Assembly (NCBI RefSeq): GCF_000340795.1
Contig: NC_020294.1
Location: forward strand, 248,001-312,000
DNA: 64,000 nt
Direction of reading: 5' to 3'
From: Candidatus Kinetoplastibacterium desouzaii TCC079E
GTDB taxonomy: Bacteria > Pseudomonadota > Gammaproteobacteria > Burkholderiales > Burkholderiaceae_B
Position numbers and translations under genes: made by a program. The notes beneath the pieces were generated by a model. It worked only from the letters and a program-made list of their open reading frames with translations. It searched no databases and was not told where the DNA came from. Below, piece by piece: positions 1 through 64,000 of the stretch; position 1 is the stretch's first letter; every line of letters begins with the position of its first letter.

Positions 1-1
1 C

Positions 2-943
2 GCTATATTATTCTTTGGATATAAATATATAAATTATTTATCTTCCTTTGAAAATAAGGTTTTACAAAGATTAGAATTAATAGAGTCAAGAAATAAAATT
101 GTTAATACTAACTTAAACAAATTATCTAATGATTATAATAATATTGAACAACGATATAGTTCAATATTTAAAATGATGAGTTCATCAGAAAAGGACTTCA
201 TTATTAATGATATTGATAATTTATTGAATATAGCTAATCAATGTTTGTTAGTTACAAGAGATGTTAATAGATCTATTATCTTACTTGAAAGAGCTCTTTT
301 TTGTTTGAATAGTTTTTCTTCTGATGCTCGTAGTGTTTTGTTGAGGGATAGCATTTGTAAGAATATTGAAAATTTACAAAACATAAAAGTCATAGACAAT
401 CATAGATATCTAGATTATATAGACAGATTATATGAATTTTGTCATGGTTATGAAACTGCTCATGCTGATATCAAATCAAGTTCTCTTTCTTATGGTAATA
501 TTTCCAACATTGAAATAAATGATGTTGATACTAATATAGCTTATAATCAAGTCAAGAATTTTTACAATATTTTTATTCAAAATTTATGTAAGTTTCATCG
601 TTACGTTTTTCAAGGTTTTAGTAAGTTGATTACTATAGATAAAGTAAATGATGGATTATTATCAGATAATCATTTTTTGATTTATATGCTTCAACAACAA
701 TTATGTACTGCTAGATTTGCGCTTGTAACTTTTCAGCCTGATTTGTGGGATTCTAGTGTTAAATTTATACAAGATATATTTAACAATTATTTTGATAAAG
801 AAGATTATTCTGTAAGAGATTATATAAAACTATCTTCTCTATTGAACGGTGCAGTTTTTGATAAAAACATGTTTGATATTTCAGACAGTTTATCTTATAT
901 GAAGGATTTTCGGTCTGTAATTTCTGAAGAAAACATTAACTAG
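2..943 (+). CDS. hemX: HemX-like protein, 5' end cut by window edge
   Basis: The reading frame is open from base 2 to the TAG at 943, so the gene enters from outside the window; 313 residues are visible. The first visible residues (AILFFGY) look like the end of an N-terminal membrane anchor, followed by a polar, Asn/Lys/Glu-rich stretch that could be coiled coil and then a helical soluble domain, the usual HemX plan. HemX is a membrane protein of unclear biochemical role encoded beside heme genes. Assignment rests on this architecture and on hemY starting 14 bases downstream. The catalytic heme enzymes are not in the window. Confidence 0.72.
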   Translation, partial: AILFFGYKYINYLSSFENKVLQRLELIESRNKIVNTNLNKLSNDYNNIEQRYSSIFKMMSSSEKDFIINDIDNLLNIANQCLLVTRDVNRSIILLERALFCLNSFSSDARSVLLRDSICKNIENLQNIKVIDNHRYLDYIDRLYEFCHGYETAHADIKSSSLSYGNISNIEINDVDTNIAYNQVKNFYNIFIQNLCKFHRYVFQGFSKLITIDKVNDGLLSDNHFLIYMLQQQLCTARFALVTFQPDLWDSSVKFIQDIFNNYFDKEDYSVRDYIKLSSLLNGAVFDKNMFDISDSLSYMKDFRSVISEENIN

Positions 944-956
944 GAATATTTTAAAT

Positions 957-2360
957 ATGCGTTACTATTTTCGTGTATTTCTTATAGCTTTTTTTGCTAT
1001 TATTACTGCAATTTTTTTACAAAAGTACGACAAACATTCTATATTGTTTATAGTAGATTCTTGGCGAATAAAAATGTCTGTTGCTACTGCTGTATTTGTT
1101 CTTTTAGTTTTATTCTTTATTTTGCTTTTTATATTTAAATTTATATTATTTTTATGCTCTCTAAGTACTAGAATTACTAATTGGATTCATCGTTTAAAAT
1201 CAAAAAAATATGATAAACAGTTAAATAAAGGGTTGATATTCTTTCTAGAGGATAAACATAAGGAATCTAATCAGATATTTTCTAAATTAGGTTCTAATTT
1301 ATTTGATAATAAAGATAAGCTTTTATCTTTTTTGTTTTATTCAAAATCTAGTTTTCTTATTGGTGATTATGATAAGTGCTTAGAGAATTTGGATTATGCA
1401 TTACTTTATATTAATGATAATCCTGTATTTATAGAGGCTATTCTTATTATTAAAACCAAAGCCTTGTTAGCTAAAAATCTTCCAAATGAGGCATCAGTTG
1501 TTTTATTGGATCTTAATAAATTAGTTGGAGAGAATGATTTAAATGCTTTACATATTTCTTTAAATATAGAAATTGCATTGAAAAACAATAAAAAGGTTAT
1601 AGAAATTGCTAGATTTTTATTAAATGCTAATTATTTAACTGCTGCTTATCTTACTGAAATAATCGATGAAGTTGGTTCGCAGTTGATAAAAGATAATGTA
1701 AATAATCATGATTTATGCCATGATTTGTGGAAATTCTTTAAACCTCAGGAACGATTGCTTTCTAAAATTTCTTTAGCTTTTTCTAATTTTCTTATTTCTT
1801 TACATGATTATGAAGAGGCGGATAAAATATTATATAAATCTATGCAGAATTCTTTGCAGGTAGAGTTATTACATCAATATGTTAATAGTTGTGATTATCA
1901 ACACATTCCATTAAAAATTAAGAAAATGGAAATGTTGTTAGAAAGAAATAAAGAAAATACTGATTTGCTTAACTCATTAGGGATATTATGTTTGAGATAT
2001 AAGTTATGGGGGCAGGCGGAGTTTTATTTCTTAAAGAGTATTAATATTAAAAATACTTCTTATATTAATTTATTAATTGGTAATTTGTATTATCATCTAT
2101 CTAGAATAGAAGAAGCTATTGAGTATTGGAACAAAGCTATTGAGGTCTGTGGCTATAGGGTTTCTTTTATGGAACAAGAATTCTCGAGACATTCGGAAAA
2201 CATGAACATTAAAGATAGTGATTTAATGTTCAAAGAAAATAATCTAACCAAGATTTTTCAAGAGGAATATTTTGATAGTGCACCATTCCCTGATTATGTC
2301 TTTGATGATACTTTAGAACAAGTTGAGTTAGATTCAAAAAATGAAAACAAAAATCAATGA
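957..2360 (+). CDS. hemY: HemY-type inner-membrane TPR protein
   Basis: This 467-residue protein has two N-terminal hydrophobic segments, about residues 5-21 and 40-66, then a long helical region whose repeated Leu/Ala/Tyr spacing looks like tetratricopeptide repeats (clear near residues 330-395). That is the layout of proteobacterial HemY, which lies in the heme operon after HemX. It is not the flavin-dependent protoporphyrinogen oxidase also called HemY in Gram-positive bacteria; no dinucleotide-binding motif is present. The start follows hemX by 14 bases, so the two are probably co-transcribed. Its molecular role in tetrapyrrole synthesis is unresolved in the family. Confidence 0.82.
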   Translation: MRYYFRVFLIAFFAIITAIFLQKYDKHSILFIVDSWRIKMSVATAVFVLLVLFFILLFIFKFILFLCSLSTRITNWIHRLKSKKYDKQLNKGLIFFLEDKHKESNQIFSKLGSNLFDNKDKLLSFLFYSKSSFLIGDYDKCLENLDYALLYINDNPVFIEAILIIKTKALLAKNLPNEASVVLLDLNKLVGENDLNALHISLNIEIALKNNKKVIEIARFLLNANYLTAAYLTEIIDEVGSQLIKDNVNNHDLCHDLWKFFKPQERLLSKISLAFSNFLISLHDYEEADKILYKSMQNSLQVELLHQYVNSCDYQHIPLKIKKMEMLLERNKENTDLLNSLGILCLRYKLWGQAEFYFLKSINIKNTSYINLLIGNLYYHLSRIEEAIEYWNKAIEVCGYRVSFMEQEFSRHSENMNIKDSDLMFKENNLTKIFQEEYFDSAPFPDYVFDDTLEQVELDSKNENKNQ

Positions 2361-2387
2361 AAATTTTTATAGGTGATTGAAATTATT

Positions 2388-2921
2388 ATGAGTTTAAATG
2401 GTGTTGATTCAGGTATAAATAATCCAGAAGAATTTAATGTTGTTATAGAAATTTCTATGAATTCTATGCCTATTAAATACGAAGTTGATAAAGATACCGG
2501 GGTTGTTTTTGTCGATCGATTTGTTATGACTTCTATGAATTATCCATGTAATTATGGCTATGTTCCTAGAACTTTATCTAGCGATGGAGATCCTTCAGAT
2601 GTTTTGGTTATTACTCCATTTCCAGTTCAAATTGGTACCGTTATTAAATGTAGAGCTATAGGTATATTGGAAATGGAAGATGAATCCGGTTTGGATGCTA
2701 AAATACTTTCTTTACCTTTAACTAAGATTTATCCTGCTTATAAAAACATACTATCTTATAAAGATTTGCCAGTTGAAGATTTAAATCGCATTAAACATTT
2801 TTTTGAGCATTATAAAGATTTAGAAGATGGCAAATGGGTAAAAGTCTTAGGTTGGAAAGGTGTTAGCGATGCTCACAATGAATTAATTAATGCTTTAGAT
2901 TTATATAAACGGAGTAAATAG
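2388..2921 (+). CDS. ppa: Inorganic pyrophosphatase
   Basis: Soluble family I pyrophosphatase hydrolyses PPi released by nucleic-acid, aminoacyl-tRNA and lipid synthesis, pulling those reactions forward. The signature metal-binding motif DGDPSD is at about residues 66-71, and NYPCNYGYVP and HFFEHYKDLE are typical flanking blocks. The 177 residues match the family. I chose the ATG at 2388 because family members begin MSLN; an in-frame GTG at 2373 would add five residues, and AGGTGA at 2371-2376 lies about 11 bases upstream of the ATG. The gene ends two bases from a convergent gene. Confidence 0.93.
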   Translation: MSLNGVDSGINNPEEFNVVIEISMNSMPIKYEVDKDTGVVFVDRFVMTSMNYPCNYGYVPRTLSSDGDPSDVLVITPFPVQIGTVIKCRAIGILEMEDESGLDAKILSLPLTKIYPAYKNILSYKDLPVEDLNRIKHFFEHYKDLEDGKWVKVLGWKGVSDAHNELINALDLYKRSK

Positions 2922-2923
2922 AA

Positions 2924-3682
2924 TTATTTTCTTATTACATCTAAGTAAACTGGATATAAACTACTGTAAAAAAAAGAATCTTTTATAATTTGTGCTGTAA
3001 AACTTACAATAAAGTAATCCAGTTTATTTAAAAATGTTTGATATGTAAAAATAGTTAATATTTCTATTAGAATATAGATTGACGACCATAATAATATATA
3101 TACAAGAAAAGCCTTTTTGTTAGACCATACTAATATTGATGATAAAATCATAGATTTTAATAAATTATTTTTGTATAAAACAGCAATTGAGGTAGAGAAA
3201 ATTAGCAAAACACCAAATATTAATATAGAAATAGTTGTTGTCATTATTGGTATTATTAGATAATTTGCAAAATTGTTTATTGATTCTTGATTTAATCCAA
3301 TAGATTTTATTTCTCCAATAAAATTATTGATTTCTTTTGATAAAGTTATTGTTGACAATATAGTTATTGTCAAGCAAATGCCCATATAGAGCAATCCAAT
3401 TTTTATTCCTTTTTTTATAGAATATACGTTAATAGTTTGCTTTATATAGTTTATATCATTATTTGCTATCGATTGTCCGCATACTATCCCTATAAAACAA
3501 AATAATGGCGTTAATATTATTTTAAGAATAATTCCTATTGTTAATAATTTTAATGAAAGTATAGTAAATATATTTATAATTAAGCTAAATTTTATAAAAA
3601 CAGTTGGATTCTTTCTAAAGATTTCTAATCCTTTCTTTATCCAGTGAAGTCCACTTATAGCTGGTATTTTTTGTGTTGTCAT
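2924..3682 (-). CDS. BPSS1780-family multi-pass membrane protein
   Basis: This 252-residue hydrophobic protein starts with a soluble stretch containing GLHWIKKGLEIFRKNP, which resembles the start of the betaproteobacterial BPSS1780 family. Hydrophobic segments follow near residues 30-72, 96-114, 138-165 and 190-213, suggesting four to six membrane spans. No catalytic motif is visible and the family has no established function. It converges on ppa with a two-base gap and diverges from dusA across 172 bases. Retention in a reduced genome suggests an inner-membrane role, which is inference only. Confidence 0.68.
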   Translation of the reverse strand: MTTQKIPAISGLHWIKKGLEIFRKNPTVFIKFSLIINIFTILSLKLLTIGIILKIILTPLFCFIGIVCGQSIANNDINYIKQTINVYSIKKGIKIGLLYMGICLTITILSTITLSKEINNFIGEIKSIGLNQESINNFANYLIIPIMTTTISILIFGVLLIFSTSIAVLYKNNLLKSMILSSILVWSNKKAFLVYILLWSSIYILIEILTIFTYQTFLNKLDYFIVSFTAQIIKDSFFYSSLYPVYLDVIRK

Positions 3683-3854
3683 TTTTTTGTTTTAATTGGT
3701 AAATTTATTGGTATTTTTATATGTGTTTACTATCTAAAACTTTAATGTATGATAAGTCAATCAATAGTCGATGATTTTAACATGTTTGCAGTAAACTATA
3801 TTAAAGATTACTGTTAATAAATAGGAAATAATAATCCATAATTTAAATTATAAA

Positions 3855-4862
3855 ATGTCTACTAATCATTATCAAAAAAATTTATGGAAATTTTGTGTTG
3901 CTCCCATGTTGGGAGTAACAGATCGTCATTGTCTTTTTTTTTATAGTTTATTATCTTCAAATGTACGTTTATATACTGAAATGATAGTAACTTCTACTAT
4001 TATTAATAATCTTGATAATGTACATAAGTATCTATATTTTGATAAAAAAATTAACAATCATATTGCATTACAACTTGGAGGGAATAATCCAGTTGATTTA
4101 GCAAAATCTGCTGTTTTAGGAGAAAAGTTTGGATATAATGAAATTAATCTAAATTGTGGATGTCCATCTGATAGGGTATTAAGTGGAGCTTTTGGGGCTT
4201 CTTTAATGTTAGATCCAATGTTGGTTGCAAGTTGCGTTAAGTCTATCAAAGAAAGTGTTTCTATACCGATATCTATAAAGCATAGACTTGGTTTAAATAA
4301 TAACTCTTCCTATTCATTTGTTCGTGATTTTGTTGGTATGGTACATGAAGCTGGGTGCGAAATTTTCATAGTGCATGCTCGTAATGCTATGCTAGGCAAG
4401 ATGTCTCCAAAAAAGAATCGAAGTATACCTCCTTTAAATTATGAGTATGTTTATCAATTAAAAAAAGATTTTCCTAATGCTATTTTTATTTTAAATGGTG
4501 GCCTTTCTGATATTCCTTCCATTGAAATTGTTTTAAAGGAATTAGATGGAGTAATGCTAGGAAGAAAAGTAATGAACAACCCTTTATTTATATCTGACTT
4601 GTCAGGTTTTTTATGGCCTAATTCATATATGTGTAATGTGGATCATTGTATTAAAGCAATGGTGGATTATGCAAAAAAAGAGGTGTACGATAATAATACT
4701 CCTTTATGGTTTGTTTTAAAGCCAATGTTAAATATGTTTAATGGCCATTATTGTGCTAAGAAATGGCGTAAGAACATTGCGGATCAAGTTGTTATTAATA
4801 AAGGTGACCCGGATATGATTTGGGTAGTTTGGGAAGAGTTTAAAAAAACCATTAAGAAGTAA
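3855..4862 (+). CDS. dusA: tRNA-dihydrouridine synthase A
   Basis: Dus enzymes are FMN-dependent and reduce uridine to dihydrouridine in tRNA D-loops. The N-terminal APMLGVTDRH block and NLNCGCPS at about residues 98-105 (catalytic Cys near 103) mark the TIM-barrel core. A block reading HARNAMLGKMSPKKNR matches the DusA-specific segment rather than DusB or DusC. The C-terminal helical domain is complete, and 335 residues is normal. The gene stands alone between a divergent membrane-protein gene and aroC. Confidence 0.9.
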   Translation: MSTNHYQKNLWKFCVAPMLGVTDRHCLFFYSLLSSNVRLYTEMIVTSTIINNLDNVHKYLYFDKKINNHIALQLGGNNPVDLAKSAVLGEKFGYNEINLNCGCPSDRVLSGAFGASLMLDPMLVASCVKSIKESVSIPISIKHRLGLNNNSSYSFVRDFVGMVHEAGCEIFIVHARNAMLGKMSPKKNRSIPPLNYEYVYQLKKDFPNAIFILNGGLSDIPSIEIVLKELDGVMLGRKVMNNPLFISDLSGFLWPNSYMCNVDHCIKAMVDYAKKEVYDNNTPLWFVLKPMLNMFNGHYCAKKWRKNIADQVVINKGDPDMIWVVWEEFKKTIKK

Positions 4863-4979
4863 AACTTTTCCTTAATTTGTTCTTTGAATGTTAATTCATA
4901 TAATTTATTATCATGGTGTGTTAAAATACAGGTTTTATAAATTTTTTATCATTTAAACTTAATTTATGTGGCTTTATAT

Positions 4980-6050
4980 ATGGCTGGTAATTCTTTAGGT
5001 AAATTTTTTTGTGTTACTAATTTTGGTGAGTCTCATGGGCCAGCAATTGGTTGTATAGTAGACGGATGTCCTCCAGGAATGGATTTGGATAAAAATGATA
5101 TCCAAATCGAGTTAAATAGAAGAAAACCAGGTACTTCTCGTCACGTTACACAACGGCAAGAGAAAGATGAAGTGGAAATATTGTCTGGGATTTATGAAGG
5201 AAAAACTACTGGAGCTCCTATTGCTTTGCTTATTCGTAATATCGATGCTCGTAGTCACGACTATTCAAATATATCTGAGTCATTCCGTCCAGGGCATGCT
5301 GATTATTCTTATTGGTATAAGTATGGAATTAGAGATCCTAGAGGAGGAGGAAGGTCATCAGCTCGTTTGACAGCTCCTACTGTTGCTGCTGGTGCTATAG
5401 CTAAGAAATGGCTTAGCCAATATTCTAATATTAAAATTAGAGCCTATATGAGTCAGCTTGGTAATATTGCTATTCCTTTTGTTTCGTGGGATTTTATTGA
5501 AGAAAATGCTTTTTTCTCTCCTAATATGCTTATTGTTTCTCAGTTAGAAACTTACATGGATGATTTAAGACGTTCTGGAGATTCAATAGGTGCACGTATT
5601 GAAGTTCAAGCTGATAATGTTCCTTGTGGTCTTGGTGAGCCAATATATGATAGATTAGATGCTGATATTGCTCATGTTATGATGGGTTTAAATGCAGTAA
5701 AAGGAGTCTCTATTGGGGCTGGGTTTGATTCTATCACTCAATTAGGTTCTGAGCATGGTGATGAAATTTCTCCTAATGGTTTTAGAAGCAATAATTCTGG
5801 AGGCGTGTTGGGTGGTATATCTACTGGTCAATCTATTTGTGTTTCTTTAGCTATTAAACCAACTTCAAGTATAAGAGTAGAAAGAAATTCTGTTAATCAA
5901 AAAAATGAGGCTGTTGTCGTTCAAACTTTTGGTAGACATGATCCTTGTGTTGGTATTAGAGCTGTTCCTGTTGCTGAATCTATGTTGGCTATAGTTATTA
6001 TGGATCATGTTCTAAGGCATAGAGGTCAATGTGGTGAAATTAATAAGTAG
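4980..6050 (+). CDS. aroC: Chorismate synthase
   Basis: AroC converts 5-enolpyruvylshikimate-3-phosphate to chorismate using reduced FMN, the last shared step to aromatic amino acids and folate. Family blocks are [19 protein letters not shown] near the N-terminus, [25 protein letters not shown]-type FMN/substrate residues in the middle, and [16 protein letters not shown] near the C-terminus. The ATG at 4980 gives MAGNSLG, the usual family start; an in-frame GTG at 4968 is less likely. At 356 residues it is full length. It lies just upstream of leuC, joining the run of amino-acid genes, and fits with trpF downstream. Confidence 0.95.
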
Positions 6051-6075
6051 TAGTTATTGTATTTATGATTGGGTG

Positions 6076-6094
6076 TCTACTTTTGTTTAGTAGA
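6076..6094 (+). terminator. Weak hairpin after aroC
   Basis: A 6-bp stem (TCTACT with AGTAGA) and a 7-base T-rich loop lie between aroC and leuC, followed by a weakly T-rich stretch. It could partly terminate aroC transcription; the stem is short, so support is limited. Confidence 0.28.
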
Positions 6095-6125
6095 TTAATT
6101 TTAAATCTATTTTAAAGAGTTTCTT

Positions 6126-7529
6126 ATGGCAAAAACACTATATGACAAACTTTGGGAGGCTCATGTTGTACGTCAGGAATCAGATGGAACATGTTTGATT
6201 TATATAGATCGTCATTTGCTTCATGAGGTAACCAGTCCTCAAGCTTTTGAGGGTTTGTCTTTGGCTAATCGCAAGCCATGGCGTATAGGTGCTAATTTGG
6301 CAGTAGCTGATCATAATGTTCCTACGTTAAATAGGTTAAATGGCATTGATGATCCTATATCTAAACTTCAAGTTGATACTCTTGATTCTAATTGTTCTAG
6401 ATATGGAATTCAAGAGTTTCGTATGGATGATATTAGACAAGGTATCGTTCATGTTGTAGGACCTGAGCAAGGTGCTACTTTACCTGGAATGACTGTAGTT
6501 TGTGGTGACTCACATACAAGTACACATGGTGCTATAGGGGCTTTATCATTTGGAATAGGTACTTCTGAAGTTGAGCATGTTCTTGCTACTCAAACATTAT
6601 TAATGAAAAAAAGCAAGAATATGTTAATAAATGTAGAAGGATCTTTATCTTTAGGATGTACAGCTAAAGATATTGTTTTGCATATTATCGGTCAGCTTGG
6701 AACTGCAGGTGGTACTGGTTATGCTATAGAGTTTGCAGGAAGTACTATTCGTGATCTTTCAGTAGAATCTAGAATGACAATATGTAATATGGCAATAGAA
6801 GCTGGAGCTAGATCTGGACTCGTTGCTGTTGATGATAAAACTATAGAATATTTCAATGGTAAACCTTTTGCTCCTAAGGGTGATGTATGGAACAAAGCAA
6901 AAGAATATTGGCGTACTCTTCATAGTGATAGTGGTGCTGTTTTTGATAAGATTGTGAATATTAGAACTTCTGATATACAACCTCAAGTTACTTGGGGAAC
7001 TTCTCCAGAAATGGTTTTACCTATTACATCCTGTGTTCCTGATCCTTCAAAAGAAGTAGATTCTGTTAAACGCAATAGTATAGAAACAGCTTTGTCTTAT
7101 ATGGGTTTAAAGCCTAATACTCCTTTGACAGACATTTCTTTGGATAAAATATTTATTGGTTCTTGTACTAATTCTAGAATTGAAGATTTGCGTGATGCTG
7201 CTAAAATTTTAAAAGGTAAACATATTGCCTCTAATATAATTCAAGCAATGGTTGTTCCTGGCTCAGGATTAGTAAAACAACAAGCTGAGGAAGAAGGTCT
7301 TGATCGAATATTTATTGAAGCTGGATATGAATGGAGAGAACCAGGTTGTTCTATGTGTTTGGCTATGAATGCAGATAGATTAGAGCCTAAAGAAAGATGT
7401 GCTTCTACATCAAACCGTAATTTTGAAGGTCGTCAAGGTCAGGGTGGAAGAACTCATTTGGTTAGTCCTGCAATGGCAGCAGCAGCTTCTATAGCTGGCC
7501 ATTTTGTAGATATTAGAGATTTTAATTGA
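6126..7529 (+). CDS. leuC: 3-isopropylmalate dehydratase large subunit
   Basis: LeuC with LeuD forms isopropylmalate isomerase, which moves the hydroxyl of 2-isopropylmalate in leucine synthesis. It belongs to the aconitase family with a [4Fe-4S] cluster. The three cluster cysteines are visible: Cys347 in GSCTNSR, and Cys408 and Cys411 in PGCSMCL. At 467 residues it has the usual length. The stop codon lies 11 bases before the leuD ATG. leuA, for the first committed step, is not in this window. Confidence 0.96.
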
Positions 7530-7540
7530 GTGATTTAAAT

Positions 7541-8182
7541 ATGCAGCCATTTACTATTCATGAAGGTTTAGTTGTTCCATTAGATAGAGAAAATGTTGAC
7601 ACAGATCTTATAATACCTAAGCAATTTCTTAAATCTATTAAGAAAACTGGGTTTGGTCCAAATTTGTTTGACGAATTACGATATTTGGATCATGGTGAAC
7701 CAGGTGTTGATAATAGCAAGAGACCTATAAATCCTAATTTTGTTCTTAATCAGAAAAGATATGCAGGAGCTTCTATTTTATTGGCTCGTAAAAATTTTGG
7801 ATGTGGTTCTAGTAGAGAACATGCTCCTTGGGCTTTGACTCAGTATGGTTTTAGATCTATTATAGCCCCATCTTTTGCTGATATATTTTTTAATAATAGT
7901 TTCAAAAATGGTTTGTTGCCTATAGTATTGTCTGATGCTAACATTTCAAAATTATTTGATGTTGTTCAAGAGAAACCTGGATATAAAATTACAATTGATC
8001 TATACAAGCAAAAAATTACTACGGATGATAATTTTGTTATAGAGTTTGAAATTGAGTCATTTAGAAAGCATTGTCTGTTGAATGGTTTTGATGATATTAG
8101 TTTAACATTACAACATTCTGATCAAATAAAAAAATTTGAAGCTGAACGTTTAAATAGTAATCCTTGGTTAGAATCGATATAA
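7541..8182 (+). CDS. leuD: 3-isopropylmalate dehydratase small subunit
   Basis: LeuD is the swivel-domain partner of LeuC in isopropylmalate isomerase. Blocks [16 protein letters not shown] near the start and [14 protein letters not shown] in the middle are diagnostic; the latter shapes the substrate pocket. The ATG at 7541 gives [11 protein letters not shown], matching family starts; an upstream in-frame TTG would overlap the leuC stop. At 213 residues it is full length. It sits between leuC and leuB in one probable transcript. Confidence 0.95.
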
Positions 8183-8224
8183 ATTTATTGGTTTTTTTTA
8201 TAATTAGATTTGTTAGGTAAATAA

Positions 8225-9310
8225 ATGGCTAATATTATTGCTGTTTTGGCTGGAGATGGTATAGGTCCAGAGATTGTAGATCAAGCTGTCAGGGTTATAG
8301 AATCTTTGTGTTTAGATATAAAGATAGAATATGCTTTGGTTGGTGGGGCTGCTTTTGATAAGTTCGGTCACCCTTTGCCTCAAGAAACTCTTGATTTAGC
8401 AAAAAGATCTGACGCAATATTGTTTGGAGCTGTTGGTGATTGGAAGTATGATTCATTGCCTAGAGAATTGCGTCCAGAGCAGTCTATTTTAGGATTGCGT
8501 AAGTCATTGGGGTTGTTTGCTAATTTACGTCCAGCTTTTTTATATAATGAACTTATAAATTCATCTTCTTTAAAGCCAGAAGTTGTGTCTGGTTTAGATT
8601 TATTAATAGTTAGAGAATTGACAGGTGATGTTTATTTTGGACAACCTCGTGGTGTTAGAACTTCTATAGATGGGAATTTTATAGGAGAAAAAGAAGGGTT
8701 TGATACTATGCGTTATTCTGAGACAGAAGTTACAAGAATAGCTCATGTTGCGTTTCAATCTGCTCAAAAACGACGTAAAAAGCTTTGTAGTGTTGATAAA
8801 GCAAATGTTCTTGAAACATCACAATTTTGGAGAGATATTGTTTTAAAGGTCTCGAAAGATTATAGAGATGTTTCTTTAACTCACATGTATATAGATAATG
8901 CAGCAATGCAGTTAATCAAAGACCCTTGTCAATTTGATGTTGTAGTTACGGGGAATCTGTTTGGTGATATTTTATCAGATGAAGCTGCTATGTTGACTGG
9001 TTCTATTGGCATGTTACCTTCGGCCTCTTTGAACGCTAATAATCAAGGTTTATATGAACCAAGTCATGGTTCTGCTCCAGATATAGCAGGTAAAAACATT
9101 GCTAATCCTTTAGCTACCATTTTGTCAGCATCAATGTTATTAAGATATTCATTGAATATGCCTAAAGAGGCAGATAGAATAAATTTGGCAGTAAAAAATG
9201 TATTATCTAAAGGTTTTCGTACTTCAGATATTTTTGCAAAAGGAAACATTAAAGTTACTACATCTGAAATGGGTGATGAAGTTTTAAAAGAACTTGCTAG
9301 TCAAAAGTAA
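8225..9310 (+). CDS. leuB: 3-isopropylmalate dehydrogenase
   Basis: LeuB oxidatively decarboxylates 3-isopropylmalate with NAD to give the keto-acid precursor of leucine. The N-terminal GDGIGPEIV block, the substrate-binding [23 protein letters not shown] region and the [20 protein letters not shown] metal-binding region with its paired Asp residues are intact. The NAD-binding segment [14 protein letters not shown] is also clear. At 361 residues it is full length. It follows leuD by 42 bases and precedes asd by 41, so leuCDB-asd may be one operon. Confidence 0.96.
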
Positions 9311-9351
9311 TTTTATTGTTTGTTCAAACTAATTTCTAAGTGAAGTGAAAT

Positions 9352-10479
9352 ATGATTCAGTCAGTTGGTTTGGTTGGATGGAGAGGGATGGTTGGCTCTG
9401 TCTTGATGAAGAGAATGCGCGAAGAGAATGATTTTTCTTTTATAAATCCTGTTTTTTTTTCTACTAGTAATATTGGCGGACTAGCTCCAGATTGGGCAGA
9501 TGGGGCAGATAAATTAAAAGATTCTTATGATATTAAAGAATTGAAAAAATTGCCTATTATTCTGACAGCGCAAGGTGGAGATTATACTACAGAAGTTCAT
9601 TCTCAACTTAGGAAAGAAGGTTGGGATGGTATATGGATAGATGCAGCTAGTTCTTTAAGAATGAAAGATGATTCTATCATTGTTCTAGATCCAGTTAATC
9701 GTTCAGTTATAGATGCTGCTTTGAATAAAGGAGTTCGTGATTTTATAGGTGGTAATTGTACAGTTAGCTGTATGTTGATGGGTTTGGCTGGGTTATTTAA
9801 TGCTGATTTAGTGGAATGGGCCACATCTATGACGTATCAAGCAGCTTCTGGTGGAGGTGCTCAGCATATGCGTGAGCTTTTAACTCAGTTTGGGTTAATA
9901 AATAGTTCTATTAAAAATCTTTTGGATGATCCATCTTCTGCTATCCTTGATATAGATAGAGGGGTGTTAAATCTCCAAAAAGATTCAAACATGCCTAAGC
10001 AGCACTTTGGTGTGCCTTTAGCGGGAAGTTTAATTCCATGGATTGATAAAGATTTAGGTAATGGAATGTCTCGTGAAGAATGGAAAGCTGAAGCAGAAAC
10101 AAATAAGATTCTTGGTCGAAAAAAAGAAGACAATAACCTTGTTAATATAGATGGTATATGTGTTAGGATAGGTGCTATGAGATGCCATAGTCAAGCTATA
10201 ACTATTAAATTAAAGAAAGATATACCAATAAATGAGATAGAGGATATTATTAAGTCTGGTACTAATTGGGCTAAAGTTATACCTAATAATAAAGAAGATA
10301 GTGTTGATAGGTTAACTCCTATTGCAGTCACTGGTACTTTAGATATTCCTGTTGGCCGCTTGCGTAAAATGTCAATGGGTCCTAAATATTTGAGTGCTTT
10401 TACTGTTGGTGATCAATTATTATGGGGCGCTGCTGAACCTTTGCGTCGTATGCTAAGAATAGCACTAGGTGAAGCATAA
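9352..10479 (+). CDS. asd: Aspartate-semialdehyde dehydrogenase
   Basis: Asd reduces aspartyl phosphate to aspartate semialdehyde, the branch point to lysine/DAP, threonine and methionine, so it feeds the DAP genes dapC, dapD and dapE found later in the window. The N-terminus [13 protein letters not shown] binds NADP. Cys136 in GGNCTVSC is the catalytic thiol, and [14 protein letters not shown] and the His in MRCHSQA match the active site. At 375 residues it is of the Gram-negative type. In free-living relatives fimV usually follows; here a hairpin and truA follow. Confidence 0.95.
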
Positions 10480-10490
10480 TTCTGACAATT

Positions 10491-10530
10491 AGAAGGATAT
10501 TGTTAACTATTAGATTTACAGTATCCTTCT
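10491..10530 (+). terminator. Inverted repeat between asd and truA
   Basis: AGAAGGATA at 10491-10499 pairs perfectly with TATCCTTCT at 10522-10530, with a wobble pair inside and a 20-base loop. A T-rich segment follows around 10537-10550, running into the truA start. It may terminate the leuCDB-asd transcript or sit in the truA leader. Confidence 0.45.
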
Positions 10531-10552
10531 ATCAACCTTTATGTTTTTTTCA

Positions 10553-11353
10553 ATGAAAAGAATTGCTATAGGATTATCCTATAATGGTGTTTTTTTTAAT
10601 GGATGGCAATCTCAATTAGATGTTGATTCTGTGCAAGACTCTCTAGAAAAAGCAATATTAAGATTTACAGCTAATAATAAAAGAATTAGAGTTACATGTG
10701 CAGGTCGTACAGATAAAGGAGTACATGCAACTTTGCAGGTTGTGCATTTTGACACTGATGTTAATAGAAAAATGTCTTCTTGGGTGAGAGGTATAAATAC
10801 TTTTCTACCATCAAGTGTTTCTGTTCATTGGGCAAAAGAAGTAACTGAAGATTTTCATGCTCGTTTTAGTGCTATTTCTAGAACATATACTTATGTTTTG
10901 TATTGTGGAAGAATCAGACCTTCTATATATAAAGATTTAGTAGGTTGGTGTATTTATGATCTTAATTTAGAAAATATGTTAATGGCTTCAGAATATTTAA
11001 TTGGTTTACATGATTTTAGTAGTTTTCGTGCGTCTGGATGCCAATCAAATAATCCTGTGAGATTTGTTCACTATATAGAAATTAAAAGAAATGGTCATTT
11101 TATATTTTTTAAAATAAAAGCAAATGCTTTTTTATATCATATGGTTCGTAACATAATTGGTTCTTTGATCGAAGTAGGTAAGTCTATTAAAAGTGTATAT
11201 TGGATAAAAGAATTGTTGGAATCTAAAAATAGATCTTTGAGTGCTCCAACTTTTTCTCCTTCTGGTTTATACTTGTCGTATATTTCTTATCCAGATAAAT
11301 TTAATTTGTTTCAACATACGAATGATGAAGATATTGCTATTCCATTTTTATAA
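10553..11353 (+). CDS. truA: tRNA pseudouridine(38-40) synthase
   Basis: TruA converts uridines 38-40 of tRNA anticodon stems to pseudouridine. The catalytic Asp is residue 54, in AGRTDKGVHA. HARFSAISRTYTY and the C-terminal FLYHMVRNIIGSL are also family blocks. I prefer the ATG at 10553 (MKRIAIGLSYNG, 266 residues); an in-frame ATG at 10541 would add four residues and neither has a strong ribosome site. As in related genomes it precedes trpF; the fimV gene usually found between asd and truA is missing. Confidence 0.93.
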   Translation: MKRIAIGLSYNGVFFNGWQSQLDVDSVQDSLEKAILRFTANNKRIRVTCAGRTDKGVHATLQVVHFDTDVNRKMSSWVRGINTFLPSSVSVHWAKEVTEDFHARFSAISRTYTYVLYCGRIRPSIYKDLVGWCIYDLNLENMLMASEYLIGLHDFSSFRASGCQSNNPVRFVHYIEIKRNGHFIFFKIKANAFLYHMVRNIIGSLIEVGKSIKSVYWIKELLESKNRSLSAPTFSPSGLYLSYISYPDKFNLFQHTNDEDIAIPFL

Positions 11354-11385
11354 GATTTTTATTTGATTTTAGATAATTTATTTAT

Positions 11386-12063
11386 ATGACTTACAGGCAT
11401 ACTAGAATAAAAGTTTGTGGTTTTACTAAAGAGGAAGATGTTATTTCTGCTATTGATTGTGGTGTTAATGCAATTGGGATAGTTTTTTACAAAAATAGTA
11501 AACGTTCTATTTCTATAAATCAAGCAATATCTATAAAGAAAGAAATTCCTCCTTTTGTTGATTTGGTTGCTTTATTTGTCAATCCTTCTAGATTAGAAGT
11601 GAATAAAGTACAGGATGCAATTTCTCCAGATTTGATTCAATTTCATGGTGATGAAAGTCCAGATTTTTGTTCAAGTTTTAATCAAAAGTTTTTAAAAGCT
11701 TTTAGAGTAGGAGCTCCAGATTTAAAGAATTCAGATAATTTAAAAAATGCTTGTTTAAATTATTATAATGCTCATGGTTGGTTGTTTGATAGTTATAGTA
11801 GTGGATATGGAGGGAGTGGTATTTCTTTTGATCATAAATTATTAAAACCACTATTTGAAAGCACTCAAAAAAAACGCATTATATTATCAGGAGGTATTAA
11901 CGAAGATAATATAATTAGTATATTAAGTAAAATACAACCATACTCAATAGATGTAAGTAGTGGTGTTGAAATTTCTCCTGGAGTAAAATCTTCAGAAAAA
12001 ATATTTAGATTAATTAATTTAATCAGAATGTCAGAAAAATGTATGCCTATTAGCACAATATAA
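11386..12063 (+). CDS. trpF: Phosphoribosylanthranilate isomerase
   Basis: TrpF performs the Amadori rearrangement of phosphoribosylanthranilate in tryptophan synthesis. The N-terminal IKVCGFT carries the catalytic Cys, LFDSY near residue 130 carries the catalytic Asp, and LSGGIN near residue 165 binds phosphate. At 225 residues it is a full-length TIM barrel. In free-living relatives trpB and trpA follow; here a tRNA-Val and thrS follow, so the tryptophan synthase genes are either elsewhere or lost. Whether the pathway is complete in the symbiont cannot be seen here. Confidence 0.93.
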   Translation: MTYRHTRIKVCGFTKEEDVISAIDCGVNAIGIVFYKNSKRSISINQAISIKKEIPPFVDLVALFVNPSRLEVNKVQDAISPDLIQFHGDESPDFCSSFNQKFLKAFRVGAPDLKNSDNLKNACLNYYNAHGWLFDSYSSGYGGSGISFDHKLLKPLFESTQKKRIILSGGINEDNIISILSKIQPYSIDVSSGVEISPGVKSSEKIFRLINLIRMSEKCMPISTI

Positions 12064-12133
12064 ACATTATATTTTCTTAAAAGATAATTTTTGTTTGCGA
12101 GTTTGTTAAATACATTATAAAATTAACAATTAT

Positions 12134-12210
12134 AGGCGGTTAGCTCAGATGGTTAGAGCGCTACGTTGACATCGTAGAGGTCGTTGGTTCGATCCCAATA
12201 CCGCCTACCA
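12134..12210 (+). tRNA. tRNA-Val (anticodon GAC)
   Basis: The sequence folds as a 77-base cloverleaf with encoded CCA. The acceptor AGGCGGT pairs with ACCGCCT, the anticodon stem CTACG pairs with CGTAG around loop TTGACAT (anticodon GAC), and the T arm has the usual GGTTCGATC. It reads GUC and GUU valine codons. A TATAAA at 12116-12121 could be its -10 element. Confidence 0.96.
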
Positions 12211-12308
12211 TATATAAATATAATAATATGATTATGGTTTCTTGTTTTTTGTAAGATGTATGCATATCCTTGTTAATCTATAGTAGTAGATTTCTGTAAA
12301 TTCTATAT

Positions 12309-12334
12309 AATTATCTTTGTTGATAATTTTTTCT
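12309..12334 (+). terminator. Terminator-like hairpin upstream of thrS
   Basis: AATTATC at 12309-12315 pairs with GATAATT at 12322-12328 around a six-base loop and runs directly into a T-run at 12327-12332. It is AT-rich and weak. It may end the tRNA-Val transcript or act in the thrS leader; the rest of the 223-base gap shows only AT-rich sequence. Confidence 0.42.
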
Positions 12335-12433
12335 TTTAAGTCCAGTTAGTAACTTATATTTAGAAAGTATTTTATTTATATATAAATATATTTGTATTTA
12401 TATATTTTGATTTTATGATTTAAGGAATGTTTA

Positions 12434-14365
12434 ATGATATTAGTGACATTGCCAGATGGCTTGCAACTTAGATATGATCAGGCAGTTAATATTTCTACAG
12501 TTGTCACGGATATTGGTTTGAATAGCATAGCTGTTGCAGGATCTATAAGTTTTAATGGTGTGGATTTTAAATTAGTTGATTTGAGTTTCCAAATAATTAA
12601 AAATGCAACAGTTAAAATTATCACTATAAAAGAAAGTGAAGGTTTGGAAATAATTCGTCATTCTACAGCACATTTACTAGCCTATGCTATTAAAGAATTA
12701 TTTCCAGAAGCAAAAATTGCTATAGGTCCAGTTATTGATAATGGTTTTTATTATGATATTAGTTGTAAACACTCTATAACTTTAGATGATCTAAATATTA
12801 TAGAAAAGAAAATGCATGAATTATCATTGAAAAATGAATTAATTATAAGAGAATCTTCTAGTAGAAATAATGCATTAAATTTTTTTAAAGAAATAGGTGA
12901 AAGCTATAAAGTAGAAATAATTTCTCAAATACCAGAATCTGATGATCTCTCATTGTATAGAGAGGGTAATTTTGTTGATTTATGTAAAGGTCCTCATGTT
13001 CCTTCTAATGGTTTTTTAAAATATTTTAAATTATTAAAAATATCTGGAGCATATTGGCGAGGAGATAGCAATAATGAAATGTTACAAAGGATATATGGTA
13101 CAGCCTGGGCTACTAAAGATCAGTTAAATAGTTATTTAAAAATGCTAGAAGAGGCAGCAAAAAGAGACCACAGGAAAATATCTAAAGATTTAGATTTATT
13201 TCATATTCAAGAAGAAGGGCCTGGATTAATTTTTTGGCACCCAAAAGGTTGGATTATATGGCAACAAATAGAAAATTATATGAGGAATGTGTATGTTAAT
13301 AATGGTTATAAGGAAATTAAGAGTCCTCAATTATTAGATATATCTTTGTGGAAAAAAACAGGTCATTGGGATAATTATCGTGAGAATATGTTCATTACTC
13401 ATTCAGAGAATCGTGATTATGCTCTAAAACCTATGAATTGCCCAGGACATATACAGGTTTTTAATTCAAGTTTACGTTCATATAAAGAACTACCTATAAG
13501 ATATGGTGAGTTTGGACAGTGCCATCGCAATGAAACATCTGGTTCTTTACATGGTCTTATGAGATTGCGAGGATTTACTCAAGATGATGGTCATATATTT
13601 TGTGCTGAAGAACATTTAGAGAAAGAATGTATTTGTTTTACAAAATTACTGCAAAAAGTATATAATGATTTTGGTTTTAAAGATATTACATATAGAGTAT
13701 CTACTCGACCTAAGAAGAGGATAGGTAGTGATGATTTATGGGATCAGGCCGAGAATGCTTTAATTAATAGTCTTAGTCAAATGGGTTGTGAATTTGATAT
13801 TAGTGCAGGAGAAGGTGCTTTTTACGGTCCTAAGATAGAATATGTTTTAAAAGATGCAATAGGAAGAAATTGGCAATGTGGCACTATTCAGGTTGATTTT
13901 TCTATGCCTGTAAGATTAAAAGCTGAATATGTAGATGCACATGATCAAAGGTGTAATCCAGTAATGCTTCATAGAGCTATTCTAGGTTCTATAGAGCGTT
14001 TTGTAGGTGTTTTGATTGAGCATCATGCTGGTTCTATGCCTCTTTGGTTAGCTCCAGTACAGATTGTAATTTGTTGCATTTCTGAACAGTATGCAGATTA
14101 TGCTAATATTGTTATGCGAGATTTAAGAAAAAATGGTTTTCGTGTTGAGGTTGATTTGAGGAATGAAAAAATTAATCGTAAAATTCGAGAACATTCTTTG
14201 CAGAAAGTACCATATATTTTAGTTGTTGGTGAGAAAGAAAAAAATGATGCTACTTTATCAATACGTACTAGAGGATCTAAAAATTCTTTTATTATGAATA
14301 GTAATGAATTTATAAAACTTCTAACTGATGATATATGTACACTTAATCATAGTTTTTCTAGTTAA
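12434..14365 (+). CDS. thrS: Threonyl-tRNA synthetase
   Basis: ThrRS charges tRNA-Thr and edits mischarged serine. Domains in order are: N-terminal TGS (about residues 1-60); an editing domain with HSTAHLL, VIDNGFYYD and VDLCKGPH; a class II catalytic core with zinc-ligand Cys in MNCPGH, GSLHGLMR and the motif-3 region MLHRAILGS; and a C-terminal anticodon domain. At 643 residues it is full length with all key residues kept. AAGGA at 12422-12426 gives a good ribosome site. It precedes infC, as in most proteobacteria. Confidence 0.97.
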   Translation: MILVTLPDGLQLRYDQAVNISTVVTDIGLNSIAVAGSISFNGVDFKLVDLSFQIIKNATVKIITIKESEGLEIIRHSTAHLLAYAIKELFPEAKIAIGPVIDNGFYYDISCKHSITLDDLNIIEKKMHELSLKNELIIRESSSRNNALNFFKEIGESYKVEIISQIPESDDLSLYREGNFVDLCKGPHVPSNGFLKYFKLLKISGAYWRGDSNNEMLQRIYGTAWATKDQLNSYLKMLEEAAKRDHRKISKDLDLFHIQEEGPGLIFWHPKGWIIWQQIENYMRNVYVNNGYKEIKSPQLLDISLWKKTGHWDNYRENMFITHSENRDYALKPMNCPGHIQVFNSSLRSYKELPIRYGEFGQCHRNETSGSLHGLMRLRGFTQDDGHIFCAEEHLEKECICFTKLLQKVYNDFGFKDITYRVSTRPKKRIGSDDLWDQAENALINSLSQMGCEFDISAGEGAFYGPKIEYVLKDAIGRNWQCGTIQVDFSMPVRLKAEYVDAHDQRCNPVMLHRAILGSIERFVGVLIEHHAGSMPLWLAPVQIVICCISEQYADYANIVMRDLRKNGFRVEVDLRNEKINRKIREHSLQKVPYILVVGEKEKNDATLSIRTRGSKNSFIMNSNEFIKLLTDDICTLNHSFSS

Positions 14366-14382
14366 TTTTCTTTTTAATTTTT

Positions 14383-14388
14383 GAGGAG
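14383..14388 (+). promoter_or_regulatory. Strong Shine-Dalgarno site for the AUC start of infC
   Basis: GAGGAG lies eight bases before the ATC at 14397. The in-frame TGA at 14382-14384 overlaps this site and rules out any start farther upstream, so the pair decides the infC start. Confidence 0.75.
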
Positions 14389-14396
14389 TTGTTAAT

Positions 14397-14921
14397 ATCG
14401 CTACCGAAAAGACTAGTCGTATAAATGGTGAAATCCGTGTTCCTGAAATACGTTTGATAGGTATTGATGGTGAACAGTTGGGAATAAAGAAGATTGCTGA
14501 GGCTTTGCAATTATCAGAAGATCTTGGTATTGATCTTGTTGAGATAGCTCCTAATGCGATTCCTCCTGTTTGTCGTTTGATGGATTATGGTAAATTTAAA
14601 TATAAAGAACAAAAAAGATTAGCTGAAGCTAAGTCTAAACAAAAGACAATTCAAGTAAAGGAAATTAAGTTTCGGCCATCTACAGATGATGGAGATTATA
14701 ATGTTAAATTAAGAAATTTACGTAGGTTTTTAGAAGAAGGTGATAAGGCTAAGGTTTCTTTACGTTTTCGTGGAAGAGAAATGGCTCATCAAGAAATAGG
14801 TATGGTTCTTCTAGAAAGAATACGCTCTGATTTAGTCGATTATGCTCTTGTAGAGTCAATGCCTAAATTAGAGGGTAGACAGATGGTTATGATGTTAGCA
14901 CCAAAGAAAAAAACTGTGTAA
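14397..14921 (+). CDS. infC: Translation initiation factor IF-3, starting at AUC
   Basis: IF-3 binds the 30S subunit, blocks early subunit joining and checks start codon and initiator tRNA. There is no ATG that yields a full N-domain. The frame is open from ATC at 14397 and encodes (M)[19 protein letters not shown], the conserved IF-3 start, with a strong GAGGAG site eight bases before. Beginning at the TTG at 14454 would remove the conserved N-terminal RINGEIR block. From ATC the protein is 174 residues, the usual size. AUU/AUC starts in infC are known to let IF-3 repress its own translation. rpmI and rplT, normally next, are absent. Confidence 0.93.
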
Positions 14922-14960
14922 ATAGTTATTTAAAAACGCTACATTCTTACTTAATTAATA

Positions 14961-14995
14961 GCTTGCGTAATTGTTTTACGCAAGCATTTGTTTGA
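14961..14995 (+). terminator. Rho-independent-like terminator after infC
   Basis: A perfect 10-bp stem (GCTTGCGTAA at 14961-14970 with TTACGCAAGC at 14976-14985) and 5-base loop are followed by a T-rich stretch. It ends the thrS-infC unit just before gshB and supports the view that no ribosomal protein genes follow infC here. Confidence 0.65.
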
Positions 14996-15002
14996 TAATT
15001 TT

Positions 15003-15968
15003 ATGCATGTATTATTTATAATAGATCCAATAGAAACTCTTTTTGCTTATAAAGATACTTCTGTGGATATAATGATTACTTTAATTGAAAGAAATAATGT
15101 AATTAGTATAGCCAATCAAAAAGATTTATTTATTGAAGATGGTAAGGTAAAGGTTAAATCTCAAAGAATTTATTTACAAACAAATATTAATTTACATAAA
15201 AATGAATGGTTTTATACAAACTCTTCTTCAAATATAGAGGAAATTAGTTTGTTTGATGTTGTGTTGGTTAGGAAAGATCCTCCATTTGACATGGAGTATC
15301 TTTATATGACTCATATACTTGAATATGCAAAAAAAAGTGGTGTTAATATTATAAATAACCCAGCGTCAATTCGTAATTATCCTGAGAAATTATCAATTTT
15401 GAATTTTCCCGAACTTATAGCTCCGACTATAGTTTCTAGTAGTATTTTTGAATTACAAAAATTCTGTTGTAAACATCAAGATGTGATTGTGAAACCGTTA
15501 GATGGTATGGGTGGAACTGGTATATTTAGACTGAAGAATAATGACTATAATTTAAATGTTATTTTAGAAACAGTTACAAATAATAATAGTTCTACAGTTA
15601 TGGTGCAAAAATACATTCCAGAAATATTAAATGGAGATAAAAGGGTAATCTTAATAAATAACAAGATCGTTCCTTTTTGTTTAGCTAGAATTCCAAAAGA
15701 AGGAGAGACAAGGGGCAATTTAGCAGTAGGAGGAAGAGGTGTTGCTCAGACTCTTTCTAAAAATGATATAAGAATAGCAGAAATAGTTAGTGATTTTTTT
15801 ATTGATAAAGGCCTTGCCATAATAGGTTTGGATATTATAGGAGATTATTTAACTGAAATCAATATAACTAGTCCTACTTGTTTTGTAGAGATTAAAAAAC
15901 AAACTCAATTTAATGTATCAGGAATGTTTGTTGACTATTTAGAAACATTGTTATTAAATAAAACTTAA
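15003..15968 (+). CDS. gshB: Glutathione synthetase
   Basis: GshB joins gamma-glutamylcysteine and glycine with ATP. The ATP-grasp features are clear: IVKPLDGMGGTGIFRL in the middle, RIPKEGETRGNLAVGGRG as the flexible loop, and GLDIIGDYLTEIN with metal-binding Glu/Asn near the C-terminus. I start at ATG 15003 (MHVLFIIDPIE), since GshB proteins begin a few residues before this DPIE/DPI block; a TTG at 14988 would overlap the preceding terminator. The 321 residues are normal. gshA is not adjacent. The next gene is the HPr homologue, leaving out the EIIA gene usually found between. Confidence 0.94.
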   Translation: MHVLFIIDPIETLFAYKDTSVDIMITLIERNNVISIANQKDLFIEDGKVKVKSQRIYLQTNINLHKNEWFYTNSSSNIEEISLFDVVLVRKDPPFDMEYLYMTHILEYAKKSGVNIINNPASIRNYPEKLSILNFPELIAPTIVSSSIFELQKFCCKHQDVIVKPLDGMGGTGIFRLKNNDYNLNVILETVTNNNSSTVMVQKYIPEILNGDKRVILINNKIVPFCLARIPKEGETRGNLAVGGRGVAQTLSKNDIRIAEIVSDFFIDKGLAIIGLDIIGDYLTEINITSPTCFVEIKKQTQFNVSGMFVDYLETLLLNKT

Positions 15969-16024
15969 AGAGTTTTTTATATTTTATAACATTATGATTA
16001 ATCAAATAATTTTTCTTCTTTTAT

Positions 16025-16276
16025 ATGATTTTAGCTAAAAATGTAATTCTTAATAAAGAATGTGGTTTGAATGCTGTTGAGTCATCTAAACTTACTAAAA
16101 TTGCAGGTAAATTTAGATGTGAGATTTTTATATCATGTGATGCTAGACGAGTCAATGCGAAAAGTATTATGGGTATAATGATGTTGGCCGCAGGAAAAGG
16201 TAAACTTATTAAAATAGAAGCATCTGGTATAGATGCTGAAGAGGCTATAAATTCTTTAGAATGCTTTTTTTCTTAG
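16025..16276 (+). CDS. ptsH: HPr-like protein lacking the phosphorylatable histidine
   Basis: This 83-residue protein aligns along its length with HPr, the phosphocarrier of the phosphotransferase system. In functional HPr the active site reads GLHARxS. Here it reads GLNAVES at residues 14-20, so the catalytic His (canonical 15) is Asn16 and the conserved Arg (canonical 17) is Val18. By contrast the regulatory block RRVNAKSIMGIMMLAAGKG is intact, including Ser47 (canonical Ser46, target of HPr kinase). PTS phosphotransfer should be impossible. No ptsI or EIIA gene lies beside it; the next gene, dut, is convergent. It may be a remnant or serve a Ser-based regulatory role. Confidence 0.85.
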   Translation: MILAKNVILNKECGLNAVESSKLTKIAGKFRCEIFISCDARRVNAKSIMGIMMLAAGKGKLIKIEASGIDAEEAINSLECFFS

Positions 16277-16286
16277 ATTTGTATTT

Positions 16287-16796
16287 TTATTTTCCTGTTG
16301 AACCAAAACCACTATTCCCTCTTGGATTATTTTCTGAAAAATTTTCTACCAGATCAAATATAGGCTTGATTATTGGTAGAAATATCATTTGTGCTATTCT
16401 TTCTCCTGGGTTAATAAAAATGGACATGTTAGAATCTTTATGATTTCTATTCCATGCGCTGATGAAAATAGTACCTGAATAATCTGCGTCAATTACTCCA
16501 GCAGTATTTCCAAGTATTAGTCCTTTTTTATGCCCAAGTCCAGATCTTGGTAGTATGATTGCCATCATGTTAGATTTATTCATATGTATAGCTATACCAG
16601 TTGATATTAATGCAGGTATAGCTCCTGGTTTTATCTCAATTGTTTCTTCTACACAAGCATATAAATCAATACCTGCAGCAAGTTCGCTTTGATATTTAGG
16701 TAGTTCGCCATTTTTTTTTAAGAAATCATTAGTGATTTTAATCTCAATTTTTGGTGATAACAATTTGTCAATTAAATTTTCTGATTCATGTTTCAT
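16287..16796 (-). CDS. dut: dUTP diphosphatase
   Basis: dUTPase hydrolyses dUTP to dUMP, keeping uracil out of DNA and feeding dTMP synthesis. All five motifs are present in order: AGIDLYA, PRSGLGHKKG, GVIDADYSG (catalytic Asp), PGERIAQ, and the C-terminal flexible RGNSGFGSTGK. At 169 residues it is slightly longer than the usual 150 because of an N-terminal polar extension, and a later start is possible. It lies downstream of coaBC on the minus strand, as in relatives. Confidence 0.94.
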   Translation of the reverse strand: MKHESENLIDKLLSPKIEIKITNDFLKKNGELPKYQSELAAGIDLYACVEETIEIKPGAIPALISTGIAIHMNKSNMMAIILPRSGLGHKKGLILGNTAGVIDADYSGTIFISAWNRNHKDSNMSIFINPGERIAQMIFLPIIKPIFDLVENFSENNPRGNSGFGSTGK

Positions 16797-16826
16797 ATTT
16801 ATATTAATGTAGTTTGTTTTGAGTGT

Positions 16827-18020
16827 CTATTGTTTAAGTTTTTTGGATATCTCTTTCATTACCTGTCTAGCAGCTTCTATTTTATTAGAATTAGGCAAAT
16901 CTAAAATTTCTGACGAGTCTATTAACATAAGTTTTGCCTTGTCAGAATTCATTACGTCAGTTGCAATATTAGCTATGATAAGATCAATATTTTTTTGAAT
17001 AAGTTTTTTATATGCATAATCTTTTAGGTTTTCAGTTTCAGCTGCAAAACCAACGCAGAATGGTTTGTTTTTAATTTTAGCTACTTCATATAAAATATCA
17101 GGATTGTAATCTAAAATTATTTTCGGAATATTATTAGTATTATTTTTTTTGATTTTATTGTTTTGGTAGTTTAATACCTTCCAATCTGAAACAGCAGCGA
17201 CTGATATAAAAACATCTATATCAGCTATATTTCTCATAACAGATTGATACATATCAACAGCTGTTACAACATTATAAGTTTTAATGTTTGTTGGAATTTT
17301 TAAATTTGTTGGTCCAGTTACAAGAGTGACATCTGCACCAAATTCATAAGCTGCTTTTGCTATAGAATAACCCATTTTACCAGATGATTTATTACTTATG
17401 AATCGTATTGGGTCTATTGGTTCTATAGTAGGTCCTGCTGTTATAAGTATTTTTTTGTTTTTTAATAGTTTGGGTTGGAAGAATGATATTATTTCATCTG
17501 ATATTTCTTCTATTTCTGCCAGTTTTCCATATCCAATTTCTCCACAGGCTTGTTTGCCGTATGAAGGCCCAATGATTTTAATGTTATCAAGTATTAATTG
17601 TTTAATATTACGTTGTGTGCTGGGATTATTCCACATTTCTTTATTCATTGCTGGTGCAATGAATAGTTGACAATTTCTTGCTAAACACATAGTGGATAAG
17701 AAATCATCAGCTATTCCATTTGATATTTTTGCTATAAAATTTGCAGTTGATGGAACTATAATTATTAAGTCTGCTTTTCTGGTTAAATTTATATGATTTA
17801 TTCCATTATCGGAAATGTTCCATGACTCATCATCAATGACATCTTTACCAGAAAGAGTTTCCATAGTAGTCTTGGTAATAAAATTTTTAGATGACTTAGT
17901 CATTACGATAGTTACTATCGCTTCTTTTTCTATTAAGATTTTAATTAAATCTGCTACTTTGTAACAAGCAATACTACCTGTCATTCCTATAATGATATTT
18001 TTTTTATAAAGATCAGACAT
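16827..18020 (-). CDS. coaBC: Bifunctional phosphopantothenoylcysteine decarboxylase/ligase
   Basis: CoaBC performs two steps of coenzyme A synthesis: joining cysteine to phosphopantothenate, then decarboxylating the product. The N-terminal CoaC half has GSIACYK, the catalytic His in NHINLTRKADL, the PSTANFIAK block, PAMNKEMW, and Cys in ACGEIGYGKL. The CoaB half starts near residue 190 with ITAGPTIEPIDPIRFISNKSSGKMG. I use ATG 18020 (MSDLYKKNIIIG, 397 residues); a TTG at 18041 would add seven residues. The minus-strand order ribF-ileS-lspA-coaBC-dut suggests one transcript. Confidence 0.94.
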   Translation of the reverse strand: MSDLYKKNIIIGMTGSIACYKVADLIKILIEKEAIVTIVMTKSSKNFITKTTMETLSGKDVIDDESWNISDNGINHINLTRKADLIIIVPSTANFIAKISNGIADDFLSTMCLARNCQLFIAPAMNKEMWNNPSTQRNIKQLILDNIKIIGPSYGKQACGEIGYGKLAEIEEISDEIISFFQPKLLKNKKILITAGPTIEPIDPIRFISNKSSGKMGYSIAKAAYEFGADVTLVTGPTNLKIPTNIKTYNVVTAVDMYQSVMRNIADIDVFISVAAVSDWKVLNYQNNKIKKNNTNNIPKIILDYNPDILYEVAKIKNKPFCVGFAAETENLKDYAYKKLIQKNIDLIIANIATDVMNSDKAKLMLIDSSEILDLPNSNKIEAARQVMKEISKKLKQ

Positions 18021-18069
18021 TTTTATAATTGAATACCTCAACCCATTTTTAATATTAATAAATATAAAG

Positions 18070-18570
18070 CTATCTTTTTTTGTTCACTACTTCAGATAAA
18101 ATAAGTAAAATCGTACCAAAGCTTATATAAACATCAGCAAAGTTAAACGCAGGGAAGAAAAAATCATTGTAATAGAACAATAAAAAGTCTATTACATACC
18201 CATTAATAATCCTATCTATCATATTGCCTATAGTACCAGCCAAAATAGTAGTTAAAGAAAGAAATAGTATTATATTTGTTGCTTGTTTATATATGAACTG
18301 TTTTAGTATTACCAAGCAAACAAAACAGCCTATAACTATAAAAAAATATCTTTCCCAACCATTCTGATTAGATAATATACTAAAAGCTGCTCCCCAATTG
18401 TATATAATAGTTAGATCAAAGAATGAGTATATATTTATTCTTTCTGCGTATTTTATTGTTTGATCTAAATATGATTTAGTATATTGATCTACAATAATTA
18501 GAATAAATGCTATAAACAAACAATATTTTCTAAGATAATTACCTCTAGGGTTATATAATTTTTTTACCAT
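18070..18570 (-). CDS. lspA: Lipoprotein signal peptidase
   Basis: LspA is the inner-membrane aspartyl protease that cleaves prolipoproteins at the lipobox Cys. Four hydrophobic spans are visible in 166 residues. The two catalytic Asp lie in GNMIDRI and FNFADV near residues 115 and 144. A substrate in this window is the NlpD precursor, which carries a lipobox. It starts four bases past the ileS stop, indicating translational coupling. Confidence 0.94.
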   Translation of the reverse strand: MVKKLYNPRGNYLRKYCLFIAFILIIVDQYTKSYLDQTIKYAERINIYSFFDLTIIYNWGAAFSILSNQNGWERYFFIVIGCFVCLVILKQFIYKQATNIILFLSLTTILAGTIGNMIDRIINGYVIDFLLFYYNDFFFPAFNFADVYISFGTILLILSEVVNKKR

Positions 18571-18573
18571 AAG

Positions 18574-21438
18574 TTAAGCTTTACTGCGATTTTCACCATT
18601 TTTAAATAAATTTTCTATACATCTTTTACAAATATTTTCATATTCATTATATGTACATAGATCATCTCTCCAATGCCAACAACGCTGACATTTTTTATTA
18701 TTAGATGACTTAACAATTACTTCTGTTTCTTGAGTCTTGGAATCGAAAATTGTGCATTTTGAAACAATAAGAACGAAATGCAAATCATTTTTTATGCTAT
18801 CTAATATTTTTCTATCATGATTATTTGCATATATTTCTACTTCTGCTTGTAGAGATGATCCTATTTCATTATTTTTTCTTGTTTCTTCTAATTTTTTTTG
18901 AGTTAAATCCTTAATTGTTCTTATTTGGAGCCATTTTTCACATAAATAATTATCTGATTCTAATGTTTTTATTTCATGAAATAATTCTGTAAAAATAGTT
19001 TTTTTAAAAGAATTTTCTTTCAAGTCAATATTATTTGAATTTAACAATTCACGCCATGCTTCTTCTGCTGTAAATGATAAAATAGGTGCTATTATTTTTA
19101 ATAAAGTTTGTGTGATCTCTAACAAAGCTGTTTGAGCTGATCTTCTAGCTAAGCTGTTAATAGCTGTGGTGTACAAACGATCTTTTAAAATATCTAAATA
19201 GAAAGCTCCTAAATCTTCTGAGCAAAATTTTTGTATTTTTGATATAGCTTTATGGAATTCATATTTTTCATAATAAACTCTAATTTCTTTTTGAAAATTA
19301 TTAGTCATTATTAATGCATATTTATCGATTTCAAAAAGATTAGAATAGTCAACATGATTATTAAGATTAAAGTCACTTATATTAGATAATAGAAATCTTA
19401 TTGTATTTCGTATACGTCGATAACTTTCTACAACTCTATCAAGTATTTCTTTAGAAATTGATAATTCTCCAGAATAGTCAGTGTTAGCAACCCAAAGCCT
19501 TAGTATCTCTGCTCCTAGTGAATCACATATTTTCTGAGGAGAAATTACATTGCCTAAAGATTTGCTCATCTTTTTACCTTCTCCATCTACTACAAAACCA
19601 TGGGTTAATAGTGATTTATAAGGAGCTTTACCATAAAGCATACAACTAGTAAGTAAAGATGAATGAAACCATCCTCTATGCTGATCAGATCCTTCTAAAT
19701 ATAAATCAACTGGCCAAGATAGTTCGTTTAAATGAGTGCCATTTATATCTTTTGATTTTCCACCAATAACTGTTGCATGTGTCGATCCTGAATCGAACCA
19801 TACATCTAATGTATCACTATTTTTTTCATAGAATTTTGATTCTTCTTCTGTTAGGAAATCATTAACAGTTATATTTTGCCATTCTTCAATACCACCTTTT
19901 TCTATTCTATTAGCTATTAATTCCATAAAATATATGGTATTTGGATGTAGTTCTTTAGTTTCTTTATGCAGAAAGAATGGCATTGGTACACCCCATTGTC
20001 TTTGACGTGATAAAGTCCAATCAGGTCTGTTAGATATCATTGATTTTAATCTATCTTTTCCCCAAGAAGGATAAAAGATTGTTTCATCTATGCTTGATAA
20101 AGCAGTTTCTCTAACGGTTGTATTATTTTCTGATTTTATGTCCATGCCAGCAAACCATTGGTAAGCTGTTCTTAAAATTATCGGAGTTTTATGTCTCCAA
20201 CAGTGCATATAACTATGGTTATAAGATTCCGATTTTAATAAATTATTAACGCTTAGTAATATTTCAATAATATTTTTATTTGCTTCCCAAATAGACAATC
20301 CTTTGAATAGTGGTACACAATCTAAGAAATAACCTTCTTCGTTAATTAAATTTAGAATCTCTGAATCATGGAAGCCATTTTCTTTAAAAGTATTAAAATC
20401 CTCAATTCCATGAGCAGGAGCTGAATGAACAACACCAGTACCTGATTCTAAAGTAACATAGTCAGCCAGTAGAACTGGAGTTTTACGATTGTAGAAATTA
20501 TTTAATTCTGCCAAGGGATGAAGAAACACTTGGTTTTTAAGATTTTTCCCTTGAGTCGTAGATAAGATGTTTCCATTTAGATTTGTCTCTTTTAAAAAAC
20601 TCGAGACTCTATCTTTAGCTATTATTATCATAGCTTGAGATGCTACTTTGGAATTGGTGCAAACTAAAGCATACTCTATCTCTGGATGTATATTAATGCA
20701 TTGATTAGAAGGTATCGTCCATGGTGTAGTGGTCCAAATAACTATTGACCCTTTTTCTATACCACTAACGTTAAAAATATTTTCTAATTCTATTTTATTT
20801 ATAAAGTTAAATGACACATATATAGCTGTATCATTTTTATCGTAATATTCTATTTCAGCATCTGCTAATGTTGATTTACAATCAAAACACCAATTTACAG
20901 GTTTCAATCCTCTAAAAACAAATCCATGTTCAATAATTCTTTTTAAAACACGTATTTCATTGGCTTCATTTTTAAAATCCATAGTTAGATAAGGATTATT
21001 CCAATTAGCAATAATTCCTAGACGTTTAAATCCTTGTTTTTGATTCTCAATTTGAATCTTAGCATAAGATCTGGATTTATTTTGAAGCTCTCTTGTGGAA
21101 AGATTTTTTCCATATTTTTTTTCTATCTGTATTTCTATAGGCATACCATGGCAATCCCATCCAGGGATATAGTTTGCATCATACCCTGACATAGTTTTGC
21201 TTTTTATTATTATGTCTTTTAGAATTTTATTAACAGAATGTCCCAAGTGAATGCTTCCATTAGCATATGGTGGACCATCATGCAGAGTAAATTTAGGTCT
21301 TCCTTCACAAGACTTTCTTATGATTTCATATATGTGATTTTCTTCCCATTCTTTAATCCAAAGTGGTTCTCTTTGAGGTAAGTTAGCACGCATTGGGAAT
21401 GAGGTATCTAGTAAATTCAGTGTATTTTTATAGTCCAT
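18574..21438 (-). CDS. ileS: Isoleucyl-tRNA synthetase
   Basis: IleRS charges tRNA-Ile and hydrolyses mischarged valine. The HIGH-type motif is HLGH (about residues 67-70, after PPYANGSI), the CP1 editing domain spans the middle, and KMSKS appears in [12 protein letters not shown]. The C-terminal zinc finger has two Cys pairs, CQRC and CKRC. The 954 residues fit the bacterial zinc-containing type. Its start overlaps the end of ribF by 11 bases. Confidence 0.97.
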
Positions 21439-22378
21439 GGGTATTAAAGTAAGAACGTGCGTTTTTTATGTCAGTAGAAATTGCATGTATTAGTGATTCT
21501 ATGTCAGGAAACTTCTCTTCATTGCGTAATTTTTTTATAAATTCAATATGTATAAGTTTACCATATGCTGTTATATTAACATCAATGAGAGATATTTCTA
21601 ACAATAATATACCATTTTTTTCTAGAGTTTCTCTTGTTCCTAGACTAGCTACTCCAGGTATTTTTTTATTTTCTAGTCCATATACATATACTAGATATAC
21701 TCCTTTGCTTAGAGCATAATTCTGTGGAACACTTATGTTCATAGTTGGGTAACCTAGTTTTCTGCCTATTTTATTACCATGAATTACATGTCCTGTTATA
21801 CCAAAATTCCTGCCTAAAAGGCTATTTGCTAAAGTGATATTAGATAATTTTAAAGCCTCTCGTATTTGTGAGCTAGATATTCGATTATTGTGATTATCTA
21901 TGACTCTTTTTATTGTTTGAACTTCAAAATTATATTTTAGAGATGCTTTTTGCAATGTTTCTAAATTACCTTGACGTTTATATCCAAATTGAAAGTTTTC
22001 TCCAATGAGTAAGTATTTAACATTTAGATTTCTTACTAAGAATTCTTCAATGAATGTATTAGCTGTTATTTGTGATATTTCACTATTAAATTTAGATATA
22101 AATATTTGATCGATAGAATATTTTGATATATTTTCAATTTTGTCTCTTGTTTTGTAAATTCGTGTTGGTAAGTTTTGTAATAAATTATTGTTTTTTTGAA
22201 AAAACTCACGTGAATGAGGATGGAAGGTCAACACAGAAGGTGTTATTCTTCTAGCTGTTGCTTCCTCTACGAGTTTTGTTAATATTTTTTGATGCCCTAT
22301 ATGTACGCCATCGAAATTACCAATTGTAAGAGCGCATGATTGCTTCAAGGGATTGTTTATGTTTTTGTAAATATGCAA
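21428..22378 (-). CDS. ribF: Bifunctional riboflavin kinase / FAD synthetase
   Basis: RibF phosphorylates riboflavin to FMN and adenylylates FMN to FAD. The N-terminal nucleotidyltransferase half has [14 protein letters not shown] and later [11 protein letters not shown]; the C-terminal kinase half has [11 protein letters not shown] and [10 protein letters not shown]-type blocks. At 316 residues it is full length. Together with ribBA and ribH in this window it covers parts of flavin synthesis. Order before ileS and lspA is conserved in proteobacteria. Confidence 0.94.
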
Positions 22379-22446
22379 TTTTTGTTTCCAAATAAAAACT
22401 AATGAATATATTTTAATAACTTTATTAATTCGGAGAACATATTATT

Positions 22447-23121
22447 TTGAAAAATCATCATAAAAATTGTCGCTTTGTTATATTAATTTCAGGTCGTGGT
22501 AGCAATATGCAAAAAATAGTAGAGTCATCTATATATGGAAAATGGCCAGCAACTATTTGTGCTGTTATATCTAATGATCCTAGTTCTCTAGGTTTACAAT
22601 GGGCTAAAGACAGAAATATTCCTACGGATTCATTAGATCATAAGAATTATGCAAATAGAGACCTTTTTGATCAAGCACTTAAGAAAAAAATAGACGAATA
22701 TTTTCCTGATTATGTTTTATTAGCTGGTTTTATGCGTATTCTATCAAAAGATTTTGTTGATCATTATAAACATAGGTTAATAAATATACATCCTTCTTTG
22801 CTACCATCTTTTCCAGGATTGAATACTCATTATAAAGCAATTGAAAAGGGTGTTAAAATTCATGGTTGCACTATTCATTTTGTGAATTCAGAATTAGACG
22901 ATGGTCCTATAATAATACAGGGTTGTTTATCAGTTAAATCTAATGATGATTCTGCTAGTTTAGCAGAAAGAGTTTTAAAGATAGAGCATAAGATTTTTCC
23001 ATTAGTTTGTAAATGGTTGTCTCTTGGTAAGATTGTAATTAATCAAGAAAATAAAGTGGAAGTTAAAGGAGAAAATAATTTGTTATTTTATGATGATGTT
23101 GATCATATGCAATTATTCTGA
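22447..23121 (+). CDS. purN: Phosphoribosylglycinamide formyltransferase, TTG start
   Basis: PurN transfers a formyl group from 10-formyl-THF to GAR in purine synthesis. The start region reads FVILISGRGSN, and the active-site NIHPSLLPSFPG (Asn and His) and DDGPII (Asp) are intact. No ATG lies before the glycine motif, so a non-ATG start is needed; TTG 22447 has GGAGA ten bases upstream at 22432-22436. From there it is 224 residues. The gene is divergent from ribF. Confidence 0.92.
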   Translation: MKNHHKNCRFVILISGRGSNMQKIVESSIYGKWPATICAVISNDPSSLGLQWAKDRNIPTDSLDHKNYANRDLFDQALKKKIDEYFPDYVLLAGFMRILSKDFVDHYKHRLINIHPSLLPSFPGLNTHYKAIEKGVKIHGCTIHFVNSELDDGPIIIQGCLSVKSNDDSASLAERVLKIEHKIFPLVCKWLSLGKIVINQENKVEVKGENNLLFYDDVDHMQLF

Positions 23122-23205
23122 AAAACACAGTTGTTTATTTGCAACTAAGAATATTTTGAGTTAGAACTAACTTGTGAGATTTTTTGATTGGTTTTTAATG
23201 CAATT

Positions 23206-23231
23206 ATATATTATAGGTACCTATAATATAT
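23206..23231. repeat. Perfect 26-bp palindrome with a -10-like element on each strand
   Basis: The sequence is an uninterrupted palindrome centred on GGTACC at 23216-23221. TATAAT is present on the plus strand at 23222-23227 and symmetrically on the minus strand at 23210-23215. It lies in the 218-base gap between purN and the desaturase, so it may be a symmetric promoter core, an operator for a dimeric regulator, or an extruding hairpin. Confidence 0.6.
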
Positions 23232-23279
23232 TTCATATTTATTGCTTTTATTGCGTGAAATATGAATCTTTTTAATTTT
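23232..23279 (+). terminator. Second inverted repeat followed by T-rich tract
   Basis: TTCATATTT at 23232-23240 pairs with AAATATGAA at 23258-23266 around a 17-base loop, followed by T-rich sequence to about 23281. It may terminate purN transcription, or form part of the desaturase leader. The stem is AT-rich, so support is moderate. Confidence 0.4.
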
Positions 23280-23339
23280 TTCTTATGTATAGGGTATATC
23301 ATAAGTAACTTCTCTATATATTTTTATAAGTAACCAAAT

Positions 23340-24530
23340 ATGGATAAAATTATTTCTTTTATAACTGGTGGTTTCACACAAGCTTCGTCTTTGCAGATTT
23401 TCTTATTTACTCTTTTGGTAACTCACATCACTATACTCGGGGTTACAATTTTTCTTCATAGAAGTCAAGCTCATAGAGCTTTAGATTTACATCCTTTTGT
23501 TATGCATTTTTTTCGTTTTTGGTTATGGATGACAACCGGCATGGTAACAAAGGAGTGGGTTGCTATACATCGTAAGCATCATGCTAAATGTGAGAGAGAA
23601 GGCGATCCTCATTCTCCTATGATTTTTGGAATATGGAAAGTTTTTTTTGGTGGAGCTGAGCTTTATCGTGAGGAAGCTGCTAATCAAGAAACATTATTAA
23701 GATTTGGTAAAGGGACGCCTGATGATTGGTTAGAGCAAAATCTTTATTCAAAACATAGTAGTTTGGGAATAATGATTACTCTAGTCATAGATATAGCTCT
23801 TTTTGGTATTGTAGGACTAACAGTTTGGGCTATTCAGATGGCTTGGATACCTTTTTGGGCTGCTGGTGTTGTTAATGGGGCAGGTCATTATTGGGGTTAT
23901 CGAAATTATAATAGTCCAGATACTAGCACTAATTTGTTTCCTATAGGCTTGATAATAGGAGGAGAGGAGTTGCATAACAATCACCATGCTTTTGCTACTT
24001 CAGCAAAGTTTTCTTCTACTTGGTATGAATTTGATTTGGGATGGTGTTATATAAGATTATTATCATTTTTAGGTTTGGCTAAAATAAAAAAAATAGCCCC
24101 TAGACTTATTTTGAGTGATTCTAATAGAAATATTGATCTGATAACATTAAATGGGATTATTACTCATAGATATGAAATAATGGCAAGATATGCTGATATT
24201 ATTAAGAAAGTTATGAACCATGAATTAAAAACACTTAGAAATTCTCATGATTGTTATATTAGATTAAAAAAAGTAAATGCTGACTTATATAAGCATGAAT
24301 CAATAATTAATCCAGAAAAATTAGCAGAAGTTGATAAGGCAATATCTAGTAGCAAGTCTTTATCAATTCTTATAGAAATGCGTCGTGACCTTGCTCATGT
24401 TTGGGATAGTTCTAATCTTACTAGTGAGCAACTTCTTTCTTACTTAAAAACTTGGTGTAAACGAGCACAAATGAGTGGCATTTGTGATTTAGAGAAGTTT
24501 GCATTTAGCCTAAAACGTTATGTCGTATGA
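23340..24530 (+). CDS. Membrane fatty-acid (acyl-CoA type) desaturase
   Basis: This 396-residue protein has the three histidine boxes of membrane di-iron desaturases: HRSQAH near residue 40, HRKHH near 80, and HNNHH near 215. Hydrophobic spans lie near residues 17-37 and 140-175. The family introduces a double bond into an acyl chain using oxygen and an electron donor. The C-terminal ~120 residues are charged and helical, without a recognised domain. It overlaps the uvrD start by four bases (ATGA). Substrate form (CoA, ACP or lipid) cannot be decided from sequence. Confidence 0.88.
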   Translation: MDKIISFITGGFTQASSLQIFLFTLLVTHITILGVTIFLHRSQAHRALDLHPFVMHFFRFWLWMTTGMVTKEWVAIHRKHHAKCEREGDPHSPMIFGIWKVFFGGAELYREEAANQETLLRFGKGTPDDWLEQNLYSKHSSLGIMITLVIDIALFGIVGLTVWAIQMAWIPFWAAGVVNGAGHYWGYRNYNSPDTSTNLFPIGLIIGGEELHNNHHAFATSAKFSSTWYEFDLGWCYIRLLSFLGLAKIKKIAPRLILSDSNRNIDLITLNGIITHRYEIMARYADIIKKVMNHELKTLRNSHDCYIRLKKVNADLYKHESIINPEKLAEVDKAISSSKSLSILIEMRRDLAHVWDSSNLTSEQLLSYLKTWCKRAQMSGICDLEKFAFSLKRYVV

Positions 24531-26764
24531 ATTTAAATGATTTAAATGCAGAGCAGGAGAAAGCTGTAACTACTGGGTCTTCTCATACTTTGGTTTTAGC
24601 TGGAGCTGGAAGTGGTAAAACCAAAGTTCTTTCTTCTAGAATGGCTTGGTTACTTAACACAAAACAGGCTACTACTTATGATATTTTGGCTGTTACTTTT
24701 ACCAATAAAGCAGCAAAAGAAATGATATCTAGGGTATCTAGCATGTTAACTACAGACATAAAAGGATTATGGATAGGAACTTTTCATGGTTTATGCCATA
24801 AAATGCTTAGAATTCATTGGAGAGAATCTAATTTGTTGCAGTCATTTCAGATAATAGATATGTCTGATCAGTTGTCTTTAATAAAACGTATTATAAAATC
24901 TAATGATGTTAATGAATCTAAGAATCAAGCAAGAGATTTGCAAAAATTTATAAATTATCACAAAGAGTATGGTATTAGATCATCTAAGGTAGAGGTCTAT
25001 GATTCTTATAGTAAAAAATTAACAGAACTTTATCAAGAGTATGAGATTCAATGTTCTCGTGAGGGTCTTGTTGATTTTTCTGAGTTATTGTTAAAGTCTT
25101 ATGAGCTTTTGAAATCAGATGATAATATTAGAAATTATTATCAAGATAGATTTCGCTTTATTTTAGTTGATGAGTTTCAAGATACTAATAATCTACAATA
25201 TGAATGGTTGCGTTTATTAATAGGAAAGTCAACATCAGTGTTTGCAGTAGGAGATGATGATCAATCTATTTATGCATTTAGAGGTGCTAATGTAGGTAAT
25301 ATATCTTTATTTGATAAATATTATGCTAAAGGCAATATAATTAGATTAGAGCAAAATTATCGTTCTTTAGGTCACATATTAGGAGCAGCTAATTCTTTAA
25401 TTAAGAATAATACTGGGCGTTTAGGTAAAAAATTATGGACTCAGAGTGGTGATGGCGATAAAGTTTCTGTTGTAGAAACATTTAATGATTCTATGGAATC
25501 TCAATGGGTAGTTGATGAGATCAAAAAACTTGTTAAAAATAACAAGGTTAATCCAGATGAAATAGCTATTTTGTATAGAAGTAATGCTCAATCAAGAGTA
25601 TTAGAGCATGCTTTTTTCTCAAGAGGAGTTTCTTATAAGGTTTATGGTGGTCTTAGATTTTTTGAACGACAAGAAATAAAACATGCTTTGGCTTATTTAC
25701 GTCTTATTGTTAATAGTAATGATAATAATTCATGGATAAGAGTAGTAAATTTCCCAATTCGAGGTATAGGTCCTCGCACTTTAGATTCTCTTTGGGCTAT
25801 ATCAAGAGAGTATGATGTCAGTTTATACGATGCAGTTAAGTACTATCAAGGGAAAAGCAGAGCTAATTTAGTTGCTTTTAATAATATAATTAACTCACTA
25901 AAAGAATTATCAAATAAACTTACTTTGTCTAGTCTTGTTGAATATCTTTTAGATTTTACTGGTATTAATTCTTATTATCAAAATAGCAAAGAAGAATCAG
26001 ATAAGGATCGTTTAGAGAATTTAAAAGAATTAGTTACTGCGGCAATGGTTTTTTCCACTGAAGATGGTTATATTGATATTCCTGCTTCTTCTTTATTAAA
26101 TTCTTCTTTACAAGATAGTAATGTTTTTATAGAAGAAAAAATGACTCCTTTGTTATCTTTTTTATCTCATGCTTCTTTGGAAGCTGGGGATGGTCAAATA
26201 GATGACAATCAACCATCTGTTCAGTTAATGACAGTTCATGCTGCCAAAGGACTTGAATTCAGGGTGGTTTTTATTACTGGGGTTGAGGAGGGTCTATTTC
26301 CTCATGAAAATAGTGTTGTCGATTCTTCTAGTGTTGAAGAAGAAAGACGTTTGATGTATGTTGCTATTACTAGAGCTAAAGAGAAATTATATATTACGAT
26401 GGCTAATAGTAGAATGTTAAGGGGTCAGACAAGATATTCTTCTAGGTCTCGTTTTATTCAAGAAATAGATAATGACCACATAAATTTTATAAAGAAGCAA
26501 AACATTAATAATGTAAATGTTATTAATAAGAAGTATGTTTATACAGATACGTTAAGAGCTAATAGCAATAATTTTAAATCAGTTGCAAGTGAAGTTAGTG
26601 TTAATAATAATAAATTTTATATTGGGCAACATGTAAGACATAAGAGTTTTGGTGATGGTGTTATAGTTAAGTTAATAGGTAGCGGAGATGATTGTCAGGC
26701 ACAAATAAACTTTACTAACTCAGGAGTCAAGACCATAATGCTTCGTATCGCAAAATTTGAATAA
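24527..26764 (+). CDS. uvrD: UvrD-type superfamily 1 DNA helicase
   Basis: UvrD unwinds DNA 3'-5' in excision and mismatch repair. Motifs in order are Q-motif LNAEQEKAV, Walker A GAGSGKT (residues about 27-33), DEFQDTN, GDDDQSIYAFRGA, QNYRS, TVHAAKGLEF and RRLMYVAITRAKEKL. The C-terminus ends in a short region with FGDGVIVKL, typical of UvrD/PcrA. At 745 residues it is full length. It works with UvrB, encoded at 39136 in this window. Confidence 0.94.
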   Translation: MNLNDLNAEQEKAVTTGSSHTLVLAGAGSGKTKVLSSRMAWLLNTKQATTYDILAVTFTNKAAKEMISRVSSMLTTDIKGLWIGTFHGLCHKMLRIHWRESNLLQSFQIIDMSDQLSLIKRIIKSNDVNESKNQARDLQKFINYHKEYGIRSSKVEVYDSYSKKLTELYQEYEIQCSREGLVDFSELLLKSYELLKSDDNIRNYYQDRFRFILVDEFQDTNNLQYEWLRLLIGKSTSVFAVGDDDQSIYAFRGANVGNISLFDKYYAKGNIIRLEQNYRSLGHILGAANSLIKNNTGRLGKKLWTQSGDGDKVSVVETFNDSMESQWVVDEIKKLVKNNKVNPDEIAILYRSNAQSRVLEHAFFSRGVSYKVYGGLRFFERQEIKHALAYLRLIVNSNDNNSWIRVVNFPIRGIGPRTLDSLWAISREYDVSLYDAVKYYQGKSRANLVAFNNIINSLKELSNKLTLSSLVEYLLDFTGINSYYQNSKEESDKDRLENLKELVTAAMVFSTEDGYIDIPASSLLNSSLQDSNVFIEEKMTPLLSFLSHASLEAGDGQIDDNQPSVQLMTVHAAKGLEFRVVFITGVEEGLFPHENSVVDSSSVEEERRLMYVAITRAKEKLYITMANSRMLRGQTRYSSRSRFIQEIDNDHINFIKKQNINNVNVINKKYVYTDTLRANSNNFKSVASEVSVNNNKFYIGQHVRHKSFGDGVIVKLIGSGDDCQAQINFTNSGVKTIMLRIAKFE

Positions 26765-26768
26765 TTAG

Positions 26769-27665
26769 TTATAGATCTTCTTTCCTTAGAAGAAGGACAC
26801 TTTTCTCAGTATTTGTTGTTGTTAACCAAGTTGGTTTGAGATTTGGGAATGATCTTTGAAAATTTTCGTATTCATTTCCTATCTCTAGAATTAATAAACC
26901 TTCCTTGTTTAAATAGAATGCTGCTTTTTCTATAATTTTTCTTATAATATCCATTCCGTCAATTCCTCCATCTAATGCTGTTTTAGGCTCATGAGTGTAT
27001 TCAATAGGTAGTGATTGCATAGATTTATTGTTTACATATGGAGGATTACATAAGATTATATCATATGGATATTCTTTAATATCTTCAAAAACATTACTGT
27101 TTTTTGTAGTGATTATATCTTCTAATGCATAGTTGAAAATGTTTTTTTTCGCTACATTTAAGGCCTCGTTTGAAACGTCAGTTGCCATTATTTTTGCATT
27201 AGGAAAGCTAAAAGATGCCATTATGGCTAAACATCCAGAACCAGTACATAAATCTAATATGTTTCTTACAGATTTAGGATTTTTTATCCATGGGTTTAAA
27301 TCTTTTATTAATAGTTCAGATATAAATGATCGTGGAATTATTACTCTCTCATCTACATAAAATTTATATCCCTGCAACCAAGCTTCATTGGTTAAATATC
27401 CTATCGGAATACGTTTTTTAATTCTTTTATTAATTAAATTTATAATATTATTACGTTCTTCAAAGGTAACTGAGGCATCCATAAAAAGATCTATTATATC
27501 GTTTGATGGAATGTTTATTGCATAGGAAACTAAATATATAGCTTCATCGAAAGAGTTATCATTTCCATGCCCAAAGAACAAATTTTCTTTATTAAAATTA
27601 CTTATGGCATATCTAATTAGATCTCTTACTGATCTAAGTTCATTGAAATTGTTATTTGTAAACAT
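26769..27665 (-). CDS. prmB: Ribosomal protein L3 glutamine methyltransferase
   Basis: PrmB methylates a glutamine side chain of ribosomal protein uL3 using SAM. The SAM-binding motif is DLCTGSGCLAI, and the glutamine-binding NPPY motif is ILCNPPYV. The following SLPIEYTHEPKTALDGG-type stretch favours PrmB over the release-factor enzyme PrmC. At 298 residues it is full length. It closes the minus-strand dapC-dapD-dapE-prmB run, a usual neighbourhood in betaproteobacteria. Confidence 0.9.
   Translation of the reverse strand: MFTNNNFNELRSVRDLIRYAISNFNKENLFFGHGNDNSFDEAIYLVSYAINIPSNDIIDLFMDASVTFEERNNIINLINKRIKKRIPIGYLTNEAWLQGYKFYVDERVIIPRSFISELLIKDLNPWIKNPKSVRNILDLCTGSGCLAIMASFSFPNAKIMATDVSNEALNVAKKNIFNYALEDIITTKNSNVFEDIKEYPYDIILCNPPYVNNKSMQSLPIEYTHEPKTALDGGIDGMDIIRKIIEKAAFYLNKEGLLILEIGNEYENFQRSFPNLKPTWLTTTNTEKSVLLLRKEDL
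26777..26807 (+). terminator. Weak hairpin after uvrD
   Basis: CTTCTT at 26777-26782 pairs with AAGAAG at 26790-26795; a short T-run follows. It lies inside the 3' end of the convergent prmB, which is only four bases from uvrD. Confidence 0.28.
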
Positions 27666-27681
27666 TGATTCTTTGATTTTT

Positions 27682-28821
27682 CTAAATTAATAATTTAGCT
27701 AATGTTTTTTTATATATGTTTTTTAACATATCAAGATCTGAAATTTTAACATGTTCATTAACTTTGTGTATTGTAGCATTACAAGGACCAAATTCTATTA
27801 TTTCTTTACTGATTTTAGTTATAAATCTACCATCTGATGTTCCTCCTGAAGTAGACATATTACCTATTATGCCAAGTTCTTCATATATTGATTCAGATAT
27901 TGCTTTGGTTAATTTACCACTTTTTGTTAAGAATGGATTTCCATTTAATAACCAATTGATATTATATTTTAAATGATGTTTATCCAATATAGAGTTTATT
28001 CTTTTTTGTAAAAGTTCTGGAGTGCTTTCAGTTGAGAATCTAAAGTTAAACTCTATATTTATTTCTCCTGGGATTATATTAGTGGCTCCGTTACCTGCAT
28101 GTATATTGGAAATTTGGAATGTGGTTTTAGGAAAATATTCATTACCGTTGTCCCAATTTGTATTAGTTATTTCTAATAAAGCAGGGGCAATAGAGTGTAT
28201 AGGATTATTAGCCAGGTGAGGATAAGCCACATGACCTTGTATTCCTTTTACAGTAAGATTCCCAGATAAAGATCCGCGACGTCCATTTTTATAGGTATCT
28301 CCTAATATTTTTTCTGATGTTGGTTCTCCTACTATACAATAATCAAGAAATATATTTTTCTTTTCAAGAAATTCACAAATGAGTTTAGTTCCATCGTTAG
28401 CTGGACCTTCTTCATCGGAGGTTATTATTAGTGCTATTGATCCATTGTGATCGGGATTGTCTTTTATGAATTCTATAATTGCAACTAGAAAAGCAGCTAT
28501 AGATCCTTTCATATCAGCTGTTCCTCTACCATAGAGAAAACCATTATCTTCCGTAGGAGTAAAAGGATCCGTTGCCCATTCACTAATATTTCCTGTTGGG
28601 ACAACATCAGTGTGTCCTGCAAAAGCAAATAATGGGGGGCTTAAGCCCCTAATAGCCCATAAGTTAGTTACTCCATTTTTACAAATAACTTCAAATTTAA
28701 AATTAAGTTTTTTTAAAATTTCAATTATTAATGATTGGCATCCAGCATCATTAGGAGTAATAGATTTAAGTTTAACTAATTCTTTTGTTATTTGTAATGT
28801 TGATAGATCATTTTTTTTCAT
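27682..28821 (-). CDS. dapE: Succinyl-diaminopimelate desuccinylase
   Basis: DapE hydrolyses N-succinyl-L,L-diaminopimelate to L,L-DAP in lysine and peptidoglycan-precursor synthesis. It is a di-zinc M20-family amidohydrolase: AGHTDVVPTG (zinc His and Asp), GRGTADMKGS (bridging Asp), DEEGPANDGT (catalytic Glu pair) and NATIHKVNEHV (late zinc His). At 379 residues it is full length. Its ATG overlaps the dapD stop by one base, so translation is probably coupled. Confidence 0.95.
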   Translation of the reverse strand: MKKNDLSTLQITKELVKLKSITPNDAGCQSLIIEILKKLNFKFEVICKNGVTNLWAIRGLSPPLFAFAGHTDVVPTGNISEWATDPFTPTEDNGFLYGRGTADMKGSIAAFLVAIIEFIKDNPDHNGSIALIITSDEEGPANDGTKLICEFLEKKNIFLDYCIVGEPTSEKILGDTYKNGRRGSLSGNLTVKGIQGHVAYPHLANNPIHSIAPALLEITNTNWDNGNEYFPKTTFQISNIHAGNGATNIIPGEINIEFNFRFSTESTPELLQKRINSILDKHHLKYNINWLLNGNPFLTKSGKLTKAISESIYEELGIIGNMSTSGGTSDGRFITKISKEIIEFGPCNATIHKVNEHVKISDLDMLKNIYKKTLAKLLI

Positions 28822-29642
28822 TATGATCTCAATAAATCATTTATACTTGTTTTAGCTCTTGTTTTAGCGTCAACTCTTTTAACAATAACAGCACAAGCTA
28901 GGCTATATGTACCGTCAGAAGAAGGAATTGACCCAGGAACGACTACTGAGCCTGATGGGATTCTTCCATATGTAACTTTATTAGTAGATCTATCTAATAT
29001 CTTTGTGCTTTGAGATAGGAAGACACCCATTGCTAAAACAGAATTTTCTTCTACCACTACTCCTTCTACTACTTCTGATCTTGCTCCTATAAAGCAATTA
29101 TCTTCTATAATTGTTGGATTAGCTTGCAATGGTTCTAGAACACCACCTATTCCCACTCCGCCAGATAAATGTACATTTTTTCCTATTTGAGCACATGATC
29201 CAACAGTTGCCCATGTATCAACCATTGTTCCTTCACCTATATATGCTCCTATATTAACGTAAGAGGGCATAAGTACCACATTGTTTCCTATGAATGCTCC
29301 TTTTCTAGCTATTGCATTAGGAACAACTCTATATCCTCCATTTTTAAATTGGTTATCATCAAACTCGTTAAACTTTAAAGGTACTTTATCGTAAAATATT
29401 AATGGAGATTTACCAATTGTTTGATTTTCTTTAATTCTAAAAGATAGTAAAACAGCTTTCTTTATCCATTGGTGTGTGATCCACTCACCATCTATTTTTT
29501 CTGCTACTCTAATAGAGCCAGAGTCTAATAAATTTATAACCTTTTCAATGGTTTCTTTAACTTCTTTTGATACGCTAGAAGGTGAAATATTATTTCTATT
29601 TTCCCAGGAATCTTCTATTTTGTGTTGTATATCTAAGTTCAT
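28821..29642 (-). CDS. dapD: Tetrahydrodipicolinate N-succinyltransferase
   Basis: DapD succinylates tetrahydrodipicolinate in the succinylase route to DAP. The central part is a left-handed beta helix of hexapeptide repeats, seen as [20 protein letters not shown] and [20 protein letters not shown]-type stretches. The N-terminal helical domain includes [12 protein letters not shown]. At 273 residues it is full length. It lies between dapC and dapE on the minus strand. Confidence 0.95.
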
Positions 29643-29665
29643 GTTATTTCTTTATTTAAGATTAG

Positions 29666-30865
29666 TTAATAATTGTTTTTTATAAATTCAGCAATTTTGT
29701 TAGCAGCTTCAGTACATTCTTTTAAAGACGAAACTAATGCTATTCTTATCATATTATCTCCAGGATTTATGCCCATGGATTTACGCGCTAGAAAACTTCC
29801 AGGAAGAACTGTTATTAAAGTATCCTCGAATAACTTGCGTGTGAATTCTTCATCTGAAACAGGAGTTTTTGCCCATAAATAAAAAGATGCTTGAGGTTTA
29901 TCTATATGCATTACCTTTTTAAGTATAGGAAACACACTTTCTATTTTATCATTATACAATTTACGATTTTCTTGTACATGTTTTTCATCCGACCATGCTG
30001 CTATGCTAGCTGCTGTTACCAAAGGACTCATAGCGCTTCCGTTGTAAGTCCTATAAAGAAGAAATTTGTTAATTATTTTAGCATCGCCAGCTACAAAGCC
30101 AGATCTTAATCCTGGCACATTTGATCTTTTGGATAAACTTGAAAATACAACTAAATTATTATAGTCCGTTAAATTTAGTAAATTTGCTGCTTCTAGTGCT
30201 CCTAGAGGAGGGTGTGATTCATCATAATATATTTCTGAATAACATTCATCTGAGGCTATTACAAAGTTGTATTTATTAGACAGATCAAAAATTTCTTTCC
30301 ACTCTTGTAGGTTTAGTACATTTCCTGCAGGATTTCCTGGTGAGCATACATATAACAATTGGGTTTTATTCCATACTTGTTCTGGGACATCGTTCCATTT
30401 ATAAGAAAAATTATTTTTTTGGTCTAAATTTACATAATAAGGTTCAGCTCCAGCTAATAGAGAAGCTCCTTCATAAATTTGATAAAAAGGATTAGGGCAA
30501 ATAACAACAGGATTAATTATAGAATTATTTATAACAATTTGTGCAAAAGAAAATAATGCTTCTCTTGAGCCAATGACAGGTAATATTTCGCTATCAGGAT
30601 TAACTTTAGTTTTGTTATATCGTTTTTCTATCCAATTAGCTATAGTTTCTCTTAATTTTTGATCTCCTTTTGTGGTAGGGTAATTTGATATACCAGATAT
30701 ATTATTAACAATTGCATTTTTAATTGTGTCTGGAGCTGGGTGTTTTGGTTCTCCAATTGATAGATTTATTGGTATGTGTTTGTTGTTTTTATTGTCAATA
30801 TTAGATAGCAAAACACGAAGTTTTTCGAATGGATATGGATTTAATTTATTTAATTTTAGATTCAT
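29666..30865 (-). CDS. dapC: Succinyldiaminopimelate aminotransferase
   Basis: DapC makes N-succinyl-DAP by transferring an amino group to succinyl-amino-ketopimelate. It is a fold-type I PLP enzyme: VVICPNPFYQIYEG, CSPGNPAGN (substrate Asn), ASDECYSEIYYDE (PLP-binding Asp and Tyr) and SSLSKRSNVPGLRSGF (Schiff-base Lys). The start is ATG 30865 (MNLKLNKLNPYPFEKL), giving 399 residues. The frame stays open upstream only because it runs antisense through the tRNA-Leu gene. Placement at the head of dapD-dapE separates it from general aspartate aminotransferases. Confidence 0.91.
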   Translation of the reverse strand: MNLKLNKLNPYPFEKLRVLLSNIDNKNNKHIPINLSIGEPKHPAPDTIKNAIVNNISGISNYPTTKGDQKLRETIANWIEKRYNKTKVNPDSEILPVIGSREALFSFAQIVINNSIINPVVICPNPFYQIYEGASLLAGAEPYYVNLDQKNNFSYKWNDVPEQVWNKTQLLYVCSPGNPAGNVLNLQEWKEIFDLSNKYNFVIASDECYSEIYYDESHPPLGALEAANLLNLTDYNNLVVFSSLSKRSNVPGLRSGFVAGDAKIINKFLLYRTYNGSAMSPLVTAASIAAWSDEKHVQENRKLYNDKIESVFPILKKVMHIDKPQASFYLWAKTPVSDEEFTRKLFEDTLITVLPGSFLARKSMGINPGDNMIRIALVSSLKECTEAANKIAEFIKNNY

Positions 30866-30888
30866 AGTTTTTTTTGTGAGCAAAATGA

Positions 30889-30894
30889 TATAAT
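30889..30894 (+). promoter_or_regulatory. -10 element for tRNA-Leu
   Basis: A consensus TATAAT lies 11 bases before the tRNA. A T-rich region sits about 18 bases upstream, but no clear TTGACA is visible. The divergent dapC start is 23 bases away. Confidence 0.5.
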
Positions 30895-30905
30895 ATACAC
30901 ATGTT

Positions 30906-30990
30906 GCGAAGGTGGCGAAATTGGTAGACGCACCAGGTTTAGGTCCTGGCGCCGAAAGGTGTATGGGTTCGAGTCCCCTCCTTCGCACCA
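30906..30990 (+). tRNA. tRNA-Leu (anticodon UAG)
   Basis: An 85-base class II tRNA with encoded CCA. Acceptor GCGAAGG pairs with CCTTCGC, anticodon stem CCAGG pairs with CCTGG around loop TTTAGGT (anticodon TAG), and a variable arm and GGTTCGAGT T arm follow. It reads CUN leucine codons. Confidence 0.96.
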
Positions 30991-31444
30991 TTAAGCGATT
31001 TGTTTGTCTTAATTCTTTATTGTAAACATAATTTATTTTATCGTACAGCTTATATTTATTAGTTTTTTTATAAAGATAATTTCTGTATAATGATTGATAG
31101 ATTTTGAGCTTATGTAATCTGAATTTATCATTTTGCTTTGAGAAATTATTTAAAGATTACATAGACTTTCAGGTCGTTTTTATTTTTTATTTTTTATTTT
31201 TTTTGGCTTTTAGTTATTATGTTAACATTCTGTTTTTTTATCTAAGTTTAGTTAATTGTTGTTTTATAGATACTAAATTTTAAGTATAGAAAATTTCAGT
31301 TTTTGTTAACACACGATCTCGTCTCAGGTGTTGAGATTTATCGTTCAGTACTTTGTGTCTTTTGGGCTATAGTTATTGTTCTATTATTCTCTCCTTGGTT
31401 GGTTGTGTATCGGCTATATGCCTATATCTCAAGGGAAATGCAAT
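30991..31444 (+). other. 454-base gap before the cold-shock gene: possible small RNA or long leader
   Basis: No protein gene is supported here. A consensus TATAAT is at 31086-31091 without a good -35. A perfect 10-bp inverted repeat follows (TATGTAATCT at 31111-31120 with AGATTACATA at 31154-31163), then an almost unbroken T tract at about 31177-31204. Farther down, TCTCA at 31322-31326 can pair with TGAGA at 31332-31336. The first half could be a short terminated RNA or the end of the tRNA transcript; the second half is probably the 5' leader of the cold-shock mRNA. Confidence 0.4.
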
Positions 31445-31654
31445 ATGTTGGAAACTGGTGTTGTTAAGTGGTTTAATACTGAAAAGGGATATGGTTTTAT
31501 TTCACCTGAGTCTGGTGGAAAAGATCTTTTTGTACATTTTTCAGAAATTCAAGGTACAGGTTTTAAGTCACTTGAGGAAAATCAGAGAGTAAGTTTTGTT
31601 GTAACTACAGGTCCAAAAGGTCTACAAGCTACAAAAATTCAAATTCTGCAATAG
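31445..31654 (+). CDS. Cold-shock domain protein
   Basis: A 69-residue single cold-shock domain with both RNA-binding motifs: KGYGFI (RNP1) and LFVHFSEI (RNP2). Such proteins bind single-stranded RNA or DNA and melt mRNA structure. ATG 31445 ([11 protein letters not shown]) has AAGGGA eight bases upstream and matches family starts; longer upstream frames have no family support. It has its own terminator and a long leader, as is common for csp genes. Which csp paralogue it is cannot be decided. Confidence 0.93.
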
Positions 31655-31671
31655 TTTTTGTCTTTTATAAG

Positions 31672-31715
31672 AACCACTCTTTAATTTAAGGGAGTGGTTT
31701 TTTATTTTTTATTTA
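31672..31715 (+). terminator. Rho-independent terminator of the cold-shock gene
   Basis: AACCACTC at 31672-31679 pairs with GAGTGGTT at 31692-31699, extended by two wobble pairs, and is followed directly by a long T-rich run. This is one of the clearest terminators in the window. Confidence 0.8.
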
Positions 31716-31912
31716 TGTTTTTGTAAAATATTGGTGAAAATTATTTTCATCATACAAAAAGAATAATTTAATACATTATCAGGTCTTGATTAGCAAGATT
31801 ATTTTTTAAATATAAAGTTCTTGTTTAGTCTAGTCTTATTAAAATGATGGTATTTGGTTTTGAGGTTTGTAAAATATTATTTTTTTAACTATTATTTAGA
31901 TAGGTTTCTTAC

Positions 31913-33223
31913 ATGCATCCTGTTATTGAATCTCTTACTGGTGTAAAGCGCCGTGCTGTTCTAAAAGTGTCTGTTTCAGATGTTGACAATGAACTTAATA
32001 AAGAACTATTAAATTTATCTCGAACTACTAAAATATCTGGTTTTAGACCTGGTAAGGCTCCTCTAGATATTGTAAAACGTACATATGGAGCTAATGTTCG
32101 TCAAGATGTTATTAGTCGTCTAATAGGTGGTTCATTTGAGAAACTTTTAAAGGAAAATGATTTATCTATAGTGGGTTTTCCTAGTATTACTCCAGAAAAG
32201 ATTGAAGATAATCAATTTTTATCATTTGTAGCTGATTTTGAGGTTTATCCAAATATTTCTATTCCTGATTTTAGTTCTTTGAATATTAAAAAATACACAA
32301 GTAGTATTACTGATGATGATGTAAATAAAACATTAGATTTTCTGAGAAAACAAAAAGCTAGATTTGAGAAAAAAGATAATTATTGTGCATCTAATGGAGA
32401 TAAGGTTACTCTTAAATTTATTGGTACTATAGATGGAGAACCATTTAACGGTGGTAGCTCAGATTCATTTTCTTTTGTTTTGGGTAATAATCAATTGTTA
32501 TCTGATTTTGAGAATGCTGTTATTGGTATGAAATCAGGAGATAAAAAGATATTTAACCTTACATTCCCAGAGAATTATCATGATAATAAGGTTGCTGGTA
32601 AAACAGCAGAATTTTCTATAGAGATAATAGAAGTTCTAGAGAGTATTTTGCCAGATTTAAATGACGATTTTGCTAAATTATTTAGTAATGAAGATGGTTT
32701 TAATTTAGATAAATTAAAACTCAGTGTTCAATCAAGTATAGAAAGAGAAGTTGATATTCGTTTAAAAAATCGTAATAAAAGTAGTGTTATGAATGTTCTG
32801 TTAGAGAACATAGAATTTGAAGTGCCAGAATCATTAGTTAGTGCTGAGGTTCAAAATAGATTGAACATTTTGGGGCAGAAATTAAAGTCTCAGGGTAAAA
32901 ATATAGAGGATTTAAAAGATTTATCATATGATAAGATTTCGGAAGAATCAGCTAAAATGGTAAGATTTGGTCTTCTTATTTCAGATATAGCAAAGAAGAA
33001 TAATCTTTATGCCAATGATGAACAAATATTTAATTATGTGAATGATTTTGCTAAAAATTATGAAAATCAAGAGCAGTTTATTAATAATTTCTTATCAGAC
33101 AAGAATAAAAAGTCAGAAATTGAAGCCTTAGTTATTGAGAACAACGTGGTTGATCATGTATTGAGTTTAGCGGATGTTACTGAAGAAAATATAAGTTTTG
33201 AAACTTTGATGGGATTAGAATGA
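31913..33223 (+). CDS. tig: Trigger factor
   Basis: Trigger factor is the ribosome-bound chaperone that meets nascent chains at the exit tunnel. The N-terminal ribosome-binding signature GFRPGKAP is at residues about 44-51. The FKBP-like domain spans about 150-245 ([17 protein letters not shown]), and the rest is the helical C-terminal chaperone domain. At 436 residues it is full length. It overlaps clpP by four bases (ATGA), giving the classic tig-clpP-clpX-lon cluster. Confidence 0.94.
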
Positions 33224-33867
33224 TCAATAAGAGAGTATTTACAGACTATAGCAATTATTACAATAATAATAATTATAATATATCTTCTGGATATGTGCCT
33301 ATGGTTGTTGAAAGTTCGGGTAGAGGAGAAAGAGCTTATGATATATATTCTAGATTATTAAAAGAAAGAATTATTTTTTTAGTTGGTCCTATTGATGACA
33401 ATATTGCTAATTTAGTCGTTGCTCAAATGCTTTTCCTGGAATCTGAAGATCCCAATAAAGATATTAATATATATATTAATTCTCCAGGTGGTTCTATATA
33501 TGCTGGAATGGCTATTTTTGATACTATGATGTTTGTAAAGCCAGATGTGTCTACTATATGTATAGGACTAGCTGCTAGCATGGGAGCCTTTTTGTTATCT
33601 GCTGGTAAGAAGGGTAAGCGTTTTAGTTTACCTAATTCTTCAATAATGATACATCAGCCATCTGGAGGAGCTAATGGTCAGGCTACTGACATACAGATTC
33701 ACGCTAAAGAAATTCTAAGACTTAAAAATAGATTAAATTTTATTATGTCAGAAAATACAGGTAAAAGCATAGAAGAAATATCTGAAGATACAGATCGTGA
33801 TAACTTTATGTCTGCTGAAGAGGCTTTGTCTTATGGGTTAATAGATATGGTTGTGGCTTCTCGTTGA
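33220..33867 (+). CDS. clpP: ATP-dependent Clp protease proteolytic subunit
   Basis: ClpP forms the double-ring serine protease chamber fed by ClpX. The catalytic Ser is in [11 protein letters not shown], the His in IMIHQPSGG, and the Asp in the [12 protein letters not shown] region. At 215 residues it is a normal size. The first ~20 residues are unusually rich in Asn and Tyr (an NYYNNNNYN run); this falls in the propeptide region that is usually removed on maturation. The overlap with tig suggests coupled translation. Confidence 0.95.
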
Positions 33868-33885
33868 GTCTCATCTTAGTTTGTT

Positions 33886-33911
33886 TGTTTTTGTAAATAA
33901 AAACATTTTTA
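33886..33911 (+). terminator. AT-only hairpin between clpP and clpX
   Basis: TGTTTTT at 33886-33892 pairs with AAAAACA at 33899-33905 around a six-base loop, then a T-run. It could reduce readthrough into clpX. The stem has one G-C pair, so it is weak. Confidence 0.33.
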
Positions 33912-33944
33912 AAATTTTAATAAAACTCTTAGAGATATATTCTT

Positions 33945-35222
33945 ATGTCAGGAAATAATAATTCATATAATTCAGATAATGAGTTTTGTTCTTTTTGTGG
34001 TAGAAATAAAAGAGAAGTTGGCAGGCTTTTGTTAGGGCCATCTTCGTTATTTATTTGTAATGAATGTGTAGATGAATGTAGTAAACTTATATTAGAAGAT
34101 CATGGTAATTATAATAAATCTTCAGAATCAAAAGAATTTTTTAAGAATATTTCCACTCCAAGTAAGATTAAAGAATTTTTAGATAGTTATATTATAGGTC
34201 AAGAAGTTCCTAAACGTATTTTATCTGTTGCTGTATATAATCACTATAAACGTCTTGCTTATTCTTTTGAAAATGATAATAAAGATGATATTGAATTAGT
34301 AAAAAGTAATGTTTTATTAATAGGACCTACTGGATCTGGGAAGACTTTATTAGGGCAGGTTTTGTCTCGTTTTTTAGATGTTCCTTTTGTAATTGCTGAT
34401 GCTACTACATTAACAGAAGCTGGTTATGTTGGAGATGATGTAGAAAATATCTTGCATAAATTACTTCAAAGTTGTGATTTTAATATAGAAAAAGCTGAGA
34501 GAGGTATTGTTTTTATTGACGAAATAGATAAAATATCTCGCAAATCAGAAAATGTTTCTATTACTAGAGATGTTTCTGGAGAGGGTGTTCAACAGGCTTT
34601 ATTGAAAATTATTGAGGGTACAACAGCATCTGTTCCTGCTAAAGGTGGTAGAAAGAATCCTAACCAAGATTTTATACATATTAATACAAGTAATATATTA
34701 TTTATAGTAGGTGGTGCTTTTGATGGTATTAAAAAGATTATTCTAGATAGAAAAGATAAATCGAGAATTGGTTTTCATGTGTCTATTTTTGATCATGATA
34801 TTAAATCAAGTAATTGTTTATTTGAGGATATCGAGCCAGATGATCTTATAAAATTTGGTTTGATACCAGAGCTTGTAGGTAGATTGCCTATCATATCTTC
34901 ATTAAAAGATTTAGATGAAAATGATTTGGTAAGAGTTTTAAAAGAACCAAAAAATGCTTTAATAAAGCAATACCAGAAAATATTTTCTATGGATGGTGTT
35001 GATCTTGAATTTACAGATAAATCGCTAATTGCTATTGCTAGAAAGTCTTTAGAACGTAAAACTGGTGCTCGTGGGTTGAGATCTGTTATTGAAAATGTTT
35101 TATTTGATACAATGTACAGTATTCCAGATAATCATAATGTATCTAAAGTTATTGTGGACACTATAGAAGCCTCTGATGAGGTAAAGGTCATTGTTTTAGA
35201 TAAAGATAACGATAGTAGATAG
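33945..35222 (+). CDS. clpX: Clp protease ATPase subunit
   Basis: ClpX is the AAA+ unfoldase that recognises tagged substrates and feeds ClpP. The N-terminal zinc-binding domain has CSFC and CNEC Cys pairs. Walker A is GPTGSGKT (about residues 125-132), the pore loop is GYVG, Walker B is VFIDEIDKI, and a C-terminal sensor 2 region has KTGARGLR. At 425 residues it is full length. It follows clpP by 77 bases and precedes lon. Confidence 0.96.
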
Positions 35223-35364
35223 TTATATAATATTGTAGTATAAATCTAGTAGACGGAAATTTCTTTTTATAATGATATTGAATTGTTAATTATTGATACC
35301 AAATAGTATCTATCTTCTTAGATATTATTTTAACGATTATTCCTATTAAATAGAGGATTTGCTT

Positions 35365-37785
35365 ATGTCTGCAAGCCAGACTGTTCTTTCTGAATCAGTT
35401 TATTTACCTTTGTTACCGCTTAGAGATGTGGTTGTTTTTCCTTATATGACCATTCCCTTATTTGTTGGTAGATCTCGCTCTATCCGTGCTCTTGAGATAG
35501 CAATGGAAAGTGATAAAAATGTTGTCCTTGTTGCTCAGAAATCAGCTGGTAAAGATGATCCTAATTCTAGCGATTTATACGATGTTGGTTGTGTAGCAAA
35601 TGTTTTACAGATGTTAAAATTACCAGATGGAACTGTGAAAGTTCTAGTTGAAGGTGTAAGAAGAGTTATCATTAATTCTGTAGAGGAAACTGATACACAT
35701 TTTATGTGTAACATAAATTATATAGAGAATGCTTGCAGTGCTTCTAATATTGAAATTGAAGCTTTAAGACGTGCTCTTATGGATCAGTTTGATCAATATA
35801 TAAAACTCAATAAAAAAATTCCAGCAGAAATCATAACTTCAATATCAGAAATAAGTGATATTTATCGTTTTGTCGATACTCTTTCATCTCATCTTCCTAT
35901 TAAACTAGAATACAAACAACGTATTTTAGAAATGAGCTCATTAATTGAGAGGATAGAATTCTTATTGTCCCAAATAGATAATGAGATTGAAATTCTACAA
36001 GTAGAAAAGAAAATCAAAACTCGCATCAAAAAACAAATGGAAAAAAGCCAAAAGGATTATTATCTTAATGAGCAATTTAAAGCCATTCAAAAAGAGCTTG
36101 GTGAGGGAGATGATATTTCTGGTTTGGAAGAACTAGAAAAAAAGATTATTTCTAGTCATATATCTAAAGAAGCACGTAAGAAAGTAGAAGCAGAATTTTC
36201 TAAATTAAAAATGATGTCCCCAATGTCAGCAGAGGCAAATGTAGTAAGAAATTATATTGAGACTGTTGTTAATTTACCTTGGAAAAAGAAGAGTAAAATA
36301 AATCTTGACATAAGGCATGCTGAAAATTCTTTAGATTGTGATCATTACGGTTTAGATAAGGTAAAAGAGCGTATTTTAGAATATTTAGCTGTTCAAAAAA
36401 GGGTTCATAAAATAAAGGCTCCTATTTTGTGTTTAGTAGGTCCTCCAGGTGTAGGGAAAACTTCATTAGGTCAATCTATAGCTAAAGCAACTAATCGCAA
36501 ATTTGTTAGAATGGCTTTAGGAGGAGTAAGAGATGAAGCCGAGATTAGAGGTCACCGTCGTACTTACATAGGATCTATGCCAGGTAAAATATTACAAAGT
36601 TTATCTAAGTCTGGTGTTCGTAATCCTTTATTTTTACTTGATGAAATTGATAAGATAGGTATGGATTTTAGAGGAGATCCGGCTTCAGCTTTGTTGGAAG
36701 TTTTAGATCCAGAGCAAAATAATACTTTTCAAGATCACTATATTGAGATAGATTTTGATCTTTCAGATGTTATGTTTGTTGCTACAAGTAATACAATGAA
36801 TATACCACCTGCTTTATTAGATCGTATGGAGGTTATAAATTTATCTGGATATACTGAATATGAAAAATTATATATAGCTAAGAATCATTTAATTCCTAAG
36901 CTTTTTAAAAGCAATGGTTTATCTCTAGAAGAGTTGGAAATAAAAGATTCTGCTTTAACAGACATAATACGTTACTATACTAGAGAAGCTGGTGTTAGAT
37001 CATTAGAAAGGGAAATTAGTAAAATTTGTAGAAAGATAGTTAAATTATTTTTACAACAAGAAGAAAGTGGTAGTTATTCTAAATCTATTTTAGTAGTTAA
37101 TTCTGAGAATTTAGATAAATATCTTGGAGTTCGTCGTTATGATTTTGGTTTAACGCAAAAAGAGAATAGAATAGGACAAGTTACTGGATTAGCTTGGACA
37201 CAAGTTGGTGGTGATTTGTTAACCATTGAAGTTGTTGATTTATATGGCAAAGGTGGTATATTACGTACTGGTTCTTTAGGTGATGTTATGAAAGAATCTG
37301 TAGATACTGCACGTACTGTAGTTAAAGCTAGATTAGGTTCTCTGGGGCTTTCTGAAGATTTTTTTGATAAAAGAGATATACACGTACATTTTCCTGAAGG
37401 GGCTACTCCCAAAGATGGTCCATCAGCTGGTATAGCAATAGTGACTGCTATGGCTTCTTCTCTATCTAATATTCCTGTAAGATCAGATGTTGCTATGACA
37501 GGAGAGATCACTTTACGTGGAGAAGTCCTAGCTATAGGTGGATTAAAAGAAAAATTATTAGCTGCTCATTCTGGTGGAGTTAAAGTTGTTATTATTCCAG
37601 AAGATAATGTTAGAGATTTAACTGATATTCCAGATATTGTGAAAGAAAATCTTGAAATAGTTCCAGTTAGATGGATAGATAAAGTTCTGGATATTGCTTT
37701 GGAAAAAAAACCCAGAGCGTTATCAAAAATAAAATCATCTAAAAGAATCAATGACTCTAAAGATGGAATTAGCTTGAAACATTAA
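35365..37785 (+). CDS. lon: Lon ATP-dependent protease
   Basis: Lon degrades misfolded and regulatory proteins. The N-terminal substrate domain covers about residues 10-200, Walker A is GPPGVGKTS, Walker B is LFLLDEIDK, and the C-terminal protease domain carries the catalytic Ser in PKDGPSAG and Lys in GGLKEKLLAA. The ATG at 35365 (MSASQTVL) has AGAGGA eight bases upstream; a TTG two codons earlier is less likely. The 806 residues are normal. It converges with tyrB across a strong inverted repeat. Confidence 0.96.
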   Translation: MSASQTVLSESVYLPLLPLRDVVVFPYMTIPLFVGRSRSIRALEIAMESDKNVVLVAQKSAGKDDPNSSDLYDVGCVANVLQMLKLPDGTVKVLVEGVRRVIINSVEETDTHFMCNINYIENACSASNIEIEALRRALMDQFDQYIKLNKKIPAEIITSISEISDIYRFVDTLSSHLPIKLEYKQRILEMSSLIERIEFLLSQIDNEIEILQVEKKIKTRIKKQMEKSQKDYYLNEQFKAIQKELGEGDDISGLEELEKKIISSHISKEARKKVEAEFSKLKMMSPMSAEANVVRNYIETVVNLPWKKKSKINLDIRHAENSLDCDHYGLDKVKERILEYLAVQKRVHKIKAPILCLVGPPGVGKTSLGQSIAKATNRKFVRMALGGVRDEAEIRGHRRTYIGSMPGKILQSLSKSGVRNPLFLLDEIDKIGMDFRGDPASALLEVLDPEQNNTFQDHYIEIDFDLSDVMFVATSNTMNIPPALLDRMEVINLSGYTEYEKLYIAKNHLIPKLFKSNGLSLEELEIKDSALTDIIRYYTREAGVRSLEREISKICRKIVKLFLQQEESGSYSKSILVVNSENLDKYLGVRRYDFGLTQKENRIGQVTGLAWTQVGGDLLTIEVVDLYGKGGILRTGSLGDVMKESVDTARTVVKARLGSLGLSEDFFDKRDIHVHFPEGATPKDGPSAGIAIVTAMASSLSNIPVRSDVAMTGEITLRGEVLAIGGLKEKLLAAHSGGVKVVIIPEDNVRDLTDIPDIVKENLEIVPVRWIDKVLDIALEKKPRALSKIKSSKRINDSKDGISLKH

Positions 37786-37792
37786 TTTATTT

Positions 37793-37843
37793 ATTCAGTC
37801 TTTAATTATTAGTGTTATAAATACTAATTTATAAAGACTGAAT
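37793..37843. terminator. Bidirectional terminator between lon and tyrB
   Basis: A perfect 12-bp stem (37793-37804 with 37832-37843) encloses a second 6-bp stem (ATTAGT at 37808-37813 with ACTAAT at 37823-37828), separated by a 3x3 internal loop. It fills the gap between the convergent lon and tyrB genes. T-tracts on either side are weak. Confidence 0.65.
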
Positions 37844-37854
37844 ATTTTAATATT

Positions 37855-39060
37855 TTAGCTATTTAAAACTTTTGCAATGCTCGAAGCAACTATATCAATA
37901 TTATTATTGTTGAGTGCGGCAACACATATTCTTCCGCTAGAAACTGCATATACAGCAAATTTGTTTCTTAAATCATCAACTTGTTTTGTTGTGAGTCCTG
38001 AATAAGAAAACATTCCTTTTTGATTAAGTACGAAATTAAAATCTTGTTTAGCCCCATGTTCTTTAATTTTATTTACTAATTGTTTTCTCATGCTTTTTAT
38101 TCTGGTGCGCATGTCAGATAATTCTGTTTCCCATAATTGAAATAATTCACTTGAGTTAAGTATTGAGCTTACAATAGTAGCTCCGTGGGTTGGGGGATTA
38201 GAATATATGGTTCTAATTATTCTCTTAATTTGGCTTAATACATTAGATGTTTCATTCTTATTGTTGGTTATAATTGTAAGAGCTCCTACTCTTTCTCCAT
38301 ACAGAGAGAAAGATTTCGAAAAAGAAGAACTAATAAAGCAGTTAATACCCATTGTAGCAAACATTCTTACTACGTTTGAATCGGTCTCTAAATCTTCTCC
38401 AAATCCTTGATATGCAATATCAAGAAATGGAATTAGATTTCGAGCTTGGATTGTTTTAGCAATTTCTTCCCATTGATGTGTAGTTGGATCTACTCCAGTT
38501 GGATTATGACAACATGCATGTAGTACTACTATTGTGTTATCTTTAGCATTTCTTAATGTTTCTAGCATTTCTTCGAATGCTATTCCACGGGTAAGAGGGT
38601 TATAATAAGGATAGTATTCAACTTCAAATTCAGCTCTTTCAAAAAGTGCTTTGTGGTTTTCCCAGCTTGGATTGCTAATAAGAACTTTTGAATTAGGAAA
38701 CAATTGTTTAAGAAAATCAGCACCAATTTTAAGAGCTCCTGTTCCTCCAAGTGTTTGTACTGTTAGTGCTCTGTCTTCTTCTATGATGCTAGAGTTTTGT
38801 CCTAGTAGTAAATTCATTGCCCCTTTATTGTAAGAGGCTATACCATCTATTGGTAAGTATCCTTTAGGAGTAGATTTTTCAATATGTGATAGTTCTGATT
38901 TGTATACTGCTTTCATCAGAGGTATTTTACCATTATCATCATAGTATACACCAACACCAAGATTAACTTTCCCTGGTCTGTTATCAGAGTTAAATTGCTC
39001 ATTAAGACCGAGTATTGGGTCGCGAGGAGCCAATTGGACAGATTGAAATATATCATTCAT
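37855..39060 (-). CDS. tyrB: Aromatic/aspartate amino acid aminotransferase
   Basis: A class I PLP aminotransferase of the AspC/TyrB group, transferring amino groups to phenylpyruvate, hydroxyphenylpyruvate or oxaloacetate. Family blocks are LGVGVYYDDNGKIP near the start, HACCHNPTGVDPT (PLP-binding Asn), FLDIAYQGFG, and SSSFSKSFSLYGERVGAL with the Schiff-base Lys. At 401 residues it is full length. AspC and TyrB are hard to separate by sequence; the aromatic label is the usual betaproteobacterial annotation. It could complete phenylalanine and tyrosine synthesis downstream of aroC. Confidence 0.85.
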   Translation of the reverse strand: MNDIFQSVQLAPRDPILGLNEQFNSDNRPGKVNLGVGVYYDDNGKIPLMKAVYKSELSHIEKSTPKGYLPIDGIASYNKGAMNLLLGQNSSIIEEDRALTVQTLGGTGALKIGADFLKQLFPNSKVLISNPSWENHKALFERAEFEVEYYPYYNPLTRGIAFEEMLETLRNAKDNTIVVLHACCHNPTGVDPTTHQWEEIAKTIQARNLIPFLDIAYQGFGEDLETDSNVVRMFATMGINCFISSSFSKSFSLYGERVGALTIITNNKNETSNVLSQIKRIIRTIYSNPPTHGATIVSSILNSSELFQLWETELSDMRTRIKSMRKQLVNKIKEHGAKQDFNFVLNQKGMFSYSGLTTKQVDDLRNKFAVYAVSSGRICVAALNNNNIDIVASSIAKVLNS

Positions 39061-39135
39061 AATTTAAAATCACTAAAAAATATTAATAGATGCCAATTAA
39101 ATACCTAAAAAGTATTTCACCATATAGAGTTTAGC

Positions 39136-41154
39136 ATGACATTTTCCGAATTTGTAAGTTTCTCCAATAGTCCTTTTAATATTTCTCAACCTTACCCGCC
39201 AGCTGGTGACCAGCCAGAAGCTATTGATAGTTTGTTAAGAGGTGTATATGAAGGATCTAAATATCAAACCCTTTTAGGAGTTACTGGGTCGGGTAAAACA
39301 TATACCATGGCTAATATTATAGCTCGTTCAGGTAAACAATCTCTTATTTTAGCACCTAATAAAACATTAGCTGCTCAGTTGTATGCAGAAATGAGAGATT
39401 TTTTTCCAAATAATGCAGTAGAATATTTCGTTTCTTATTATGATTACTATCAACCAGAAGCGTATGTTCCTTCACGTAATATGTTTATTGAGAAAGATGC
39501 TCAAATTAATTCACATATAGAACAAATGCGTTTGTCAGCTACTAAAAGCTTATTAGAAAGGAAAGATACAATAATAGTTAGTACTGTTTCATGTATTTAT
39601 GGTATTGGAGATGTATCTTGTTATAATTCTATTGCTTTAACATTAAGGATTGGTAATTTTTTATTAAGAAATAGTATTTTTGAGCAGCTTGTTTTAATGC
39701 AATATAAAAGAAATGATTTAGATTTTAGTAGAGGTTCTTTCAGGGTAAGAGGTGAATATATTGATGTTTTTCCAGCGGAGAATTTTGATCTTGCTCTAAG
39801 AATAGGATTATTTGATGATAGGATAGAGTCTCTGGAAATTTTTGATCCATTAACTGGTGCTATTGTTGATAGAATATCACGATTCTCTGTTTACCCTGTT
39901 ACTCACTATGCAGTTCCAAGATCTAAAGTAGAACAGGCTATAGAGTCAATCAAAGAAGAATTGTCTCAACAATTGGTTGTTTTAGCAAGAGAAAATAAAC
40001 AATTAGAGTTACAGCGTTTGGAACAGCGTACTTTGTTTGATTTGGAAATGTTGCAAGAAACTGGTTTTTGTAAAGGTATAGAGAATTATAGTAGGCATTT
40101 GAGTGGAGGTATGCCTGGAGAACCACCTAGTACATTAATCGATTATTTACCTGAAGATTCATTAATTTTTATTGATGAAAGTCATGTTACTCTTGGTCAA
40201 ATATCAGGAATGTACCATGGAGATAGATCTCGCAAAGAGAATCTAGTTATGTATGGTTTTCGTCTACCTTCTGCTTTAGATAATAGACCTTTGAAATTTT
40301 GTGAATTTGAAAAAAGAGTTAGGCAGTGTATTTTTATTTCGGCAACTCCTTCTGATTATGAGATAACTCATTCTAAATATATTGTTGAGCAGTTAGTGAG
40401 ACCAACAGGATTGGTTGACCCTGAAGTAGAAATAAGGCCAGCTAAAACACAAGTTGATGATTTATTGTTTCAGATAAAGGAACGAATTTCAAAGAAAGAA
40501 AGAGTTTTAGTAACTACCTTAACTAAACGCATGTCAGAGAATCTAACTGATTTCTTAAATGATAATGGGATAAAAGTTAGATATTTGCATTCTGATATAG
40601 ATACAGTTGAACGAGCAGATATATTAAGAGATTTACGTTTGGGTGTTTTTGATGTTTTGGTGGGAATAAATTTATTAAGAGAGGGTTTGGATATTCCTGA
40701 GGTTTCACTAGTGGCCATATTAGATGCTGATAAGGAAGGATTTCTAAGATCTGAACGTAGTTTAATTCAAACTATAGGTAGGGCAGCAAGACATTTAAAT
40801 GGTCATGCGATTCTTTATGCTGATATTGTTACTAAATCTATGAAAAAAGCTATTGATGAAACTTCTAGAAGGAGAGAAAAACAATTAAGTTTTAATAGGA
40901 TTAATGGTATTGAACCTAAAGGTATAAAGAAAGAAATTCGTTATTTAATAGATGGTCTTATAAATAATAATACTATAAAACCAAGTATTAATTATGATAA
41001 GAGTTTATTTAAAAATGAAAAAAAATTATCTAAAGAAATAAAAAGATTAGAGAAGCTTATGGTTAATTATGCTAATAAATTGGAGTTTGAAAAGGCTTCT
41101 TCTACTAGAGATTCTTTAAATGAATTAAAAAAAATGTTTCTTTTTAATTCTTAA
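39136..41154 (+). CDS. uvrB: Excinuclease ABC subunit B
   Basis: UvrB verifies DNA damage and recruits UvrC in nucleotide excision repair. Walker A is GVTGSGKT (about residues 52-59), the damage-clamping beta hairpin is [12 protein letters not shown], the DEAD-like motif is FIDESHVT, and motif VI is QTIGRAARH. The C-terminal UVR domain (about residues 630-670) that binds UvrC is present. At 672 residues it is full length. It is divergent from tyrB across 75 bases. UvrD is also here, UvrA and UvrC are not. Confidence 0.96.
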
Positions 41155-41172
41155 TATAGAACAGAGGTGTCT

Positions 41173-41664
41173 ATGTCGATAAAAATATTATTTGTTTGTA
41201 TGGGAAATATTTGCAGATCTCCAACTGCAGAAGTTATTTTTAACGCTATTTTAATAAAAAAAGGTTTCAGTAATCAAATTTCTACTGACTCTGCTGGAAC
41301 ACATGCTTTTAATATTGGTAGAAATCCAGATATTAGAGCCATAGAAGAGGCAAAGAATAGAGGTTATGATATGTCTTCTCATAAATCTCGTCAAATTAAT
41401 CATGATGATTTTATAAACTTTGATTTGATTATTGGAATGGATTTTGAAAATATGAGTTTCTTACGGAAAAAATGTCCTTTTAAAGAACTTTATAAATTAA
41501 GTTTACTAATGAGATACTCTAGTCAATATAATTTAGATGTAGTTCCTGATCCTTATTATGATGAACTAGATGGATTTAGTAAGGTGTTTGATTATATTGA
41601 AGATGCTTGTCAAGGGTTATTTGAATTTGTATATAAAAATTACTCTAGTAAATTAGTAACTTGA
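41173..41664 (+). CDS. Low-molecular-weight protein tyrosine phosphatase
   Basis: The P-loop CMGNICRS (C-x5-R) near residue 9 and the late DPYYD with the general-acid Asp define this phosphatase family. At 163 residues it is a normal size. ATG 41173 (MSIKILFVCMGN) is placed six bases after AGAGG at 41163-41167; a GTG two codons earlier overlaps that site. In betaproteobacteria this gene often precedes iscR. Its physiological substrate is unknown, and in a symbiont without obvious exopolysaccharide genes nearby it is hard to guess. Confidence 0.88.
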   Translation: MSIKILFVCMGNICRSPTAEVIFNAILIKKGFSNQISTDSAGTHAFNIGRNPDIRAIEEAKNRGYDMSSHKSRQINHDDFINFDLIIGMDFENMSFLRKKCPFKELYKLSLLMRYSSQYNLDVVPDPYYDELDGFSKVFDYIEDACQGLFEFVYKNYSSKLVT

Positions 41665-41683
41665 TGATTACATATTATTTTTT

Positions 41684-41720
41684 AACATAATTTCCTATTA
41701 AATTAGTAGGGAATTATGTT
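41684..41720. repeat. 15-bp inverted repeat upstream of iscR
   Basis: Arms 41684-41698 and 41706-41720 pair over 15 positions with two wobble mismatches and a 7-base loop. It lies between the phosphatase gene and iscR, just before the likely isc promoter. No T-run follows, so an operator or leader structure is as likely as a terminator. It does not match the remembered E. coli IscR type 1 consensus well. Confidence 0.45.
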
Positions 41721-41758
41721 AATATAATAATATAAATATATTGAAGTGGAGAAGGCAA

Positions 41759-42259
41759 GTGCGACTAACAACTAGAAGTCGATTCGCTGTGACGGCTATG
41801 CTTGAATTGGCTATTAGTCAAAAAGGTGTAGTAAGTTTAAGTGTTATTAGTGAGCGTCATAATCTTTCAGTTTCTTATTTAGAACAATTATTTTTAAAGT
41901 TAAGAAAGAGATCTTTGGTTAGTGGTGTGCGTGGTCCTAGTGGTGGGTATTATCTTTTAAAACCTGCAGATCAGATAACTATAGCAGACATTATTTCTGC
42001 TGTAGATGAGGTTTTAGATGCTACGAATTGTAAAGGGAATATAAATTGTAATAAAAATATAAATGGCAAACCTGTCAAATGTATAACACATGATTTATGG
42101 TCTTCATTTAATTATAAAATGTTTGAGTATTTAAATTCAATTTCTTTACAGAATTTATTAGATTGCAATAATAAAGTTTTTCAAAATAAAAAATCTAATT
42201 TATCTAACTATGTTAAAAATAGTTTAAGTACTGTAGATGATATTGTCTTCATAAGATAA
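41759..42259 (+). CDS. iscR: Rrf2-family Fe-S regulator IscR
   Basis: IscR senses [2Fe-2S] status and controls the isc operon. The winged-helix HTH covers residues 1-75 (SYLEQLFLKLRKRSLVSGVRG). Cluster ligands are recognisable as three Cys plus a His in CKGNINC ... CITHDLW, but the second-to-third Cys spacing is ten residues, versus about five in E. coli IscR. The start is GTG 41759 (RLTTRSRFAVTAML), with GGAGAAGG just upstream; a TTG at 41741 is less likely. At 166 residues it is normal. It heads the isc operon. Confidence 0.93.
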   Translation: MRLTTRSRFAVTAMLELAISQKGVVSLSVISERHNLSVSYLEQLFLKLRKRSLVSGVRGPSGGYYLLKPADQITIADIISAVDEVLDATNCKGNINCNKNINGKPVKCITHDLWSSFNYKMFEYLNSISLQNLLDCNNKVFQNKKSNLSNYVKNSLSTVDDIVFIR

Positions 42260-42271
42260 GGATATAAATGT

Positions 42272-43495
42272 ATGTTAGGTAAATTAGATCAAGTTTATAT
42301 GGATTATTCAGCAACTACTCCTGTAGATCCAAGAGTTGTGGATAAAATGGTTTTGTGGTTATATGAAAATCCTGGTAATCCAGCTTCTCGTAGTCATGCT
42401 TTTGGATGGAAAGCTGAAGAAGCAGTAGAAAACGCTAGAAAAGAAGTTGCAAAGCTTGTTAATGCTGATTATCGTGAGATTATTTGGACATCTGGTGCTA
42501 CAGAGTCCAATAATTTAGCGATTAAAGGGGCTGCTAATTTTTACTCTCAAAAAGGGAAGCATATTATCACAGTTAAAACTGAGCATAAGGCAGTTTTAGA
42601 TACTTGTCGTGAGTTAGAGCGCAAGGGATTTGAGGTAACATATTTAGATGTAAGAGAAGATGGGTTACTAGATATAGATCTTTTAAAATCAGCGATGAGG
42701 AATGATACTGTTTTAGTAACAGTTATGATGGTAAATAATGAAATAGGTGTTATTCAGGATATTGAATCTATAGGAAATTTATGTAGATCAAAAGGAGTAA
42801 TTTTTCATGTTGATGCAGCTCAGGCAACTGGAAAAGTTGAAATTAACTTAGAAAATTTATCTGTTGATCTTATGTCATTCTCTGCTCATAAGACTTATGG
42901 CCCTAAAGGGATAGGTGCACTTTACGTTCGTAGAAAACCCAGAGTAAGAATTGAAGCTCAGATGCATGGAGGAGGTCATGAAAGAGGTCTTAGATCTGGA
43001 ACATTGGCTACTCATCAAATTGTTGGTATGGGTGAGGCATTTCGTATAGCTGGTGAAGAGTTTTTGCAGGAAAATGAACGTATAAAAATGTTAAGAGATA
43101 GATTGTGGAAAGGTATATCAAATATAGAAGAAATATACATTAATGGTAGTACTGAACATAGAGTTTCTCATAATTTAAATGTAAGTTTTAATTATGTTGA
43201 GGGTGAATCTTTGATGATGGCTTTGAATAAATTGGCTGTTTCTAGTGGTTCTGCTTGTACATCAGCTAGTTTAGAGCCTTCTTATGTTTTAAGAGCTCTT
43301 GGTCGTAGCGATGAGTTGGCTCATAGTTCTATACGTTTTACATTAGGTAGATTTTCTACTATCGAAGAAGTTGATTATACTATTAATTTATTGATAGATA
43401 AGGTTAGTAAATTAAGAGAATTATCACCTTTATGGGAAATGTCAAAAGATAATATTGATCTTAATACTTTTCAGTGGTCTAACAATAATCATTAA
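42272..43495 (+). CDS. iscS: Cysteine desulfurase IscS
   Basis: IscS takes sulfur from cysteine as a persulfide and gives it to IscU and to tRNA thiolation. The PLP Lys is in [10 protein letters not shown], and the persulfide Cys is in [20 protein letters not shown] near residue 330. The N-terminal [14 protein letters not shown] is typical. At 407 residues it is full length. AAGGA lies nine bases before the ATG, and the gene begins 12 bases after iscR. Confidence 0.97.
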
Positions 43496-43515
43496 AATAT
43501 AAATAAAGGGAATTT

Positions 43516-43908
43516 ATGGCTTATAGTTCTAAGGTTTTGGATCATTATGAGAATCCTCGTAATGTTGGTTCATTGGATAAAACTGATTCTTCTGTTGGTA
43601 CTGGTATGGTAGGAGCGCCAGCTTGTGGTGATGTAATGAAATTACAAATTAAAGTTAATGATGATGGTTTTATAGAGGATGCAAAGTTTAAGACATATGG
43701 TTGTGGATCTGCTATTGCTTCAAGTTCTTTAGTGACTGAGTGGGTAAAAGGGAAATCTATAGATCAAGCTTTGAGTATACGTAATGTTGATATAGCTGAA
43801 GAACTTGCTTTACCTCCTGTAAAAATACACTGTTCTATTCTTGCTGAAGATGCAATCAAATCAGCTATTGAAGATTATAGAATAAAAAATAAAAATAATA
43901 CTATTTAG
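43516..43908 (+). CDS. iscU: Fe-S cluster scaffold IscU
   Basis: IscU is the scaffold on which [2Fe-2S] clusters are built. Three conserved Cys are present in GAPACGDVMK, YGCGSAIASS and KIHCSILAED, with the Asp of GDVMK that stabilises the cluster. The LPPVK motif bound by HscA is intact. At 130 residues it is full length. It lies between iscS and iscA in the operon. Confidence 0.97.
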   Translation: MAYSSKVLDHYENPRNVGSLDKTDSSVGTGMVGAPACGDVMKLQIKVNDDGFIEDAKFKTYGCGSAIASSSLVTEWVKGKSIDQALSIRNVDIAEELALPPVKIHCSILAEDAIKSAIEDYRIKNKNNTI

Positions 43909-43917
43909 GATAAAGTT

Positions 43918-44241
43918 GTGTCTGTGAATCTTACTGAAAAAGCGGCGTTAAGAGTATCTGAATTTTTAGATAAGCGGAAAGCAGGTATAGGATTGAGAAT
44001 TAGAATTAAGACTACTGGTTGTTCAGGGTTGTCTTATAAGCTTGAGTATGCTGATGCTTTTGATAAAAACAATGTTATGTTTGAGAGTTTTGGTGTAAAA
44101 GTTTTTATAGATAAGAATGATTTGATTTATTTAGATGGTACTAAAATTGATTATGTGAAAGAAGGTTTAAAAGAAGGTTTTAAATTTATTAATCCTAATG
44201 AAAAAGCTAAGTGTGGCTGTGGCGAGTCTTTTACAGTATAA
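43918..44241 (+). CDS. iscA: Iron-sulfur carrier IscA
   Basis: IscA is an A-type carrier that passes clusters or iron to target proteins. The three conserved Cys are in TTGCSGLSY and the C-terminal CGCGESF. The GTG at 43918 gives MSVNLTEKAA, matching family starts, with AGGA seven bases upstream. At 107 residues it is normal. hscB begins three bases after its stop. Confidence 0.95.
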   Translation: MSVNLTEKAALRVSEFLDKRKAGIGLRIRIKTTGCSGLSYKLEYADAFDKNNVMFESFGVKVFIDKNDLIYLDGTKIDYVKEGLKEGFKFINPNEKAKCGCGESFTV

Positions 44242-44243
44242 AA

Positions 44244-44762
44244 ATGATAAACTATTCTAATTATTTTAAGTTGTTTGGTTTGGATTTTGCTTTTGAGATA
44301 GAAGAAGAAAAACTTGATAAGGCTTGGAGAAAAATATCTAATTTTGTTCATCCTGATAGACATAGAATCTCAAGTTCAATGGATCAAATGGCAGCCATTA
44401 AATTATCTTCTTTTGTTAATAATGCTTATTCTATATTAAGCAATCCAATAAAAAGAGCACAGTATATTTGCGAGTATAATGGTATTAATTTTAATAATAA
44501 TATAGATATTAGTAAAGACTTTCTTTCTAAACAATTAGAATGGAGGGAATCATTAGAGTTGATATTTAATCAGAAAGATTTGAGCATTTTAAATGAGTTT
44601 ATAAGTAGTCTTTCTAAAGAAATGAGAGAGCGTTTTGAAATATTGTGTGAATTGCTAGATAATAATATTGATTATAAAAAAGCCAGCTTAATTATTAAAG
44701 AACTTATGTTTATTGATAAAATAATGCAAGAAGCTATTTCTTATAAAAAAATTAATTTTTAA
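44244..44762 (+). CDS. hscB: Co-chaperone HscB
   Basis: HscB is the J-protein that delivers IscU to HscA. The J domain near the N-terminus has the HPD motif in NFVHPDRH, and the C-terminal three-helix region binds IscU. ATG 44244 (MINYSNYFKLFGL, 172 residues) fits the family; the frame extends upstream into iscA but without homology. Three bases separate it from iscA, suggesting coupled translation. Confidence 0.93.
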   Translation: MINYSNYFKLFGLDFAFEIEEEKLDKAWRKISNFVHPDRHRISSSMDQMAAIKLSSFVNNAYSILSNPIKRAQYICEYNGINFNNNIDISKDFLSKQLEWRESLELIFNQKDLSILNEFISSLSKEMRERFEILCELLDNNIDYKKASLIIKELMFIDKIMQEAISYKKINF

Positions 44763-44784
44763 ATGCTTTAGGAAAATTTTATAG

Positions 44785-46617
44785 ATGACATTACTACAAA
44801 TATCTGAGCCTGAGGAAGAAACTATTTTATCAAATAGAAGAATAGCAATTGGTATAGATTTGGGAACAACAAACTCTTTAGTCTCATTTATTAATGAATT
44901 AGGTGAACCAGAAATTATTTGTGATGATAATGGTAATTCATTATTTCCTTCAATTGTGAGTTATAGAAATGATAATTCAGTTCTTATGGCTTATGACGCT
45001 ATAGAGTTCTTAGGTGACTTAAATACTATTTCTTCATTTAAAAGATTTATTGGTAAGACATTTAAAGATATAAATGTTGATGATATACCTTATGAGTTTG
45101 TTAACAATGATAATTTTTTAAAAATAAAAACTGTGGCTGGAGATATAACTCCAGTTGAGATTTCTGCTCATATGATCTTATTCTTGAAAAGATTAGCAGA
45201 AAAGAAATTAAAAAAAGAAATTAATGATGTTGTTATAACCGTTCCAGCTTATTTTAATGAAAGTCAACGTCAATCAACCTGTGATGCTGCAAATTTAGCT
45301 GGTTTAAATATTCTACGTTTATTAAATGAACCTACTTCTGCCGCTATTGCTTATGGTTTAGAGAATACTGCTGAAGGTGTTCATATAGTATTTGATTTAG
45401 GAGGTGGAACTTTTGATGTTTCTATTCTTAAAATAAATGCTGGATTATTTGAAGTGATAGCAACATCAGGTGATACCTCTTTAGGAGGTAATGATTTTGA
45501 CAGAGTTATAGTAGATTATATTTGTAATTCATTCATAGATGAGATAATTTCTTTAGAAGATAGATTAAAACTATTTCATAGAGCTAAAGAAATACGTGAA
45601 TATTTATCTGATAATGATAGTTATATTTTTTCTATAGAATTAGATAATGGACGGATAGTAGAAGGTTTTATTACAAGAGATATTTTTGAGAATTTATCTA
45701 ATAAATTATTAGAAAGAATAAAAACTTGTCTTAATAAAGCAATGCTAGACTCAAGGTTAGAAATACGAGATATATTTGATATTGTTATGGTTGGTGGTGC
45801 AACTAGAATGCCTGTCATTAGAAAGTTAGTTAATAACTTCTTTGCTAAAGAACCATTATGTAGTATAGATCCTGATAAAGTAGTAGCAATAGGAGCTTCG
45901 TTTCAAGCTGATCGCTTAGTAAATAATCTTGATAATGATTGGTTATTGTTAGATGTTACTCCTTTATCATTAGGAATTGAGACTATGGGAGGTTTTTTTG
46001 AAAAAATTATATTTCGTAATACAAAAATTCCAACAATAGCAAAACAGGAATTTACAACCATAAAAGATTTTCAGAAAGCAATTAGTATTCATGTTCTTCA
46101 AGGAGAAAGTAATTTAGCCTCAGAATGTAGATCTCTTTCTTATTTTGAACTTAATGATATTCCATTAATGAAAGCTGGTATTCCTCGCATTGAAGTCCTT
46201 TTCCAAATAGATGCTGATGGTTTATTAAAAGTATTTGCGAAAGATATTAATACGAATATAGAAGCTAGTGTTATTGTAAAACCATCTAATGGTTTGACTA
46301 GTGATATTATTAAAAATATGATATATCAATATAACTGTAATCAGAATGTTGAGAATTCTAAACGCAAATTATCAGAGGCTAAGTTGTATTTACAAAAACT
46401 AATAGAAACAGTTAAAGATGCAATAGATAAAGATAAAGATTTATTGAGCACTCAAGAATTAGAAAAGATAAATATTCTTCTTTTGAAAGCTAACAAAAAT
46501 ATAGATAGTAGTGATATAAGTTTGATAAAAAAAATTACAAATGAATTGTCCAAATCAACAGAAGATTTTGCTATCTTAAGAATGAATAATGCAATAAAAA
46601 AACTTTTTTATAATTAA
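44785..46617 (+). CDS. hscA: Fe-S assembly chaperone HscA
   Basis: HscA is the Hsp70 specialised for releasing clusters from IscU. The nucleotide-binding domain has GIDLGTTNSLV near residue 24, VPAYFNESQRQST, and DLGGGTFDVSIL, followed by the substrate-binding domain starting around LLDVTPLSLGIET. At 610 residues it is close to the family's ~615-620. Pairing with hscB and fdx separates it from DnaK. Confidence 0.95.
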   Translation: MTLLQISEPEEETILSNRRIAIGIDLGTTNSLVSFINELGEPEIICDDNGNSLFPSIVSYRNDNSVLMAYDAIEFLGDLNTISSFKRFIGKTFKDINVDDIPYEFVNNDNFLKIKTVAGDITPVEISAHMILFLKRLAEKKLKKEINDVVITVPAYFNESQRQSTCDAANLAGLNILRLLNEPTSAAIAYGLENTAEGVHIVFDLGGGTFDVSILKINAGLFEVIATSGDTSLGGNDFDRVIVDYICNSFIDEIISLEDRLKLFHRAKEIREYLSDNDSYIFSIELDNGRIVEGFITRDIFENLSNKLLERIKTCLNKAMLDSRLEIRDIFDIVMVGGATRMPVIRKLVNNFFAKEPLCSIDPDKVVAIGASFQADRLVNNLDNDWLLLDVTPLSLGIETMGGFFEKIIFRNTKIPTIAKQEFTTIKDFQKAISIHVLQGESNLASECRSLSYFELNDIPLMKAGIPRIEVLFQIDADGLLKVFAKDINTNIEASVIVKPSNGLTSDIIKNMIYQYNCNQNVENSKRKLSEAKLYLQKLIETVKDAIDKDKDLLSTQELEKINILLLKANKNIDSSDISLIKKITNELSKSTEDFAILRMNNAIKKLFYN

Positions 46618-46631
46618 TATTATGTATAACT

Positions 46632-46967
46632 ATGCCTAAAATAACAGTACTTCCTCACACAGAAATTTGTCCTAATGGAAAGATTATAAAAGATGCTCCT
46701 GAAGGATTATCTATATGTAAAATATTATTAGCTAATAATATAGCTATTGAACATGCTTGCGAACTTGTTTGTGCTTGTACAACATGTCATATTATTGTAA
46801 AAGAAGGATATGATTCTTTAAATGATATTGATGATATGGAAGAAGATATGTTAGATAAAGCCTGGGGTCTATCACATAATTCTCGTTTGTCTTGTCAATC
46901 AATACTTGGTAGTGTTGATTTGGTAATTGAAATACCCAAATATACCATAAATCATGCAAAGGAATAA
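46632..46967 (+). CDS. fdx: Isc-type [2Fe-2S] ferredoxin
   Basis: This adrenodoxin-type ferredoxin supplies electrons for cluster assembly. The four ligands are in HACELVCACTTCH and LSCQS, with the usual spacing. The C-terminal DMLDKAWGLSHNSRLSC and PKYTINHAKE are close to other Isc ferredoxins. At 111 residues it is full length. It ends the isc operon; no iscX-like gene follows, and a strong terminator comes next. Confidence 0.95.
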   Translation: MPKITVLPHTEICPNGKIIKDAPEGLSICKILLANNIAIEHACELVCACTTCHIIVKEGYDSLNDIDDMEEDMLDKAWGLSHNSRLSCQSILGSVDLVIEIPKYTINHAKE

Positions 46968-46968
46968 G

Positions 46969-47007
46969 ATAGTGCTAGATATTTTATATGCTAGCACTAT
47001 TTTTTTA
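46969..47007 (+). terminator. Rho-independent terminator of the isc operon
   Basis: A perfect 10-bp stem, ATAGTGCTAG at 46969-46978 with CTAGCACTAT at 46991-47000, runs directly into a T-run through 47006. The T-run reaches the stop codon of the convergent lysS. Confidence 0.82.
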
Positions 47008-48525
47008 TTCTGGTCTCATATGAGGAAATAGAATAATATCTCTTATATTAGATTTATTTGTTAGTATCATTAATAATCTATCTATTCCTATTCCACATCC
47101 TCCAGTTGGAGGCATGCCGTATTCCAATGATTTCACATAATCCAAATCAAAGAAAAGATTTTCTTCATCTGGTGAAATATTTTTCTTATTAACTTGATCG
47201 GATAGCCTTTTAAATTGTTCTTCTGGATCATTTAATTCAGAGAATCCATTGGCAATTTCGCGTCCAGCAATAAAAAGTTCAAATCTTTCTGCTATTTCTG
47301 GTTCTTGGTCTTTTGTTCTTGCTAAAGGAGATGTTTCTTTAGGATAATTTATTATGTATGTTGGATTCCATATTTTTTCTTCAGTTGTTTCTTCAAATAA
47401 ATAAAGTTGTAGTTGTCCTATAGATGAATCTTTGATGTTTTCTAATTTTAATTTATTGTTTATTTTTATAACTTCATTACATAAGAAATTATGATCATTA
47501 AGTTTGCTTTTATCATATATGTGATTATATTTGCAAATGGCATCACACATATCTAATTGCTCAAATTTTTTTGAGAAATCTAAATATTGATTTTGAAATG
47601 GTATAATGTCTTTTTTATGAGTTATAGATACTGTTTCTTTTATAAGTTTTTCTGTAAATGTCATTAACCAATTATAATCAGTATAAGCAGCGTAAAACTC
47701 CATCATTGTAAATTCAGGATTATGTTTTGGGCTAACTCCCTCATTTCTAAAGTTACGATTTAATTCAAAAACTCTTTCAAATCCACCAACTATTAATCTT
47801 TTTAAATATAACTCCGGGGCTATTCTTAGATACATATCCATATTTAAAGCATTATGGTGAGTAACAAATGGTTTTGCTGCTGCTCCTCCTGGTATTGGAT
47901 GTAACATCGGAGTTTCAACTTCCATAAAATTTGAATCAGACATATAATTTCTAATATAACTAATTATTTTACTTCTTGTTTGAAAGGTATCTCTTGTTTC
48001 TTTAGACATTATAATATCAAGATATCTTTGTCGATATTTTATATTATGATCAGAAATTCCATGAAATTTATCAGGAAGAGGTCTTATGGATTTTGATAGA
48101 AGATTTATTGATGATGCGTATATTGATAGTTCTTCTTTATTGGTTTTAAAAATAGTACCTTCTATTGCAACTATATCACCTATATCAAATTGTTTGAAAT
48201 TATCATACATAATAACATCTAGCTTTTTTTTATCTAAATATACTTGTATTCTATCTGTATCATCTTGTATGTTTATAAAACTAGCTGAACCCATAATTCT
48301 TTTTAACATTACTCTACCAGCTATTCTTACAAAACTATTGTGAGTTTTTAATTCTTCTTTACTTAATTTATTATATTTCTTAATTAAATCTATATTTTTA
48401 TCAGTAGGAATAAAATTATTTGGATAATTAAATCCTTTTTCTCTGGTTTTTTGTAGTTTTACTCTTCTTTCTTCTGTGATTTTATTATCTATATTTTCAA
48501 AAGTGTTACAGGAATTTTTATTCAT
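47005..48525 (-). CDS. lysS: Lysyl-tRNA synthetase (class II)
   Basis: LysRS charges tRNA-Lys. The N-terminal OB-fold anticodon domain covers about residues 60-170, and the class II core has motif 2 around FRNEGVSPKHNPEFTMMEFY and motif 3 in GCGIGIDRLLM near the C-terminus. I start at ATG 48525 (MNKNSCNTFEN, 506 residues), a normal length; a TTG at 48582 would add 19 unsupported residues. It follows prfB on the minus strand, a common pairing. Confidence 0.95.
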   Translation of the reverse strand: MNKNSCNTFENIDNKITEERRVKLQKTREKGFNYPNNFIPTDKNIDLIKKYNKLSKEELKTHNSFVRIAGRVMLKRIMGSASFINIQDDTDRIQVYLDKKKLDVIMYDNFKQFDIGDIVAIEGTIFKTNKEELSIYASSINLLSKSIRPLPDKFHGISDHNIKYRQRYLDIIMSKETRDTFQTRSKIISYIRNYMSDSNFMEVETPMLHPIPGGAAAKPFVTHHNALNMDMYLRIAPELYLKRLIVGGFERVFELNRNFRNEGVSPKHNPEFTMMEFYAAYTDYNWLMTFTEKLIKETVSITHKKDIIPFQNQYLDFSKKFEQLDMCDAICKYNHIYDKSKLNDHNFLCNEVIKINNKLKLENIKDSSIGQLQLYLFEETTEEKIWNPTYIINYPKETSPLARTKDQEPEIAERFELFIAGREIANGFSELNDPEEQFKRLSDQVNKKNISPDEENLFFDLDYVKSLEYGMPPTGGCGIGIDRLLMILTNKSNIRDIILFPHMRPE

Positions 48526-48604
48526 AATTTTATAAATGTTTTGTTTTATAGGATTTATTTTTGTGCTAAGAAATATGATCAAGATAGAATCTTATTCTAT
48601 ATTT

Positions 48605-49708
48605 TTATATGCCTTGTTTGAGACTGTTGTTAATAAAAATATCTAAGTCTCCATCTAATACTTTTTGTGTGTTAGATACTTCAATATTTGTTCTAAGATC
48701 TTTGATCCTACTCTGATCTAATACATAAGATCTTATTTGATGTCCCCATCCGACATCAGTTTTAGAATCTTCTAATATTTGTTGTTCATTTAAGCGATTT
48801 CTTTTTTCTAAATCGTATAACTTTGATTTTAATATTTGTAAAGCTTCTGCTTTATTTCTATGTTGAGATCTATCACTTTGACATTGTACCACTATTCCTG
48901 TTGGTTGATGTGTAATCCTAACCGCAGAGTCTGTTTTGTTTATATGTTGTCCACCAGCTCCACTAGCTCTATATGTATCAATTCTTAAGTCTGAAGGATT
49001 TATTTCTATTTCAAATGATTCATCTATTTCGGGATAAACGAATATACTTGCAAATGATGTATGTCTACCATTAGAAGAATCAAAGGGGCTTTTTCTTACT
49101 AATCTATGTATACCTGTTTCTGTACGTAAATACCCAAATGCGTAATTTCCAATAATTTTTAAGGTTGCTGATTTTATTCCAGCAACATCACCTATTGATT
49201 CTTCTATTAATTCAGTTTGAAATCCTTTTTTTTCTGAGTATTTTACATACTGTCTTAATAACATAGAAGCCCAATCTTGAGCTTCTGTTCCACCTGCTCC
49301 AGCCTGAATATCTAAGAAACAATTTAGAGGATCAGTTTCATTATGAAACATTCTTTTGAATTCTAAAGTTTCAATTTTTTCTTTAATGAAATTTGTATTT
49401 TCGTTTAAATTTTTTATAGTTTTATGATCTTCATCATTTTGCGCTAGATAAAATATTTCTATTGAATCTTGAATTTCTTCATATATGCTATCAATATCAT
49501 GTAATATTTCTTCTATAGTTCTTTTTTCTTTGCTAATTAGTTGAGCATTATGTGGATTATCCCATAAATGTGGATCTTCTAATTCTGAATCAATAATTTT
49601 CAATCTTTCAATTTTTTTATCATATTCAAGATACCTCCGAAGATCAATTATTCTTGTTAAGAGATCTTTAAGATTAACTAATATATTATTTTGACCTTCT
49701 ATATTCAT
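48605..49708 (-). CDS. prfB: Peptide chain release factor 2, single frame without programmed frameshift
   Basis: RF2 ends translation at UGA and UAA. The SPF anticodon-like tripeptide is in KSPFDSSN, and the catalytic GGQ in [12 protein letters not shown]. At 367 residues it is full length and in one frame. In most bacteria prfB needs a +1 shift near codon 26 at CTT followed by TGA, helped by an upstream Shine-Dalgarno-like site. Here the equivalent point reads CGG AGG TAT CTT GAA on the minus strand (CTT at 49628-49630): stimulator and slip codon remain, the stop is gone. Confidence 0.95.
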
Positions 49709-49729
49709 AATTTTTTATATATTCTAAAA

Positions 49730-50200
49730 TTAATTATTTTTGATGTTTAAACGTTTGTGAACTTCTTGTGAAATAAAAGACATATCAGCTCTACCAAAAA
49801 AATTCTTTTTTAATTCTTTTAAAATCTTTCCAATTAATGATTTATCCATAACATCTGTTTTAATAGATAATATAGTCTTGTCTATTGCTTCTAATATTTC
49901 TTCAATTGATGCTTGGTTAGGTAATAATTCTTTTAGAATTATAATTTCTTCTCTTTCTTGTTCAGCTTTTTCTTGTCTGTTGGCTGCTTCGAATGCTTTA
50001 ATCGATTCTAGTCTTTGTTTAATTTGTGTTTGTATTATAGAGATAATTTCTACGTCACTTAAATCTGCTTGTTTGTTTATTTCTTTTTCCTTTATTGATG
50101 CTAATAATAGTCTTAATGTGCTTAAACGTATTGTTTGTTTTTGTTTCAATGCTTCTTTTATGTAAGAAGTTATATTGTTCTTAATATTACTTGAGTCCAT
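49730..50200 (-). CDS. GatB/YqeY-domain protein
   Basis: A 156-residue YqeY-type protein, homologous to the C-terminal domain of the GatB amidotransferase subunit. LRLLLASIKEKEI near residue 30 and the late IGKILKELKKNFFGRADMS-type region match the family. The family probably contacts tRNA, but its role is not settled. The start is ATG 50200. It precedes prfB and lysS on the minus strand and diverges from queE across 141 bases. Confidence 0.88.
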   Translation of the reverse strand: MDSSNIKNNITSYIKEALKQKQTIRLSTLRLLLASIKEKEINKQADLSDVEIISIIQTQIKQRLESIKAFEAANRQEKAEQEREEIIILKELLPNQASIEEILEAIDKTILSIKTDVMDKSLIGKILKELKKNFFGRADMSFISQEVHKRLNIKNN

Positions 50201-50279
50201 ATGTTTTATAGAAAATTTAATTATAATTACTAATATAAAGTTGTTTGTTATAAATTCTATAGTATATTACATTCTTTTT

Positions 50280-50309
50280 AAGGTAAATTTAATTAATTTA
50301 ATTGACCTT
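50280..50309. repeat. Imperfect palindrome upstream of queE
   Basis: AAGGT at 50280-50284 and ACCTT at 50305-50309 flank AATT blocks symmetrically, with one mismatched position each side. It lies in the divergent yqeY-queE gap. It may be an operator; I see no preQ1 riboswitch features. Confidence 0.3.
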
Positions 50310-50341
50310 CATATAATAATTTTATTATAAAATATACAGAT

Positions 50342-50974
50342 ATGTCTTATTCAGTAAAAGAAATTTTTAAAAGTTTACAGGGTGAAGGTTTTCATACTGG
50401 TCGTGTTGCCATTTTTTGTAGATTTTCTGGTTGTAATTTATGGAACGGAAAAGAATATAGTAAGTCTAGTGCGTTGTGTAAATTTTGTGATACAGATTTT
50501 GTTGGCACAGATGGTATTAATGGTGGGAAATTTAAGAGTGCAGATTCATTAGCGCAAAAAATTTTAGAAGAGTGGGGTGATGGTAGAGATAATCGTTATG
50601 TTATATTAACAGGTGGAGAACCTTTGCTTCAGGTAGATATTTTCTTAATAGAAGCTTTGCATAAAATTAATTTTACTGTTGCAATTGAAACTAACGGTAC
50701 CATTGTACCTCCTAATGGAATAGATTGGGTATGTGTTAGCCCTAAAGGTTCAAGTAATATAATTTTAAAAGAAGGTAATGAACTTAAATTAGTTTATCCT
50801 CAATTAGAAATTGATCCTTCAATTTTTTTAAGATGGAATTTTCAGTATTTCTTTTTGCAGCCTTTGGATGATTATAATGTTAAGTTTAATACTAAATTAA
50901 CTGTTGATTATTGTATAAATAATCCTAAATGGCGTTTGAGTCTCCAAACGCATAAATACATAGGAATTCCATGA
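50342..50974 (+). CDS. queE: 7-carboxy-7-deazaguanine synthase
   Basis: QueE is a radical-SAM enzyme making 7-carboxy-7-deazaguanine in queuosine synthesis. SLQGEGFHTGR starts the family, and the cluster Cys follow the betaproteobacterial QueE spacing: one Cys in SGCNLWNG, then CKFCDTDF about 14 residues later. VILTGGEPLLQ binds SAM. At 210 residues it is normal. It overlaps queD by four bases (ATGA). queC, often adjacent, is not here. Confidence 0.94.
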   Translation: MSYSVKEIFKSLQGEGFHTGRVAIFCRFSGCNLWNGKEYSKSSALCKFCDTDFVGTDGINGGKFKSADSLAQKILEEWGDGRDNRYVILTGGEPLLQVDIFLIEALHKINFTVAIETNGTIVPPNGIDWVCVSPKGSSNIILKEGNELKLVYPQLEIDPSIFLRWNFQYFFLQPLDDYNVKFNTKLTVDYCINNPKWRLSLQTHKYIGIP

Positions 50975-51417
50975 TTTCAATTACTAGAAAATTAGAGTTT
51001 GACGCTGGTCATAGAATCCCTAATCATAAAGGGGAATGTAAAAATATACATGGTCATAGGTATTTATTAGAAATAACTTTGGAGGGTGATTTATCAGAAT
51101 ATAGAGATAAATCTGACGATGGTATGGTTATGGACTTTTCAGATATAAAAAAAATAGCTATAAAGAATCTTGTATCAATTTGGGATCATTCATTTTTTAG
51201 TTTTTATAAAGATAAACAAATATTAGATTTTTTGAATAGTTTACCAAATCATAAAACTGTAGTTTTAGATAAAATCCCCACAGTAGAAAATCTTGCATTA
51301 ATCGCCTATAACACTTTATTTCCTTTTTATAATAAAATTTATAATAAAAATCTTGTTTTAAAAAAAATATGTATTTATGAAACTCCTAATTGTTGGGCTG
51401 AGTACACCTGTAATTAA
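50971..51417 (+). CDS. queD: 6-carboxy-5,6,7,8-tetrahydropterin synthase
   Basis: QueD converts dihydroneopterin triphosphate to carboxytetrahydropterin, the QueE substrate. Zinc His residues lie in FDAGHR and NIHGHRY, and the catalytic Cys in GECKNIHGH. At 148 residues it is slightly longer than some homologues. The ATGA overlap with queE shows the two steps are co-expressed. Confidence 0.94.
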   Translation: MISITRKLEFDAGHRIPNHKGECKNIHGHRYLLEITLEGDLSEYRDKSDDGMVMDFSDIKKIAIKNLVSIWDHSFFSFYKDKQILDFLNSLPNHKTVVLDKIPTVENLALIAYNTLFPFYNKIYNKNLVLKKICIYETPNCWAEYTCN

Positions 51418-51441
51418 TTATTAAATAAATTCTGATTGATA

Positions 51442-51906
51442 ATGAGTTTTGATACTTTTATGCTAAAACTAGCTTTAGAGGAAGCTAAGAATGCTTATAA
51501 TATAGATGAAGTTCCTGTAGGAGCAGTTGTAGTTGATAGGTTTGGTGATGTTATTGGATATGGATATAATCGAACTATAGTTGACTGTGATCCTACAGCT
51601 CATGCAGAGATAGTAGCAATTAGATCAGCATCTAAGAGTAGTAATAATCATAGGCTGTTTGGTGCCAATATTTATGTTACATTGGAACCATGTTTAATGT
51701 GTCTGGGTGCTATTTTTCATTCTCGTATAGAGAATGTTATTTATGGAGCAAAGGATAAAAAATTTGGTTTTTCTGAAAATATTTTTAATATTTCAGATTT
51801 AAAAAAAATTAATCACCATGCTAATGTCTCTCAGTCTAAAGATAATATTGTGTTTGAATGTGGGAATATATTAAGTATGTTCTTTGAAGGAAAACGTAAT
51901 AAATAA
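51442..51906 (+). CDS. tadA: tRNA adenosine(34) deaminase
   Basis: TadA deaminates A34 of tRNA-Arg(ACG) to inosine, which is essential for decoding. The catalytic HAE is in PTAHAEIVA, and the zinc Cys are in EPCLMCLGA. ATG 51442 (MSFDTFMLKLALEEA) gives 154 residues; a TTG two codons earlier is less likely. It sits after queD, so three tRNA-modification genes cluster here. Confidence 0.94.
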   Translation: MSFDTFMLKLALEEAKNAYNIDEVPVGAVVVDRFGDVIGYGYNRTIVDCDPTAHAEIVAIRSASKSSNNHRLFGANIYVTLEPCLMCLGAIFHSRIENVIYGAKDKKFGFSENIFNISDLKKINHHANVSQSKDNIVFECGNILSMFFEGKRNK

Positions 51907-51951
51907 TCAGGTTAAAGATGAGTTTTTTATATATTTAAAAATGTTTTATTC

Positions 51952-52533
51952 ATGAGAACATTGAAAGAGTTTTGTAGATATGAATTCACTATTAAGAATA
52001 GTATATTTATATCTTATGCATTGCATGTTAGTAATGTTCAAGAAATAGAAGAGTTTTTTGACAATAAAACATCTAAGACTGCAACACATAATTGTTGGGC
52101 ATTTAAGATTGGAGGATTATGTCGATTCAATGATGATAATGAACCTAGTGGCACTGCTGGTAAATCTATTTTACAAGCTATAGAGTTATGTAATATTGAT
52201 CAAGTAGCTGTATTAGTTTCACGTTGGTTTGGTGGTATCAAGTTAGGGGCTGGTGTTTTAACTCGTGTATATAGAACTTGTGCTTCTAATTGTATTAATT
52301 CAGGTGTTTTTGTTGAATTAATAGATTTCATTTATTTAAAATGTAAGTTGGAAATTTCGTTTTTATCTTTATTAAGGGATAGGTTAAAGAGAAACGAGTT
52401 ATACATATATTCAGAGAAATTTGAAGGTAACAGTGTATTTCTTATGTTAAAAGTACCCAATGAAAAGATTAGTTTAACAAAAAAAATAGTAAACGATATT
52501 ACTAGGGGTGGTGTATATTGGTATGATATCTAG
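51952..52533 (+). CDS. YigZ/IMPACT-family protein
   Basis: A 193-residue protein with the UPF0029/IMPACT N-terminal domain, seen in KTATHNCWAFKIG, DDNEPSGTAGKSIL and VSRWFGGIKLGAGVLTR. The C-terminal part resembles the ferredoxin-like domain of elongation factor G. The family is widespread, probably nucleic-acid or ribosome related, but its function is not established. It converges with the thioredoxin gene 25 bases away. Confidence 0.87.
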   Translation: MRTLKEFCRYEFTIKNSIFISYALHVSNVQEIEEFFDNKTSKTATHNCWAFKIGGLCRFNDDNEPSGTAGKSILQAIELCNIDQVAVLVSRWFGGIKLGAGVLTRVYRTCASNCINSGVFVELIDFIYLKCKLEISFLSLLRDRLKRNELYIYSEKFEGNSVFLMLKVPNEKISLTKKIVNDITRGGVYWYDI

Positions 52534-52558
52534 TAACATCGTTAAATTACATTTGAAT

Positions 52559-52873
52559 TTATTTGTAACTATTAATAAGTTCGTCTAGTTTTTGAATAGA
52601 TAATGACCCTGGTTTAGAGTAAACAATTTCTTGTTGTTTGTATATTACAATAGTTGGTATTGATTTAATTTTTAATGATGATGCTAGTTCTGGTTCCATA
52701 TCTATATTTATTTTTGCAAAAACAATATCTTTATTCTTATTTGCAGCTTCTTCAAAAATTGGAGCAAAGTTACGGCAAGGTCCACACCATGGAGCCCAGA
52801 AATCTATAATTACAATTTCATTTTCTTTTGTAATTGAATCAAAAGTGTTTTTATCTAGTTCTATTAAATTCAT
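52559..52873 (-). CDS. trxA: Thioredoxin
   Basis: A 104-residue thioredoxin that reduces protein disulfides. The redox motif is WAPWCGPCR near residue 31, and the cis-Pro is in KSIPTIVIY. No signal peptide, so cytoplasmic. It diverges from tsaD across 166 bases with a long inverted repeat between. Confidence 0.93.
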   Translation of the reverse strand: MNLIELDKNTFDSITKENEIVIIDFWAPWCGPCRNFAPIFEEAANKNKDIVFAKINIDMEPELASSLKIKSIPTIVIYKQQEIVYSKPGSLSIQKLDELINSYK

Positions 52874-52954
52874 ATCTTTCTCATTTTAATATTGTTTATT
52901 AATATATAATTTTATGTAAGAATTCCTTCGTTATTATAAGTTATTTATAATTTT

Positions 52955-53008
52955 TTATGGTGGTAAATGAAAATTTATTTTTATGTGCGTATAATTTTAC
53001 TACCATAA
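52955..53008. repeat. Long inverted repeat between trxA and tsaD
   Basis: TTATGGTGGTAAA at 52955-52967 pairs with TTTACTACCATAA at 52996-53008 over 13 positions with one wobble; the loop is 28 bases. It lies between two divergent genes, so it could be a shared operator. No T-run follows either arm strongly. Confidence 0.5.
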
Positions 53009-53039
53009 GTTAATACATGTAACTAATTGAGATTTATTA

Positions 53040-54083
53040 ATGATTTTTCTTGGATTTGAAACATCTTGTGATGATACTAGTGTATCTTTATATTGTACTA
53101 ATAGAGGTATTATTGCTAATTTAGTGAATAATCAATTTAATATTCATAATCATTATGGTGGGGTTGTACCAGAACTTGCTTCACGTGATCATTTGAATAA
53201 AATTTCTGATTTAACTAAAAGAGTTTTTGAAGACAGTGGTCTGAGTTTATCTGATATAGATGCCATAGCATATACATTAGGACCTGGTTTAAATGGATCT
53301 TTGTTAATAGGTAGTACTTTTGCTCAATCTCTTGCTTGGTCTATGGATTTGCCAGCTATACCAATACATCATTTGGAAGGGCATTTATTATCACCTCTTA
53401 TTTTTCAGAAAAAGTTTAATTTCCCATTTATTGCTTTATTAGTTTCAGGCGGTCATACTCAGTTAATTGTAGTTAAAGAGATTGGTAGTTATAATATAAT
53501 TGCTGATACATTAGATGATGCAGCAGGAGAGGCTTTTGATAAGACTGCAAAATTAATGGGATTGGAATATTGTAATGGACTTGAAATATCTAGACTGGCA
53601 ATGTTAGGTGATCATACTATTTTTAATTTGCCAAAACCTATGTTTAATAGTGATAGTTTAGACTTTAGTTTTAGTGGTTTGAAAACTTCAGTTATGCTGA
53701 AAATCAAAGAATTAAAAGCACACAATAAGTTTGATAATTTAACAAAATGTCATATGTCATCTTCTATTCAGAAATCTATTATTGATATTCTTGTTCGTAA
53801 AAGTTATTTAGCTATAAAAAAGACAGGGATAACTAATTTAGTTGTTGCTGGAGGAGTTAGTGCCAATAATTTATTACGATCTAGAATGTCTGAGATGATA
53901 GAATCTGTTTCGGGAGATATTTATTTCCCACCAATAAATTTGTGTACAGATAATGCGGCTATGATTGCTTTTGCTGCATCTTTAAGAGTGCAGCATAATT
54001 TAATAGATTTAAAGAATTTAAAATATAATTTATCAACCAAAGCTCGATGGGACTTAAGATCCGTAAATGATATTTATATTTAG
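53040..54083 (+). CDS. tsaD: tRNA t6A threonylcarbamoyltransferase
   Basis: TsaD transfers threonylcarbamoyl to A37 of ANN-decoding tRNAs. ASKHA-fold motifs are GFETSCDDTSV, the metal-binding HLEGHLLSP, SGGHTQLIVV, and late GGVSANNLLR and CTDNAAMIA. At 347 residues it is full length. Its 3' end abuts the convergent plsY with two bases between. Confidence 0.96.
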   Translation: MIFLGFETSCDDTSVSLYCTNRGIIANLVNNQFNIHNHYGGVVPELASRDHLNKISDLTKRVFEDSGLSLSDIDAIAYTLGPGLNGSLLIGSTFAQSLAWSMDLPAIPIHHLEGHLLSPLIFQKKFNFPFIALLVSGGHTQLIVVKEIGSYNIIADTLDDAAGEAFDKTAKLMGLEYCNGLEISRLAMLGDHTIFNLPKPMFNSDSLDFSFSGLKTSVMLKIKELKAHNKFDNLTKCHMSSSIQKSIIDILVRKSYLAIKKTGITNLVVAGGVSANNLLRSRMSEMIESVSGDIYFPPINLCTDNAAMIAFAASLRVQHNLIDLKNLKYNLSTKARWDLRSVNDIYI

Positions 54084-54085
54084 TA

Positions 54086-54712
54086 TCAAATACTTATCTT
54101 ATCTTCTACTTTTTTTAGTAGATTGTAAATATTATTTTTGTGACGACACACTATTATTATAGATATAATTACAAGAGAAATAAAAATAGATTTTTCCACA
54201 TAAGTGAAATTTTTATTAAAAGCTAGGTAATATACAGGAGTAATTGTAACAGTTATTATTGATGCTAATGATGAATATCCAGATATTTTAGCTGATATTA
54301 TCCATGTTATAATTGCTGTTATGGCTAGACATGGATTTATGTTTAGAAGAACACCTAAAAATGTTGCTACTCCTTTACCTCCTATAAATTTTGTAAATAT
54401 TGGGTATATATGTCCTAATATAACAGCAATAGATATTATTCCTAATACTGAAGTTGAATTATCTTCAATAAACATTCTTGTTATTTGTAATGAAATATAA
54501 CCTTTGGATATATCTGCAATAAGTGTTAGTGCTGCTGATGTTTTATTGGCAATTCTTAGCATATTGGTAGTACCAGGGTTATTTGATCCAAATTTCCTTG
54601 GGTCTTTTGTTTTCATAACCTTGCTAATTAGTATAGCTGATGGTATTGATCCTATTAAGTAAGAAATTAATATTAATAATAAGTAATTTATATTTAAAAA
54701 ATTTATATGCAT
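54086..54712 (-). CDS. plsY: Glycerol-3-phosphate acyltransferase
   Basis: PlsY acylates glycerol-3-phosphate from acyl phosphate, the first step of phospholipid synthesis. The GSIPSAIL, DPRKFGSNNPGTTNMLR and HIYPIFTKFIGGKGVATFLG blocks are the known conserved loops. Five or more hydrophobic spans fit the 208-residue membrane protein. PlsX, its partner, is not in the window. Confidence 0.94.
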   Translation of the reverse strand: MHINFLNINYLLLILISYLIGSIPSAILISKVMKTKDPRKFGSNNPGTTNMLRIANKTSAALTLIADISKGYISLQITRMFIEDNSTSVLGIISIAVILGHIYPIFTKFIGGKGVATFLGVLLNINPCLAITAIITWIISAKISGYSSLASIITVTITPVYYLAFNKNFTYVEKSIFISLVIISIIIVCRHKNNIYNLLKKVEDKISI

Positions 54713-54780
54713 TTTATTTCTCCATTATAGTATTAATTTGTTTTTCATTATTTAAGTAGTTTAATTTATTTGGGGTTGTA

Positions 54781-55539
54781 ATGCGTGTTCTTTTATCTAA
54801 TGATGATGGATATACTGCTAAAGGCTTGAGAATATTGGCAGAATCTTTAAAAAAAATAGTAGATTTACAAGTTGTTGTTCCTGAGTCTAATTGTAGTGGA
54901 GTATCAAATTCTTTAACTCTTAACAGACCTTTGAATGTTAATGTTGATTGTAATGGTTTTTTTATAGTAAACGGAACTCCAACTGACTGTGTTCATTTAT
55001 CATTAACTGGTTTATTGGATAAGAAGCCAAATATAGTAATTGCTGGTATAAATAATGGTGCTAATATGGGTAATGATATACTATATTCAGGGACTGTTGC
55101 AGCTGCAAGAGAAGCTTGTGTGTTTGGTATTCCATCTATGGCATTTTCATTGACAGGTAAGGGTTGGGAACATATAGATACAGCAGTGAAATTTGCCATT
55201 GTTTTAATAAAGAACTATATAAAAAATCCTATTAATGGTAAATTCTTGCTAAATATAAATATTCCTAATGTTCCTTCGAGTCAAATAAACGGAATTGTGA
55301 TTACAAAATTGGGTAAGAGAGATCATTCTAAGGACTTAATTAGAGCTTCTAATCCTTATGGGGAAACAGTTTACTGGATTGGAGCTGTAGGATCTCCGAT
55401 TGAGTGTATTGAGGGAACTGATTTTTATGTAACGTCTAGAAATTTTATATCTGTTACTCCTCTTCTTACTGGTGTAGATTCATCTGTTGTAGATGATAAG
55501 TCTATTTTTAACGAGTGGCTTTCTAATATTAAAATTTGA
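54781..55539 (+). CDS. surE: 5'/3'-nucleotidase SurE
   Basis: SurE is a metal-dependent nucleoside monophosphate phosphatase. Metal ligands are in LLSNDDGY (Asp pair), the Ser/Asn in SNCSGVSNS, and the Asn in GINNGANMGND. At 252 residues it is full length. In many proteobacteria surE is followed by pcm, nlpD and rpoS; here pcm is missing and nlpD is next. Confidence 0.94.
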   Translation: MRVLLSNDDGYTAKGLRILAESLKKIVDLQVVVPESNCSGVSNSLTLNRPLNVNVDCNGFFIVNGTPTDCVHLSLTGLLDKKPNIVIAGINNGANMGNDILYSGTVAAAREACVFGIPSMAFSLTGKGWEHIDTAVKFAIVLIKNYIKNPINGKFLLNINIPNVPSSQINGIVITKLGKRDHSKDLIRASNPYGETVYWIGAVGSPIECIEGTDFYVTSRNFISVTPLLTGVDSSVVDDKSIFNEWLSNIKI

Positions 55540-55566
55540 AATGCTTTTGTATTCTATTTTGCTGAT

Positions 55567-55596
55567 TTATAATGTTTATTGATTTTATCATTATAA
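55567..55596 (+). terminator. Hairpin between surE and nlpD
   Basis: TTATAATG at 55567-55574 pairs with CATTATAA at 55589-55596, extendable by wobble pairs; the loop is 14 bases. No T-run follows, so termination is uncertain. Confidence 0.33.
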
Positions 55597-55662
55597 GTTA
55601 TGTTGAAATATCTATACTAAATTTTACTAATTGTAATAAATATTCTTTTAATAGTTTGGGAA

Positions 55663-56382
55663 ATGTTTAGAATCATTGTTTTTATTTCTTTTTTCTTATC
55701 TTTACCTTTCTTTTTATCTGGTTGTGTGAATCAAGATAAAAGAATAGCTAGAATTATAGAAGTATCTTTAGTCTCTTCTAGAGACATTTCTTTTTCTAAT
55801 ATTTACATAGTTGAGTATGGGGATAGTTTATTTAAAATTGCTAAACAACATGGCGTTTCATTAGATTCAATAAAAAATATTAATAATATTGTAGGTTCAA
55901 ATATTAGAGAGGGTGAAGTAATATACATACCATCATTAAATTATAGTAATCCAATTAGAACAAATCGAATAAAACCCATAAAGAAAGACTCAAAGAATTT
56001 AGATAAGAGAATTGTTAACAAGATATCATGGTCATGGCCTTATGATGGTTGTATTTTAGAAAATTTTAGTGTTTATAATAGAGGTATAGATATTTCTGGA
56101 AATTTTGGAGATTATGTTAGAGCTGCGGCTGATGGGACAGTAGCATATAGCGGAAATGGAGTTAAGGGTTTGGGTAATTTGTTGATTATTAGTCATGATG
56201 ATGGTTTTATAACTGCTTATGCTCACAACAGCAAATTGTTAGTCAGTGTTGGTGATACTGTAAAAGAAAATATGAATATAGCTAAGATTGGTAATAGTGG
56301 TACTGATTCTTGTAAATTGCATTTTGAAATTAGAAAGAATGGTTCTCCTATAGATCCATTAATATATCTTCCATTGAAATGA
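55663..56382 (+). CDS. nlpD: NlpD-like lipoprotein with LysM and degenerate LytM domain
   Basis: The signal peptide ends in lipobox LSGC (Cys about residue 21), so this is an outer-membrane lipoprotein processed by LspA. A LysM domain follows at about 46-92 (IVEYGDSLFKIAKQ), then a LytM/M23 domain at about 130-238. As in known NlpD, metal ligands are degenerate: NRGID instead of HxGxD, and KLHFE instead of HVHF. So it is expected to activate amidases rather than cut peptidoglycan. It overlaps the next gene by four bases (ATGA). rpoS, its usual neighbour, is absent. Confidence 0.88.
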   Translation: MFRIIVFISFFLSLPFFLSGCVNQDKRIARIIEVSLVSSRDISFSNIYIVEYGDSLFKIAKQHGVSLDSIKNINNIVGSNIREGEVIYIPSLNYSNPIRTNRIKPIKKDSKNLDKRIVNKISWSWPYDGCILENFSVYNRGIDISGNFGDYVRAAADGTVAYSGNGVKGLGNLLIISHDDGFITAYAHNSKLLVSVGDTVKENMNIAKIGNSGTDSCKLHFEIRKNGSPIDPLIYLPLK

Positions 56383-57158
56383 AAAACATATTAGTTTTTG
56401 ATATTGAAACAATTCCAGATATTGATGGTTTGAAGAAAATAAGAAATTTTGATGATGGGCTTTCTGAATCAGAAATTTTTAATATGATTAGATTGGAACG
56501 TTTAGAAAAATTTGGTCATGACTTTTTACCATTGCATCTACATAAAATTATAGCTATTAGTTGTTTGTTTAGATATAAAAATGATTTAAAAATTAAAACA
56601 TTAGGTAATATTTATGATAATGAAGAGAAAATTATATCATTATTTTTTAAAATCATAGATAGATATAACTCACAAATAGTCACTTGGAATGGATCTGGTT
56701 TTGACTTGCCTGTTATACATTATCGTAGTTTAATACACGGGATTTCTTCTGCTAGATATTGGGATACTGGTCATCATAATAAAGATGCCAAATTTAATAA
56801 TTATATAAATCGATATCATAATAAGCATTTAGATCTTATGGATGTTTTAGCTAAATATAATGCTAGATCTAATGTGCCTATGGATGAAATAGCAAAGCTA
56901 TGTGGTTTCCCAGGTAAAATAGGTATGGATGGTAGTATGGTTTGGGATTATTGGTGTAATGGTCAGGTAGATACTATTCGTGCATATTGCGAAACAGATG
57001 TTGTAAATACTTGGTTGCTATATTGTAGGTTTTTAATGTTAAAAGAAGATATAGATTTATTATCTTATAATAGAGAACTTATCTTATTAAGGGAAGAAAT
57101 ATCTAATCTTAGAGGAGAACATTGGGCAAATTTTATTAATTCTTGGGATACAATTTGA
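56379..57158 (+). CDS. Predicted PolB-like 3'-5' exonuclease
   Basis: This 259-residue protein looks like the DnaQ-fold exonuclease of the DNA_pol_B_exo2 type. Acidic residues are in LVFDIETIPD (Asp and Glu), TWNGSGFDLPV (Asp) and YCETDVVNTW (DEDDy-type Asp near the end). The role is probably in DNA repair or replication editing, but no specific function is established. It overlaps nlpD by four bases and precedes rlmD. Confidence 0.82.
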   Translation: MKNILVFDIETIPDIDGLKKIRNFDDGLSESEIFNMIRLERLEKFGHDFLPLHLHKIIAISCLFRYKNDLKIKTLGNIYDNEEKIISLFFKIIDRYNSQIVTWNGSGFDLPVIHYRSLIHGISSARYWDTGHHNKDAKFNNYINRYHNKHLDLMDVLAKYNARSNVPMDEIAKLCGFPGKIGMDGSMVWDYWCNGQVDTIRAYCETDVVNTWLLYCRFLMLKEDIDLLSYNRELILLREEISNLRGEHWANFINSWDTI

Positions 57159-57229
57159 ATGTTATTGTTTATCAGTAGTAGTTGTTTTATTTACATTTTA
57201 TATTAAATATTAGTTTTGGAATTCATAAA

Positions 57230-58543
57230 GTGAGTGATATTTTAGAAGTAGAATCTATGGATTTAGAAGCTAGAGGAATATCACATAATAATGGCAAGGT
57301 AGTCTTTATTAATGGTGCTTTAACTGGTGAGAAGGTTGTAGTTGATATATTAAAATCAAAAAAATCTTATGATGTAGCAAAAGTAAGGGATATTTTAGTT
57401 AAATCTATATATAGAGTAGATCCTCCTTGTAAGTATTTTGGAGTTTGTGGTGCTTGTAGTATGCAACATCTTGATTATAAGACACAAATTGCTATAAAAC
57501 AGCGTGTATTAGAGGATAGTATTTTACATATAGGAAAAACGAGACCTGATTTTATTTCTTATTCTATTCACGGTTATATATTGAAATATAGATATAGAGC
57601 AAGGTTTTCTATTAAATTTTTAATAGAAAACTATTCTGTTTTTATTGGTTTTAATGAACTGAATAGTAATAATATTGCTGACATCAATTCATGTTTAGTG
57701 TTACATGACAAGATAAGTGAATTAATAGTATTTTTGCGTGAACTAATTTCTAGTTTATCTATTGTTAGTAACGTGTTAAATATAGAAGTGTCTATGGGTG
57801 ATAATTTGATTGTCCATTTGATTATTAGCTATTTAGGAGTTTTGAGTAATAATGATAAGATTTTATTGCAATTTTTTGAAAAGAAACATAATGTTAAATG
57901 GTGGTTGCGACAAAATTCTTCTCATGCTATTTGTCAATTGAATGAAACTAATGAAGTTGAATTATATTATTCGATACCTGAATTTAATTTGTTAATCAAT
58001 TATCATCCTAGTGATTTCACACAAGTTAATCATGATATTAATAGGATTATGATTTCAAAAGTTGTTTCTTTGTTAGATGTTAAACCATTTGATAAAGTTC
58101 TAGATTTATTTTGTGGCTTAGGGAATTTCACTTTGCCCTTAGCAAGGGTATCTTCTAAGGTGTTAGGAGTTGATGTAAACCATTTATTAATTTCTAGAGC
58201 CTGTAAGATGTCTGTGTATTTTAAGTTAAATAATGTGGTTAGTTTTATGACTGCTAATTTATTTAATATAAATGTGAGTTGGTTTCTTAGAATAGGTTTT
58301 TTTGATCTTGTCGTTTTAGATCCTCCTAGGGATGGAGCATTTGCTGTATCTAAGGCTTTGTCATTGCTTCCTAAAAAACAATCACCAAGGAGAATTATAT
58401 ATGTATCTTGTAATCCGGCTACTCTTGCTAGAGATGTTAATGTTTTAGTATCAAATGGTAAATATACTATTAGGAGTTCAGGTATTATAAATATGTTTTC
58501 TCATACTAGTCATATTGAGTCGATAACAGTATTAGAATTATAA
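57230..58543 (+). CDS. rlmD: 23S rRNA m5U1939 methyltransferase
   Basis: RlmD methylates U1939 of 23S rRNA with SAM. An N-terminal TRAM-like domain is followed by [4Fe-4S] Cys residues in CKYFGVCGACSMQH and SCLVLH. SAM motifs are QVNHDIN and LDLFCGLGNFTLP, then VLDPPRDGA and the catalytic Cys in SCNPATLARD. No ATG fits; GTG 57230 (VSDILEVESMDLEARGI) matches family starts and gives 437 residues. Confidence 0.91.
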   Translation: MSDILEVESMDLEARGISHNNGKVVFINGALTGEKVVVDILKSKKSYDVAKVRDILVKSIYRVDPPCKYFGVCGACSMQHLDYKTQIAIKQRVLEDSILHIGKTRPDFISYSIHGYILKYRYRARFSIKFLIENYSVFIGFNELNSNNIADINSCLVLHDKISELIVFLRELISSLSIVSNVLNIEVSMGDNLIVHLIISYLGVLSNNDKILLQFFEKKHNVKWWLRQNSSHAICQLNETNEVELYYSIPEFNLLINYHPSDFTQVNHDINRIMISKVVSLLDVKPFDKVLDLFCGLGNFTLPLARVSSKVLGVDVNHLLISRACKMSVYFKLNNVVSFMTANLFNINVSWFLRIGFFDLVVLDPPRDGAFAVSKALSLLPKKQSPRRIIYVSCNPATLARDVNVLVSNGKYTIRSSGIINMFSHTSHIESITVLEL

Positions 58544-58572
58544 TTTTAAATTGATATAAATTATTGGATATT

Positions 58573-60507
58573 ATGTTTGATTTTTTTAGAGATAAATCTC
58601 GTTGGATAGTAATAATAATAACAATTTTAATTGTTCCTGCTATTTTCTTTTCTGGTGTGTACAATTACAATCAAACTTACAATAGTAAAAAGATTGCATC
58701 TTTAGGTAATAAAATTATTACTCTTGATGATTTTGAGAAAGCGTATTCTAGATTTATAGAAAGACTAATCATAGATGCTGGTGATCATATAGATGTGTCT
58801 TTATTTGATACCATTGATATGAGAAAACGTTTTTTAGAAGAGTTGATTAATTCCAATTTATTAAAATTAGCAGTTAATGATTTAGATATATCAGTATCAG
58901 ACTCATCTCTACGTGAATATATATATTCTTTAGATTTGAGTGATGGCAATAATTTTTCCAAAGATAGTTATTTGAAAATTTTACATAATAATGGTTTGAC
59001 ACCAGAAAAATTTGAGAAAACTCAAAGGGAATCTCTTGCATGTAGGAAATTAATGAATTCTATTACATCTTCACCAATTGTTTCTAAAAAAATTTTGGAT
59101 AGATATATTGATTATTTTTTACAAAATAGAGAAATTCGTTATATTAAATATAAATTAGGTGATTATAAAAGTTTAGTTTCTATAAATGAAGAAGATATGC
59201 TTCTTTGGTATAAAGATAATAAAAAATTATTAGAAATTCCTTTTAATTTAGATATAGATTATTTAGTATTAGATCAAGATAGTATTTTAGTAAATGAAGA
59301 AATAACAGACAATGATATAAATAATTTTTATTCTAAGAATAGTTTAATCTATGGTGAAAAACGTTCTTTTGATTGTATTTTTATAAATTTTGATGATAGT
59401 GACAATAAAAATATTAAGGATATTAAAAGGAGTAGAGCTTATAAAATATTTGAAACATTAATTAGTAATCCTGATAAATTTACTCTTTTTTTAAAAGAAT
59501 TTAGTGATCCTAAAATAATTGATAAAAAGAATGATTTTATGTGGAGTAAAGAAGATATAGAAAATTCTTATGGTTCTTTTTTTGCAGATAGTGTTTTTAA
59601 TTTAGATAAGAATCAAATATCTGATGTCATAGAAAGTGATGAAGGATTATATATAATTAAGGTCACAAAAATCAGTCATGAAAATATTCCTGATAAAAAC
59701 TCTATAAAGGGGAATATGAAAGAAATGATTTTAAATCAGAAAAAAAATTTATATTTTGCTGATTTGTTATCTAAAATTAGATCTTCTGTTTATGAAGAAA
59801 ATAAAGATTTAGCTTTTATGGCAGAGGAGTTTAAGTTAAAGATTCATTCTTTAAGAGGTTTAACACAGGACGGAAAAATATTAGATAATAATAATAAAGA
59901 AAGTTTGAATAGTTTTATTATAAATAATAACCTATTAAAAGTATTGTTTGATAGTAAATCTTTAATAGATAGAAAATATTCTAATATTCTTCAAATATCA
60001 CCATCTATTTTTTTAATTATAAAAATAGTAAATGTCCATGATACTTATGTTCCAGAATATAACAAGGTGAGAGGTATTGTAAATAATTATGTTGTTCAGG
60101 ATAAATCTAAAGATTTATTATTAAAGAAAGGTAATGAAGCTTTAGATGCTCTAAAAAACAAAAGAGATAGTATTTTATTAAAAGATTTTTCTAAGCCAAT
60201 TAAAATATCTTTTAATGAATCAAATAGTGATTTACCTAAAGAGTTAATTGATTTGGTGATGAAAATGCAATTCTCAGATTTACCTTCGTATTTAGGTGCT
60301 CTTATAGACTCTAATTTTTTTATAGTTTCTTTAGATAAAATAGAAAGATTACCTAATTATATTTCACTTTATCAAGATACTAAGAATCTATTGCTTGAGA
60401 AGGCTGGTAAATCTGAATGGTTGTCTTTTATAAGATCATTACATGATCAATATAACTTAAAATTATTTGATAACGTTAATGATATTATAAATGTTACAAT
60501 AGATTGA
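58573..60507 (+). CDS. ppiD: PpiD-like periplasmic chaperone
   Basis: PpiD is anchored in the inner membrane and helps fold proteins leaving the Sec channel. One membrane span lies at about residues 12-31, followed by a SurA-N-like helical domain and a parvulin-like segment near 260-370, which is quite diverged. ATG 58573 (MFDFFRDKSRW) resembles family starts. The 644 residues are in range. Its last 14 bases overlap the 3' end of the convergent rsmD. Confidence 0.85.
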   Translation: MFDFFRDKSRWIVIIITILIVPAIFFSGVYNYNQTYNSKKIASLGNKIITLDDFEKAYSRFIERLIIDAGDHIDVSLFDTIDMRKRFLEELINSNLLKLAVNDLDISVSDSSLREYIYSLDLSDGNNFSKDSYLKILHNNGLTPEKFEKTQRESLACRKLMNSITSSPIVSKKILDRYIDYFLQNREIRYIKYKLGDYKSLVSINEEDMLLWYKDNKKLLEIPFNLDIDYLVLDQDSILVNEEITDNDINNFYSKNSLIYGEKRSFDCIFINFDDSDNKNIKDIKRSRAYKIFETLISNPDKFTLFLKEFSDPKIIDKKNDFMWSKEDIENSYGSFFADSVFNLDKNQISDVIESDEGLYIIKVTKISHENIPDKNSIKGNMKEMILNQKKNLYFADLLSKIRSSVYEENKDLAFMAEEFKLKIHSLRGLTQDGKILDNNNKESLNSFIINNNLLKVLFDSKSLIDRKYSNILQISPSIFLIIKIVNVHDTYVPEYNKVRGIVNNYVVQDKSKDLLLKKGNEALDALKNKRDSILLKDFSKPIKISFNESNSDLPKELIDLVMKMQFSDLPSYLGALIDSNFFIVSLDKIERLPNYISLYQDTKNLLLEKAGKSEWLSFIRSLHDQYNLKLFDNVNDIINVTID

Positions 60508-61066
60508 TATTATTATCTTTATATACTGATAAACTGAAGTTTACTAGCCCAGCTTTTCCATTTCGAATAGCATGAAGGAAAGATGGTGTTTTTACTATTG
60601 AATCTGATTCAATATATACTAAGCAACCATCTTTTAGTATATTTGGGAGATAATGCCATATTTTTTCAAAATGTTCATATTTAAAAGGAGGATCTAATAA
60701 TACTAGATCGAAATTTTGTTTCCTTTTTGAACAAAGAAAATCGATGGAATCTCCTTGATATATGCTGATATTATTTATGTTAATATTTTTGCATATAGTT
60801 TTAATAAAATTTACTGCTAATTTATTTTTCTCTACCATTTGTATAAATTTCACTCCTCTGGATGCTGCTTCAAATCCAAGTGATCCACTTCCAGCAAATA
60901 GATCAAGAATATGTTTGTTGGTAAAATTATGATTCCATTGATTGCTTATCCAATTAAATAGTGTTTCTTTGACTCGATTTGAAGTTGGTCGTAGTCCTTG
61001 AGCGTTTGGGAATTTAATTTTAGTATTTTTATATATTCCTGAAATAATATGAACAGAGTTATTCAT
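60494..61066 (-). CDS. rsmD: 16S rRNA m2G966 methyltransferase
   Basis: RsmD methylates G966 of 16S rRNA. GLRPTSNRVKETLFNW and DLFAGSGSLGFEAASRG are the SAM-binding region, and LLDPPFK is the catalytic DPPF/Y motif. I use ATG 61066 (MNNSVHIISG, 190 residues); one more Met lies immediately upstream at 61069. The frame stays open farther upstream only as antisense of ftsY. Its start codon is one base from the divergent ftsY start. Confidence 0.92.
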   Translation of the reverse strand: MNNSVHIISGIYKNTKIKFPNAQGLRPTSNRVKETLFNWISNQWNHNFTNKHILDLFAGSGSLGFEAASRGVKFIQMVEKNKLAVNFIKTICKNININNISIYQGDSIDFLCSKRKQNFDLVLLDPPFKYEHFEKIWHYLPNILKDGCLVYIESDSIVKTPSFLHAIRNGKAGLVNFSLSVYKDNNINLL

Positions 61067-61067
61067 C

Positions 61068-62099
61068 ATGATAAATTTTTTTAAGCATAGAATTAATAAT
61101 ATTAAGAATACTGAATGTAATGAAGATAATACATTAAAAACTAATGATAAAATATTGGAAGAAGATAATATTTCCAGTATAAAAGAAATTGATAAATCAT
61201 CATCGTTATTCAAGTCACTAAAAAAAAGTTTTTCTTATACAAGTGATAGTTTAAATAGATTATTCAAACGTTCTAAAATAGATGATAGTATGTTTGAGGA
61301 ATTAGAAAATATTCTTATTATGGCAGATGTTGGTTTTGATGTTTCTGTTAAGCTTTTGTCATTATTAAGAGATAAAGTTAAAAAAGATAAAATAACTAAT
61401 CCTAGTGATCTAAAGAAAGAGTTACGTATAATACTGACAGATCATTTGAGATCATTAGAAGGTAATTTTGTTATTAATTGTAAGCCTACCATTATTTTAG
61501 TTGTAGGGGTTAATGGTGTTGGTAAAACTACTTCTATTGGGAAATTAGCATCTTATTTTAAGTTAAATGGTTCTAAAGTTTTACTTATTGCTGCAGATAC
61601 TTTTAGGGCAGCTGCTATAGAACAGTTAACAAAATGGGGTAATATAAATGATATTATGGTTTTTTCTAAGGATGTAAAGGATCCATCTTCTGTTGTCTTT
61701 GAAGGAGTCAATTTTGGGAAATCAAAAGGTTTTGATGTCATAATAGTAGATACTGCTGGCAGATTACCATCAAATGATAATTTGATGAACGAGCTTGTTA
61801 AAATTAAAAGAGTTATTTCAAAGATTAACGATAGTGATGATCAGGAAACTATTTTAATAGTTGATGGTAATCTTGGACAGAATACTATAAATCAAATATC
61901 ATCTTTTGATAATGCTTTGAAGTTATCTGGTTTGTTTATTACAAAAATGGATGGAACTGCTAAAGGTGGGGTTTTAGCTGCTATTGCATCCAATAAAAAT
62001 AGAAATATTCCTGTATATTGGGTTGGCATAGGAGAAAAAAAAGATGATATATTGCCTTTTGTTGCTAAAAATTTTGCTGAAGCTATGTTAGATGGATGA
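61068..62099 (+). CDS. ftsY: Signal recognition particle receptor FtsY
   Basis: FtsY is the membrane-associated GTPase that docks SRP-ribosome complexes at SecYEG. A short, charged A domain (about residues 1-50) precedes the NG core: GVNGVGKTTSIGKLA (G1), DTFRAAAIEQL, DTAGRLPSN (G3) and TKMDGTAKGG (G4). The A domain is much shorter than in E. coli, and the total is 343 residues. It is divergent from rsmD, as in many proteobacteria, but with no gap. Confidence 0.95.
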   Translation: MINFFKHRINNIKNTECNEDNTLKTNDKILEEDNISSIKEIDKSSSLFKSLKKSFSYTSDSLNRLFKRSKIDDSMFEELENILIMADVGFDVSVKLLSLLRDKVKKDKITNPSDLKKELRIILTDHLRSLEGNFVINCKPTIILVVGVNGVGKTTSIGKLASYFKLNGSKVLLIAADTFRAAAIEQLTKWGNINDIMVFSKDVKDPSSVVFEGVNFGKSKGFDVIIVDTAGRLPSNDNLMNELVKIKRVISKINDSDDQETILIVDGNLGQNTINQISSFDNALKLSGLFITKMDGTAKGGVLAAIASNKNRNIPVYWVGIGEKKDDILPFVAKNFAEAMLDG

Positions 62100-62120
62100 T
62101 TTTTTGTATTATGTTTTCTA

Positions 62121-62160
62121 CTATCAACCTTGAATAAGGTTAATAGCTTTATTAATTTAT
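62121..62160 (+). terminator. Terminator-like hairpin after ftsY
   Basis: AACCTT at 62126-62131 pairs with AAGGTT at 62136-62141 around a 4-base loop, extended by CTAT with ATAG across one mismatch. T-rich sequence follows. No FMN riboswitch fits in the 77-base gap before ribBA. Confidence 0.55.
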
Positions 62161-62176
62161 TATTTCTTTAAATCTT

Positions 62177-63298
62177 ATGTTAAAAGTACCTAGTAAGAAT
62201 TTATATAATTATAGTCAGATATCACCTGTTGAGGAAATTATTTCTGAATTACGTTCTGGTAGAATAGTTATATTGGTGGATGATGAGAATAGAGAAAATG
62301 AAGGTGATTTATTAATAGCCGCTGATTTTGTTACTTCTGAATCTATAAATTTTATGGTTACCTATGGTCGTGGTTTAGTCTGTTTGACTTTAACAGATAA
62401 ATATTGTGATAGACTTGGTTTAAATATGATGACTAGTAACAATGGATCTCGTTATGGTACTAATTTTACGCAATCTATTGAGGCGACTGAAGGAATTAGC
62501 ACAGGAATATCTACTGCAGATAGATCTCATACAATTAAAGTAGCCATCTCTCCTAATGCAAAGTCATCAGATGTAGTTCAACCTGGGCATATTTTTCCTG
62601 TTCGTGCTGTTTCTGGGGGGGTATTAGTTAGGCCTGGTCATACTGAAGCTGGTTGTGATCTCACTGCAATTGCTGGCTTAACCCCTGCTGCAGTTATATG
62701 TGAAGTATTGAATGAAGATGGAACAATGTCTAGATTGCCAGATTTGATAAGTTTTGCTAATAAGCATAGCTTAAAGATTGGTAGTATTGTTAGTTTAATA
62801 AAATATAGAATAGAAAAAGAAAGAATTATTAATAGATTTAATTGTTTTGATATAAATACTATTTTTGGTAGTTTTAAAGCTTTCTTTTATATAGACAATA
62901 TAAATTCTTCAGTTCATACTGCTTTAATCTATGGTGATATTGGTGAAATTGAGGATGTTTTAGTATATATTGGTAATTCGTTATCTATTTCTATATTAGA
63001 TGTTTTAAATTTCACTCATAATTCAAATGATTTTAGTATTAATAATTTATTGAAGAAGATTTCTGATAATTTGTCAGGTGTTCTGGTATTGTTGAATTGT
63101 AACTTATCTAATAATAATTTTATCGATTATGTGAATGATTTTCAAAAAATAAATAAATCTATCATTGATGATTTAAGTATGTTGGATTATGGAATTGCTG
63201 CTCAAATAATACGTGATATTGGTGTAAAAAACATAAAATCATTTGAAGGTGATAAAAGGATATTAAATATAGAAGAGTTTGGTTTTGTTGTAAAATAA
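62177..63298 (+). CDS. ribBA: DHBP synthase fused to a degenerate GTP cyclohydrolase II-like domain
   Basis: The N-terminal half (about residues 1-210) is RibB, which turns ribulose-5-phosphate into the four-carbon unit of riboflavin; [11 protein letters not shown] and the GHTEAGCDL block are intact. The C-terminal half (about 211-373) keeps the length of RibA but lacks its zinc-binding Cys cluster and the SECLTGDVFGS-type motif, so it should not be an active GTP cyclohydrolase II. Such RibB fusions are known in betaproteobacteria. A separate ribA would be needed. ribH and nusB follow. Confidence 0.92.
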
Positions 63299-63345
63299 CT
63301 TTATATTTAATAATATTAAATTCTAATTTTGAAAAGTATATTTTT

Positions 63346-63807
63346 ATGAGTATTTATAGATTTGATCCTAATCTAGATGGACGTAATCTTAATATTGGAA
63401 TAGTATTATCTCGTTTTAACGAGGATATTGGTAAAATAGAATTAGATTATTGTTTGGATGAATTGTCTTGTTTAGGTGTTTCTGAGTCAGATATTATTTT
63501 GGTAACTGTTCCTGGAGCTTTAGAAATAGGAACAACTCTAATGCACATGATTGAGAATTACGAGTTAAATGCTTTGATTGCACTTGGTGCTGTTATTAGA
63601 GGAGAAACGTTTCATTTTGATATAGTAAGTAATGAAATGGCAGCTTCTATTGCTAAATTATCATTAGAAACTGGTGTTCCTATAGCTAATGGTGTATTAA
63701 CAGTTGATTCTTATGAACAAGCTATAAGTCGTGCTCCTATTAAGGGACGTGATTGTGCTGATGTTGCTGTAGAAATGTCTAATTTATTTATTAAACTTAA
63801 ATCATAG
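63346..63807 (+). CDS. ribH: 6,7-dimethyl-8-ribityllumazine synthase
   Basis: RibH joins the RibB product with the pyrimidine to make lumazine, the riboflavin precursor. [32 protein letters not shown] (catalytic His) and [12 protein letters not shown] are family blocks. At 153 residues it is full length and expected to form a shell or pentamer. It sits between ribBA and nusB, a standard arrangement. Confidence 0.95.
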
Positions 63808-63839
63808 TTTAATAATGAAGTTTATAAAGGTTCTAAAAA

Positions 63840-64000
63840 ATGTGCAAATTACAACGTAAAATGACATCGAGAAGAAGATCTCGTGAATTTGCCTTGCAAG
63901 GTATATATTCTTGGTTATTAACAGGATATGATATAAGCCACATTTTTAGTGATATGGTTTCTCATTTGAGAGAAATGGAAGATTTTAAAGAAGCTGATAT
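63840..64000 (+). CDS. nusB: NusB antitermination factor, 3' end beyond window
   Basis: The frame from ATG 63840 is open to the window edge and encodes 53 residues including RRRSREFALQGIYSW, the conserved NusB N-terminus. AAAGG at 63826-63830 is nine bases upstream. NusB with NusE binds boxA RNA in rRNA antitermination. Another ATG at 63861 (MTSRRRSRE) would also fit. Its place after ribH is the usual one. Confidence 0.9.
   Translation, partial: MCKLQRKMTSRRRSREFALQGIYSWLLTGYDISHIFSDMVSHLREMEDFKEAD

Follow-up and report, generated by a model that had tools for sequence, protein, structure and literature searches.

HPr receives two inputs, PEP via His15 and ATP/Pi via Ser46, which are hard to separate in free-living bacteria. 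Crh of Bacillus has the HPr fold with His15 replaced (Gln) and the Ser46 block kept, is phosphorylated at Ser46 by HPr kinase (HprK) and carries out no phosphotransferase system (PTS) transfer (PMC9631020); it is a paralogue in bacteria that also have a normal HPr and a complete PTS, and it works through CcpA. Regulation by the HprK-PtsH axis of Xanthomonas campestris needs Ser46 but not His15, PtsH H15A being active and S46A inactive (PMC6916182), and in Brucella HprK/P, an enzyme that Pi inhibits, accepts NPr H30A but not S61A as a substrate for phosphorylation (PMC2937029). A ptsH gene without ptsI is described in Bartonella and Ureaplasma, and no report that the phosphorylatable His has been lost from their HPr was found in the available portion of that source (PMC2405797). 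Candidatus Kinetoplastibacterium (spelled Kinetoplastidibacterium at NCBI) comprises obligate symbionts inside trypanosomatid protozoa. The main text of a 2013 protein paper does not mention the PTS or HPr (PMC3616161), and the accessible part of a 2025 proteome paper reports both HPr and HprK in the symbiont of Angomonas deanei, taking them as ordinary parts of carbon catabolite repression, with no discussion of His15 or enzyme I found in that part (PMC12645908).

An HPr without His15 in the window and across the genus

Eight genomes of the genus were compared, from G000, the genome from which the window (the whole stretch analysed, 64,000 nucleotides) was taken, to G007. G000 is a single contig of 833,125 bp with one HPr copy, which lies in the window (Table 1) and is encoded by an open reading frame running from ATG to TAG without a frameshift. 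Profile searches placed the protein in the HPr family (PF00381; TIGR01003, 72.6 bits, cut-off 47.9), and its AlphaFold model (mean pLDDT 92.6) has as its nearest PDB fold the HPr 3ihs (TM 0.96). The initial annotation had claimed an Asn codon at site 15, Val for the conserved Arg two residues on and an unchanged NAKSIMG block around Ser46, and direct reading of the codons confirmed all three. With neither His15 nor Arg17, and with no enzyme I in the genome, the window protein falls outside the definition of the phosphocarrier PtsH; it does carry Ser46 within the conserved block, as an HprK substrate does.

Table 1. Positions of the genes and sites discussed (window coordinates unless a genome or contig is named).
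Feature	Position	Strand	Evidence
gshB (glutathione synthase), upstream neighbour of ptsH	14988..15968	+	PRK05246, 383.7 bits
ptsH-derived gene, HPr-fold protein without His15, 83 aa	16025..16276	+	PF00381, 76.5 bits (cut-off 23); AlphaFold; fold match
Asn at HPr site 15 (phosphohistidine site; Asn16 of the ORF), AAT	16070..16072	+	direct reading
Val at HPr site 17 (Arg17 of the active centre; Val18 of the ORF), GTT	16076..16078	+	direct reading
NAKSIMG block with the regulatory serine	16154..16174	+	invariant in 7 genus members, synonymous codon changes
Ser46 codon (Ser47 of the ORF), AGT	16163-16165	+	direct reading
dut (dUTPase), convergent downstream neighbour	16287..16796	-	PRK00601, 155.1 bits
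hprK of the window genome	G000:738501-739433		TIGR00679, 329.6 bits (cut-off 240)
Locus of the free-living relative G008	gshB 1858070-1859011; EIIA-Man from 1859044; HPr from 1859479; EI from 1859806		
infC-dut junction of G004, without gshB and HPr	L149:19900-20000 and L150:1-130		

Profile searches found HPr in seven of the eight genus genomes, G004 being the one that lacks it. Sites 15-17 read NAV in G000 (n=1), NAT in G001-G003 (n=3) and DVS in G005-G007 (n=3), so that His15 is replaced by N or D in 7/7 and site 17 is V, T or S; the alignment with related symbionts that had been proposed as a check therefore gave a missing histidine throughout the genus. A sequencing or assembly error at site 15 was rejected, since six separately assembled relatives also lack His15 and Arg17. 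NAKSIMG with its Ser46 is invariant in all seven, with the Ser46 codon alternating synonymously between AGC and AGT and all four GCN forms occurring at the Ala of the block. Every free-living Burkholderiales HPr of the fetched set has HAR at sites 15-17. A DNA search pattern for HPr genes whose site 15 does not encode His hit only two among 399 genomes of the order, each belonging to this genus. The pattern is blind to site-15 codons beginning with C, and when site 15 was left free it picked up 27 of the 30 free-living HPr loci. The other non-His matches of a wider contig search were eight from Bacillales with QAR (Crh-like) and one from Alicyclobacillaceae with LAR; this last homologue (L013:4967-5258) has Leu at site 15 and an intact NAKSIMG.

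Loss of the relay genes around ptsH

G008, a free-living relative, has the order thrS...gshB-EIIA-Man (ptsM)-HPr-EI (ptsI). In the window 56 nt separate the end of gshB from HPr and 10 nt separate HPr from dut, which sits where the free-living relatives have ptsI; the ptsM of those relatives lies between gshB and ptsH. As gshB and dut directly flank ptsH, both of its PTS neighbours have been removed and ptsH itself kept, and gene order thus indicates that an ancestral gshB-ptsM-ptsH-ptsI run has lost the two genes on either side of ptsH. The HPr of free-living Alcaligenaceae and Burkholderiales is orthologous by synteny (thrS-infC-gshB-...-ptsH) and by sequence, and shares with the genus the Ser46 block and an HprK partner; it differs from the HPr of the genus in its HAR motif (sites 15-17), in its FGExE tail and in the ptsM and ptsI genes next to it.

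Neither enzyme I (PF05524) nor EIIA-Man (PF03610) was found in any of the eight genus genomes, G000 included, while each is present in 53/53 of the other genera sampled. The initial annotation, which saw no ptsI or EIIA gene near the locus and expected PTS transfer to be lost, was right on the first count, enzyme I being missing genome-wide and one EIIA-Ntr lying elsewhere beside hprK; on the second, the lack of enzyme I and EIIA-Man, together with the absence of His15 across the genus, supports the loss of transfer. That EIIA-Ntr gene, ptsN, survives in G000 only among the genus genomes (L138:3520-3978; G000:738019-738477); it is intact, carries an IPHG motif and scores 100.6 bits against TIGR01419, below the cut-off of 138.7, and no phosphoryl donor remains in the genome.

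The best equivalog model for the window protein was PRK13782, which we take to be the Crh model, and the score of 69.4 bits is far under the cut-off of 123. Orthology with Crh by transfer from Bacillales was rejected on this low score and because gene order at the locus matches that around ptsH in free-living Alcaligenaceae. The window protein is ptsH by descent and on present evidence resembles Crh in its working, His15 being replaced and Ser46 kept. Where Crh is one of two such proteins, the genus has only the changed HPr, which unlike Crh has lost Arg17 too and has no PTS relay left to accompany it. It is best read as an independent counterpart of Bacillus Crh.

HprK, selection and the joint loss in G004

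A partner HPr kinase, which had been suggested for the window protein, is encoded in the genome: an intact hprK lies at another chromosomal place than ptsH (Table 1), and HprK (PF07475) was found by profile search in exactly the seven genus genomes that bear HPr. The G000 protein has an intact P-loop (GESGLGKS), HGVF with the catalytic His, the Asp pair (ADD) and the LEVRGLG signature; its nearest solved relative is the HPr kinase/phosphatase 1ko7 (E 2.9e-61), and 62 of 72 sites that are invariant in ten free-living HprK are retained by all seven HprK of the genus. Just 5' of hprK in G001 lies an ORF of 107 aa (L139:3206-3529) that by eye is like the ribosome hibernation factor Hpf.

Within clades, Nei-Gojobori dN/dS over six pairs that are not independent was 0.054-0.101 for HPr (only 84 codons) and 0.036-0.049 for HprK, which is among the most constrained genes measured. 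The reference values were 0.035-0.075 for argB, 0.030-0.102 for infC, 0.081-0.128 for thrS, 0.158-0.204 for coaBC, 0.149-0.333 for gshB and 0.238-0.435 for lspA, and the coding sequences thus indicate strong purifying selection on both HPr and HprK, with dN/dS as low as in argB and infC. Of the positions with 95% or more conservation across 30 free-living HPr, all seven genus HPr kept 3/9 in residues 9-21 vs 11/12 in residues 42-56 (Fisher p = 0.016). The conserved sites that were lost are mainly 10, 12, 15-18, 24 and 80 together with the FGExE tail, which we take from established HPr-enzyme I structures to be on or near the relay face.

G004 (741,697 bp) has neither gshB nor HPr in the interval from infC to dut, its gene order being thrS-infC and then dut-coaBC-lspA-ileS; no gshB turned up elsewhere in its genome, and HprK has been lost too, at a locus apart from HPr. 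Both proteins are accordingly present in 7/8 genus genomes and neither in 1/8, the co-loss being a single event. In a thrS tree with free-living relatives as the root, G004 falls outside the seven HPr-bearers (100/99); its branch is long, and the tree uses a single gene. With G004 in this position, parsimony would have His15 change to Asn once, in the stem of those seven (H15N), and Asn change to Asp in the clade of G005-G007 (N15D).

A probable Ser46 switch and its alternatives

We consider it likely, from comparison of the genomes, that this protein is a Ser46 switch without the histidine, driven by HprK and derived from the one HPr available, and that HPr in these symbionts probably persists purely for on/off regulation. 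Under this reading an obligate endosymbiont has had its single HPr converted in place to a histidine-free regulatory protein, whose Crh-like working arose by loss of the His and not by duplication. The PEP-driven relay itself is gone, as the sequences show, with enzyme I, EIIA-Man, His15 and Arg17 all missing. As the conserved HprK and its studied homologues suggest, HprK would phosphorylate Ser46 with ATP, and inorganic phosphate would inhibit HprK or make it reverse the reaction, so the ratio of HPr to P-Ser-HPr could report the ATP, phosphate or glycolytic-intermediate status of the symbiont. The initial annotation had suggested that the protein may act only through Ser phosphorylation or binding, perhaps with an HPr kinase, and comparative genomics lends this support, HPr and HprK having been lost together in G004. 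Residues 17 and 18, which are changed in the genus, may also contact HprK, and docking of HprK on this HPr may therefore be altered.

CrgA of Neisseria, a regulator of the LysR class, is an example of an HPr-linked output. No member of the LysR family (PF00126) turned up in the seven genus genomes that were searched (G000-G006), and an output of the CrgA kind is therefore not supported; the most likely output would be one phospho-form binding a metabolic enzyme or other protein directly. A two-component regulator confined to the HPr-bearers is likewise not supported as the output, since each genus genome searched has one response regulator, G004 included.

If the HPr were instead a remnant in decay, left over from the lost PTS and persisting by chance, with site 15 having drifted after enzyme I was lost, the disappearance of His15, Arg17, Leu12, Gln24 and the FGExE tail would be what relaxed constraint on the relay face predicts, and the advanced genome reduction, with ptsN surviving only in G000, would be in keeping with it. 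Decay was rejected, however, on the low dN/dS of HPr (0.05-0.10 within clades) and on the Ser46 block, which is invariant despite synonymous changes; the frame is intact in 7/7 species, HprK is among the most constrained genes measured, and HPr is reported by proteomics (PMC12645908). This bears out the earlier argument against simple decay; the relic reading is already largely refuted, and we regard it as very improbable. It is also very unlikely that HprK and HPr have ceased to interact, the kinase being retained to act on some other substrate and HPr to serve in unrelated binding: the stronger constraint on HprK than on HPr would fit such a separation, but the presence and absence of the two proteins are identical, and the Ser46 segment that faces HprK is the best conserved part of HPr. 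Still less credible is a phosphoryl-accepting or phospho-mimicking role for Asp15 or Asn15 through which an altered relay survives. Three genus members do have Asp15, and the His15Asp HPr of Escherichia coli is a studied, folded protein (1cm2, 1cm3, 3ccd), but enzyme I, the phosphoryl donor, is absent in 8/8 genomes, the Asn15 of four species is unable to form an acyl phosphate, and Arg17 is lost as well.

A less likely but possible alternative is that HPr in its unphosphorylated form binds a partner constitutively, as a moonlighting protein on an enzyme, and that HprK is retained mainly to tune or block the binding, which would make Ser46 a brake and not the signal. Partners of unphosphorylated HPr or Crh are known, among them glycogen phosphorylase and Rsd (solved complexes 9s8k, 4xwj) and, for Crh, MgsA (PMC13130090), and the effect of HprK in Xanthomonas falls on PtsH activity (PMC6916182). 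This explanation nevertheless overlaps strongly with that of a Ser46-driven switch, the difference being which form is active.

Under the preferred reading of a Ser46 switch, evolution has deleted one of the two inputs of HPr in this genus, and the other is kept under selection, which argues that the HprK-Ser46 branch alone carries a fitness-relevant function in Betaproteobacteria. The Xanthomonas system differs in this respect, its HPr retaining His15 and its genome having ptsI and both EIIA genes. The Angomonas symbiosis, whose host is genetically tractable, would offer a minimal two-protein system. More speculatively, and in our estimate improbably, the whole regulatory PTS may have been stripped genus-wide to HprK and a histidine-free HPr switch that is possibly a main sensor of energy or phosphate status linking symbiont metabolism to the host, and possibly a stand-in for RapZ. 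The last suggestion stems from the retention of rapZ by G004 only, which lost the pair, a reciprocity that is one event and possibly chance. The rapZ gene of G004 lies at L154:16285-17148; the gene is absent in G000-G003 and G005-G007, and is present in all 13 other genomes searched.
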